Source of the DNA: Bacteroidales bacterium
Lineage (GTDB): Bacteria > Bacteroidota > Bacteroidia > Bacteroidales > F082
Direction of reading: 5' to 3'
Assembly (NCBI GenBank): GCA_017539045.1
Contig: JAFYHS010000016.1
Location: forward strand, 1-47,220
Length of the DNA: 47,220 bases
The notes below the pieces were generated by a model. It saw nothing but the letters and a program-made list of their open reading frames with translations. It made no database searches and was not told the origin of the DNA. Positions 1 through 47,220 of this stretch are shown here, one piece after another. The translations under genes were made by a program, and so were the position numbers. Positions within the stretch are counted from its first letter, which is position 1. Each line of letters begins with the position of its first letter.

Positions 1-573
1 GAAGATCTCACTCAGCTCCTTGGGGTTGATATCCACGCCACGGGCAAAGAAGGTAGCCTTGGCACCAATGGCGAGTTCGCCAGGATTGAACGGGTCTTCG
101 TAGGTGCCTTGCGGCGAAGTCTTGGTCTTCGTGCCACGGAAGGTGCAGGGCGAGAACTGACCCTTGGTCATGCCGTAGATACGGTTGTTGAACAGGATCA
201 GGTTGATGTCGATGTTACGACGGCAGGCGTGGATGAAGTGGTTACCACCGATGGCGGTGCAGTCGCCGTCGCCAGTGATCATCCACACGCTAAGGTTCGG
301 GTTGGCCAGCTTCACGCCAGTGGCGGCAGCGGCAGCACGACCGTGGATGCTATGGAAACCATAGGTATTCATGTAGTAGGGGAAGCGCGAGGAGCAGCCG
401 ATGCCAGAAACGACAACGATGTCTTCCTTCTTCTTACCCAACTTCGGGAAAATGTCTTGAACGGCCTTCAAGATGGCGTGGTCACCACAACCGGGGCACC
501 ATTTCACCACCTGATCGCTTGCAAAATCCTCTTTGGTCAGCATGACCTCTTGTTCGATATTCTGATTTTCCAT
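1..573 (-). CDS. korB: 2-oxoacid:ferredoxin oxidoreductase subunit beta (partial, 3' end outside window)
   Basis: This is the thiamine-diphosphate-binding beta subunit that, with KorA, oxidatively decarboxylates a 2-oxoacid (probably 2-oxoglutarate) to an acyl-CoA and reduces ferredoxin. The 191 codons present run off the left edge. Visible motifs are CPGCGDH (residues 26-32), the TPP/Mg2+ motif GDGD (101-104) and NNRIYGMTKGQ (129-139), all typical of KorB. The start is the ATG at 573-571, 7 bp after the korA stop, so the two are translated from one transcript. A later in-frame Met at residue 11 is a less likely start because residues before it match the usual length. The exact substrate (2-oxoglutarate versus another 2-oxoacid) cannot be fixed from sequence alone. 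Confidence 0.93.
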   Translation of the reverse strand, partial: MENQNIEQEVMLTKEDFASDQVVKWCPGCGDHAILKAVQDIFPKLGKKKEDIVVVSGIGCSSRFPYYMNTYGFHSIHGRAAAAATGVKLANPNLSVWMITGDGDCTAIGGNHFIHACRRNIDINLILFNNRIYGMTKGQFSPCTFRGTKTKTSPQGTYEDPFNPGELAIGAKATFFARGVDINPKELSEIF

Positions 574-580
574 AGTCGTA

Positions 581-2422
581 TTATTTTAAAAGGTCGTTAA
601 ACTTAGCTTCAAGCTCGCCGATGGTGAACGGCAGGCCCATCACCTTATTGAATTGCTCGCACTTGTACTCGGGGAAGTTCATGCGCAGGTATTTGGCGAA
701 TTGGCCGCGGTTGATTTCGCAGACCACGATCTTCTTGTGACCTTGCAGCACTTCCTCGGTGTTGCGCGGCAGCGGCATGATGTAGTCGAAGTGGGCGTGA
801 GCGATGCTCTTGCCTTCTTCCATCAGACCCTCGACGGCGGTGCGGACGGTACCGAAGGTGCCACCCCAGCTCACCACGAGGAGGTCAGCGTTCTTGTCGC
901 CGTAGATTTCCTGCAGCGGGATGTCGTTGGCCACGCGGTTGATCTTCTCCTCACGGAGTTCGGTCATGATCTGGTGGTTCTCAGGGTTGGTCGACAGGTT
1001 GCCCTTGCCGTTTTCCTTCTCCAGACCACCAACGCGGTGACGCAGGCCAGGCGTGCCCGGGATAGCCCATTCGCGGCGGAGCCATTTCTCGTCACGGCGG
1101 TAAGGCATATAGTCTGGATCATTGGCTTTGGCCAGCGGAGGCGTGATGCTCGGCAGGTCAGCCATCTTGGGGATGCGGAACACCTCGGAGCCGTTACCCA
1201 GCGAACCGTCGGAGAGCATGATGACGGGCGTCATGTGCTCCATGGCGATACGGGCGGCTTCGTAAGCGGTGTAGAAGCAACCGGCAGAGCTGCGGGCAGC
1301 GATGACCACGAGCGGAGCGTCACCGTTACGGCCGTAGAGGGCTTGCATCAGGTCGCTCTGTTCCATCTTGGTGGGCAGACCCGTGGAGGGACCGCCACGC
1401 TGCACGTCGATGATCACCAGCGGAAGCTCGGTCATCACGGCGAGACCCATGGCTTCGCTCTTCAGCGAGAGGCCGGGGCCGGAAGTCGTCGTCACGGCCA
1501 TGCAGCCTGTGTAGGCAGCGCCGATCGACGACATGATGCCGGCGATTTCGTCTTCAGCCTGATAGGCCTTGACGTTGAGGTTCTTGTATTTCGTCAACTC
1601 GGCAAGGATGTCGGTGGCAGGAGTGATGGGGTACGAACCAAGGAAGAGCGGGCGGCCCGATTTCTCGGAGGCGGCCATCAAGCCCCATGCGGCGGCGGTG
1701 TTGCCGGTGATGTTGCGGTACTTGCCCTTTTCGAGATCAGCGGCTTCCACACGATAGGTATTGGTGAAGAGCTCCCAAGTGTCGGCGTAGTGGTAACCGG
1801 CGTCAAGGACAGTGCGGTTGGCCTTGATCACTTGGTCCTTGCCTTTGAACTTGGTCTCAAAATACTTGTAAACGGTGTCGAGTTCGCGGTTGAACAGGTA
1901 CATCACGATGCCGAGGGCAAACATGTTCTTCGATTTCAGCATCGACTTGTTGTCCATGCCGAAGTCCTTCAGGGCCTCTTTGGTGAGTTCCGAGATGGGG
2001 GCTTTGACCACCTGATAGTCGGCGAGGGTGCCGTCGACCGTCGGGTCATCGGCATAGCCGGCCTTCTCGAGGGCCTTTTCGGTCACTGAGTCGGAGTCGA
2101 AGATGATGATGGTTCCAGGACGGAGCCAGCGCATGTTAGCCTTGATGGAGGCGGGGTTCATAGCCACGAGGACGTCGCAGAGGTCGCCAGTGGTGTGAAC
2201 GGGTTTGTGTCCAAAGTGCACTTGGAAGCCAGAGACGCCAGCCACGGTACCTTGCGGTGGGCGGATTTCAGCCGGATAGTCCGGGAAAGTGGCGAAATCG
2301 TTTCCGGCAAATGCTGTTGAATCCGAAAAAAGATTTCCGGTAAGTTGCATACCATCGCCCGAGTCGCCCGAAAAGCGGATGACGACGTGTTCAAGTGGAA
2401 CAACCTTACTTTTTGCTGTCAT
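581..2422 (-). CDS. korA: 2-oxoacid:ferredoxin oxidoreductase, fused gamma-alpha subunit
   Basis: This is the large subunit partner of KorB. At 613 aa it fuses the gamma domain (about residues 10-200, with the glycine-rich GDSGDGMQLTG at 19-29) to the alpha, pyrimidine-binding domain (about 240-600, with YPITPAT at 264-270 and a GGPSTGLPT-type loop). This gamma-alpha fusion is the usual architecture in Bacteroidota and other anaerobes. The complex is cytoplasmic and feeds low-potential electrons to ferredoxin; run in reverse it can carboxylate succinyl-CoA. The gene is first in the korAB unit. It diverges from a small ferredoxin gene whose product is a plausible electron carrier. A TAnnTTTG-type -7 box lies upstream on the same strand (2524-2517). 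Confidence 0.95.
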   Translation of the reverse strand: MTAKSKVVPLEHVVIRFSGDSGDGMQLTGNLFSDSTAFAGNDFATFPDYPAEIRPPQGTVAGVSGFQVHFGHKPVHTTGDLCDVLVAMNPASIKANMRWLRPGTIIIFDSDSVTEKALEKAGYADDPTVDGTLADYQVVKAPISELTKEALKDFGMDNKSMLKSKNMFALGIVMYLFNRELDTVYKYFETKFKGKDQVIKANRTVLDAGYHYADTWELFTNTYRVEAADLEKGKYRNITGNTAAAWGLMAASEKSGRPLFLGSYPITPATDILAELTKYKNLNVKAYQAEDEIAGIMSSIGAAYTGCMAVTTTSGPGLSLKSEAMGLAVMTELPLVIIDVQRGGPSTGLPTKMEQSDLMQALYGRNGDAPLVVIAARSSAGCFYTAYEAARIAMEHMTPVIMLSDGSLGNGSEVFRIPKMADLPSITPPLAKANDPDYMPYRRDEKWLRREWAIPGTPGLRHRVGGLEKENGKGNLSTNPENHQIMTELREEKINRVANDIPLQEIYGDKNADLLVVSWGGTFGTVRTAVEGLMEEGKSIAHAHFDYIMPLPRNTEEVLQGHKKIVVCEINRGQFAKYLRMNFPEYKCEQFNKVMGLPFTIGELEAKFNDLLK

Positions 2423-2516
2423 ATTAACTGAATTTAGATTTATTGATTTACAATAACTTAGATAGAGTGGCGAGGTGTCGTTTTGAAAGCTCCCCTACCC
2501 CTCTTTGATTTCGTTG

Positions 2517-2524
2517 CAAAGGTA
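2517..2524 (-). promoter_or_regulatory. Bacteroidota -7 promoter box for korAB
   Basis: On the minus strand the bases read TACCTTTG, matching the Bacteroidota housekeeping -7 consensus TAnnTTTG. It is about 95 bp before the korA start, leaving a long leader. I see no good TTTG -33 element at the standard spacing, so the call rests on the -7 box. The 303-bp stretch 2423-2725 holds this promoter and the divergent ferredoxin promoter, and I see no gene or riboswitch in it. Confidence 0.5.
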
Positions 2525-2678
2525 CGTAATAAAAAGGTGCAAACCTAAAGAAAAACGTTTTTTATTTTGCCCTTCTTCACCTGTTTTGTATAGCATTATC
2601 AATCAACCGATTGCGGTTTTCTTTTATTTAGAATCCATAAAAATTACAAAATCTTAAGCATTGGAATGAAAGTTGTAG

Positions 2679-2686
2679 TATTTTTG
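2679..2686 (+). promoter_or_regulatory. Bacteroidota -7 promoter box for the ferredoxin gene
   Basis: TATTTTTG matches TAnnTTTG and lies 39 bp before the ferredoxin ATG. It is divergent from the korA promoter. Its presence supports starting the ferredoxin at 2726 rather than at the upstream in-frame ATG 2666, which would precede the promoter box. Confidence 0.55.
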
Positions 2687-2725
2687 CCGCACGAAAACAC
2701 AACTAAACTCAAAATTAAAAACATT

Positions 2726-2893
2726 ATGGCTTACAAAATCACAGACAGCTGCGTTGCTTGCGGCACATGTATTGACGAATGCCCCGTGGGCGCTATTTCG
2801 GAAGGCGACATCTATGTCATCGATCCTGATACCTGCGTTGGTTGCGGCACTTGCGCCGGCGCTTGCCCGAACGAAGCAATCGTTGAGGACTAA
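2726..2893 (+). CDS. 2x[4Fe-4S] ferredoxin
   Basis: This is a 55-aa clostridial-type ferredoxin carrying two CxxCxxCxxxCP clusters (C9, C12, C15, C19-P and C37, C40, C43, C47-P), enough for two [4Fe-4S] centres. It is a soluble low-potential electron carrier, and its position divergent from korAB suggests it accepts electrons from that enzyme. The open frame extends upstream to an ATG at 2666. That extension is not ferredoxin-like and overlaps the promoter box, whereas MAYKITDSC is the canonical N-terminus, so the start at 2726 is chosen. It is monocistronic, followed by a clear intrinsic terminator. Confidence 0.95.
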
Positions 2894-2930
2894 TTGCATC
2901 GAATAAAATGAAACTGCATTAAAGAAAAAA

Positions 2931-2956
2931 AGCCTGCCAAAAACAGGCTTTTTTTG
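2931..2956 (+). terminator. Intrinsic terminator after the ferredoxin gene
   Basis: The hairpin pairs AGCCTG (2931-2936) with CAGGCT (2944-2949) across a 7-nt loop and is followed by a T-run, 37 bp after the ferredoxin stop. Confidence 0.8.
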
Positions 2957-2996
2957 TTTTTTTTGGCAGTTTTGAAAAGTTTGGCAAACTATTTGC

Positions 2997-3004
2997 TATC
3001 TTTG
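2997..3004 (+). promoter_or_regulatory. Bacteroidota promoter for the 3070 lipoprotein gene
   Basis: TATCTTTG matches TAnnTTTG. A TTTG at 2971-2974 lies 22 bp upstream, close to the expected -33 position. The leader before the ATG is A-rich, as is usual in the phylum. Confidence 0.6.
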
Positions 3005-3069
3005 CAACGTTCTTTGAAAGAAAAACACATTTAAACAATAACTCAAGTTTAACTAAACAAATTAAAAAA

Positions 3070-3879
3070 ATGAAGAAATTAGCTTTAGCACTTGTGTGCA
3101 TTGCCAGCCTTGCTTTCTTTGCAAGCTGCAACAAGGAAGGTCAACCCACCATCCAGGTCTACAATGGCGAAGATGGTTATGTCTTGGCTACTGACACCGT
3201 CGACGTGAACACTGAAGTCAACTTCGGTTTCGTTGTGGCTTCCAGCGCCGTTACCAACAAGGAGCTCGTCTCCCTCGTCGTGAAAGTTGACGATACCGAA
3301 TGGGCCAACAAGGACCTCACCGGCATGACTGAGTACACTTACACCGACAAAGTGAAGTATGAGTACGACAGAGATGAAATCGTTGGCACTTCTGTCATCA
3401 CCGCCACTGTGACTGATGCCGCTGGCCAAGTCGCCACCGCCACCATCACCCTGACCCTCAACAACCCCGATCAGCCCCTCATCAGCAAGACGGTCGAATG
3501 GATCCGCAAGGGCGCTAACCTCGTTGGCATCACCGAAGCTGAAATGAGAGAAATCGGTCTGCAGTGGACTGGCAGCTACAAGGACATCATGGCCACCATT
3601 AAGCCCCTCGACGGTGCTCAACTCTATGTGTGCAGCGGCGACGACTATGAGGGCATTGCTACCATGAGCGACAAGAACGCCTACTTCACCAACCTGGCTG
3701 AAACTGGCACTGCCGTTGAGTCCTATCGTAACATCACCACCAACAACAGCTCTGACTACAACGATATGCTGGCTGTTGTTTATGGTCAAAAGCTCACTCT
3801 GGTCCGTATCAATCACGCCCAGATTGACAATCTTGGCAGCGTAGGCACCCAGATTACCATCACTGGTGAAATGAAATAA
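3070..3879 (+). CDS. Hypothetical lipoprotein with beta-rich domain
   Basis: The 269-aa protein begins with a lipoprotein signal (MKKLALALVCIAS..., lipobox FASC with the acylated Cys at residue 20) and so is predicted to be anchored in a membrane facing the periplasm or cell surface. The mature part is acidic and rich in Thr, Val and Asp. Residues about 30-135 alternate like an Ig-type beta sandwich (VTATVTDAAGQVATATITLTL near the end); the rest is unassigned. I do not recognise a family with a known function. It stands alone between its own promoter and a strong terminator, so neighbours do not help. The expression signals suggest a well-transcribed surface protein. Confidence 0.85.
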   Translation: MKKLALALVCIASLAFFASCNKEGQPTIQVYNGEDGYVLATDTVDVNTEVNFGFVVASSAVTNKELVSLVVKVDDTEWANKDLTGMTEYTYTDKVKYEYDRDEIVGTSVITATVTDAAGQVATATITLTLNNPDQPLISKTVEWIRKGANLVGITEAEMREIGLQWTGSYKDIMATIKPLDGAQLYVCSGDDYEGIATMSDKNAYFTNLAETGTAVESYRNITTNNSSDYNDMLAVVYGQKLTLVRINHAQIDNLGSVGTQITITGEMK

Positions 3880-3900
3880 TCATCATCACCTACTCAACAA

Positions 3901-3930
3901 AAAAAGAGACGCGTTACCGCGTCTCTTTTT
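3901..3930. terminator. Bidirectional intrinsic terminator
   Basis: A 13-bp perfect stem (3901-3913 with 3918-3930, loop TTAC) is flanked by A and T runs on both sides. It sits between the plus-strand lipoprotein and the minus-strand glycoside hydrolase and can serve both. Confidence 0.88.
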
Positions 3931-3931
3931 T

Positions 3932-5740
3932 TTATTCTGCCAAAGCGTGGCTGATCTTCCTATTGATTTGTAACAGCCGCTTCTCATTGAGTTTGACGAC
4001 CGCCCTATCGTAAGTCATCAGGCCGTTGAGCTCAGTCTCACAATCAGTAGTCTGTGTATAAACTGCTGCCGAGAAGCCTTGGAAGGCCATCTTGTAGAGC
4101 TTTTCCGCATATTCCACATAGGTGTCGGTCACCTTTTCTTCCGTATCAAACTCCACATAACCCCAGCCTTGATCCTTCACCCAGGTGTGGCCTTCCACCT
4201 TGCGCCCGATGCCGCCATATTCGCCGAGCACTGTGGCACGGGTCGGGTCGTAAAGCACCATCTTGGGGTCGGGATAGTGGTGCAGGTCGAGGATGTCGCC
4301 ACACTGGTAGAAGTTGCCGCCCGAAGCAGGATTGACCAGGCGTGTCGGGTCGAGTTTCTTGGTCATCTCCACAATTTCAGGGGTCTTGAATTGTCCCCAC
4401 GACTCGTTGAATGGCACCCAAACACCGATGCAAGGCACCGACTTCAGGCTGTTGATGATCTCCGTCCACTCCTTCTTATAGCATTCCTCTGATTCGAGCG
4501 TGCGCATACTCTCGGGACCTTGGTAGTATTGCGTGGTCTGCCACTCGGGACCGCGGCCACCGCTGGGCATGTCCTGCCAAACGATGATGCCGATACGATC
4601 GCAATGGTAGTACCAACGCGCCGGTTCCACTTTGACGTGCTTACGAATCATATTAAAGCCCAGGTCCTTGGTTTTCTGGATGTCGTAAGCCAATGCCTCG
4701 TCGGTAGGTGCGGTGTAGAGGCCATCGGGCCACCAACCTTGGTCGAGCGGACCAAAATGGAAGATGGGAAGGCCATTGAGCGTGAGACGCACGATTCCGC
4801 TTTCGTCACGTTGTGTGCCGAAGCTGCGCATGGCAAAATAACTGTCCACCTCATCAATCACTTTACCCTTACGCAGCACCTTGACTTTCATGTCATACAA
4901 GAATGGATGATCGGGTGTCCAACGCAGGAACTCCTCGGGCATGTTCACCTCGACAGGTTGTCCGTTGATGGCCTTAGCCGATGCCACGGGCTCGCCTTCA
5001 AACGACACCTCCACCTGATAGAGGTCGTCCTTGGTCGGGTTGGAGAAGTCCACCTCCACGTTGACGGTGGCCTTGTCGAAGTTGGGCGTGGTGACGAGGT
5101 TTTGGATGTAATCCTCAGGCACGTTTTCCAGCCACACCGTCTGCCAGATACCCGTCACAGCGGTATAGAAGATGCCGTGAGGCTTGAGTACCTGTTTTCC
5201 ATGAGGGATGTAACTGGCGTTGGTCGGATCCCACACGCGGATGACGAGGGTGTTTTGTTTGCCTTTCAAGGCTTGTGTGATGTCGAAGGTAAATGGAGTG
5301 TAACCGCCTGTGTGCGAGCCAACTTTGATGTCGTTCACCCACACATCCGTCATCCAGTCGACGGCACCAAAATGCAGCAACACACGGCCGCCTTTCCAAT
5401 TGCCCGGCACGGCAAAAGTCCTCTGGTACCACAGAGCATTGTCGGGACCTACCTCCTTCTGAACACCCGAGAGTGCCGACTCGATGCAGAACGGCACGAG
5501 GATGTCGCCCTCATACTGTTGCGGGGCCTTCTCCCCTTTCGCCGTGATGGCATATTGCCATAGGCCGTTGAGGTTCTTCCATTCGGGGCGCACCATCATG
5601 GGGCGAGGATATTCGGGTAGGGCATTCTCTGGAGAGACTTGTTCAGCCCAACGTGTCTTGATCTTGTCGCCAGCGGGAGCATATTGGGCGACGGCGATGT
5701 TTGCTAAGAGCATTGAGAATAGTAAGAGTTTGATTTTCAT
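3932..5740 (-). CDS. Glycoside hydrolase family 2 (beta-galactosidase/glucuronidase-like)
   Basis: This 602-aa exported enzyme (signal peptide with cleavage after AVAQ, residue 19) has the GH2 order: N-terminal sugar-binding jelly roll (about 45-215), Ig-like domain (about 220-320) and TIM barrel. The retaining catalytic pair is visible: acid/base E446 in FNESWGQ and nucleophile E507 in LGEYGG. It likely hydrolyses a terminal beta-linked sugar in the periplasm; which sugar cannot be told from sequence. No SusC/SusD pair or regulator is adjacent, so it is not in an obvious polysaccharide utilisation locus. A small dispersed repeat lies just upstream (5764-5785), and no good promoter box is visible, so it may be read from the YbjN/kinase transcript. 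Confidence 0.9.
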   Translation of the reverse strand: MKIKLLLFSMLLANIAVAQYAPAGDKIKTRWAEQVSPENALPEYPRPMMVRPEWKNLNGLWQYAITAKGEKAPQQYEGDILVPFCIESALSGVQKEVGPDNALWYQRTFAVPGNWKGGRVLLHFGAVDWMTDVWVNDIKVGSHTGGYTPFTFDITQALKGKQNTLVIRVWDPTNASYIPHGKQVLKPHGIFYTAVTGIWQTVWLENVPEDYIQNLVTTPNFDKATVNVEVDFSNPTKDDLYQVEVSFEGEPVASAKAINGQPVEVNMPEEFLRWTPDHPFLYDMKVKVLRKGKVIDEVDSYFAMRSFGTQRDESGIVRLTLNGLPIFHFGPLDQGWWPDGLYTAPTDEALAYDIQKTKDLGFNMIRKHVKVEPARWYYHCDRIGIIVWQDMPSGGRGPEWQTTQYYQGPESMRTLESEECYKKEWTEIINSLKSVPCIGVWVPFNESWGQFKTPEIVEMTKKLDPTRLVNPASGGNFYQCGDILDLHHYPDPKMVLYDPTRATVLGEYGGIGRKVEGHTWVKDQGWGYVEFDTEEKVTDTYVEYAEKLYKMAFQGFSAAVYTQTTDCETELNGLMTYDRAVVKLNEKRLLQINRKISHALAE

Positions 5741-5763
5741 AGAGGTTGACGATTTAGGCAGGG

Positions 5764-5785
5764 CCCTTCGACAGGCTCAGGGACC
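5764..5785 (+). repeat. Dispersed 22-bp repeat, copy 1 (intergenic)
   Basis: The core CCCTTCGACAGGCTCAGGG followed by ACC recurs at 20611-20647 (inside nqrF) and 27174-27195 (inside frdA). This copy lies between the GH2 start and the YbjN-like stop. The ends CCCT and AGGG can pair around the middle. Confidence 0.8.
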
Positions 5786-5790
5786 CTGAC

Positions 5791-6195
5791 TCATTCATTA
5801 TTCATTTCCTTATTAAACGCCTCGGCGGCGGCGATGAGACTGTGGACCGCACGGGGAATCAATTCCTCAACTTGTGGCGTGGCGTCGAGCACCTGCTCGA
5901 AGCACATCCAAACCGAGGTGCCCTTGTCATGCTCATCCTCAAACTCATACAGAACGGCCTTCACCACCTTATAGTTCCAGTTGACGTTGTTGCAAGCCAT
6001 GATGGCCTCGGCGAAGTTGTCGTCGGTCACATCGAACACACCTGGCAGGATGAGGCGGAAAAACAACGGGTCGTCGGCATCCTCCCAAAGGAGGAAGTTC
6101 CAGCCTTCGTAGCTGAAATTCAGTCCCAGCTCGTTCTTTTTCGGAACGATGCCTTGTGACTTCAGATACCTCGACACCCAGGTCTTCGCGTTCAT
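5791..6195 (-). CDS. YbjN-like protein
   Basis: This 134-aa acidic soluble protein resembles the YbjN/type III-chaperone-like fold: an N-terminal helix (WVSRYLKSQGI), a beta sheet with the aromatic stretch NFSYEGWNFLLW and a second half with FRLILPGVF, then a C-terminal helix. Families of this fold bind partner proteins, and no catalytic residues are evident. It begins 5 bp after the stop of the kinase-AAA+ gene, so the two are almost certainly co-translated and may act together as adaptor and ATPase. This assignment is by pattern and remains moderate; a plain hypothetical protein is the alternative. Confidence 0.75.
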   Translation of the reverse strand: MNAKTWVSRYLKSQGIVPKKNELGLNFSYEGWNFLLWEDADDPLFFRLILPGVFDVTDDNFAEAIMACNNVNWNYKVVKAVLYEFEDEHDKGTSVWMCFEQVLDATPQVEELIPRAVHSLIAAAEAFNKEMNNE

Positions 6196-6200
6196 CTCCT

Positions 6201-7943
6201 TCAGTTTTTGTTGAATCCGATGCGCGTCTTGGTGGAGTATGTCGGATTCTTGTATTTCAGCACGTCGATCAGGATCTTCTGGGATATCGGGACGTTATTG
6301 TAGGCAGCCGTCATGGCGGCTTCGTTGACAGTCTCGGTGATATCGCCAGCGTTGAAGTCGTCCGACATACGAGCCAACTCGTCGAAATCGAGTTCTTCGC
6401 AGGGGCGATCCTTCAGATGGGCCATGAAGATGTCCTTACGCGCCTCAAAGTCAGGCTGTGAGACGAAGAACACACGGTCGATGCAACCCACACGCATGAT
6501 GACGGGACTGATCAAGTCGGGGCGGTTGGAAGTGGCCACGACGAGGATGCCTTTCTTGGAGCATTCGTTCATCATGCCGAACAGAGCAGAGGCCTGTGGT
6601 GTGATGGCGTTCTCCTTTTCCCCGGCATTGGGTGCGATGAACTCCAACTCATCGATACAGATGACGAAAGGAGCCTTGATTTCGGCAGCGTCAAAGAGGC
6701 GTTGCAGGTTGTCGAGCACGCCTTCCTGATAGATGTGGCCCATCTCGGCGCCTTTGATTAGGGAATAGTGGAAGCCAAGCTCCTCGGCGAAGCTCTGCAG
6801 CACGAGGCTCTTTCCACAACCAGGAGGGCCATAAAGCAGGATGCCATTGATGGCAGGCAGTTTATATATCTCTGCTTTCTCGGGGTTTTGCAAGGCAAAC
6901 AGGACCTCCTTACGCAGCTGTTCCTTGAGTTCGTCGCGACCCGTCACATTGTCGAAGCCGCTGCCCGATCCTTTCTTCACCGTGATGGTAGGTCCCAGAT
7001 TGGGGCTTTCCTGCATGCCTTCTTCATCGGCTTTCTCGTTGTCTTCCATCAACTTGGCCAGCTCCGGCATCACCTGTTCTATCAGCGCCTGAGCAAAATC
7101 GGCGGCCGACACAAAGCGGTCGCTACGCTTCTTGGCCAAGGCTTTTTGCAGGATGGCTTTCATATAGTCGGGCAGCTTCACCTGCTCCGTCTCCAAGACG
7201 AGGTCTTGTTTACGCGCTTTCTTCACCGCTTCAGCAATCTTCTGCTTATCGCCATCAAGTTCCCTCAGGTCGATCGATTCCCATGGCGACTTACCAAACA
7301 GCAGGAAATAAAGCAGCGCACCCGTCGAGAAGATGTCGCTTTGCACGGTATAGACCGCGCGGAAGGTCTCGGGGGCACGGAAATACGGCATCAGGTCCTC
7401 GTCAACAAAGGTAGGACGACCCTTGACCATATAGGAGATATGTCCAAGATCGATGATCGTAGGCATCAACATACCGTCATCCAATTCTTGGAGCATGATG
7501 TTGGAGGGACGAATATCGTTATGGATCAATGCCCTGGAATGGATAAACGAGAGGCCACTCAACACACAGAGTGTGATTTGGACGGCGTCCTCGAGGTCGA
7601 AGGGACCGTCTTGCCTGACCGCCTCAAAGAGCGATATGCCGCGATAGTACTCGGTGACCAGATAGTGGTAGACGTTATTGCCCTTGCGGATCTCGCCGTT
7701 GTCGACGTAACGGATGACATTCACGTCTTCGGCTGAGTTCAGCTCCTTGCAGAGTTGGATCTCATAGACCTCCTTGCCTTCGAAAAGCTGTTCATGCGGG
7801 ATGCGCCCGAGGTCGAACACCTTCATGAAGTACATCATATCGTCGGGACCGAGCACCGTATACGACTCAGCCACAATGCCTTTCTTTATGAACGAGTTGA
7901 CGACATACTTGCCAATCTTCTCTCCTTTTTTGAACATTTCCAT
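6201..7943 (-). CDS. Protein kinase-AAA+ ATPase fusion
   Basis: The 580-aa cytoplasmic protein joins a Ser/Thr-type kinase (about residues 10-290) to an AAA+ ATPase (about 330-570). Kinase residues present are the beta3 Lys K41, catalytic loop HNDIRPSNI (H141, D143, N148), and D165 in a DLG that replaces DFG. An APE-like APETF (190-194) is also present. The glycine-rich loop is poor. The AAA+ module has Walker A GPPGCGKS (372-379), Walker B CIDE (D431, E432), sensor-1 N473 in ATSNRPD, and arginines R484/R490 near the finger position. The AAA+ part is closest in style to FtsH/Cdc48-like unfoldases. The acidic linker (about 295-315) separates the modules. It is first in a unit with the YbjN-like gene. 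The physiological substrate is unknown. Confidence 0.88.
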   Translation of the reverse strand: MEMFKKGEKIGKYVVNSFIKKGIVAESYTVLGPDDMMYFMKVFDLGRIPHEQLFEGKEVYEIQLCKELNSAEDVNVIRYVDNGEIRKGNNVYHYLVTEYYRGISLFEAVRQDGPFDLEDAVQITLCVLSGLSFIHSRALIHNDIRPSNIMLQELDDGMLMPTIIDLGHISYMVKGRPTFVDEDLMPYFRAPETFRAVYTVQSDIFSTGALLYFLLFGKSPWESIDLRELDGDKQKIAEAVKKARKQDLVLETEQVKLPDYMKAILQKALAKKRSDRFVSAADFAQALIEQVMPELAKLMEDNEKADEEGMQESPNLGPTITVKKGSGSGFDNVTGRDELKEQLRKEVLFALQNPEKAEIYKLPAINGILLYGPPGCGKSLVLQSFAEELGFHYSLIKGAEMGHIYQEGVLDNLQRLFDAAEIKAPFVICIDELEFIAPNAGEKENAITPQASALFGMMNECSKKGILVVATSNRPDLISPVIMRVGCIDRVFFVSQPDFEARKDIFMAHLKDRPCEELDFDELARMSDDFNAGDITETVNEAAMTAAYNNVPISQKILIDVLKYKNPTYSTKTRIGFNKN

Positions 7944-8017
7944 ACACTATATTTTTGTGCAAAGTTCAAGATTAAATTTGACTTGTGCAAGAGGGTCGCC
8001 ATCTTTTTTCCATAAAA

Positions 8018-8039
8018 AAAGGCCGCAAAAGCGGCCTTT
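8018..8039 (-). terminator. Intrinsic terminator after gyrB
   Basis: AAAGGCCGC (8018-8026) pairs with GCGGCCTTT (8031-8039) over an AAAA loop. The A-run at 8014-8020 becomes the U-tract on the minus strand. Confidence 0.87.
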
Positions 8040-8062
8040 AGATAGTGTCGTACGTCTGACGA

Positions 8063-10063
<2,001 letters not shown>

Positions 10064-10072
10064 TTAAAGGTG

Positions 10073-10080
10073 CAAAGATA
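10073..10080 (-). promoter_or_regulatory. Bacteroidota promoter for gyrB
   Basis: The minus strand reads TATCTTTG (TAnnTTTG), with a TTTG -33 element at 10106-10103 after a 22-bp spacer. The leader to the ATG is very short (about 10 bp). Confidence 0.7.
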
Positions 10081-10202
10081 CGCTTTTTTTCGGCACGATG
10101 CGCAAAAAAGTTGAAAAATTTGTTTTTGAGGCAAAACGGCTCTATGAGGCTAAAAATAGGCAATTTTTTGAAACACCTTATTATCTCGCGTACGCGGGAA
10201 AG

Positions 10203-10233
10203 AAAAAGCCCCATCCACAGGAAGGGGCTTTTT
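10203..10233 (-). terminator. Intrinsic terminator after the outer-membrane barrel gene
   Basis: AAAAAGCCCC (10203-10212) pairs with GGGGCTTTTT (10224-10233) over an 11-nt loop, 19 bp after the stop of the minus-strand gene. Confidence 0.82.
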
Positions 10234-10251
10234 AAGGCATTTAAGGCGCTT

Positions 10252-12006
10252 TCAGAATTTCAACTTTACGCCGGCGAAGAGTTGGATGCCGGTGACGGGA
10301 TAATTGTAGTAAAGCTGGTACTTTTGGTGCGCCAAATTGTCAATCAGCGCAAAGGCCGTGATTTGGTCGTTCACCTTGTAGTCGGCGCCGATGCTGAGGT
10401 CGAAAACATCCTTAAGCTTTTCAGCGTGATACCGAGGGGGATACTTCCAGTAAGGACCATCATCCGAAACCTTGGCATAACGTCCACCTTGATAAAGGAA
10501 AGTGGTATTGAAAGACAGCTTGTCGTTGTAATCGTAGGTCACTTTCAGCTTGGCTTCAGTGGTGGGGCGATACCATGCGTATTCCTGAATGGCAGGCGAG
10601 CAACTGTTGAAGGCCAGACCCAAATCGGCCGTGAGACTGTTGCGCATCTTGACGCGGGCGTCGGCCAAGACGGACACGGTCTTCGTCTCGTCATAGACGA
10701 TCCCATAAGTATTATACAGTCTAGGATATGAGTAGTCGTCTAGGGAAAGGTCTGCCAATTGTCCGGGACCGATATCGTCCATCTCATAAAAGGCATCATT
10801 ATCGACATGGCGATAGCGCACGCCCACGTGCAAATCGACGATTTCGGCAACATTGGTCCTGACACCGCCCTCGAAACAGAGTTTTTCGTTTCTCACCACA
10901 TGAACCTCATCATGTGAAGAGATGAAAGCAAAGGGGTTGTCCTCGACGATTTCGCTGAATCGCATCAACTTGCGACCGCCCTTTAGTCCAGCGTAGAACT
11001 CCAGCTTTTTGCCCAAGACAAACAAACTGCCGCTAAGATCGGGACGCAGAGCGAAGTGTCTATCTTCCAACTCCTCGCCGGCGACGACATCCATCCACAG
11101 GCCCAGATGCATGCGGTAGAAATCGTCTTTCATCTCAAAGAACGGATTGACCTTGAAGAAGATACGGTTTTCAACATAGCCTGCAGGGGCATAGCCGTCG
11201 TATTGGAAACTCGCGTTCACACCGACCTTTTGAGGGCGCTCCTTAGGGCCCCACCACGTTTCGGTATAACCGAGGCCATAGTCCAAACCCAAGAAGTGTT
11301 CCTTTGAGCTGAATGCATCGAAAGTGTATTGGTAATCCATGCTTCCCGAATGGCTCAGTTCGCCCGCACGCGTTGACGCGGGTTTCAGGCCGACATGTCC
11401 GCCGATGCTGTTGTATGCCTGACGTGGGCAATACTTCTCGATCTGCTCATCCGTCAAAGGCGTTTCAGCAAGGTTGACGCCATAATAATGGTACACATCG
11501 TTTTTGTAGAACACGCCTCCGTCGATCTGGAAGCCGTCAAATTGGCTCGTCGTAAGGTTGACCTCGAAGGCATTGTTCATATAGCCCGATGGCGCATAGT
11601 CCTTGATATTGAGCCACGAAGAGTGATGCTTGACGCCCACACCGAGGCCGAGTTGTTTGGTCAGCATGGAGTTATGCTTGTAAAGGAAAATCGGCGAGAG
11701 CCGCGTTCCTATGCCCGCCATAACGAAGTTCTCCGTCGGGGCGAAGAGTTTGTCGTTTTTCGCCGCGAACGCGGTAGGGGCTATCTTCTCGAGATCGAGG
11801 GCGAACTTCTGCGTCGCATCTTTGGGCGTCACCTCCGAACTGGGAAATCTGTAAGAAGGCTGGGGCGTCTCAGGTTGCAGTTGCAGCTTGTTGACCTTAT
11901 TGACTTTAGGCCGGAACTTGCCTTCCACTGTGACTTGTTCGTCATGCTGTCCGAAAGCGGTGACGGCCATAAAGGCCAGGGTGATTATTATGACAATTCT
12001 TTTCAT
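10252..12006 (-). CDS. Putative outer-membrane beta-barrel protein
   Basis: The 584-aa exported protein has a signal peptide (MKRIVIIITLAFMAVTAFG, cleavage near residue 19). Long stretches of alternating polar and aromatic strands end in an aromatic terminal residue (IQLFAGVKLKF), as in outer-membrane barrels. No plug or carboxypeptidase-like domain precedes the barrel, so it is not a complete TonB-dependent transporter, although its strands resemble that class. It starts 3 bp after the stop of the 1018-aa TPR gene, indicating a tight two-gene unit. A periplasmic TPR partner scaffolding an outer-membrane barrel is the simplest reading. The function is unknown. Confidence 0.8.
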   Translation of the reverse strand: MKRIVIIITLAFMAVTAFGQHDEQVTVEGKFRPKVNKVNKLQLQPETPQPSYRFPSSEVTPKDATQKFALDLEKIAPTAFAAKNDKLFAPTENFVMAGIGTRLSPIFLYKHNSMLTKQLGLGVGVKHHSSWLNIKDYAPSGYMNNAFEVNLTTSQFDGFQIDGGVFYKNDVYHYYGVNLAETPLTDEQIEKYCPRQAYNSIGGHVGLKPASTRAGELSHSGSMDYQYTFDAFSSKEHFLGLDYGLGYTETWWGPKERPQKVGVNASFQYDGYAPAGYVENRIFFKVNPFFEMKDDFYRMHLGLWMDVVAGEELEDRHFALRPDLSGSLFVLGKKLEFYAGLKGGRKLMRFSEIVEDNPFAFISSHDEVHVVRNEKLCFEGGVRTNVAEIVDLHVGVRYRHVDNDAFYEMDDIGPGQLADLSLDDYSYPRLYNTYGIVYDETKTVSVLADARVKMRNSLTADLGLAFNSCSPAIQEYAWYRPTTEAKLKVTYDYNDKLSFNTTFLYQGGRYAKVSDDGPYWKYPPRYHAEKLKDVFDLSIGADYKVNDQITAFALIDNLAHQKYQLYYNYPVTGIQLFAGVKLKF

Positions 12007-12009
12007 GGC

Positions 12010-15000
12010 TTATTCCATTTCTAAAGGTTCGATGCCATTGCTGTTGCTCACCTTGGGCTCTTTGCCCTCCACTTCGGCGAGTTTGGCACGGGCTTCCTGT
12101 TTCAGGTCGCTGCCTTTGTAGTTGTCGATGACGCTACGCAGTGTCTCCTTAGCCTGGAAGTAATTCTCCTTGGCCACATACACATCGGCGAGCGCGATGA
12201 ACGACTTGGCGACCCAGTAATCATATTTCGAGAAGTTATCCGAGATATCGAAGACCTTGTTCTCGGCCTCGTCGTATTGTTTCAGTTTGATGGAAGCCAG
12301 GGCGGAGTAATAGGCACTCTCGGCACCATACACTGACTTGTCGTTGCGAGCACTCTTGTCGAGTTTTTCGATGGCAGCGTTGTAGTTGCCCTTCTCAAAA
12401 TACGACTTGCCCATGATGTGGTTGATCTGGTTGACCTGATCTTCGGTCAAGTCGCGCGACTGGCGCAGGCTCTCCCCCATTTCGATAGCCTTGTCGTATT
12501 TGCCTTGGAAGAAGTTGCTCTTCATGCTGCCCTCGAGGGCCTCAAGACGCTTGAGTGGCTCTTCGGTGATGCGCGACAGTCGCTCGTAGTATTCACCCGC
12601 CTTGCCATAGCTGCCCTTCTCATACTCGATACGTGCCATCTTCAGCAGGGCGTTGTCGGTATAATCGTTGTCGGGTTGCGACAATATATAATTAAGGTGC
12701 GCGACCACCTGGTCTTGCGTCCCTACCCTTTCGGCACATTCAAGGCCGTAGTAGTGGGCTTTCAGCAGATAGGCGCCCCGTTTGAAGTTATCGAAGTAAT
12801 ACTGCAGGGCGGTCTGTGCCTTCTGGTATTGACCGTCGAGATAGAAGCCTTCCGCATTGGCGAACGCCAAGGAATCCTGTTGCGTCACCTTCACCTGACC
12901 GCCGTTGGCGTTGACGTAGCCGAAATACTCATCCAGGTTGTTCTGTTCCATATAGATGCTGCGAATGATGCTCAAGGCTTCGCGCGACTCGTCGGTATTG
13001 GGATAGGAAGCCACCAGATTCTTCAAATTGGTCAGGGCTTGGTCGTACTGGTTGTTGTTATAATAAATCATGCCCACCTTCATCATCGCTTGACGCGTGT
13101 AGCTCGAACGAGGCCTGTCTTTGATCAAGCGGTTAAAGTTGGCTATGGCAGAACGCTTGTCGCCATGTACGAGGTAGGTGTTGCCAATCTCAAACAAAGC
13201 CTGTTCATAGTATGGCGTGCTCGGATAGGTCTGTATCAAGTCGTTCAGCATATTGATTTTCTGATTCACCTTGCCTTTGGCGCCATAGCAGAGTCCCTGC
13301 TGGAAGAGCGCATAATCCGAATTGCGCTTCCCGACACGGGTGGCCAAATCATAGTAGTTGATGGCGTTGTCATAGTTACGTTCCATGAACTGGCAGTCAC
13401 CCAAACGGATGTAGGCGTCGTTCTTGAGGTCGTTTTGGTCTTCGCTAGCCAAACGGATGAAACTCCTAAAGCGTTCCGTCGCTGCGTCATAATCGGGTTT
13501 CTGATAGTAGATATAGCCCAAATCGTAGTCGGCCAGGCTGTATTCGGGCAGCCCTGCAGCGGCATCCATCTCCTTGAACTGTTTCAGGTACTTCCCCGCC
13601 TTGTTGAAATCGCCCAGCTGATAGGCCGACTCACCCAGCCAGAAACAGGCCTGCGCCTTGTTGGCTGCCGACTGCTTGCCGTTCATGATCTTGGAGAAAT
13701 ACACTTGTGCCTTGTCGTAGCTTCCCTTCTGGTAGTTGTCGATACCCGTTGCATACAAAAGCTCGTCATAGACCGTCTGCAACGCTGAGCTTTTCTTTCG
13801 CATCGCTTCAAGACGACTCAAGGCCTCGTCATTCTCTTTGGCATTGAGCAGTAGGTAGATGGCCATCTCCTCAGCCTCGGCCTTCCTCGGCGAGCGGGGA
13901 TAATCGGCGATGAAACTGTCGAGCAGGCCCACAGCCTCGTTGAAGGGGTCGGCACCGGGGATGAGACTCAGCCTCGCATAGTCGAACAGGGCCTCATTGC
14001 TGAGTTCCTTGTCGAATCCAGCGGAATAAGCGGTATAGAATGCGCTCCTCGCGTATTTGAGTTCATCGGTCTTGGCATAACATGAAGCCAGATAATACGA
14101 GGCATATTGAGCAAGGATGTCGTTGCTTCCAGCCACTTTCTGCAGGTCGGAGATGGCGCCCTTGTAGTCGCCCTTCATCATCTTGCTGACGCCCATCTGA
14201 TAGTAGGCCTCTCGCGAGATGCCACGGGTCAAGTTCTTCGTATAGATTTGGTAATACTCCAAAGCGTTGTCGTAGTCTTTCTGTTGGAAATAGGCATCAG
14301 CGACGATTTGAGCCATCTCTGACTTACGTTTCTTGTCGGCTTGTTGGATATATCCCGGTCCTTCCTCAATCACCGCCTTATAATCCCCCTTGAGGTAGGC
14401 TATCTGCATGATATAGGAAGGCACCACCTTGGCATAGTCGGGATGGACACGCAGGCGGCGGAAGTTATCTAGCGCATCATTGTATTTCTCTTTAACGTAT
14501 TGAATATGTGCATAGTAATAACGAGCGAAATCCTTGTATTTGCCCTCATTCATCATCAAGCCATGGAAGAGAGGCATAGCCTTATCCAAGTCGCCTGTCT
14601 GGAAATAGGCATAGCCCATGTTGAACTGCAGCTGCTGCGCCTCATCGGTGGTGAGGGAGAAAGCATCTGTCTTCTCGTAAATAGCCAGGGCATCCTTGTA
14701 TTTCTTGTTTTGGAACAGGTTGTTGGCATACAAGAAATTGGCATGACGCGCCCATGTGCTGCCTGGATTGTCGTTCACGAACTTAATGATTTTAGCCGGA
14801 CCATCGGCCTGACCGAGATAGAGGGAACTGACGGCTTCATAGTATTGTGCGTCGACACAGCGTTGCGACTTGGCATCGGTGGCTTGAGCACGATATTGGG
14901 TGAAAGCGGAAAGCGCGGCGCCATATTCTTGGTTTTTAAACAACAGGACTCCTTCGTTGAAGAGGGCCTCAGGGTCATAGGCTTCGATATGCTTTTGCGC

Positions 15001-15066
15001 TGATATAGGATTAGTTACCAAAAACAAAACACCTAATATCAAGCAAAATCTTAGTCGCGATCTCAT
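12010..15066 (-). CDS. Large exported tetratricopeptide-repeat protein
   Basis: This 1018-aa protein starts with a signal peptide (LGVLFLVTNPISAQ) and is then almost wholly TPR/Sel1-like helical repeats (recurring A-x-Y-x-x-G/A patterns such as YDKAQVYFSK, YDNAINYYDLATRVG, YDQALTNLKNLVASYP). The periods typical of YfiO/YbgF-type outer-membrane assembly and periplasmic proteins suggest a periplasmic protein-protein scaffold. It heads a unit with the adjacent barrel gene. There is no enzymatic motif. A comparable long TPR gene next to an outer-membrane protein is familiar in Bacteroidota genomes, but I know of no assigned role. Confidence 0.88.
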   Translation of the reverse strand: MRSRLRFCLILGVLFLVTNPISAQKHIEAYDPEALFNEGVLLFKNQEYGAALSAFTQYRAQATDAKSQRCVDAQYYEAVSSLYLGQADGPAKIIKFVNDNPGSTWARHANFLYANNLFQNKKYKDALAIYEKTDAFSLTTDEAQQLQFNMGYAYFQTGDLDKAMPLFHGLMMNEGKYKDFARYYYAHIQYVKEKYNDALDNFRRLRVHPDYAKVVPSYIMQIAYLKGDYKAVIEEGPGYIQQADKKRKSEMAQIVADAYFQQKDYDNALEYYQIYTKNLTRGISREAYYQMGVSKMMKGDYKGAISDLQKVAGSNDILAQYASYYLASCYAKTDELKYARSAFYTAYSAGFDKELSNEALFDYARLSLIPGADPFNEAVGLLDSFIADYPRSPRKAEAEEMAIYLLLNAKENDEALSRLEAMRKKSSALQTVYDELLYATGIDNYQKGSYDKAQVYFSKIMNGKQSAANKAQACFWLGESAYQLGDFNKAGKYLKQFKEMDAAAGLPEYSLADYDLGYIYYQKPDYDAATERFRSFIRLASEDQNDLKNDAYIRLGDCQFMERNYDNAINYYDLATRVGKRNSDYALFQQGLCYGAKGKVNQKINMLNDLIQTYPSTPYYEQALFEIGNTYLVHGDKRSAIANFNRLIKDRPRSSYTRQAMMKVGMIYYNNNQYDQALTNLKNLVASYPNTDESREALSIIRSIYMEQNNLDEYFGYVNANGGQVKVTQQDSLAFANAEGFYLDGQYQKAQTALQYYFDNFKRGAYLLKAHYYGLECAERVGTQDQVVAHLNYILSQPDNDYTDNALLKMARIEYEKGSYGKAGEYYERLSRITEEPLKRLEALEGSMKSNFFQGKYDKAIEMGESLRQSRDLTEDQVNQINHIMGKSYFEKGNYNAAIEKLDKSARNDKSVYGAESAYYSALASIKLKQYDEAENKVFDISDNFSKYDYWVAKSFIALADVYVAKENYFQAKETLRSVIDNYKGSDLKQEARAKLAEVEGKEPKVSNSNGIEPLEME

Positions 15067-15207
15067 AGGTCAAAATTTTTGACGAAAGTACAAAATTCTC
15101 TCTTACGTTCTGCAGAAAAGTTCAAAATTCATGCCGAACGACGGAAAGAAAACGGAATTAGAGGTTTTTTATTATCGTTTTTTGGCCGTTGACGCGCAAA
15201 AAAACAA

Positions 15208-15215
15208 TATCTTTG
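15208..15215 (+). promoter_or_regulatory. Bacteroidota promoter for the nqr operon
   Basis: TATCTTTG matches TAnnTTTG. A TTTG at 15181-15184 lies 23 bp upstream. The ATG of nqrA follows 18 bp after the box, which rules out the earlier TTG codon at 15189 as the start. Confidence 0.68.
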
Positions 15216-15233
15216 CCGCAAATCTACGACGGG

Positions 15234-16694
15234 ATGTCTGACACCATCACCATACGCAAAGGTCTTGACTTACCCATTGGCGGAAAGGCCGAATTGCGCC
15301 TCACCGACGCGCGCAGCATCGCCACCTATGCCGTGAAACCCACTGATTTTGTGGGCCTCACACCGCGATTGCTGGTCGAGGAAGGCGCTATTGTGAATGC
15401 TGGTGACGCTTTGTTTTGCGACAAAAACGACGAGCGCATCCGCTTCACTTCGCCCGTCGGCGGACATGTGAAAGCCATTGTGAGAGGCGAGAAACGGAAG
15501 CTCATGGAGGTGGTCGTAGAGGCGGATTTCAAATCCGCAGGTTCAACCGGCTCGGATTACAAATCCTCGCCAACATTTCCTTTGCAGAATACGGATGAAA
15601 TCAAAGGAGCCATGCTACAGTGTGGCCTTTGGACGATGCTGAGGCAGCGGCCTTTCGGTACCGTCGCCAACCCCGACGACAGGCCCAAGGCCATCTTTGT
15701 CAGCGCTTTTAGCAGCGCACCTCTAGCACCCGACTATGATTTCGTCATGCAAGGCAAAGAAGAGGCTTTTAAAAAAGGCCTTGAGGCGTTGACGCATTTG
15801 ACGGATGGCGTGGTGCATGTTTGTTTTAGGCCAGGGCAAAACCTTTCCAATGTATTGGGAAAAGGTAAACACACAGGTTCATCACCACGGATAATAACCC
15901 ATTTCATCAAAGGCCCTCACCCGTCGGGAAACATCGGCACCCAAATTGCCCATATCGACCCCATCAATAAAGGAGAGGTTGTATGGACGATGAACATCCA
16001 GGACGTGGCCGTGTTGGGCGAATTGGTCAGCACAGGCGCATACAGACCCGAAAAGGTCATCGCCGTGGCTGGACCAAACATCAAGAACGCGCATTATTAC
16101 CGCGTAAAGGCGGGAGCCTGTCTATCGGAAATCACTAAGGCACAACTGCTTAACAACGAGTATCCCAAGATGGATACTGAGGATGCAGAAAAGAAAAACC
16201 GCATCATCTCAGGTGATGTCTTGAGCGGCACACAAATCGCCGCCGATGGCTTCCTCGGTGCATATAATGATTTGGTGAGCATCCTTCCCGAAGGCGACTA
16301 CTACGACTTCATGGGCTGGCTGATGCCAGGCTTCAGAAAGTTCAGCTTCTCGCGCACCTTCCTCAGCGGTTTCATGCCTAAAAGCACCTTCAAACCCTTT
16401 GGGATTACCCTGCCACGCTTTGAAAACCTCTGGAAGTTCGACACCAACACTCATGGCGACGAGCGTCCTTTAGTCTTCACGGGCAACTTCGAGCGGGTCT
16501 TCCCCTTCGACATCTACCCCACCCAACTTATCAAAGCTTGCATCGTTGGCGATATCGAGTTAATGGAGAACCTGGGCATCTATGAGGTTGAGCCAGAAGA
16601 CTTCGCCCTTTGTGAGTTCATCGACACCTCGAAAACCGACATCCAATCCATCATCCGTGAGGCCTTGGAGAAATTGAGAAAGGAGGCTGTGTGA
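15234..16694 (+). CDS. nqrA: Na+-translocating NADH:quinone reductase subunit A
   Basis: NqrA is the peripheral cytoplasmic, quinone-associated subunit of the six-subunit Na+-NQR, which oxidises NADH, reduces quinone and exports Na+. The 486-aa product starts MSDTITIRKGLDLPIGG, a typical NqrA N-terminus, and includes GPHPSGNIGTQIAHIDP. It is about 30-40 residues longer than usual. Part of the excess is a palindromic repeat (15522-15566) encoding DFKSAGSTGSDYKSS near residues 97-111. The stop overlaps the nqrB start (TGATG). Confidence 0.95.
   Translation: MSDTITIRKGLDLPIGGKAELRLTDARSIATYAVKPTDFVGLTPRLLVEEGAIVNAGDALFCDKNDERIRFTSPVGGHVKAIVRGEKRKLMEVVVEADFKSAGSTGSDYKSSPTFPLQNTDEIKGAMLQCGLWTMLRQRPFGTVANPDDRPKAIFVSAFSSAPLAPDYDFVMQGKEEAFKKGLEALTHLTDGVVHVCFRPGQNLSNVLGKGKHTGSSPRIITHFIKGPHPSGNIGTQIAHIDPINKGEVVWTMNIQDVAVLGELVSTGAYRPEKVIAVAGPNIKNAHYYRVKAGACLSEITKAQLLNNEYPKMDTEDAEKKNRIISGDVLSGTQIAADGFLGAYNDLVSILPEGDYYDFMGWLMPGFRKFSFSRTFLSGFMPKSTFKPFGITLPRFENLWKFDTNTHGDERPLVFTGNFERVFPFDIYPTQLIKACIVGDIELMENLGIYEVEPEDFALCEFIDTSKTDIQSIIREALEKLRKEAV
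15522..15566 (+). repeat. Palindromic repeat inserted in nqrA
   Basis: GCGGATTTCAAATCCGC (15522-15538) is a perfect 8-bp stem with one central base. A second related hairpin GGATTACAAATCC follows at 15554-15566. Both are in frame inside nqrA, adding about 15 residues after the conserved lipoyl-like part. The unit looks like a dispersed small element rather than native nqrA sequence. Confidence 0.65.
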
Positions 16695-17881
16695 TGTTCA
16701 ACAACTTGCGTCGTTTCATCGATAGAATCAAGCCGAATTTCGTTGAAGGCGGCAAATTCGCTTGGCTCCAAAGCACGTTTGAGGCTTTCGAGACCTTTGC
16801 CTTCACGCCTAACCGGGTCACCAAGCGAGGCTGCCATGTCCGCGATGCCGTCGACCTGAAGCGCGCCATGATTATGGTGGTCATCGCTCTCGTTCCCGCC
16901 ATGCTCTTCGGCATGTGGAACATCGGCTACCAGACCTCGCTCCACGCCACGGATTGGCCTTACGAACTGGGTACTGCAGCCAGTTGGTGGTATTGCCTTT
17001 GGTTTGGTTTCCTAAGGATGCTGCCCATGCTGGCTGTATCTTATATCGTTGGTTTAGGCATCGAATTCACCTTTGCCCAGATACGGCATCACGAGGTGAA
17101 CGAAGGCTTCCTCGTCACTGGATTTATCATCCCAATGATTGTGCCTGTCACCACGCCTTTGTGGCAACTTGCCCTCGCCACCGCCTTTGCCGTCATCATC
17201 GGCAAGGAGGTCTTCGGCGGCACCGGAATGAACTTCCTCAACCCCGCCTTGGTGGCGCGCGCTTTCTTGTTCTTCGCCTACCCCACTCGTATGTCGGGCG
17301 ACAATGTTTGGATAGCCAACGACTTATGGGGAACGGACGCCATCACGAGCGCCACGCCATTGGCGGAACTGGCTGCTGGGATGCGCCCATCGGCCTCTGC
17401 TTTGGAGATGCTGATTGGAACCATTCCTGGTTCTACTTGTGAAACATCTGTCATTGCGGTCGCACTCGGTGCGATCCTACTGTTGATTACGGGTATCGCC
17501 AGCTGGCGCATCATGCTTTCTGTCGTTCTTGGCGGTGGACTTATGGGCTTGCTGTTCAACGCCATCGGCGCCAACGAATATATGCAACTGCCGTTCTACT
17601 ACCATTACCTAATGGGCGGCTTCATGTTCGGTGCGGTCTTCATGGCTACCGACCCTGTCACAGCAGCGCAGACTAACACCGGCAAGTGGATTTATGGCCT
17701 GCTCATCGGTATTTTCGCCGTAATGCTGCGCGTCGTCAACCCTGCCTATCCTGAAGGCATGATGCTCAGCATCCTACTCATGAACTGCTTTGCCCCGCTC
17801 ATCGACCATTGTGTCGTTGCGCGCAACATCAAGAAGCGCCAGAAGCGCGCCATTGTCCAACGAAACAACTCCGCCCTATGA
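16694..17881 (+). CDS. nqrB: Na+-translocating NADH:quinone reductase subunit B
   Basis: NqrB is an integral membrane subunit carrying a covalently bound FMN. The 395-aa product has about ten hydrophobic helices and the ApbE flavinylation motif DAITSAT, with T221 as the expected FMN-bearing threonine. The ATG at 16694 overlaps the nqrA stop; a GTG one codon earlier is possible but less likely. The stop overlaps the nqrC start (ATGA), so translation is coupled. It matches the RnfD/NqrB family in length and order. Confidence 0.95.
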   Translation: MFNNLRRFIDRIKPNFVEGGKFAWLQSTFEAFETFAFTPNRVTKRGCHVRDAVDLKRAMIMVVIALVPAMLFGMWNIGYQTSLHATDWPYELGTAASWWYCLWFGFLRMLPMLAVSYIVGLGIEFTFAQIRHHEVNEGFLVTGFIIPMIVPVTTPLWQLALATAFAVIIGKEVFGGTGMNFLNPALVARAFLFFAYPTRMSGDNVWIANDLWGTDAITSATPLAELAAGMRPSASALEMLIGTIPGSTCETSVIAVALGAILLLITGIASWRIMLSVVLGGGLMGLLFNAIGANEYMQLPFYYHYLMGGFMFGAVFMATDPVTAAQTNTGKWIYGLLIGIFAVMLRVVNPAYPEGMMLSILLMNCFAPLIDHCVVARNIKKRQKRAIVQRNNSAL

Positions 17882-18495
17882 AAAAAGACATCAACAGCAA
17901 CGGACACATCTTCCTGTATGCCACCATCTTAATCGTTGTCGTGGCGGTGTTGCTTGCGGCAACGGCATTATGGCTGCAGCCTTTCCAAGACCGCAACAAA
18001 AAGAATGAGAAACGCATCAACATCCTTACGGCGGCAGGCATCCCTGAGGTCAGCGCCAAAAATGCGGCATGGCTTTTTGAGAAACACTGCACGGCGTCAT
18101 TCCTTTTGGACGAGAACGGCAATCCCACTGATAACGACGAAGGTCTTCCTGTGTTTGTCATTGACCGCCAAACCAGCGTCATCCCCATGCAGGGCAACGG
18201 CCTGTGGGGTCCCATCTGGGGTTACCTCGCCATCGCTGCCGATGGAAAGACCGTGGTTGGTGCCACCTTTGGGCACAAGTCGGAGACCCCGGGTTTAGGT
18301 GGAGAGATCACGACCGAGAAGTTCCAAGGTCAGTTTGCTGGCAAACAGGTCATGGGCAACGGAAAACCGATTCCCATTGAATTCGACGCCATCACGGGAG
18401 CCACCAAGACATCCAATGGCGTGAAAGAAATGATTGACAATACATTAGAGAAGTATTCGGCCTATCTGAAGAAATTTGCCGAAAGAGGAGAATAA
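17878..18495 (+). CDS. nqrC: Na+-translocating NADH:quinone reductase subunit C
   Basis: NqrC is a membrane-anchored, periplasm-facing subunit with a second covalent FMN. The 205-aa product has one N-terminal helix (FLYATILIVVVAVLLAATALW) and an FMN-binding domain with the flavinylation motif DAITGAT, T176 being the expected FMN attachment site. The start at 17878 overlaps the nqrB stop by four bases; the longer upstream frame has no NqrC homology. FMN attachment requires an ApbE transferase, and none is encoded in this window. Confidence 0.94.
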   Translation: MKKDINSNGHIFLYATILIVVVAVLLAATALWLQPFQDRNKKNEKRINILTAAGIPEVSAKNAAWLFEKHCTASFLLDENGNPTDNDEGLPVFVIDRQTSVIPMQGNGLWGPIWGYLAIAADGKTVVGATFGHKSETPGLGGEITTEKFQGQFAGKQVMGNGKPIPIEFDAITGATKTSNGVKEMIDNTLEKYSAYLKKFAERGE

Positions 18496-18498
18496 GCC

Positions 18499-19125
18499 AT
18501 GGCCAACGCAAAGAAACTCATCATAGAACCCCTGCGAAAGACCAACCCCGTCACCGTGTTGGTGCTGGGTATCTGTTCATGCTTGGCCGTGACCGCCCAG
18601 CTGAAGCCCGCCTTAGTGATGGGTGCCTCCGTGACCGTGGTGACAGCCTTGTCGAACTTCATCATCTCCTTGTTACGCAAGGGCATCCCCAACCGCATCC
18701 GCATCATTGTGCAACTGGTGGTCGTGGCCACTTTGGTCATCTTGATTGACCAGTTCTTGAAGGCCTTCGCCTACGATGTCAGTAAGCAACTTTCTGTGTA
18801 TGTGGGCCTTATCATTACCAACTGCATTATTATGGGACGTTTGGAGGCATTTGCACTCTCCCATGGGCCTTGGGAATCCTTCCTTGACGGCCTTGGCAAC
18901 GGATTGGGATATAGCTTGATTCTTGTCATCGTGGCGTTCTTCAGGGAATTACTTGGATCGGGGACACTGTTGGGCTATCAAGTCATTCCGCAGTCGTTTT
19001 ACGAAGCTGGTTATATGAACAACGGCTTGATGATTCTTCCGCCGATGGCCCTCATCGTGGTAGGCATTATTATATGGATCCAACGCACTCGAAATCCTGA
19101 GATGCAGGAAAACAACCAAAACTAA
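18499..19125 (+). CDS. nqrD: Na+-translocating NADH:quinone reductase subunit D
   Basis: NqrD is a six-helix membrane subunit related to RnfE that forms the Na+ channel and Fe-S site with NqrE. The 208-aa product carries the conserved LVLGICSCLAVTAQLKPALVMG near residue 22 with its key Cys, and NCIIMGRLEAFA in the second half. It starts 3 bp after the nqrC stop. Confidence 0.95.
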   Translation: MANAKKLIIEPLRKTNPVTVLVLGICSCLAVTAQLKPALVMGASVTVVTALSNFIISLLRKGIPNRIRIIVQLVVVATLVILIDQFLKAFAYDVSKQLSVYVGLIITNCIIMGRLEAFALSHGPWESFLDGLGNGLGYSLILVIVAFFRELLGSGTLLGYQVIPQSFYEAGYMNNGLMILPPMALIVVGIIIWIQRTRNPEMQENNQN

Positions 19126-19131
19126 AAGGCC

Positions 19132-19746
19132 ATGGAACTCTTCAAACTCTTGATAAAATCGGTCTTCGTCGACAACATGATCTTCGCATACTTTTTGGGT
19201 ATGTGTTCTTACCTTGCTGTGTCGAAGACCGTCAAGACCAGCGCGGGATTAGGGTTTGCCGTGACTTTCGTTTTGGTCGTTACCGTTCCTGTCAACTACC
19301 TAATCAATAAATATTTGTTGGCTCCTGGCGCTTTGGCATGGATTAACCCCAATTGGGCTTCAGTCGATTTGAGTTTTCTCACTTATATCATCTTCATTGC
19401 CATCATCGCGGCCATCGTGCAGATCTTGGAGATGATTATTGAGACTTTCACACCGTCATTATATTCCGCCTTGGGTATCTTCCTCCCGCTGATTGCAGTG
19501 AACTGCGCCATCTTGGGTTGCTCGCTCTTCATGCAGGAGCGTGGCTTTAGCAATGTAGGCGAGGCTGCCGTGTTCGGTCTCGGTTCAGGTATAGGCTGGT
19601 TGTTGGCCATCGTGGCCATCGCCGCCATCCGCGAGAAACTGCGCTATTCCAAGATTCCCAAAGGCCTGCAAGGCGTGGGCATCTCATTTATTATCACTGG
19701 TTTGATGGGTATCGCCTTTATGGCTTTCATGGGCATAAAACTGTAA
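19132..19746 (+). CDS. nqrE: Na+-translocating NADH:quinone reductase subunit E
   Basis: NqrE is the partner of NqrD, homologous to RnfA. The 204-aa membrane protein shows [22 protein letters not shown] at the N-terminus and [13 protein letters not shown] in the second half, containing the Cys pair that with NqrD coordinates an intramembrane iron-sulfur centre. It starts 6 bp after nqrD, and the nqrF start follows after 4 bp. Confidence 0.95.
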
Positions 19747-19750
19747 GCGT

Positions 19751-21085
19751 ATGAATCTCTCCACCACCTTGATATTAAGCATCGCAGTTTTCCTCGGCAT
19801 CGTGTTGTTGCTCGTTGCCCTGTTGCTTTGGGTGCGCAACAAACTCATGCCTAAAGGCAAGGTGAAGATTACCATCAACGATGACAAGACACTGGAGGTC
19901 CAGCCTGGCAGCTCGCTGATGGCCACCTTGGCCGAAGATAAGGTGTTTCTGCCTTCGGCCTGCGGTGGCAAAGGCAACTGTGGCCAGTGCAAATGCCGCG
20001 TGGTGGAAGGCGGTGGCACGATATTGCCTACCGAGGTGGGATTCTTCACCCGCAAACAGATTCAAGACCACTGGCGTTTGGGCTGTCAGGTGAAAGTGAA
20101 AGAGGATTTGAAAATCGTAGTGCCGCAGTCGGTGCTCGATGTCAAGGAATATGAATGCACGGTAGTCAGCAACCGCAATGTGGCCACCTTCATCAAGGAG
20201 TTCAAGGTGCAGCTGCCCGAAGGCGTTCACATGGACTTTATCCCTGGTTCCTATGCCCAAATCCGCATCCCAAAGTTCAAGATCAACTATGCTGATTTTG
20301 ACAAGGAACTCATTGGTGCTGAATATCTTCCGTCATGGGAGAAGTTCAAGATGTTTGACCTCCGTTGCGTCAACACCGAGCCGACGGTGCGCGCCTATTC
20401 CATGGCCAACTATCCCGCCGAGGGCGATGTCTTCATGCTCACCGTGCGCATTGCCACGCCGCCTTTCAAGCCCGATCGCTCTGGCTTCATGAATGTCAAC
20501 CCAGGCATTGCCTCGTCGTATATCTTCTCATTGAAACCTGGCGACAAGGTGCTGATGTCGGGACCTTATGGGGAATTCCATGTCAAAGAGCATGACACTA
20601 ATGGGGCCGGCCCTTCGACCCTTCGACAGGCTCAGGGCTCAGGGACCTCGCTTCCAGAGATGATTTGGATCGGCGGTGGCGCTGGTATGGCACCGCTACG
20701 CGCACAGATTATGCATTTGACCCGCACCTTGAATGTCAGGGACCGCGAGATGCACTATTTCTACGGTGCCCGCGCCTTGAACGAGGTCTTCTATCTCGAC
20801 GACTTCCGTCAACTTGAAAAAGACTTCCCCAACTTCCATTTCCACCTCGCCCTGGACCGCCCCGACCCCGCCGCCGATGCGGCAGGCGTACCCTACACGC
20901 CTGGCTTCGTGCATAATGTGATGTACGACACCTACTTGAAAGACCACAAATCCCCCGAGGACATCGAATACTACATGTGCGGTCCCGGCCCCATGAGCGC
21001 CGCTGTGGTCAATATGCTTGATAATCTCGGCGTTGCCCCCGAGAATATCCTATATGATGACTTTGGCGGAGGAGCACCAAAATAA
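19751..21085 (+). CDS. nqrF: Na+-translocating NADH:quinone reductase subunit F
   Basis: NqrF is the NADH dehydrogenase subunit and entry point for electrons. The 444-aa product has an N-terminal helix (about 6-28), a [2Fe-2S] domain with C71, C77, C80 and C112, an FAD domain with RAYSMANYP, and an NADH domain with GGGAGMAPLRAQI and MCGPGPM. Between the FAD and NAD parts an extra stretch (STLRQAQG near residues 289-296) is encoded by a dispersed repeat at 20611-20647. The gene ends the nqr operon, only 3 bp from the stop of the convergent HEAT-like gene. Confidence 0.95.
   Translation: MNLSTTLILSIAVFLGIVLLLVALLLWVRNKLMPKGKVKITINDDKTLEVQPGSSLMATLAEDKVFLPSACGGKGNCGQCKCRVVEGGGTILPTEVGFFTRKQIQDHWRLGCQVKVKEDLKIVVPQSVLDVKEYECTVVSNRNVATFIKEFKVQLPEGVHMDFIPGSYAQIRIPKFKINYADFDKELIGAEYLPSWEKFKMFDLRCVNTEPTVRAYSMANYPAEGDVFMLTVRIATPPFKPDRSGFMNVNPGIASSYIFSLKPGDKVLMSGPYGEFHVKEHDTNGAGPSTLRQAQGSGTSLPEMIWIGGGAGMAPLRAQIMHLTRTLNVRDREMHYFYGARALNEVFYLDDFRQLEKDFPNFHFHLALDRPDPAADAAGVPYTPGFVHNVMYDTYLKDHKSPEDIEYYMCGPGPMSAAVVNMLDNLGVAPENILYDDFGGGAPK
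20611..20647 (+). repeat. Dispersed repeat, copy 2 (in frame in nqrF)
   Basis: This is an extended 37-bp copy of the CCCTTCGACAGGCTCAGGG element with internal duplication of CCCTTCGA and CTCAGGG. It is read in frame and encodes LRQAQG. Copies 1 and 3 are at 5764 and 27174. Confidence 0.8.
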
Positions 21086-21088
21086 GCC

Positions 21089-21583
21089 CTACCTTTTTAA
21101 CATCTTTCCTCGAATATGTTTCAACGCGGCTGGCAAGGCCTCGGGCTCCATCATCTGGAGCGCGGTGTTAAACTCTTCAAGTAGTTCGGGGTAATATTTG
21201 CTTTGCGCATATGTCAGTTTGATGGCCAATGTCTTTACGCCGATGGGTTCGTCGGAAAGAATGATATTGAAACAGAAATCGAGGAAGTCTGTGCGGATGC
21301 TATCCTGCTGAAACGGCGTCCTTTCCAACAGGTTCATGATGAGGCGGCGCTTCGTGGTGCTCTCGGTGCGCATGGCTTCATCAATGAGGGTGTTCTGCCT
21401 TTCGGCCAACCAAGCATCTGCGGTTTTGGGCAGGTGCGTCATCACCCAAGCAGCATTGTCGGAAGTGCGTTTGTCTTCATCAAAGAGCAACTGAAACAAT
21501 TCCTCCTTGAATTCGCCACCAGCCAAGGCTCGAGCATCGCCTCCGCTGATTCTTACTGATAATATGGTTTTCAGTTCGGACAT
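21089..21583 (-). CDS. Hypothetical HEAT-like helical protein
   Basis: The 164-aa protein is alpha-helical and contains what look like HEAT-type repeats, for example DNAAWVMTHLP and TKRRLIMNLLERTP. It has no signal peptide or membrane helix, so it is likely cytoplasmic, and no catalytic residues are evident. It is the last gene of the minus-strand unit and starts 3 bp after PhzF. No confident family is recognised. Confidence 0.75.
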   Translation of the reverse strand: MSELKTILSVRISGGDARALAGGEFKEELFQLLFDEDKRTSDNAAWVMTHLPKTADAWLAERQNTLIDEAMRTESTTKRRLIMNLLERTPFQQDSIRTDFLDFCFNIILSDEPIGVKTLAIKLTYAQSKYYPELLEEFNTALQMMEPEALPAALKHIRGKMLKR

Positions 21584-21586
21584 AGA

Positions 21587-22423
21587 CTAAACACACAATT
21601 CACCTTTTGCCACAATGGCCGCTGTACCTCCTACATAGATGGTTCCATCCTTTCGGATTTGTGTGGCCACCACAGAAGGTCGACCCATGGCCTCACCTTG
21701 AAGGAAAGCGCAATCCGCCTCAACACCAAGACATCCGCATTGTTGCAGATAATAGGTCAGCGCTGCATTGGCGGTACCCGTAGCGGATTCCTCGGGGATG
21801 TCATACAATGGGGCAAAATCGCGAACATGAGCGGTATAACCGTCGTTAGCGAATGCAAACACATGAAAACTGACCGAATCATATCTCTTGGTGAGTGCGG
21901 CAACGGCATTCATGTCGGGTTTCAGGTTCTGCAAAGTGGCTACATCAGGCAGAGGCAGCATAATATCGTTCAATCCCGAATAAGCAATCTGGACGGGCAT
22001 CGTTGGCCGATAATTGCTGACACCCAACGCCTTATACAACTCATTCGTATCTTCGATTGTACTCACAATGCGTGGCGTGGCCATTTGCATCATCACTTTT
22101 TCCCCCGCCTCAACGGTTAAATCGCCAGCTTGGGTATGGCACCGACATTCTCCCGAAGCCAAACCCTCATGATGCAGCAAAACAAAAGAGGCGATGGTGG
22201 CGTGACCGCACAGATCCACCTCGGCTTTCGGCGTGAAGTACCTGACAGTAAACTCCTTCTCGGAATCCCGTCTGATGAAAGCCGTCTCCGAATAGCGCAG
22301 CTCGGCTGCGATTTGTAGCATCAAACTCTCTTCAGGAAAGCTCTCCGAATCAAGCAGCACCACACCCGCTGGATTGCCGCCAAAAGGCTGGTTGGTGAAG
22401 GCGTCGAGGACAAAGTATCGCAT
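21587..22423 (-). CDS. PhzF-family isomerase-like protein
   Basis: The 278-aa protein belongs to the PhzF/diaminopimelate-epimerase-like fold, soluble and two-lobed. Conserved marks are DAFTNQPFGGNPAGVV (residues 7-22), the catalytic-region Glu E46 in RYSETAFI, and DLCGHATIAS (70-79). PhzF itself isomerises a phenazine intermediate, but most homologues act on unknown small molecules and no phenazine genes are nearby. It lies 3 bp downstream of the Bcp gene in the same unit. Confidence 0.9.
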   Translation of the reverse strand: MRYFVLDAFTNQPFGGNPAGVVLLDSESFPEESLMLQIAAELRYSETAFIRRDSEKEFTVRYFTPKAEVDLCGHATIASFVLLHHEGLASGECRCHTQAGDLTVEAGEKVMMQMATPRIVSTIEDTNELYKALGVSNYRPTMPVQIAYSGLNDIMLPLPDVATLQNLKPDMNAVAALTKRYDSVSFHVFAFANDGYTAHVRDFAPLYDIPEESATGTANAALTYYLQQCGCLGVEADCAFLQGEAMGRPSVVATQIRKDGTIYVGGTAAIVAKGELCV

Positions 22424-22426
22424 AGT

Positions 22427-22870
22427 TTATAGTATCTGTGCCGTATGGTTCTTGGTATCCACCTTCCCGATGGCATCGATAATAACACCCTCTTCATCTA
22501 TGACATAGGTGGTGCGCAGCGTACCCTCGGTCACTTTGCCGTACATCTTCTTCTCGCCCCAGGCCTCGTATGCCTTCAAAATGGTCAAGTCGGTATCGGA
22601 GATAAGATGGAAAGGCAGGTTGTATTTGGCGATGAAACGCTGGTGCGAGGCGGCGCTATCGCGACTAACACCCAACACGTTATATCCCAATGAGAGGAAG
22701 CGCTCGTAATTGTCGCGCAAGCCACAGGCCTCGGCGGTGCAGCCCGGGGTGCTGTCCTTGGGATAGAAATAAAGCACCAGTTTCTTCCCAGCGAAATCGC
22801 TCAATTTGACGGTATTACCATTCTCGTCTTGCCCTTCAAAATAAGGGGCTTTGGTTCCTTTTTGTAGCAT
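22427..22870 (-). CDS. bcp: Thioredoxin-dependent peroxiredoxin (Bcp family)
   Basis: The 147-aa cytoplasmic peroxiredoxin reduces hydrogen peroxide and organic peroxides. FYPKDSTPGCTAEACGLRD holds the peroxidatic C44 and a resolving C49, the classical 1-helix Bcp arrangement. Reduction would be by thioredoxin. It is third in the small-operon order, behind DUF1905 (about 33 bp gap) and before PhzF. An oxidative-stress role for the unit is possible. Confidence 0.92.
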   Translation of the reverse strand: MLQKGTKAPYFEGQDENGNTVKLSDFAGKKLVLYFYPKDSTPGCTAEACGLRDNYERFLSLGYNVLGVSRDSAASHQRFIAKYNLPFHLISDTDLTILKAYEAWGEKKMYGKVTEGTLRTTYVIDEEGVIIDAIGKVDTKNHTAQIL

Positions 22871-22903
22871 GGTCTGTATGTTGTTTTAATAGTTCTTCCA
22901 GGT

Positions 22904-23167
22904 TCATCGTTCCACAAAAGTCACGTGCACCGTGTCGCCGAAGGCCTTCCCTATCTTCTTACGGATATCCTTCCGCACCCCGATGATATGACATGGTGTT
23001 CCCATCTTCACAATCTGACCATCGTAAGGCACTCCGTCAAAAGTGGCATGGACCAGCAGCCGCCCTTTGCCGAACAGCGCCTTGATGTCGAAAGGCACCT
23101 CCACATAGGCAGCGTCCATATCCTCATTTTGGAGGATGACGGCATCAAATTCGAAAAGAGATGGCAT
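22904..23167 (-). CDS. DUF1905 domain protein
   Basis: The 87-aa soluble beta-rich protein (FEFDAVILQ..., [30 protein letters not shown]) has the DUF1905 pattern, a small beta-barrel of unknown role often joined to a YdeI-like domain. Here it stands alone. It starts 3 bp after the winged-helix gene, so they are co-translated. Confidence 0.83.
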
Positions 23168-23170
23168 GGT

Positions 23171-23350
23171 TTATTTCGCCGGCTCCCACTTGCAGCGGAC
23201 GGGCGACACGATGGCGCCTTCCTTCTTCAAGGCTTCAAATGCCTTGTCGACGATTTTGCGGTCGAGGCCAGTCATTTCGGCCACTTTGCCAGCGTTCACG
23301 GGCTGTCCAGCCTCACGCATGGCTTTTAACACTTGTTCTTTTGCTTCCAT
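23171..23350 (-). CDS. Small winged-helix-like protein
   Basis: This is a 59-aa protein (MEAKEQVLKAMREAGQ..., AGKVAEMTGLDRKIVDKAF..., ending in SPVRCKWEPAK). The layout helix, turn, KVAEMTGLDRKIVDKAFEAL recognition-like helix, then a beta wing fits a minimal winged helix-turn-helix. It may be a DNA-binding regulator, although such a short domain can also bind protein. It leads the five-gene minus-strand unit, which suggests self-regulation. Confidence 0.78.
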   Translation of the reverse strand: MEAKEQVLKAMREAGQPVNAGKVAEMTGLDRKIVDKAFEALKKEGAIVSPVRCKWEPAK

Positions 23351-23410
23351 TTTTTGATTGTTTATTCGTTAATTATATAGCAAATAGGTAATACTCCAAA
23401 AAAGTATTAT

Positions 23411-24082
23411 TTAGGCTTCCCCATTCACGTACCAACTAATGATTCTGTTCTTCTTCAAATTGATGTTCATGTTCCAATAACAATCACCGCCGTCCAAAAC
23501 AACATTGTATCTCTCGGAAAACAATTGGTCGTATTTTTCGCAACTGCAATTCACATTCACGCACAAATCACCATCCTTGTTATAGTAAAAGAGATATTGT
23601 CTTCCATAATCAGCATATCGCTTGTTGATGTGAAAAAACTGGTTTTCAACTTCTTCAAAGCATACACATTTGGCCAACGCGTTCTCTGCAAGTTGCACAT
23701 CCTCAATCGTAACCGTCTTTTTGAAGTTTACGAAACTGGTATCGCCGACCCAAATGACTTGCAGAAGGGTGTCAATTCCTGTAGGAACGAGTGCATAGCC
23801 CACGAGCATGGTATCCGAAACACATCGATAGAACATGGTGAGTGTATCGATTGAAAAACTTGAATATTCGATACTGTCAATTGGGGATTTGTAATGCCTC
23901 GGATAATGCTCATACAAGGACATTCCTGTTATTTTTATTGGCTTAACTGGTGAGTCGGATGTCGTGGGAGACTCGTTTTCGGAAGAATCAGTCGTCGTAA
24001 AAGAACTGCACCCGCAAGAGAGCAAGCATCCTATAATGCAAGTCGTCAGACCGACAAGGAAAAACTTTTTCATGGCTTTCAT
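23411..24082 (-). CDS. Hypothetical lipoprotein
   Basis: The 223-aa protein has an N-terminal signal (KKFFLVGLTTCIIGCLLSCGC) with a lipobox around LLSC, so it is predicted to be membrane anchored. Met at residue 4 (MKKFF) is an alternative start. The mature part is rich in Cys and Tyr, including CVCFEE and CVNVNCSCEKY, and no family is recognised. Base composition is clearly A+T richer than neighbouring operons. A TATTTTTG box precedes it on the minus strand. Confidence 0.75.
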   Translation of the reverse strand: MKAMKKFFLVGLTTCIIGCLLSCGCSSFTTTDSSENESPTTSDSPVKPIKITGMSLYEHYPRHYKSPIDSIEYSSFSIDTLTMFYRCVSDTMLVGYALVPTGIDTLLQVIWVGDTSFVNFKKTVTIEDVQLAENALAKCVCFEEVENQFFHINKRYADYGRQYLFYYNKDGDLCVNVNCSCEKYDQLFSERYNVVLDGGDCYWNMNINLKKNRIISWYVNGEA

Positions 24083-24103
24083 ATGGTTTTGTCAATGAAT
24101 TGC

Positions 24104-24111
24104 AAAAATAA
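24104..24111 (-). promoter_or_regulatory. Bacteroidota -7 box for the 23411-24082 lipoprotein gene
   Basis: Minus strand TATTTTTG matches TAnnTTTG, 21 bp before the start codon. The -33 element is not clear. Confidence 0.45.
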
Positions 24112-24152
24112 GGGTTTCTTGCTTTCGTTTGTCCGTCTGTAGAAAAAAACAC

Positions 24153-24160
24153 TACTTTTG
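24153..24160 (+). promoter_or_regulatory. Bacteroidota promoter for the 24189 membrane-protein gene
   Basis: TACTTTTG fits TAnnTTTG. A TTTG at 24128-24131 lies 21 bp upstream, an excellent -33/-7 pair. It fixes the start at ATG 24189 rather than the upstream ATG 24129. Confidence 0.65.
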
Positions 24161-24188
24161 CAGGCAAAAGCAATCAGGCCAAATACTG

Positions 24189-24992
24189 ATGAAGACGCTA
24201 CTTCAAATATTGAAATTGGTTCCATTTCCAATCGTTACGGCGGTAATCATCCTGATATGGAAAGATGTCCTTTTTGGTGCGATGATTGCGGCGGCTCTAT
24301 GGTGGCTGACGATACCAGCCATCATCCTATCCATCGTGTTTTTCTTCATGGGATTGCGTCGGCGTGACAACTGGCAACGCGCAGCAGTCATTTGTGGCAT
24401 TGCCAATTTGTTACTGTTCATCATCTTTCTTTTTGTGCAGTTGCCAAAGCAGCGTTGCGATGCCGACATTATGGGAAAACATTATGAGAAGCACCACACA
24501 GAGATGGAAGAACTTCATCGTTATGTTAAAGCCTCTGTTGCAGACAGTTGTGGTGTCATGTTGGAATTTGACGGAAACAAACTTAATAGGTTTCAAGTCA
24601 ACGATGTTTTGAATGACAAGTGTGCTTCATGGTGGAAAAAGGATGCGCTCCAACTCAAAGACTCTTTAATGACCGTGACAGGATTAACCGATGAGAAGAT
24701 TAATGGAATCCGCCAAAGGCTAAAGTCAATGGATTGCATAGGCATCCGTTACTCTCAAACTACCCCCGAAAGCATGAGCATTATGTTCCGTTATGTAGGA
24801 TTTGTGCTATACAATTACAACATCTACTCACGTCCCATGACCGACGAAGAAAAGCACTCTGCGATGAAATACACTGAGTTTATTCCTTATAATGAATACT
24901 GCACTTTTGAGTTCATGGGTGGAGCCATTGGGCCTCAATCCTGGGGCAATGAAGCAAAAAATGACTATTTAAACCAGCATCAACCGTGGTAG
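24189..24992 (+). CDS. Hypothetical membrane protein
   Basis: The 267-aa protein has three hydrophobic helices within the first 90 residues (IVTAVIILIWKDVLFGAMI, LTIPAIILSIVFFFMGL, VICGIANLLLFIIFLFV), followed by a soluble C-terminal domain of about 170 residues. No family recognised. It is transcribed divergently from the lipoprotein at 23411-24082 and shares its A+T-rich composition, so the two may have been acquired together. Confidence 0.78.
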   Translation: MKTLLQILKLVPFPIVTAVIILIWKDVLFGAMIAAALWWLTIPAIILSIVFFFMGLRRRDNWQRAAVICGIANLLLFIIFLFVQLPKQRCDADIMGKHYEKHHTEMEELHRYVKASVADSCGVMLEFDGNKLNRFQVNDVLNDKCASWWKKDALQLKDSLMTVTGLTDEKINGIRQRLKSMDCIGIRYSQTTPESMSIMFRYVGFVLYNYNIYSRPMTDEEKHSAMKYTEFIPYNEYCTFEFMGGAIGPQSWGNEAKNDYLNQHQPW

Positions 24993-25023
24993 TGTTCGTT
25001 TTAACCAAGAAATTTTATCCATA

Positions 25024-25671
25024 ATGAATCTCCCGAAAATACATTCCATTTCAAAGAAGATCCTCGTAGCGCTATTGGGCGCTTTCTTGAGCATCTTCTT
25101 GTTGTTCCATGCCTCGGCCAACCTGCTTATTCTCCGCAACGATGGTGGTGCGTGGTACAATGCCTTCTGTGATTTCATGGGCACCAACTATGTCGTGAAA
25201 GCCTTCGAAATCGTACTGTTCGGTGCCTTGCTGTTCCACATCGTCTTGACCATCTGGCTGGCCATCACCAACCGCATGGCTCGTCCCAAAGGCTACCAAA
25301 AGCCCCAGCGCACCAAGACGCACACGGGCTCGAAACTGCAAGTCTGGACAGGCATCCTGCTCTTGGTGGGACTCATCGCGCATTTCACGGATTTCTTTTT
25401 CGTCAAACTCGGTTGGGTGGATGGCAACCTCGATTTCTACCAACAAGCGAGGGCGAAGTTCCAAATCCCTCATATCGCCATCGCTTACCTCATCTTCTTC
25501 GTCGTTGTCTGGTTCCACATGCGCCACGGCTTCGCGGCCATCTTCCAGACTTTGGGCCTCTACAACTATAAATACGGTAAGGCCATCGAGATTATCGGCA
25601 TCATCTACGCCACGGTCGTCTGCCTTATGTTTGCTTCCGTTGTCATCGTAACCTTCCTTCAAGCCGCTTGA
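25024..25671 (+). CDS. frdC: Fumarate reductase/succinate dehydrogenase cytochrome b subunit
   Basis: The 215-aa membrane anchor has five hydrophobic helices and His residues at heme-ligand positions ([38 protein letters not shown]), as in the diheme B-type enzyme of Wolinella and Bacteroides. It passes electrons from menaquinol to the FrdAB catalytic subunits, making succinate during anaerobic growth. It is first in frdCAB, with a 1-bp gap to frdA. I see no TAnnTTTG box just upstream. Confidence 0.92.
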
Positions 25672-25672
25672 T

Positions 25673-27634
<1,962 letters not shown>

Positions 27635-27637
27635 GCC

Positions 27638-28396
27638 ATGAAGTTCACATTACATATTTGGAGACAGGAGAACGCCCGTGCCAAGGGCCATTTCGAGACC
27701 TATCCTCTGGATGGCATCTCGCCCGACTGCTCTTTCCTTGAAATGCTCGACATCCTAAACGAGCAACTCATCAACGACCGCATCGCGCACCCAGTCTGTT
27801 TCGACAACGACTGCCGCGAGGGCATCTGCGGCATGTGCGGACTCTATATCAACGGCCGTCCGCATGGCAACGACGACGGCATCACCACATGTCAGCTGCA
27901 CATGCGCAAGTTCAATGACGGCGACGACATCTGGATCGAGCCCTGGCGTGCCAAGCCCTTCCCTGTCATCCGTGACCTCGTGGTAGACCGTTCCGCCTTC
28001 GACAAGATCATCCAGGCGGGAGGCTACATCAGCACCACCACGGGTGGCGTGCCTGATGCCAACACTATCCCCATTCCTAAACACGCTGCGGACATGGCCA
28101 TGGACGCTGCATCCTGCATCGGTTGCGGTGCCTGTGTGGCTGCCTGTAAGAACGCCAGTGCGATGCTGTTCGTAGGTGCCAAAATCAGCCATCTGGCATT
28201 GTTGCCACAGGGCCAAATCGAAGCCGCCGACCGTGTCAAGAACATGGTCGCCAAGATGGATGAACTGGGTTTTGGCAGCTGCACCAACACCTATGCTTGC
28301 GAGGCCGAGTGTCCGAAACTCATCAAGCGGCAGAACATCTCAAGGCTCAACCGTCAGTGGATTGGTGCCTTGTTTGGCAGAGACAGACGACAATAG
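27638..28396 (+). CDS. frdB: Fumarate reductase/succinate dehydrogenase iron-sulfur subunit
   Basis: The 252-aa subunit relays electrons between FrdC and FrdA. Visible ligands are a [2Fe-2S] site (C59, C64, C67 in CREGICGMC, and C85), a [4Fe-4S] site (C160, C163, C166 with C225) and a [3Fe-4S] site (C170, C215, C221). It starts 3 bp after frdA and is followed, after 27 bp, by the permease gene. Confidence 0.95.
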
Positions 28397-28423
28397 AATT
28401 CATTTTTTAAACCAACGATCATC

Positions 28424-29602
28424 ATGTTGAATCTTTTCACTGGTTCGGGTGTAGGTCCCACCGTTTTATATCTCGCCTTATCCATTTTCTTAGGATTGTT
28501 ATTGGGCAAAATCAAGATTGCCAAAATCTCATTGGGCATCACATGGGTGCTCTTTGTGGGCATCGCTTTCAGCGCGTGCGGCGTCAGCCTGAATGCCGAG
28601 ATGTTGCATGTCATCAAGGAGTTCGGCCTGATCCTCTTTGTGGTGGCTGTAGGTCTTCAAGTAGGTCCAGGCTTCTTCCGTTCCTTCAAAAAAGGCGGCT
28701 TGGCCATGAATTTGATGGCCTTGGTCAACGTGGCACTAGGCGTACTCATCACCTATATCATTGCCAAAGTCGCCCATCAAGACCTTGCCGATATGGCGGG
28801 TGTCTATACGGGTGCCATCACCAACACACCGGGACTCTCGGCAGCCCAGCAGGCAGTAACAGACATCGGGATTGAAGGTGCAGCCGACCGTTTGGCGGCA
28901 GGCTATGCCGTGGCCTATCCCCTTGCGGTGGTCGGCATGATTGTGACCTGCATCCTGTTGCGTCCACTCTGCCGCATCGACTTGGCAAAAGAGCCCACGA
29001 CTTTGGAGACCTCAACTGTGACCTCTGCCATTGAAAAGAAAGGCAAAGGCGGTTTTCTGCTCATCCCCATCTTCGTCATTATCGCTTTGGGTATTATTAT
29101 TGGCTCCATCCCGATTCCTGTGGGCATGAAAGCACCCATTAAGTTGGGGTTGGCAGGTGGCCCTCTCGTGGTCGCCATCATCGGTGGCTGGCTTGGCGTT
29201 AAGAAAGGCTGGTTCAGCACCGACTTCACAGAGGGTCAAGGCGTGCATGCCTTGCGCGAGGTGGGCATCGCCCTCTTCCTCGCCGGCGTGGGTCTAAGCG
29301 CTGGAGGACAGTTTGTCGCCACCGTGCAAGAGCACTATATGTGGGTCGTCTACGGTGTCATCATCACCATGGTGCCGCCTATTTTGGTCACGCTCTTCGG
29401 ACGTCTGGTCCTGAAGTTGAACTACTACACCTTGATGGGCTTCATTGGTGGCGCACACACCGACCCGCCCACTCTGGCCTTTGCCAACACCGTGGCTCCC
29501 GAGGGCTGCAAGTTCCCCAACATGGGTTACGCAACGGTATATCCGCTGACTATGTTTTTGCGTATTTTCACAGCGCAATTGCTGGTGCTGATGGCGGTAT
29601 AA
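28424..29602 (+). CDS. AspT/YidE-YbjL-type membrane permease (RCK-less)
   Basis: The 392-aa integral membrane protein contains the two duplicated YidE/YbjL (Asp-Al exchanger) halves, each with glycine-rich stretches such as VGPGFFRSFKKGG, YTGAITNTPGLSAAQQA and GGAHTDPPTLAF. Related AspT exchangers have about 550 aa with two RCK_C domains between the halves; here only a short linker (about residues 190-205) remains. It likely transports a carboxylate or amino acid. Its place 27 bp after frdB suggests C4-dicarboxylate exchange, but this is inference. Confidence 0.82.
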   Translation: MLNLFTGSGVGPTVLYLALSIFLGLLLGKIKIAKISLGITWVLFVGIAFSACGVSLNAEMLHVIKEFGLILFVVAVGLQVGPGFFRSFKKGGLAMNLMALVNVALGVLITYIIAKVAHQDLADMAGVYTGAITNTPGLSAAQQAVTDIGIEGAADRLAAGYAVAYPLAVVGMIVTCILLRPLCRIDLAKEPTTLETSTVTSAIEKKGKGGFLLIPIFVIIALGIIIGSIPIPVGMKAPIKLGLAGGPLVVAIIGGWLGVKKGWFSTDFTEGQGVHALREVGIALFLAGVGLSAGGQFVATVQEHYMWVVYGVIITMVPPILVTLFGRLVLKLNYYTLMGFIGGAHTDPPTLAFANTVAPEGCKFPNMGYATVYPLTMFLRIFTAQLLVLMAV

Positions 29603-29642
29603 AATAATCGTCCGTTTTTGTAACGCCAGAAAGAAAAAGCAG

Positions 29643-29650
29643 TATCTTTG
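29643..29650 (+). promoter_or_regulatory. Bacteroidota promoter for the B12-riboswitch/CoA-transferase unit
   Basis: TATCTTTG fits TAnnTTTG, with TTTG at 29617-29620 and a 22-bp spacer. The riboswitch begins about 10 bp after it. Confidence 0.7.
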
Positions 29651-29659
29651 CCGTCGATT

Positions 29660-29825
29660 TGTGGTGTCCCTCACGGACTCAATAGGGAATCGGGTGTGAA
29701 TCCCGGACAGTTCCCGCTGCTGTGATGGCTACAACGCTTGCCATGAATGCCACTGAAAGCCATGTCTTTCGGGAAGGCGGCAATGCGAGGCCTCAGTCAG
29801 AAGACCTGCCTCAAGTCGCTAAACA
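29660..29825 (+). ncRNA. Cobalamin riboswitch upstream of the CoA-transferase
   Basis: Conserved cobalamin riboswitch blocks are all present in order: GGGAATCGGGTGTGAATCCC, then CCCGCTGCTGTGA, the B12 box GCCACTG (29749-29755), and CAGTCAGAAGACCTGCC near the 3' end. It is the only leader between the promoter and the CoA-transferase start. A small stem (ACTTC 29828-29832 with GAAGT 29841-29845) ends 10 bp before the ATG and may be the expression platform. Family behaviour predicts reduced expression when B12 is high; the sign here is not directly shown. Confidence 0.93.
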
Positions 29826-29855
29826 AGACTTCCGGGAATTGAAGTTAGTCATATT

Positions 29856-31172
29856 ATGAAGAAACAATATCAAGCAGTTACGGCCGCTGAGGCCGTCAAA
29901 GTCATTAAGTCGGGCGATCACGTCCACATCAGTTCGGTTTCGAACGTTCCGCAATGTTTAGTCAAGGCCTTATGCGACAGAGGTCGCGCGGGCGAGCTCA
30001 AAAACGTTTACATTCATCACCTACATACCGAGGGCGCCGCGCCATACGTCAACCCCGAGTTTGAGGGTATTTTCCAACACAACGCCTTCTTCGTGGGCGC
30101 CAACGTGCGCGAGAGCGTGCAAAAAGGTCTGGCCGATTATATCCCAGTGTTCCTTGGTGAGACCTCGAAGCTCTATCGTGAGCGTTACATCAAATGCAAC
30201 GTGGCGATGATCCAGGTGTGTCCGCCCGACAAATTCGGCTATGTGTCGTTAGGCTCGTCTGTGGATGCCACCCTTGCTGCCATGGAGAGTGCAGAGTTTG
30301 TTATCGCCGTGGTCAACAAGCATGTGCCTCGTACCTTCGGCGACGCGTTGGTTCACATCAGCAGGATCAACATCTTTGTCGAAGACGACACGCCTTTGCT
30401 CACCGTCGACATGCCTGAGCCCAACGAGGTGGAGAAGACCATCGGTCGCTATTGCGCCGAATTGATAGAAGATGGTGCCTGCCTGCAGATGGGCATCGGT
30501 TCCATACCCAACGCCATCCTTTCGTGCCTCCACAACCATAAAAACATCGGCATCCATACCGAGATGTTCTCCGACGGCATTCTGCCGCTTGTTAAGAAAG
30601 GCGTCATCACGGGCGATAACAAGAAACTCAACAAGGGCAAAATCGTTTCCACCTTCGTGATGGGTTCGAAGAAAATCTACGACTTCATCGACGGCAACCA
30701 TGAGGTGCTGCTGATGGACGTGGAATACACCAACGACCCCTTTATCATTGCCCAACAGCCCAAGATGACTTCCATCAACTCAGGCATCCAGATTGACCTG
30801 TCGGGACAGGTGTGTGCCGACTCGTTGGGCGAACGCATCTACTCTGGCGTTGGCGGACAGATTGACTACGTCTATGGCGCCTCACGTTCCAAAGGTGGCA
30901 AGGCCATCATCGCCATGCCATCCACCACGCGCAAGGGCATCAACAAAATCGTGCCCACCCTTGACTTGGGTTCAGGTGCTGTCACCACGCGTAACCACAT
31001 TCATTGGTTCGTCACCGAATACGGTGCGGTGAACTTATATGGACGCTCGTTGCAGGAGCGGGCCAAACTCATCATCTCGGTGGCACATCCACAGTTCCAG
31101 GAGATGCTCGACGAAGCCGCCTTCAAGCGCTTCGGTCCGCACTTCCATTACCTTTGGAATAACATCCTATAA
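29856..31172 (+). CDS. Acetyl-CoA hydrolase/transferase family CoA-transferase
   Basis: The 438-aa cytoplasmic enzyme belongs to the 4-hydroxybutyrate/acetate/propionate CoA-transferase family (family I). QMGIGSIPNA (211-220) precedes the probable catalytic Glu E236 in IGIHTEMFSDG; SGVGGQIDYVYGA and FVTEYGAVNL follow. In Bacteroidota such enzymes exchange CoA among succinate, propionate, acetate and related acids. The B12 riboswitch ahead of it links it to B12 status, perhaps to the B12-dependent succinate-to-propionate path. The substrate is not decided by sequence. Co-transcribed with MarC (8-bp gap). Confidence 0.92.
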   Translation: MKKQYQAVTAAEAVKVIKSGDHVHISSVSNVPQCLVKALCDRGRAGELKNVYIHHLHTEGAAPYVNPEFEGIFQHNAFFVGANVRESVQKGLADYIPVFLGETSKLYRERYIKCNVAMIQVCPPDKFGYVSLGSSVDATLAAMESAEFVIAVVNKHVPRTFGDALVHISRINIFVEDDTPLLTVDMPEPNEVEKTIGRYCAELIEDGACLQMGIGSIPNAILSCLHNHKNIGIHTEMFSDGILPLVKKGVITGDNKKLNKGKIVSTFVMGSKKIYDFIDGNHEVLLMDVEYTNDPFIIAQQPKMTSINSGIQIDLSGQVCADSLGERIYSGVGGQIDYVYGASRSKGGKAIIAMPSTTRKGINKIVPTLDLGSGAVTTRNHIHWFVTEYGAVNLYGRSLQERAKLIISVAHPQFQEMLDEAAFKRFGPHFHYLWNNIL

Positions 31173-31180
31173 TTATAACT

Positions 31181-31774
31181 ATGTTCTCTCAAATCAACTT
31201 CGTAGAAATTTTTGGCGCCTTCATCGTCATGGCTGCCATCATCGACATCTTTGGCTCCATCCCTATCTTCATGAGCATGAAGGAGCAGAACAAGACTATC
31301 AAGGCGGGACAGGCCTGCCTGACGGCTCTTGGGCTGTTTCTTGCCTTCTTCTTTGCCGGCGATGCCTTGCTGAAACTCTTCGGCATCGATGCTGCCTCCT
31401 TTGCCGTGGCGGGAGCTTTCGTGTTGTTCATCCTTGCCGTGGAGATGATCCTCGGTCGAGAAATCATCAAGAACGAGGGTGGAAAAAGTGGTGCCAGCAT
31501 CGTCCCCATCGCCTTCCCCTTGATTGCGGGTCCTGGCGCGCTGACCGCCTTGCTCTCACTGCGTGCCGACTATGCCGTCATCAACATCATCATCGCCTTG
31601 TTGCTCAACATCTTGTTGGACTATATCGTCATCAGCCAGTTGGACCGGATACACAAAATCTTGGGCGAGAATCTTATCTTTATTTTGCGTAAGTTTTTCG
31701 GTGTCATCCTGTTGGCTATCGCCGTGAACATGTTTGTGAATAATATCCTCGTGATTATCGCGAGTGTACCGTAA
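31181..31774 (+). CDS. MarC family integral membrane protein
   Basis: This is a 197-aa six-helix protein of the MarC/UPF0056 family, with FIVMAAIIDIFGSIPIF at the start and VPIAFPLIAGPGALTALL in the middle as family signatures. Its biochemical role is not established; a transporter is suspected. It is downstream of the B12-riboswitch CoA-transferase in the same transcript, so it is predicted to be B12-regulated. Confidence 0.9.
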   Translation: MFSQINFVEIFGAFIVMAAIIDIFGSIPIFMSMKEQNKTIKAGQACLTALGLFLAFFFAGDALLKLFGIDAASFAVAGAFVLFILAVEMILGREIIKNEGGKSGASIVPIAFPLIAGPGALTALLSLRADYAVINIIIALLLNILLDYIVISQLDRIHKILGENLIFILRKFFGVILLAIAVNMFVNNILVIIASVP

Positions 31775-31806
31775 TAACTAAAATCTATTTTCTTTCATAT
31801 TGTTGT

Positions 31807-31836
31807 GCCGGTGGCGCGAGCTGCCGGCTTTTTTTG
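31807..31836 (+). terminator. Intrinsic terminator of the CoA-transferase/MarC unit
   Basis: GCCGG (31807-31811) pairs with CCGGC (31824-31828), followed by a T7 run. Confidence 0.72.
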
Positions 31837-31848
31837 TTCAAAAAAAAA

Positions 31849-31879
31849 GAAGAGACAGCCTTCATCTAGCCGTCTCTTC
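31849..31879 (-). terminator. Intrinsic terminator of the DUF4465/T9SS unit
   Basis: GAAGAGAC (31849-31856) pairs with GTCTCTTC (31872-31879). An A-run (31840-31848) supplies the U-tract on the minus strand. Confidence 0.75.
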
Positions 31880-31911
31880 ACACTCAAAATTCTATCTATG
31901 CTGTACTTTCC

Positions 31912-32895
31912 TTATTTCACTATCACTTTCTTTATCAACATATTATCATCCCATTCGATGGAGATGTAATAGATGCCTTTATTCAAATGGCTCAAATCAA
32001 GGCAGCTCTCGTTGCCAGTCACTTCTCCGTTCATGACGCATTGTCCAATATGGCTAAAAACGTGATAGCCAAAAGCAGAAACGCCCTCAATTGACAGCGT
32101 TAAACGGCCCTCGGTGGGATTCGGATACGCCTTGATGCCATAAAAGTCATCCTCTAGGCCTTCTACCTGGTTCATAATCACATGAATGTTGAAATCCACA
32201 TACTGTCCGTCGCTAGTGGCACGCATCGCAATATCGGCCTCAGCTTGTTCTTCCGTTAAGCGCTCAAGCATCAGGATCCTGCCATCCATGGAGGTCAAAA
32301 GAGCCTCTTCGTTGGAGTTGGACAGCATGGTGTATTCAATCAATTCGTCAGGGTCATCGGGATCGGTGGCGGCACCGTTGAGGTCGATATACACGATCTT
32401 GGGGAACTCGTCCATCACGACATCTGGAATCGGAGTAACAATGTAAGGCGGCAGGTCGACGACGGCGTTGATGATGACATGCACGTTGAAGTTAACGTAT
32501 TGGCCGTCGCTGGTGGCGCGCATCGTGAGGTCAGCCGTGGCCTGGTTAGCGTTTTGGCGTGTCATGACCAAGATCTTGCCGCTCATCGTAGCCGTCAAGG
32601 CCGAGGGATTCGAGTTGCTGACGATGCTGTAGGTGATGTTCTCATCTGGGTCGTCAGGGTCGGTGGCCACGCCGTTGAGGTTGACTTGTTGCGTCTGAGG
32701 ATACTCGTCGAAGACCACGTCAGAGACAGGGTTGACGATATAAGGTGGCTCATCGATGACAGCGTTAAGGATGACATGCACAGTGAAGTCGACCGACTGT
32801 CCATCGCTGGTGGCGCGCATCGTGAGGTCGGCGGTGGCTTGGTTGGCATTTTGACGCGTCATGACCAAGATCTTGCCGCTCATCGTGGCCGTCAA
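31912..32895 (-). CDS. T9SS C-terminal half of the frameshifted DUF4465 protein
   Basis: This 327-codon open frame is the downstream half of a gene broken by a one-base deletion at 32918/32919. Its apparent Met start is internal to a repeat and is unlikely to be real. It contains the end of repeat unit 1, units 2 and 3 of a roughly 99-residue cadherin-like beta repeat, and a typical type IX secretion sorting domain (YPNPTEGRLTLSIEG ... LNKGIYYISIEWDDN ... IKKVIVK), which targets cargo to the cell surface. It is the only part with that signal, so if the frameshift is real the upstream half would not be sorted by T9SS. See the 32892-33761 entry. Confidence 0.85.
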   Translation of the reverse strand: MTATMSGKILVMTRQNANQATADLTMRATSDGQSVDFTVHVILNAVIDEPPYIVNPVSDVVFDEYPQTQQVNLNGVATDPDDPDENITYSIVSNSNPSALTATMSGKILVMTRQNANQATADLTMRATSDGQYVNFNVHVIINAVVDLPPYIVTPIPDVVMDEFPKIVYIDLNGAATDPDDPDELIEYTMLSNSNEEALLTSMDGRILMLERLTEEQAEADIAMRATSDGQYVDFNIHVIMNQVEGLEDDFYGIKAYPNPTEGRLTLSIEGVSAFGYHVFSHIGQCVMNGEVTGNESCLDLSHLNKGIYYISIEWDDNMLIKKVIVK

Positions 32896-33046
32896 AGCCG
32901 AGGGATTCGAGTTGCTGAGATGCTGTAGGTGATGTTCTCATCCGGGTCGTCGGGGTCGGTGGCCACACCGTTGAGGTTGACTTGTTGCGTCTGCGGATAT
33001 TCGTCGAAGACCACGTCCGAAACAGGGTTGACGATATAAGGCGGCA
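32160..33046 (-). repeat. Three tandem ~297-bp repeats (cadherin-like units)
   Basis: Unit 1 runs 33046 to about 32753, unit 2 about 32752 to 32454, unit 3 about 32453 to 32160. Each encodes a PPYIVNPVSDVV...NGVATDPDDPDE... beta domain of about 99 residues. Units 1 and 2 are roughly 90% identical in DNA and nearly identical in protein, while unit 3 is diverged. Confidence 0.85.
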
Positions 33047-33761
33047 GGTCGGGAGCAGCGCCACCACCGTTGAAGTTATCCATGCAGAAATAGGCCGGCG
33101 TAATCATGTTGTAGCCACTCCCTCTTGATGAAGAAAGACTAAAGGAGATGATAGCCACATCGCCCAAGGGGCTGAGATCGAACCACTCCCAAGTATCAAG
33201 GACATAGTCTTCCTCGTTGTTGGCAAATCGATAGTCGGCGAGGTAGAAATCCAATGTACCCACAGTTTGTCCGCTGGCATTCTTACCTGTCGCTGTCACC
33301 TTGAACCAGTCAGGGTCGTTGCCTGTAGTTCCTCCGTAGGGTAGCTCGCCATACCCGCCTAGAAGAATGTCCTGATAAGTCCACAGATTGTTGGTGACAT
33401 AGCAGCCCGTGACGGTATGCAATTGCCCATCGGCGGCAGAGACTTCCGTCTGCACGCCCATGGTATATGCCACGGCATATTGGGTAGAGCCGTCGTAGCC
33501 ACAGCCTGTAGCCGCAGTATACTGGGCATCCAAACCAGATTGGCTCAAATCCGTGCGGTTGGAGGCCGTAAAACCACCCCAATAGCCGTATTGGGTATAA
33601 TTGGTAAAGAGCCAGCCGCCGCTGGGCATTTCATTTTCGCCAACAGGGGGTTGCCAGATACCACCGCTACCGAGTGGAACATCTTCGAAAGTGGCCGGAT
33701 CCTGGGCAAAAGCCATGACCGCCAAAAAAAGCGAGAAGGTTAAGGATAAAAGTTTTCGCAT
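32892..33761 (-). CDS. DUF4465 secreted protein, N-terminal half (frameshifted)
   Basis: The 289-codon frame has a signal peptide (LSLTFSLFLAVMAFAQ) and a full DUF4465 domain: TFEDVPLGSGGIWQPP, SGGWLFTNYTQYGYWGGFT, NRTDL, CYVTNN, TGNDPDWFKVTATG, TLDFYLADYRF and TPAYFCMDNF. It then enters repeat unit 1 and goes out of frame: the intact repeats read ITYSIVSNSNPSALTATM, while this one turns to ITYSISATRIPRL and stops. One C is missing between 32918 and 32919 relative to unit 2 (GCTGACGATGC versus GCTGAGATGC). A cobalamin riboswitch is its leader. From memory, DUF4465-type proteins include BtuH-like surface B12 binders of Bacteroides. B12 capture is therefore a reasonable role. Confidence 0.85.
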   Translation of the reverse strand: MRKLLSLTFSLFLAVMAFAQDPATFEDVPLGSGGIWQPPVGENEMPSGGWLFTNYTQYGYWGGFTASNRTDLSQSGLDAQYTAATGCGYDGSTQYAVAYTMGVQTEVSAADGQLHTVTGCYVTNNLWTYQDILLGGYGELPYGGTTGNDPDWFKVTATGKNASGQTVGTLDFYLADYRFANNEEDYVLDTWEWFDLSPLGDVAIISFSLSSSRGSGYNMITPAYFCMDNFNGGGAAPDLPPYIVNPVSDVVFDEYPQTQQVNLNGVATDPDDPDENITYSISATRIPRL

Positions 33762-33777
33762 AACTCATTTGTTTTTA

Positions 33778-33797
33778 TGCATTAAACGAATAATGCA
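33778..33797 (-). other. Hairpin between riboswitch and DUF4465 start
   Basis: A perfect 7-bp inverted repeat TGCATTA / TAATGCA (33778-33784 and 33791-33797, 6-nt loop) ends 16 bp before the ATG of the DUF4465 gene. It may be the riboswitch expression platform or a ribosome-access control element. Confidence 0.4.
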
Positions 33798-33869
33798 AGA
33801 CCATCGCAAGCAGCTATGCTAATTGCCACGCTTAGCGTCGCCCTTGTTCCCGAAGGCTTGCAATTGAAC

Positions 33870-34019
33870 TCTTGGTTTGGCAGGTCTTCTGACTCGCCCG
33901 AGCCTGTCGCCTTCCCATCTGGATGAGCCAGACAGTGGCTTTGTTTGACAGACCTTACACGGGCTTACAGCAGCGGGCACTGTTGCCGATTCACACGGCA
34001 TTCCCTTAACCAAACTTGG
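33870..34019 (-). ncRNA. Cobalamin riboswitch upstream of the DUF4465 gene
   Basis: On the minus strand the blocks AAGGGAATGCCGTGTGAAT, then TGCCCGCTGCTGTAAGCCC, the B12 box GCCACTG (33939-33933) and GAGTCAGAAGACCTGCC appear in order, as in the class I cobalamin riboswitch. P1-type ends GTTTGG and CCAAAC close the fold. It is followed by about 105 nt before the gene start and preceded by a promoter box at 34029-34022. Confidence 0.93.
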
Positions 34020-34021
34020 TG

Positions 34022-34029
34022 CAAAAATA
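34022..34029 (-). promoter_or_regulatory. Bacteroidota -7 box for the DUF4465 riboswitch unit
   Basis: Minus strand TATTTTTG (TAnnTTTG) lies just before the riboswitch and just after the CDF gene stop, so the CDF gene and the B12 unit are separate transcripts. Confidence 0.6.
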
Positions 34030-34065
34030 CAACATTTTGACGAAATGGCAATCTCCTGCCTAAAA

Positions 34066-34995
34066 TCAACATTCTTTATCGCAACAGTCGTTTTCTCCTT
34101 CAATCTCTATGGTAGCATGATGGATACCTTGTTCGTGCAAAGCTTCTTTCAAAGCCTTACGGACAGCAGAGGCTTCATGCTCATCATCGACAACCACATG
34201 GGCCGTTAATGCATTCTCTGTAGTGCTTATCGCCCAGACATGAAGGTGGTGAACATCGGAGACATGATCCACGCCGCGCATGGTCTCTGCCACCTCGTCG
34301 ACCTCGATTCCTTCGGGCACACCATCCAAGGCGAGGCGCATGCTGTCGCGCAGCAGTTCCCACGTGCTAACAAGGATAACGACGGCAATGACCAAACTGA
34401 CAATCGGGTCGATGATAAACCAGCCCGTGCGCTTGATCACGATGCCGCTTATCACCACTCCAATGCTGACCAGCGTATCGGCCGCCATGTGAAGGAAGGC
34501 TCCGCGGATATTAAGGTCGCCCTTCTGTCCACGCATCAGCAGCAGCGTCGTTAAGCCATTGATGAGTATGCCCACGCCAGCCGTCCATGAAACGACAGTG
34601 CCGTCGATAGCGGAAGGTTCACGTAATTTATGGACACTCTCGGCCATAATGACGCCCACGGCCACAAGAAGCAATAGGGCGTTGGCCAACGAGATCAGGA
34701 TGGTGCTTTTCTTGTAACCATAGGTGTAGCGTTCGTTGCTGTGCACCTTCACCAAATGCAGTCCGACGACCACCAAGGCCAGCGAGAACACATCGCTCAG
34801 GTTATGGCCAGCGTCGCTCAGCAACGAGAGGCTGTTTTGCCATAGGCCTACACCAGCTTCAATGCCTACAAAAAGCAGATTCAATATGATGGACGCCCAT
34901 AAGACTTTTCTCATTTGCCCATTATCGGCCACTACATGATGATGGTGATGATGCCCATGATGTTCATGATGTTCATGGTGATGTTGTTCTTCCAT
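34066..34995 (-). CDS. Cation diffusion facilitator (Zn2+/metal exporter)
   Basis: The 309-aa CDF transporter starts with a histidine-rich tail (residues 5-20), which is a likely metal-binding cytosolic end. It has six helices and the metal site residues in SLLSDAGHNLSDV (D61, H64, D68 region) and LHMAADTLVSIGV (H169, D173), followed by a C-terminal cytoplasmic domain with a Cys-rich CCDKEC end. It exports Zn2+ or a similar divalent ion (for example Co2+) using a proton gradient. It is transcribed with its own promoter. It is next to the B12 unit, but no shared regulation is visible. Confidence 0.93.
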   Translation of the reverse strand: MEEQHHHEHHEHHGHHHHHHVVADNGQMRKVLWASIILNLLFVGIEAGVGLWQNSLSLLSDAGHNLSDVFSLALVVVGLHLVKVHSNERYTYGYKKSTILISLANALLLLVAVGVIMAESVHKLREPSAIDGTVVSWTAGVGILINGLTTLLLMRGQKGDLNIRGAFLHMAADTLVSIGVVISGIVIKRTGWFIIDPIVSLVIAVVILVSTWELLRDSMRLALDGVPEGIEVDEVAETMRGVDHVSDVHHLHVWAISTTENALTAHVVVDDEHEASAVRKALKEALHEQGIHHATIEIEGENDCCDKEC

Positions 34996-35016
34996 TTTTC
35001 ATTCTCCTTTCGGATA

Positions 35017-35024
35017 CAAAAATA
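35017..35024 (-). promoter_or_regulatory. Bacteroidota -7 box for the CDF gene
   Basis: Minus strand TATTTTTG matches TAnnTTTG, 21 bp before the ATG. No clear -33 box. The interval 34996-35203 between divergent genes holds this and the 35170 box, otherwise nothing seen. Confidence 0.5.
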
Positions 35025-35169
35025 CGAAGTAAAACGACCGCTGCATATCCTTATTTGTTACGATTTAGCGTCGCAAAACACACTATCAATGGGGATGATA
35101 GGGCTTCTGGCACCGTTGTTTTGGCGTAGGTTTTTATCCTATTGTACAGAAATGCATCTTGATTTTTAC

Positions 35170-35177
35170 TATCTTTG
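35170..35177 (+). promoter_or_regulatory. Bacteroidota -7 box for the flavin-reductase-like gene
   Basis: TATCTTTG matches TAnnTTTG and lies 26 bp upstream of the ATG at 35204. Confidence 0.55.
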
Positions 35178-35203
35178 CATTTCAATAAACACATCACTCT
35201 TCC

Positions 35204-35812
35204 ATGAAACCATACCTATTTACTCTACTATGCATTGCCCTCATCGGCTGTGCCAGTCCTCAGCAACAGGAACAAAACAACGAAACAATGGATACTGAAA
35301 ACAAAGATCTGACCGCTTTCGACGTACAGCAGGAGTTCCAAAAGAACGGCTTCACTTGGTTCACCGAGAACCTCATCGTATGCTCGGGCGACACCACCGA
35401 GAGCAACGCCATGACCATCGGCTGGGGCGGCATCGGCAATTACCTTGGCCATAACCGTCCTGCCGTGACGGTCTATGTAGCCCCCGGGCGCTTCACCTGG
35501 GAGTTTATGGAGAAGCACCCACGCTTCACCATCATGCAGTTCGACGACCCGGAAGTGTGGCAGTACATGGGTAGCAACAGCGGGCGCGACGGCGACAAGG
35601 CCGCTGCCCTTGGCTTGCACGTAGCCTATACCGAACACGGCACACCTTACTACGAGGAAGCCAACCTGGTCATTGAATGCGAGACCATGACGGCATGGCA
35701 CCAGACGGAACAAGACTTCCGCAACGACACGCCGAAGAAATGGTATGACGGCTTTGATGCTGGCATCCACACGGTGTATGTTGGAGAGGTGATTGGCGCA
35801 TGGAAACGATAG
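35204..35812 (+). CDS. Flavin-reductase-like split-barrel protein with lipoprotein signal
   Basis: The 202-aa protein has a flavin reductase-like FMN-binding split barrel (about residues 45-195: ENLIVCSGDTTESNAMTIGWGG..., VYVAPGRFTWEFMEKHPRF, VYVGEVIGAWKR), which normally reduces or binds FMN. Unusually it begins with a lipoprotein-type signal (FTLLCIALIGCASP, lipobox LIGC), suggesting an extracytoplasmic location. An internal Met at residue 29 (MDTENKDL) would give a cytosolic version instead; the promoter at 35170 favours the longer one. Confidence 0.85.
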   Translation: MKPYLFTLLCIALIGCASPQQQEQNNETMDTENKDLTAFDVQQEFQKNGFTWFTENLIVCSGDTTESNAMTIGWGGIGNYLGHNRPAVTVYVAPGRFTWEFMEKHPRFTIMQFDDPEVWQYMGSNSGRDGDKAAALGLHVAYTEHGTPYYEEANLVIECETMTAWHQTEQDFRNDTPKKWYDGFDAGIHTVYVGEVIGAWKR

Positions 35813-35850
35813 TCGGATTTATCTGGCGTATCTTGAGCTTTTCATGGCAT

Positions 35851-35888
35851 AAAACAAAGAGGGCGTGTCAGCACGCCCTCTTTGTTTT
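35851..35888. terminator. Strong bidirectional intrinsic terminator
   Basis: A perfect 17-bp stem (35851-35867 with 35872-35888, loop TCAG) with A and T runs separates the convergent flavin-reductase-like and BspA-like genes. Confidence 0.9.
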
Positions 35889-35908
35889 TTCAAAATCGAG
35901 TTAGGTAT

Positions 35909-36718
35909 TTACTTTACCATAACTTTCTTCACCTCATTACCGGCTTTCACAAAGTATAAGCCGCTGGTAAGACCTTGCAGGTCGATGGTTTGCTTGTTGT
36001 CCACAAACAAAGATCTCACAACGCGACCCATCTCATCAACGATGGTCACGAGGCCTTCGGCTTCGATGGTGAGGGTCTCTGAGGCGGGATTGGGATAGAT
36101 GTTCACCGTGGCGTTTTCGTTTTCTCCGATACCCACATGGCCGCAGTCGTCATAAAGCTGGATGCCTTGCCATTCCTCAGCGGCTTCGAAGGCTTCGATG
36201 CAGTTGCAAGGCACGATGATGTGCACATGGTCGTTGATGTCGGCGAAGGCATCGTCCCAAAGGAAGAACGGCTCGGTGGAATGAATGAAGATGTAATCGA
36301 GCTCCTCGCAATAGCTGAAGGCATTCGAATTGATCTGTTGCATACCTTCCGGAAGTTCGATGTATTCCAAAATGTGGCAGTTGGCAAACGAATGGTAACC
36401 GATGTTCACGATGGTGCTGGGCAAGGTGATACTGGTGAGATTGACACAACCGTAGAAAGCCTCGCTGCCGATGTAGCGGACCCTGTAGGTCTCCCCGTTG
36501 ATGGTTTCCGTTTCGGGAACGACCACGTCACCCGAATAGGTATTAGGATCGTCGTTGTTGACAACGATCAGATAGGTCTCGCCACAACCGCCTCCTGGAA
36601 GTTGCTGCGTGGCTTTGCGGTAATAGATGCCATTGACATAGTAATCATAGGCAAATGCACTTTGGCAAACCATCATGAGTGCCAAGGTCAGAAAAGAAAA
36701 GATAAATGTTCGTTTCAT
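35909..36718 (-). CDS. BspA-like leucine-rich repeat protein with T9SS sorting domain
   Basis: Translation from the ATG at 36718 gives 269 aa with signal peptide (TFIFSFLTLALMMVCQSAFA). The middle holds BspA-type leucine-rich repeats (YIGSEAFYGCVNLTSITLPS, IGYHSFANCHILEYIELPEG, INSNAFSYCEELDYIFI) and the C-terminus is a T9SS sorting domain (NIYPNPASETLTIEAEG, GLTSGLYFVKAGNEVKKVMVK). It is expected on the cell surface, where BspA-like proteins bind host or other proteins. A longer start at 36778 is possible but lacks a signal-peptide N-terminus. Confidence 0.9.
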   Translation of the reverse strand: MKRTFIFSFLTLALMMVCQSAFAYDYYVNGIYYRKATQQLPGGGCGETYLIVVNNDDPNTYSGDVVVPETETINGETYRVRYIGSEAFYGCVNLTSITLPSTIVNIGYHSFANCHILEYIELPEGMQQINSNAFSYCEELDYIFIHSTEPFFLWDDAFADINDHVHIIVPCNCIEAFEAAEEWQGIQLYDDCGHVGIGENENATVNIYPNPASETLTIEAEGLVTIVDEMGRVVRSLFVDNKQTIDLQGLTSGLYFVKAGNEVKKVMVK

Positions 36719-36844
36719 AATTGCAATTATTAGAGATAGTGTTAACAATATATTTAGGTGCAATAAATCGAAAATCATAACACATGCATGAAAAAAAAGT
36801 CCAGAAATTGGAAAAAAAGAACCAAATCATGTTATTTTTCAAAT

Positions 36845-36852
36845 TACTTTTG
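36845..36852 (+). promoter_or_regulatory. Bacteroidota -7 box for the ECF sigma operon
   Basis: TACTTTTG matches TAnnTTTG, 31 bp before the sigma ATG. No clear -33 box. The interval 36719-36883 is A+T rich and otherwise empty. Confidence 0.5.
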
Positions 36853-36883
36853 CAACTAAATCAAGAAAAGACACACTAATAGG

Positions 36884-37414
36884 ATGGCATCTCCCGAGTT
36901 ACAAGGAGTCAACAATAGCGAAACCTCCTATGCCGAATTCAATGCATTGATTCTTCGGCATAAGGCTATGATTTGGCATATCTGTTCCGACTACAAACTT
37001 GGAAGTGCCTGGAGCATAGAAGACTGCGCTCAAGAAGTGATCATGAACTTATGGCGTAGTTTCAAAGGTTTTGAGGGACGCAGCACGGAAAAGACGTGGG
37101 TATGGCGGGTGGCGACCAACACCATGTTGATGCTGCAACGCAAAGATGTCAGAAGTCCACAAACGGAGTCCATAGGAACAGAAAGCATAGACAAAAAGGA
37201 CGAAGAGGCTGGCAACGACAGCTACCAACAGCTGCAACAACTTATCGAAGCATTGCCCGAAGAAAATGGTATCGTCATCCGCGCCTTCCTTGACGGCTTC
37301 TCATACAAGGAAATAGCAGAGATGACCAACAGCTCGGTGGGTGCCGTAGCCATGCGCATCGCACGACTCAAGCGGAAACTAAGAAAAATGTACGAAAGAG
37401 AAAACAATCTATGA
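36884..37414 (+). CDS. ECF-type RNA polymerase sigma factor
   Basis: The 176-aa protein has sigma region 2 (YAEFNALILRHKAMIWHIC ... DCAQEVIMNLWRSFKGFEG ... TWVWRVATNTML) and region 4 (LPEENGIVIRAFLDGFSYKEI ... SVGAVAMRIARLKRKLRKM), with no region 3, so it is an ECF sigma factor. It directs transcription of a small regulon, typically its own operon. The stop overlaps the start of the next gene (ATGA), a classical sigma/anti-sigma arrangement. Confidence 0.93.
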   Translation: MASPELQGVNNSETSYAEFNALILRHKAMIWHICSDYKLGSAWSIEDCAQEVIMNLWRSFKGFEGRSTEKTWVWRVATNTMLMLQRKDVRSPQTESIGTESIDKKDEEAGNDSYQQLQQLIEALPEENGIVIRAFLDGFSYKEIAEMTNSSVGAVAMRIARLKRKLRKMYERENNL

Positions 37415-37818
37415 CGATGAAAGACAACATAAAAATGATGAACCCAAACAAGCAACACGACGACTTCGACGCCCAATGGCAACGTCGCCAAGATTGGGAG
37501 CAACAGGCCGACAAGGCGTTACCCGACGACAAGACTTTTATGCAATGGGCAGAAAAGGCACAACAAGTCTCTGAAAGCTCAGAAGTGAATGTCGTCCCCC
37601 TCTCCCCTCACCGCAACAGGCAGTGGATACCTTATGCAGCAGCGGCCAGCGTCGTCATAGGCGTTGCCATCATAGGGTTATCCCGTTATGGACAATCCGA
37701 CAACAGACTTCCCGTGGCCGAGGAAGTGACGGTGGAAAGCCAGACCATCCACTTCATGTGCAACAACGGTTGCTCGGCACAAGACATCATGTCACTGGCC
37801 AACAAAGCCTTTAAATAA
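37411..37818 (+). CDS. Putative anti-sigma-like membrane protein
   Basis: The 135-aa protein has a charged cytosolic part (about 1-65), one helix (WIPYAAAASVVIGVAIIGLSR, about 71-91) and a short outer part. The overlap with the ECF gene by four bases and single-helix topology suggest an anti-sigma or regulatory partner, although no canonical zinc-binding anti-sigma motif is seen. Start could be Met 3 (MKDNIKM). Confidence 0.7.
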   Translation: MTMKDNIKMMNPNKQHDDFDAQWQRRQDWEQQADKALPDDKTFMQWAEKAQQVSESSEVNVVPLSPHRNRQWIPYAAAASVVIGVAIIGLSRYGQSDNRLPVAEEVTVESQTIHFMCNNGCSAQDIMSLANKAFK

Positions 37819-37830
37819 CTAAACCCAAAG

Positions 37831-38640
37831 ATGATGAAAAGCCTTATTCCATATTTCGCCGTACTCCTTGCCTTGGGGCTGTCAGCCTGCAAGGAAAGGA
37901 CTGCAACCCCAAAGACCACACCCTGCCAAAAGGCTGCGATGGAATTGTACTGCAAGTATGCCGACAATGCCAACCTCACCGTGGCTTATCTTGGCGACTT
38001 GTCCGTCAACGGAAAGTGCATCGATGCCTTGATGCTGCAAGCCGACAATGAATCGGACTGGGAAGCCTTGAAATGGGATTTCGGTTTCATGTCATACGAC
38101 TCCACGGCATTCCATTGCCCAAACGACGACAATCCAGTCATGATAGGTGTCGGCATCGAGACCGATTTCCTGGACGACGCCATCTTCGACACCGTGACTG
38201 ACATCAGCCAAATCCCCGATAAAGACATAGAGCGGTACACGCACATCGTTGCCAACAAGATGCGCGAAGTCATGAACAGTTTCCAGGCCCCCGACTCGTT
38301 GCTGCCCAACACCGCCATCATCGTCGGTCAAGGCGAGATAGAACAGGAAGACACAGGGAATTCCTACGACGACTACATTATGACTGTCGCACGGTCTCTT
38401 GTCATTGGGATGATCGACGAAAGGCTCCATCCCAATACGATTCCTAATCCCGATTTGCAAAAGCAAAAAGACTGGAACCACAGCATCATGGACGATGCAC
38501 AAACTCACGGTCACATCGGCTATATCACCGCTGCCGACAACGAGGAACGCGCCTTATGGCTCTTCTTCTATGACGACCAAGAGGAATGCAACACCATCAT
38601 TGCTCATATTAGCGAAGACATGATTATCAATTACAAATAA
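37831..38640 (+). CDS. Hypothetical lipoprotein in the sigma operon
   Basis: The 269-aa protein has a lipoprotein signal (LIPYFAVLLALGLSAC, lipobox LSAC) and is likely anchored at the membrane outside the cytoplasm. The acidic mature part shows no recognised family; it contains a few Cys residues. It follows the anti-sigma-like gene by 12 bp and precedes the first T9SS cargo gene by 23 bp. A sensing or surface role in the sigma regulon is only a guess. Confidence 0.78.
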   Translation: MMKSLIPYFAVLLALGLSACKERTATPKTTPCQKAAMELYCKYADNANLTVAYLGDLSVNGKCIDALMLQADNESDWEALKWDFGFMSYDSTAFHCPNDDNPVMIGVGIETDFLDDAIFDTVTDISQIPDKDIERYTHIVANKMREVMNSFQAPDSLLPNTAIIVGQGEIEQEDTGNSYDDYIMTVARSLVIGMIDERLHPNTIPNPDLQKQKDWNHSIMDDAQTHGHIGYITAADNEERALWLFFYDDQEECNTIIAHISEDMIINYK

Positions 38641-38663
38641 ACCATTCACCAAATCCAATTCAC

Positions 38664-39536
38664 ATGAAAAAACATGTATTATTCTTTCTGTTGTGCACTT
38701 TTGCCATGATTGGCATGACTCAGGCACAAAACCGTGGCGATATCCAACTGAAAGCCATCGAGATGAACGATATTATGATTTCACAAGACCAACTGCCTTC
38801 TGAAGGTTCTTGGTTCTCTTATGTCGGTGACTATTCTTCACCTCAAATTCTCGGTATCGGCATGCCCTTCAACTGGGGGTATATGTTTCCCGCTGAACTG
38901 TTGAGCGAGTACAAGGGTTGCTCCTTCACCCAGTTTGGTTTCTTGGATGCAGGCGAAGAGCAATTCGCCACCACCTACACCGTCAACTTCTATCTTGGCG
39001 GCGATACTGCTCCACAAACTTTGGTTGCGACACAACAGTTCGAAATCACTGGAACGGTCGGCGATGTTGTCACCTTCAGACTCGACACACCTGTCGAAAT
39101 CGACGGCACACAAAACATCTGGCTGACCTTCTACCACGATGGTTCCATCCAATATCCCGCTCCTGCCGTTGCCGATGTGGGCAACCCCAACAGCCGATGG
39201 ATTGGTATCGATGGCTATGGTTGGATGGACGTTGCCTCTGTCAGCAGCGAGGCCTACAGCTGGCTGGCTTGGGTTTACGTTGACGGTTACGATTGGATCA
39301 ATGAAAGCAACGAATCAGTCTCTGTCTATCCCAACCCCACCACAGGCAACGTGAACATCGCTGCACCGGGTATCAATCACGTCACGGTGATGAACATGCT
39401 CGGACAGGTGGTTTACGACAGCAAAGCCGATGGAAACATGACCACCCTCGACATGAGCTCCTATCAAGCTGGCGTTTACATGGTGCGTGTGACCACTGAA
39501 AACGGCGAAAGCGTGAAACTCATCACTAAACAATAA
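38664..39536 (+). CDS. Secreted T9SS cargo protein
   Basis: The 290-aa protein has a signal peptide (FFLLCTFAMIGMTQAQ) and a C-terminal T9SS sorting domain (SVYPNPTTGNVNIAAPG ... MLGQVVYDSK ... YQAGVYMVRVTTENGESVKLITKQ). The middle domain (residues about 25-215, with WFSYVGDYSSPQILGIG and VEIDGTQNIWLTFYHDG) resembles the jelly-roll region of T9SS-associated choice-of-anchor proteins. Cargo is sent to the surface by T9SS. In the sigma operon, just before the thioredoxin-like cargo. Confidence 0.88.
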   Translation: MKKHVLFFLLCTFAMIGMTQAQNRGDIQLKAIEMNDIMISQDQLPSEGSWFSYVGDYSSPQILGIGMPFNWGYMFPAELLSEYKGCSFTQFGFLDAGEEQFATTYTVNFYLGGDTAPQTLVATQQFEITGTVGDVVTFRLDTPVEIDGTQNIWLTFYHDGSIQYPAPAVADVGNPNSRWIGIDGYGWMDVASVSSEAYSWLAWVYVDGYDWINESNESVSVYPNPTTGNVNIAAPGINHVTVMNMLGQVVYDSKADGNMTTLDMSSYQAGVYMVRVTTENGESVKLITKQ

Positions 39537-39540
39537 TACC

Positions 39541-40617
39541 ATGAAAAAACTATCCATCCTATTCGCGTTCCTACTCTTTGGAGTAGGTCTTCGCGCACAA
39601 CAGACCAACCTCACCGAGGCCGTCGACTTCACCGTCACCGACTGCCATGGACAGACCTACAACCTCTTCGAGATCCTTGACCGCGGCCAAGCCGTCTTCA
39701 TCGACTTCTTCTTCTACACCTGTGGCCAATGCCAGGTGATTTCGCCCTACATCACGGGATCCTATACCCAGATGGGCTGCAACATGCACGATGTGTTCTA
39801 CATCGAGATCTCCTACATCGACAGCGATGCCGTCTGCCAGCAATGGGCCAACGAATATGGCGTTGAGTTCCCCACTGTAGGAAAAGACGGTGGCGGTAAC
39901 GAGGTCTTCGAGCTTTATGGCATCCAAGCCTGCCCCACCCTTGTCCTCATCATGCCCGACCGCAGCATCCCCATCCAAGGCCTGCTGGATCTCTATCCCT
40001 TCTCGGCACAAGACGTGGTCAATGCCATGCAACAAAACGGCTTGCAGCCTCACGATTGCACGGGCACACTGACCGTCAACCCGCAGACCTTGCACATCTA
40101 CAACGATGGTGAGACCTACCAGCCTGGCAAGCTGACCATCTCCAACATGACCGCTGAAGACGTAACCGTCGATGCCTTCACTGCCGACCCCATCTTTGCA
40201 TTACAATGCATGTATGAGGGGCAAGATGTCACCGAGGGCATGACTGTCGCGGCTGGACAAACCGCCACCGTGGAAGTCTATGTCGACGTTCCTGTGAAGG
40301 AGAATTTCGAAGGTAAGATGTATGTCAACACCTCGGCGGGCAACTTCGAGGTCGACATCGTTTACGAGATGACCGTTGGCGTCGATGAAAACAGCTCGAC
40401 GGTGACCATGTTCCCCAATCCCGCCAACGAAAGTGTTACCCTCCAAGGCGAGAACCTTGGCGTGGTAAGCCTTTACAATGTTGTCGGGCAGAAAGTCGAG
40501 ACTTTCTATACCGACGAGTCGCAATTAGTGATCCCGACTGCCAAGTACCAAGAGGGCATCTACTTCATCAGGACAAGCAACGGTAACACGCAACGCTTGG
40601 TGATTGTGCACAAGTAA
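39541..40617 (+). CDS. Thioredoxin-like T9SS cargo protein
   Basis: The 358-aa protein has a signal peptide (ending LRAQ), a thioredoxin-like domain with a CGQC motif (C61, C64; FFFYTCGQCQ) and PTLVLIMPD later, then an immunoglobulin-like linker and a C-terminal T9SS sorting domain (FPNPANESVTLQGENLG ... EGIYFIRTSNGNTQRLVIVHK). It may act on disulfides of surface proteins. It is last in the ECF operon, starting 4 bp after the previous stop. A redox role for the operon is plausible. Confidence 0.88.
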   Translation: MKKLSILFAFLLFGVGLRAQQTNLTEAVDFTVTDCHGQTYNLFEILDRGQAVFIDFFFYTCGQCQVISPYITGSYTQMGCNMHDVFYIEISYIDSDAVCQQWANEYGVEFPTVGKDGGGNEVFELYGIQACPTLVLIMPDRSIPIQGLLDLYPFSAQDVVNAMQQNGLQPHDCTGTLTVNPQTLHIYNDGETYQPGKLTISNMTAEDVTVDAFTADPIFALQCMYEGQDVTEGMTVAAGQTATVEVYVDVPVKENFEGKMYVNTSAGNFEVDIVYEMTVGVDENSSTVTMFPNPANESVTLQGENLGVVSLYNVVGQKVETFYTDESQLVIPTAKYQEGIYFIRTSNGNTQRLVIVHK

Positions 40618-40637
40618 GTTTTTTGGTTTATATTGAA

Positions 40638-40680
40638 AAATCCGCCATTCAAGCTTTCGCACGAATGGCGGATTTCTTTT
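40638..40680. terminator. Bidirectional terminator between the T9SS operon and araC
   Basis: A 13-bp stem (40638-40650 with 40663-40675, 12-nt loop) is followed by T-rich bases on both strands. It serves convergent transcription from both sides. Confidence 0.82.
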
Positions 40681-40682
40681 CT

Positions 40683-41519
40683 TCACCTCTGTTTCCTACG
40701 AAACTCCATCATGGATTGTCCCGTAGCATTGCGGAAGAAACGGCAGAGGTAGGAAACATTGTCGTAGTTCATACGAGCAGCGATTTCCTCTACGGTGAGG
40801 TCAGTTTCAGCAAGGTAGCGTTTGAGTTCATAGATGACCGTGTCGTTGATGAGGGCTTTGGTGGAAGTCTTCATCAGGCGGTGGCATACTTTATTCAGAT
40901 AGTCGGGGCTGAGGCACAACTCAGAAGCATAGAACTTCACGCTGCGTTCATGGTGGATATGCTGGTCCAAAAGTGCGTTGAGGCGGTCAGGGATGCTCCA
41001 AACGGCCGATTTCTCATCGTGAACCTCGGGCGGAAAAAGCTGGGAAATCCTTTGCTCAATGGCGATGAAAAGGTTGTGTAGTTCGCCGTAAACCATCTGT
41101 TGGCAGATTTCACCGTGGAAGGTTTGGGCAATCCATTCCATTCTACCAAACCATTCATCGACAAGCTGTCGTTCAGGATGCTCAATGGTGAAGACAGGAT
41201 GCTGATAAAGGAAATCCCAAAACACAGGCGAATTAAAGTTAACGGTGAAATCGGCAATGGCGGGGTCGCTCATCTCGACGAAACGACAGGAGAAACGTGA
41301 CGAGGTGCGTTCGATGACAAAACGGGAAAGGGTGAAAAGCGGCATCAACGTCCCGCGACGGATGGCCACGGGCCGAAAATGCGAGCTACCGATGGCGCAA
41401 CCCTCCGTACACAACAAAAGCGTACAACCGCTGACGGGAACCACCGTGTGGAGTAATCCCCTAAAATCGTTCGTGCCGCAAACTGTAGGCGATGCGTTTT
41501 TTGAACTGAAAAATGACAT
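40683..41519 (-). CDS. AraC-family transcriptional regulator
   Basis: The 278-aa regulator has a cupin-like N-terminal half (about 20-150) and a C-terminal double helix-turn-helix (VKFYASELCLSPDYLNKVCHRLMK ... DLTVEEIAARMNYDNVSYLCRFFRNATGQ). It is expected to bind DNA in the divergent region and control the neighbouring GNAT-receptor-MATE unit. The ligand is unknown. Confidence 0.92.
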   Translation of the reverse strand: MSFFSSKNASPTVCGTNDFRGLLHTVVPVSGCTLLLCTEGCAIGSSHFRPVAIRRGTLMPLFTLSRFVIERTSSRFSCRFVEMSDPAIADFTVNFNSPVFWDFLYQHPVFTIEHPERQLVDEWFGRMEWIAQTFHGEICQQMVYGELHNLFIAIEQRISQLFPPEVHDEKSAVWSIPDRLNALLDQHIHHERSVKFYASELCLSPDYLNKVCHRLMKTSTKALINDTVIYELKRYLAETDLTVEEIAARMNYDNVSYLCRFFRNATGQSMMEFRRKQR

Positions 41520-41527
41520 ATCGATTG

Positions 41528-41535
41528 CAAAATTA
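41528..41535 (-). promoter_or_regulatory. Bacteroidota -7 box for the AraC gene
   Basis: Minus strand TAATTTTG matches TAnnTTTG, about 9 bp from the start codon. The -33 box is unclear. Confidence 0.45.
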
Positions 41536-41623
41536 GGTATTATTTATCAAAAACAACCCATTTTGGACTGAAAAGTGACATTAAAAGGCTGATTTGTTTG
41601 CCAATCGCCTGCAGTAACCTCCG

Positions 41624-41631
41624 TAATTTTG
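41624..41631 (+). promoter_or_regulatory. Bacteroidota promoter for the GNAT-receptor-MATE unit
   Basis: TAATTTTG fits TAnnTTTG, with TTTG at 41597-41600 and a 23-bp spacer. Divergent from the AraC promoter, so an AraC operator is likely in 41536-41620. Confidence 0.6.
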
Positions 41632-41653
41632 CAGCTCATAACATACACCTAAT

Positions 41654-42148
41654 ATGAGCAACCAACCACAAGTGACCTTGGCTCCCTTGGAGCCTAACGA
41701 CAAGGAGCAGTTCATCCTCGACAACCAATGGGCGTTTAAGTATGGCGCAACAGAGGAGTTTGGGGTGCGTGACAACCATTTCGAGGAAGACGGCGAAATC
41801 ATCTCACGCGACACCATCGAGCAGTCCATCAACAACGGCAAGGCTTACCGCATCCTTTTGGATGGGGAAAAAGTCGGCGGTGTAGTCGTTTCCATAGATG
41901 AAGCCTTTCTTCGTGGCGAACTGGAACTGCTGTTTGTGAAACCCGATGTCCACAGCAAAGGCATTGGCTATGCGGCCTGGTGCCTTATCGAAAAAATGTA
42001 TCCTGAAATTATTGTTTGGGAGACCTGCACGCCCTATTTCGAGAAACGCAACATCCACTTCTATGTCAACAAATGCGGTTTTCACATCGTTGAGTTTATG
42101 TGGAAGGATGATGAAATGTTTAGGTTCCAGAAAGTGATGTCAAGATGA
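41654..42148 (+). CDS. GNAT-family N-acetyltransferase
   Basis: The 164-aa cytoplasmic enzyme transfers an acetyl group from acetyl-CoA to an amine. Its GNAT fold shows the beta strand ELELLFVKPDVHSKGIGYAAWCLIEKM, with the pyrophosphate-binding turn VHSKGIGYA. Target is unknown. The stop overlaps the receptor start (ATGA), so it is co-translated with it. Confidence 0.9.
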   Translation: MSNQPQVTLAPLEPNDKEQFILDNQWAFKYGATEEFGVRDNHFEEDGEIISRDTIEQSINNGKAYRILLDGEKVGGVVVSIDEAFLRGELELLFVKPDVHSKGIGYAAWCLIEKMYPEIIVWETCTPYFEKRNIHFYVNKCGFHIVEFMWKDDEMFRFQKVMSR

Positions 42149-44604
42149 AAGGAAAAAGACTATTTGTGACCCTGTTTCTGTTGTTTGTAGCCAATGCAAT
42201 CATGGCTCAAACGGGAGCCATTTTGAAAGGTAGCCTGAAAGATGCCTCCGACGGCTCGATGATGCCATATACCAATTGCGTGTTGCTCCATGCGGCTGAC
42301 AGTGTGTTTGCATACGGAGTAACGAGTGACGACCATGGCATCTTTAGTTTCAAAGGCGTTGCGATAGGTTCGTACCTGCTTCGCATCAGTTGCGTGGGTT
42401 ACGAAACACATTGGCAGCAAGTGCTTGTACAGGCTGACAAGAACCTTGGAGTCATCAGGATAGCCCGGATTTCAGCCGCACTGAACGAGGTGCAAGTAAC
42501 GGCTTCGCGTCCGCTCTACAGCGCCGACGGCGAGAAGGTGTTCTACAACGTAGGCGACGACCCCAGTGTGCAGAGCGGCAACGCCACCGATGCATTGCAG
42601 AACGCCCCAGGCGTGGAGGTGGATGCCGAAGGCAACATCAAGTATCGCGGCGGCGCAGAGGTGAGCATCTGGATCAACAACAAGCCGTCGCACCTCAAGG
42701 CAGAGAGCCTCAAGCAGTACCTCAAATCGCTGCCCGCTGGCACGTTGCAGCGCATCGAGGTCATAGCCCATCCCTCAGCCAAGTATCACACGCAGAACTG
42801 CGTGATCAACATCGTCACCACCGCCAAAGTGAAACGGAACGAGCTGCTTTGTGTAGGGTTGAACGCCAACAGCAAGCCGCAGGCAAGCCCTTGGGTGGAT
42901 TATGTGTGGAGCAACGAGAAGGTGCGCTTCAATGTCTTTGTAGGCGGCGACTACGACAGCTACAACGGCGATGCCAGTAGCGACAGCCGTTTGCTGGCAC
43001 CCGACAGCACTTTATCGACTATCATCAGCACCCATGGACATAGCCGCAACCGCACCCTCAATGGTAACTTCGGACTGGATTTCGACTACAACATCGACAC
43101 CAACACATTGGTCAACCTCTGGCTGTGGACGACCACCGCACACGACAGTAGCAGCCTCGCTAGCCGTACCGAACGCACGGAGTTCCTCTCCTCGCCCGGC
43201 CGCTATTTCTACAACGAGGACGTGCGCAACGGAAGCATGATGGCAGATGCCGCCTTCGGCGTGATGCTGGAGAAGCAGCTCGACACCTTGGGCGGGATGC
43301 TGTTTGTGGATTACACAGGCACGTTGACACGCAACCGCTCCTACGTGAGAAACATACGCTCTTTCGACAGCCTTACTGACCTCAATTTCAACCGCCAGCA
43401 GACGATCCTCAACCCCTCGCAGTGGCATGGTATTACCGCCGATGTTGCACTACCCTACAGCAAGCGGGGCGAGGTGGACTTCGGTGTCATGGCCAGCCTA
43501 TCGCCAGAACGCAAGAATGTGGACGAAACCCATAACGGCCTCACCGACTCGCTACGCAGCTATAATTACACCAATGGCACCTACGAACTCTCTGTATATG
43601 CGGGTGCGGAACACCACTTCGGTCGCTTCACCCTCGGGGCGTCTTTATCAATGGACAATGCATGGTACCGCCTGCAATATCCGTCTGACCATAGCGGCGA
43701 TGTAAGCAAGCATTACCTCACCTTTAGTCCGACCGTCCATGCCTCGTACAGCACCGAGTCGATGCACAACTTCACCTTCAGCTACACCCACTACGTCACA
43801 CCGCCCACAGCTACGCAACTCACCCAATTCACTGTCTATGGCTACGACAGCTATTCCACTGGCAACCCCAGTTTGAAGAATGGCTACACCGACAATCTCG
43901 AACTCGGTTGGGAACGCTATTTCGACCACCTCGGCAGCATCGGCGTAAGCACTTGGTACAACTCGATGCGTGACCAGACGAGCACACTCACCGATGTGGC
44001 CTATTGCGACCAGTTTGGGCGCATCGTGACCTTTAGTCAGCCGTTCAACATCGGGACTGCCCGTAACGGAGGTCTTGGTTTGAACGCCACCTTGCGGCCA
44101 GCCAACTTCATGAACATCCGTTTCTATGCCAACCTCATCGACGACTATTACCGTGTCCAATACCGTCCCAACCAGTGGGCCGAGAACAATATGCTTTGCT
44201 ACTCGCTTCGGTTGAACTTCTGGGCGAAACTTTGGGAGCATAATAATAGTCCATGGTTCGATGGCTTGCAAGTGTTCACCAACGCCGTCTATCGCAGTCG
44301 CACACAGACCTTGCTGGCAGAGGTTAACCCTTACTTTACCGTTGACTGCGGCATGAGCACTGACTTGTTCGAGCGCCGCCTGTCGTTGTTCCTCAACGTC
44401 AACGATCTTTTCAACACCGTCCGCACTGGCGGCGAGAGCGTCAATCCTTACAATCCCTCCACCAACGAGAGCACCCTCACCAGCCACTACGTCAGTTTCG
44501 GCCTCACCTGGCGCATAGGCCGCACTGAGTTGGAAAGCCAGCAAACCCACGGCAAGAAACCAAGTGGGAGAAAGAACAGACAACAAACCGACCAAGACTG
44601 GTAA
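42145..44604 (+). CDS. TonB-dependent receptor-like outer-membrane protein
   Basis: The 819-aa protein has a signal peptide (VTLFLLFVANAIMAQ), a carboxypeptidase-regulatory-like domain (about 25-105), a plug-like domain (about 110-225, with DALQNAPGVEVDAEGNIKYRG) and a 22-strand-type barrel (about 240-790). The C-terminal 25 residues after the barrel are basic. It belongs to the outer-membrane beta-barrel family 3 rather than to SusC, and no SusD gene follows. It is co-translated with GNAT and precedes the MATE pump. Confidence 0.92.
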   Translation: MKGKRLFVTLFLLFVANAIMAQTGAILKGSLKDASDGSMMPYTNCVLLHAADSVFAYGVTSDDHGIFSFKGVAIGSYLLRISCVGYETHWQQVLVQADKNLGVIRIARISAALNEVQVTASRPLYSADGEKVFYNVGDDPSVQSGNATDALQNAPGVEVDAEGNIKYRGGAEVSIWINNKPSHLKAESLKQYLKSLPAGTLQRIEVIAHPSAKYHTQNCVINIVTTAKVKRNELLCVGLNANSKPQASPWVDYVWSNEKVRFNVFVGGDYDSYNGDASSDSRLLAPDSTLSTIISTHGHSRNRTLNGNFGLDFDYNIDTNTLVNLWLWTTTAHDSSSLASRTERTEFLSSPGRYFYNEDVRNGSMMADAAFGVMLEKQLDTLGGMLFVDYTGTLTRNRSYVRNIRSFDSLTDLNFNRQQTILNPSQWHGITADVALPYSKRGEVDFGVMASLSPERKNVDETHNGLTDSLRSYNYTNGTYELSVYAGAEHHFGRFTLGASLSMDNAWYRLQYPSDHSGDVSKHYLTFSPTVHASYSTESMHNFTFSYTHYVTPPTATQLTQFTVYGYDSYSTGNPSLKNGYTDNLELGWERYFDHLGSIGVSTWYNSMRDQTSTLTDVAYCDQFGRIVTFSQPFNIGTARNGGLGLNATLRPANFMNIRFYANLIDDYYRVQYRPNQWAENNMLCYSLRLNFWAKLWEHNNSPWFDGLQVFTNAVYRSRTQTLLAEVNPYFTVDCGMSTDLFERRLSLFLNVNDLFNTVRTGGESVNPYNPSTNESTLTSHYVSFGLTWRIGRTELESQQTHGKKPSGRKNRQQTDQDW

Positions 44605-44616
44605 AAAACGGTCCCT

Positions 44617-45948
44617 ATGACCATCACCCTCTCCGACCATTTCGGCTACCGCAAGCTGCTGCGCTTCACGCTGCCCACCATCGCCACGATGATCTTCACC
44701 TCGATTTATAGCGTGGTTGACGGTGTGTTCGTATCCAATTTTGTGGGCAAAACGCCCTTCGCCGCCGTCAACCTGATGATGCCGTTCCTTTTTCTGGTAG
44801 GCGTGGTAGGCTCGATGTTGGGCACGGGAGGCAGCGCCTTAGTGGCCAAGTGCCTTGGCGAGGGCGACCACCCCAAGGCCAACAGGATTTTCTCCATGCT
44901 TACCGCGGTGAGTTTCCTCTCGGGTGTCGTTTTCGGGTTGATAGGCTTAGTGTTTTTGGAGCGCATCGCCATCCTCCTCGGGGCCGATGCCAGCATGATG
45001 GACAGTTGTGTGCTTTACGGCCGCATCCTGTTGATAGGCCTACCGTTCTTCATCCTTCAAAGTATGTTTCAGGGCTTTCTGGTGACTGCCGAGCGGCCTC
45101 AGCTGGGGTTGGTGTTCACCATTGTGTCAGGCTTGCTCAACATTCTTTTGGACTATCTCCTCATCGTGGTCTTCGACATGGGTTTGAGCGGTGCGGCATG
45201 GGCCACCCTCATCGCTTCGGCAGTAGGCGGGCTGGCTCCTTTGCTCTTCTTTCTCCTGCCCAACAAGACGATGTTGCACCTCGTCCGGCCCGTTTATGAC
45301 GGAAAGGCGTTGTGGCAATCCATCACCAACGGCATGAGTGAGTTCTTCTCCAGCATCTCGGGCAGCATCCTCTCGATATGCTACAACTACCAGTTGATGA
45401 AGTACATTGGCGAGAACGGCGTGGCGGCTTATGGTGTCATCATGTATGTGCAATTCATCTTTTTCGGCGTCTTTTTCGGCTATGCCGAAGGCACGGCCCC
45501 CATCGTAAGCTACAACTATGGGGCACAAAACCACACCGAACTGAAAAACGTCTTCCAGCGTAGCCTGAAACTCATCGCCGTGATGGGCTTGGTGCTCACC
45601 CTATTGTTGGAACTGACCGTTGCGCCGCTCACCAAAATCTTCGTGGGCTACGACGCGGAGCTTTATGCCCTCACCTGTAAGGCGTTCCGTATCTACGGCC
45701 TTTCCTATCTCTTGGTAGGTTTCAACTTCTACGCCTCCTCGTTCTTCACCGCTTTGAACAACGGCAAAGTCTCAGCTGTCATCTCCACGGTGCGCACCTT
45801 GGTGTTTGAAACCGCAGCGGTGTTCATCCTGCCCGCCCTGTTCGGCGTTGACGGCATCTGGTTCGCCATTATCTGCGCGGAGGTGCTGTCATTGGCGTTG
45901 TCCGTTGCTATGCTCAAAAAGCATAAGGGGCGGTATCATTATGCGTGA
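44617..45948 (+). CDS. MATE family efflux transporter
   Basis: The 443-aa membrane protein has twelve hydrophobic segments and the MATE pattern (FTLPTIATMIFTSIYSVVDG, GSMLGTGGSALVAKCLGEGD, GYAEGTAPIVSYNYGAQN). It extrudes organic cations, drugs or metabolites with Na+ or H+. It follows the receptor by 12 bp and is likely part of the AraC-controlled unit. Confidence 0.95.
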   Translation: MTITLSDHFGYRKLLRFTLPTIATMIFTSIYSVVDGVFVSNFVGKTPFAAVNLMMPFLFLVGVVGSMLGTGGSALVAKCLGEGDHPKANRIFSMLTAVSFLSGVVFGLIGLVFLERIAILLGADASMMDSCVLYGRILLIGLPFFILQSMFQGFLVTAERPQLGLVFTIVSGLLNILLDYLLIVVFDMGLSGAAWATLIASAVGGLAPLLFFLLPNKTMLHLVRPVYDGKALWQSITNGMSEFFSSISGSILSICYNYQLMKYIGENGVAAYGVIMYVQFIFFGVFFGYAEGTAPIVSYNYGAQNHTELKNVFQRSLKLIAVMGLVLTLLLELTVAPLTKIFVGYDAELYALTCKAFRIYGLSYLLVGFNFYASSFFTALNNGKVSAVISTVRTLVFETAAVFILPALFGVDGIWFAIICAEVLSLALSVAMLKKHKGRYHYA

Positions 45949-46004
45949 GGATGGGGGTAATTCGGATAGAAGTTGAGGCCAAACAGGTCCAACTCACCAG
46001 AAAA

Positions 46005-47220
46005 CTATTTTTTCTTTTGAAAAACTAATTCTACTCCATGTTGAAATAAAGTCATTGTGTTCTTTTCCGGATCAAATTCAAATGTTGCCCCTATCGGGTC
46101 ATACTTAAATTTGTCCTTGTCAACTGCTTCAAACGCAAAAACATCATCGCCAATCTGCGCAATCAATGTGTTTCCTTCTTTTGTTACAATAATTTCCAAA
46201 CCGAGTTCCGCGGAAACATACTCGCCTAAATAAACGTCCAAGTCCTCCGAAGCGACATTATAGAATTCCGGTAACTCATAAGGTTTGCCGTAAACAGCGC
46301 TTAAAACCGCCTTTTTAATATCTCCAAGTTTAAAATTAAGCCCGTTAGAAGTCATGGCAAACGAAACATTTCCATCTGCATAATGCGAATAAACTGTAAT
46401 AAAACCATCTATTCCGCCCGTGTGCCCTAAACCAATGTTATCGCCAAAAGGAATCTCGAACAGCCCAAGACCGTATTCGTCCTTGATGGTTTTCATCATT
46501 TCGAGACTTTCATTAGTCAGAAGCCTTCCACCAAACAAAGCGTCTGCGAATTTTGTCAAGTCGGTCGGCGTTGACACTATTGCACCGGCCCCCATCGGAA
46601 CAGTGCAGTCCGTTTCGTTTTCAACCACCCAAGAGCCTAAGAAGCGATACGATCGGCATTCGTTGTCGTTAGGATTGGTTTTGCCAAAAACGTATGTGTC
46701 AGCCAAACCAATGGGCTCGACAATGTATTCCTGCAACAGGTCGGAATAGGGTTTCGAGAAAATCTTTTCAAGCATGTATGACAACAGCACATAGTTCGAA
46801 TTGCTGTAGTCTGCCGTGCTGTCGGGTTCGAAGTCGCTGCCGTCGTTCTCAATAATCCCAAGCATTTCTTTTTCTGTCTTAGGCTGGGTGCACCAGGTCA
46901 GATAGTCATCGTTGTGTGTAAAATCGTGTATTCCGCTCCTATGGCTTAGCAAATGCCTTACTGTTATTTTCTGTGAATTTGCGATTGTCGGAAACCATTT
47001 GTCAATCGTTTGGTCAAGGTCTATTTTCTTTTCTTCAACTGCCTTTAAAACCAAAACCGCTGTAAACGATTTCGAGACGGAACCAATTCTATATTTGGAT
47101 TTTTCAGTTGCTTTTACATTGTTTTCGACCTCAGCGAAGCCGACTGTTTTTGTGTAGATAATCTCCCCGTTCTTCGTGACGGCAACACTTCCCATAAACT
47201 TGTTGTTTTCTTCAAGTATA
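46005..47220 (-). CDS. Serine hydrolase (beta-lactamase class C-like), 5' end outside window
   Basis: The frame is open to the window edge, so at least eight codons precede the first Met at 47195; the true start lies outside. The protein has SVSK (the Ser-x-x-Lys nucleophile motif), DYSNSNYVLLSYMLE (the Tyr-x-Asn motif) and HTGGIDGF (third motif), all marks of the serine beta-lactamase/D-aminopeptidase family. It likely acts on peptides, esters or cell-wall fragments. It has a clearly lower G+C content than its neighbours. The 56 bp between the MATE gene and this stop show no terminator hairpin. Confidence 0.9.
   Translation of the reverse strand, partial: ILEENNKFMGSVAVTKNGEIIYTKTVGFAEVENNVKATEKSKYRIGSVSKSFTAVLVLKAVEEKKIDLDQTIDKWFPTIANSQKITVRHLLSHRSGIHDFTHNDDYLTWCTQPKTEKEMLGIIENDGSDFEPDSTADYSNSNYVLLSYMLEKIFSKPYSDLLQEYIVEPIGLADTYVFGKTNPNDNECRSYRFLGSWVVENETDCTVPMGAGAIVSTPTDLTKFADALFGGRLLTNESLEMMKTIKDEYGLGLFEIPFGDNIGLGHTGGIDGFITVYSHYADGNVSFAMTSNGLNFKLGDIKKAVLSAVYGKPYELPEFYNVASEDLDVYLGEYVSAELGLEIIVTKEGNTLIAQIGDDVFAFEAVDKDKFKYDPIGATFEFDPEKNTMTLFQHGVELVFQKKK

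Follow-up and report, generated by a model that had tools for sequence, protein, structure and literature searches.

A predicted T9SS-displayed, riboswitch-led B12 binder of the BtuJ (DUF4465) family in a Bacteroidales genome

The window analyzed here, a stretch of 47,220 nucleotides from contig JAFYHS010000016.1 of a Bacteroidales bacterium of the family F082 (assembly GCA_017539045.1), carries a DUF4465 domain downstream of a cobalamin riboswitch. The question it raises is whether the encoded protein captures vitamin B12 at the cell surface and, if so, by which route it would be displayed there. A sequence-only reading of this DNA had proposed a BtuH-type B12 binder delivered by the type IX secretion system (T9SS). 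Publications on B12 binding by DUF4465 proteins date from 2025-2026. According to the available part of PMC13398666, eight divergent members of the family, down to 16% identity, bind B12, and >70% of DUF4465 proteins are predicted lipoproteins. The accessible text of PMC12751083 names BtuJ1 and BtuJ2 and, of 824 DUF4465 members, assigns 229 to the T9SS motif IPR026444, 88 to IPR013424, 275 to the lipoproteins, and 170 to periplasmic signals, with no overlap among these categories. The lipoprotein share differs between the two sources as available, namely over 70% in PMC13398666 versus 275 of 824 in PMC12751083. Given that both B12 binding by DUF4465 and the T9SS tail (229 of 824) are in print, neither point is new.

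The DUF4465 gene is read from the minus strand. The cobalamin riboswitch aptamer that precedes it, as noted in the sequence-only reading (RF00174, positions 33862 to 34029), matches the full model, 1-189, with 92.5 bits against a gathering score of 31.5 (E 8.8e-22), and it lies ~100 nt upstream of the ATG at position 33761 on the same strand. From this start codon an open reading frame of 289 amino acids (ORF 1, 32892 to 33761) encodes a probable Sec signal peptide (33705 to 33761, read by eye) from which a lipobox cysteine is absent, a complete DUF4465 domain with predicted B12 binding (33072 to 33593, residues 57-230; PF14717, 162.1 bits versus a cut-off of 25), and the start of a cadherin-like repeat, and then runs out of frame. 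This first repeat extends from 32749 to 33044, and the frame breaks within it at about 32,890-32,940. The remaining repeats and the tail are carried in another frame by ORF 2 (31912 to 32895), with repeats 2 and 3 at 32155 to 32748 and a T9SS type A C-terminal sorting domain at 31918 to 32127 that scores 51.7 bits with PF18962 and 52.2 bits with TIGR04183 (cut-off 23). Tails of this type usually end in attachment to surface lipopolysaccharide, and P. gingivalis uses the T9SS for its surface proteases.

Because the DUF4465 part and the tail are in two frames, what would be a single gene is represented by two ORFs as sequenced. The signal peptide and the sorting domain are both present in separate ORFs, and no ORF of the window spans both the DUF4465 domain and the T9SS tail. 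Thus all of the parts listed in the sequence-only reading, including the three repeats, were recovered, but not as one gene, the frame break having escaped that reading. Counted from the start codon of ORF 1 to the stop codon of ORF 2, the sequence spans 1,850 nt, compared with 1,851 nt in intact relatives of 616 residues. The frame break is presumably an assembly error or a recent lesion, the relatives' genes being mostly intact.

By its sequence, the domain is a member of the DUF4465/BtuJ family and not of BtuH, which the available portion of PMC8941943 describes as a B12-binding surface protein of Bacteroidetes, usually encoded beside btuB. The window protein matches BtuJ1 (9QPM and 9FCT, E 1.1e-25 and 1.2e-25) and D5EK51 (9HMU, E 2.6e-19). 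A profile was built from 58 domains, the window's own plus 57 taken from 83 candidate stretches. With matches accepted up to E 1, it retrieved six distinct PDB sequences, all of them DUF4465, with 9HMU at E 8.3e-43. BtuH2 (7BIZ) was absent from these six matches and from the 12 that the window protein itself yields up to E 10. By comparison, a related locus encodes a genuine BtuH homologue, which matches 7BIZ at E 5.8e-115. Modeled with AlphaFold2 (pLDDT 93.6), the domain of the window adopts an augmented beta-jellyroll fold. In Foldseek, all nine matches at E 0.001 or better are DUF4465 structures, and the next row stands at E 2.9e-3. The TM-scores to 9HMU, 9QPM, and 9FCT are 0.82-0.84 when normalized by the query and 0.77-0.79 when normalized by the target, with values of 0.79 for 4JQR and 0.66-0.71 for 9I2L (BtuJ2) and 4E9K. 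The BtuH-type assignment of the sequence-only reading was rejected on the sequence and profile searches.

Two loop positions deserve comment. The HI-loop tyrosine (TPAY; Tyr 245 of BtuJ1) is retained as Tyr 224 in the TPAYF motif of the window, and the position is occupied by tyrosine in 56 of the 58 domains and by phenylalanine in two. The DE-loop Tyr 146 of BtuJ1, mapped by means of the alignment between the window and BtuJ1 and the numbering of PMC13398666, is replaced by Trp 127. The 58 domains, window included, display tryptophan in 39 cases, tyrosine in 17, and phenylalanine in two, and the DE-loop residue therefore varies within the family; the position is read as a variant site. The available text of PMC13398666 calls the DE-loop tyrosine conserved among three structures, yet nowhere makes it a stated condition of family membership.

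The three repeats of the window are 99 residues each, and the first two are 88.6% identical in their DNA. Cadherin_3 scores 17 bits in the window, below the cut-off of 25.5. The fold class is taken from the model of an intact relative, L096, whose predicted repeats resemble cadherin and Ig arrays in Foldseek. The whole-chain TM-scores are low. Note that in this full-length model the DUF4465 part is poor (mean pLDDT 67.8, pTM 0.32), and the repeats alone were taken from it. Relatives were drawn from the best 80 of 158 confirmed matches, giving 76 loci, and the 20 closest homologues of the same form, window excluded, were traced to their stop codons. Among the matches listed, 17 of these 20 are intact, and three (L097, L114, and L145) are broken in the repeat part. 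The intact proteins contain 418, 517, or 616 residues for one, two, or three repeats, in steps of 99 residues, or 865 and 964 residues when an extra stretch is present. All 17 carry the DUF4465 domain and the T9SS tail within one protein; nine match Cadherin_3 and three a beta-helix, in each case at E 0.001 or better. Many of the relatives' records refer to the gut of ruminants, namely yak, goat, sheep, water buffalo, and red deer, and one is labeled 'bacterium F082.' The 'RUG' in the records presumably stands for rumen uncultured genome.

Within the taxonomic family, PF14717 is found in 60 of 149 genomes. The relationship to the riboswitch was assessed for 63 DUF4465 ORFs in stretches of at most 59 family genomes, with the window itself and a fragment in genome G073 excluded. 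A riboswitch lies on the same strand within 1 kb upstream in 48 of the 63 cases. By eye, three further ORFs come immediately after another DUF4465 gene, and seven are preceded by a CoA-transferase gene, the riboswitch being located 1.6-2.2 kb upstream. No upstream riboswitch was seen for five of the 63 (L050, L065, L066, L067, and L076), of which L050 and L065 are at contig ends. With our own T9SS-tail profile, the anchors in 58 genomes were a T9SS tail in 47, a lipoprotein-like form in six, neither in five, and both in none. The five genomes with neither include one cut (G086), one fragmentary (G096), and one broken (G119) gene, along with G081 and G120, where no tail was detected.

Within the genus, the gene neighborhood differs between lipoprotein and non-lipoprotein loci. 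Of the latter, 43 were inspected, 39 of them with a detected tail, in stretches of roughly 9-17 kb, some ended by the contig. Within these stretches a BtuB cluster accompanies none of the 43, a CoA-transferase gene is found in 33, and a MarC gene in 31. The CoA-transferase gene is at most 20 nt away on the same strand in 14 loci and >6 kb away in three. The lipoprotein-type loci of the genus carry BtuB and BtuG in seven of seven cases, as do nine of ten loci from other genera of the same family, the tenth (L067) being cut by a contig end. In a midpoint-rooted tree, the seven lipoprotein domains cluster together at a long branch (support 100/100), and the other domains of the genus together with the window form another group of 45 rows (100/99). 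Given this separate grouping of the lipoprotein domains, the idea that a single gene merely exchanged its lipoprotein anchor for a T9SS one, or the reverse, within the genus is not supported. Since BtuB is absent from the inspected stretches of all 43 loci, it is the riboswitch and homology that connect the gene with uptake. With regard to the distinct surface architecture that had been proposed, the T9SS tail on DUF4465 did not survive as a novelty; the absence of a BtuB neighbor was borne out and is shared by the genus. In the window itself, a second cobalamin riboswitch (29645 to 29827, plus strand, 107.5 bits) leads a convergent pair of plus-strand genes encoding an acetyl-CoA hydrolase/transferase family protein (29856 to 31172) and a MarC family membrane protein (31181 to 31774). 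Both are frequent DUF4465 neighbors in the genus, and the pair travels with the DUF4465 gene in relatives.

The host genome, 2.36 Mb in size and 80.9% complete, contains one DUF4465 match, three cobalamin riboswitches, a match to the T9SS translocon gene SprA (559.7 bits), and 126 Por_Secre_tail matches. Its sole BtuB-like match, found with the receptor of locus L069 as the query (32% identity), lies on contig C4 (the window being C21) and scores 97.5 bits with TIGR01779 (TonB-B12), far below the cut-off of 599.7. None of the three riboswitches is on the contig of this gene. The sole DUF5074 (BtuG-like) match is on contig C40, and the absence of BtuB and BtuG beside the DUF4465 gene, claimed in the sequence-only reading, was thus confirmed. 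A BtuF-like gene and two methylmalonyl-CoA mutase matches are also present. The third riboswitch, on C40, leads a run of genes for a DUF4430-triplet protein with a T9SS tail, a 326-residue protein with a T9SS tail, a BtuG-like lipoprotein, and a PF01497 binding protein, and T9SS tails are thus not limited to a single riboswitch-led protein in this genome. The 326-residue protein was considered as a BtuH candidate, but the match is weak (hhalign probability 38%, E 3.3e-4, 53 columns), and the good structure matches cover the tail only.

Between the aptamer and the start codon lies a near-invariant leader element of ~70 nt (33790 to 33866, minus strand), perhaps the expression platform. In 20 sequences, window included, its pairwise identity averages 93.2% and is at least 77.1%. 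By comparison, identity is 73.7% at third codon positions of the DUF4465 stretch, 93.7% at the first two, and 75% across the remainder of the leader. A search within the genus located 30 copies in 29 of 99 genomes. The host genome holds one full copy and a second match of 19 nt (E 1.9). In all 30 copies the start codon follows 81-103 nt after the element core, and aptamer marks lie just upstream in 29, the remaining copy being cut by a contig end. Twenty-three copies lead DUF4465-first ORFs, of which 21 have a strong domain score; the other two, L192 and L198, are represented there by a later, weak segment, and their genes score 447 and 452 in a separate search. The other seven lead beta-helix-first ORFs: two with a later DUF4465 domain (L212 and L213), one broken, one cut, and three (547, 843, and 1,038 residues) in which no DUF4465 domain was seen by eye.

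As a known RNA the element was rejected, in that Rfam returned no match at the gathering score; with E allowed up to 10 there were four weak ones, none better than E 0.67 and all scoring far under their cut-offs. None of 24 predicted pairs in the element changed on both sides, a lack of covariation that follows from how little the element varies. For aptamer and leader together (15 sequences), changes on both sides were observed in two of 59 pairs, both located within the aptamer. As a single strand, the leader (33752 to 33866) folds only somewhat better than its shuffles (z -1.97). No intrinsic terminator was found. A candidate promoter motif of the Bacteroidota type precedes the aptamer in eight of the 20 sequences, window included, when searched with one fixed consensus pattern. 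The simplest reading of the leader element is that of a riboswitch expression platform.

Taken as a whole, the capture of B12 by a T9SS-delivered, riboswitch-controlled protein is a prediction well supported by homology, and the window gene probably encodes a BtuJ-type cobamide catcher that is induced by B12 starvation and displayed on the cell surface by the T9SS. According to this scheme, low intracellular cobalamin would lead the riboswitch to permit expression of the DUF4465 gene, and the protein would exit via Sec and then be carried over the outer membrane by the T9SS. The C-terminal sorting domain would anchor it at the surface, with the cadherin-like repeats, of which the window has three and close relatives between one and three, holding the N-terminal DUF4465 domain outward. 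The loop pocket of the domain would clamp a cobamide, which would be handed to the BtuG/BtuB/BtuF route encoded elsewhere in the genome and might feed, for example, methylmalonyl-CoA mutase. For the window protein we infer B12 binding, the direction of regulation, surface anchoring, and hand-over alike.

The two ORFs in different frames raise the question of a strain-specific pseudogene, with a real break that leaves only a fragment of signal peptide plus DUF4465 domain, not anchored by the T9SS and either periplasmic or lost. Breaks do recur, as indicated by the three of 20 other close relatives that are broken in the repeat part. The sequence is an assembled one, however, and errors are plausible at breaks within such similar repeats as the first two; moreover, 17 of the 20 listed relatives are intact, and past the break ORF 2 retains undamaged repeats along with a sorting domain that scores above its cut-off. 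We regard a true pseudogene as unlikely, albeit deserving of some weight. Somewhat less weight is accorded to a B12 collector that is mainly vesicle-borne or released rather than cell-anchored, as has been proposed for BtuJ on vesicles of Bacteroides thetaiotaomicron. It would suit the lack of a BtuB gene beside the 43 loci, and the usual attachment of type A tails to surface lipopolysaccharide argues against it. According to the available part of PMC12751083, B. theta vesicles are enriched in BtuJ and BtuL, and vesicle-mediated uptake needs BtuJ.

The ligand itself may also be questioned. If DUF4465 bound something else, such as a glycan or an incomplete corrinoid, the riboswitch would merely reflect B12 metabolism, for instance in the neighboring CoA-transferase pathway. 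The change from tyrosine to tryptophan in the DE loop across the clade would fit such a ligand, as would the presence of CoA-transferase in 33 of 43 loci where BtuB occurs in none. The fold and the HI-loop tyrosine, on the other hand, match B12-bound structures, the DUF4465 genes have their own riboswitch in 48 of 63 cases, and B12 binding extends to the eight divergent members in the available text of PMC13398666. A different ligand is thus considered improbable, and the surface-displayed cobamide catcher is retained as the preferred reading.

A broader proposal is offered with considerable doubt. It holds that this rumen genus has rebuilt the front end of B12 capture as riboswitch-controlled, T9SS-displayed modular proteins (DUF4465, DUF4430 triplets, possibly a BtuH-like domain, beta-helix, and cadherin-like parts), which are kept apart from BtuB but linked to a CoA-transferase unit, and also that the ~70-nt RNA is a distinct regulatory element, found so far, within the genus, only in these leaders. 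Neither the binding family nor the T9SS option is new; less familiar are the uncoupling from BtuB, the recurrent CoA-transferase neighbor, the shuffling of modules, and the leader element. In the literature searched, to the extent of the texts available, no description of the arrangement of repeats, T9SS tail, and riboswitch was found. Gut communities compete over B12 capture (PMC13398666, available part), and cobalamin can be required for a rumen bacterium to make propionate (PMC11575231, available part). If the preferred reading is correct, a rumen lineage displays BtuJ-type binders by the T9SS on a stalk of variable length, tied to a CoA-transferase gene. This would make a clear prediction about the site of action of DUF4465 proteins beyond Bacteroides and offer an RNA element open to direct testing.

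Of the known systems, BtuJ1 and BtuJ2 of B. thetaiotaomicron (DUF4465, IPR027828) share with the window the family, the fold, riboswitch control, and a predicted extracellular role. They differ in being lipoproteins encoded in B12-uptake operons, whereas the window has a repeat stalk, a T9SS tail, no BtuB neighbor, and a tryptophan in the DE loop. BtuH (7BIZ) has the B12-binding surface role proposed here but belongs to a different family. The loci from other genera of the family, such as L069 and L071, share the signal peptide, the DUF4465 domain, and the T9SS tail, with a riboswitch upstream of most. Unlike the window, nine of these ten loci contain BtuB and BtuG, and their ORFs mostly encode 325-334 residues, or ~545 with two domains, that of L085 reaching 713. 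Further precedents are the T9SS-tailed DUF4465 proteins counted in the available text of PMC12751083, which have in common with the window the DUF4465 domain and the T9SS C-terminal domain. Beyond that count, the proteins described here add the riboswitch, the variable cadherin-like repeats, the beta-helix module, the CoA-transferase linkage, and the leader element.

Positioned between the cobalamin riboswitch aptamer on one side and the start codon of the DUF4465 gene on the other is a near-invariant leader RNA of ∼70 nt (33790-33866). Thirty copies of it are present in 29 of the 99 genomes of the genus, and no Rfam family matched it above its own cut-off. Three additional T9SS-tailed proteins are encoded in the window, within 35909-36778 and 38664-40617. 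One contains BspA-type leucine-rich repeats, another is AhpC/TSA-like, and the third displays no domain above cut-off besides the tail.

At 29645-31774, a second cobalamin riboswitch leads an acetyl-CoA hydrolase/transferase family gene and a MarC gene, a pair that frequently neighbors the DUF4465 genes of the genus. The top NCBIfam match of the former, TIGR03948, scores 313.8 bits, below the cut-off of 674.8. In the library searched, no paper contained "cobalamin riboswitch," "CoA transferase," and "Bacteroidetes" together.

Riboswitch-led genes also form a run on contig C40 of the same genome (L095:8254-13287). They encode a BtuG-like lipoprotein, a PF01497 binding protein, a T9SS protein with a DUF4430 triplet, and a 326-residue T9SS protein with no other Pfam domain above cut-off. 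In a different genus of the same family, single ORFs at three loci (L070, L071, and L072) carry two DUF4465 domains and a T9SS tail, and these genes adjoin BtuB/BtuG.

Beta-helix-type proteins with T9SS-like tails lie behind the riboswitch and leader at three further loci (L209:6218-7858, L210:7318-9846, and L211:4350-7463). Inspection by eye revealed no DUF4465 domain in them. They share the control and scaffold of the DUF4465 genes, minus, as judged in this manner, the known B12-binding domain.
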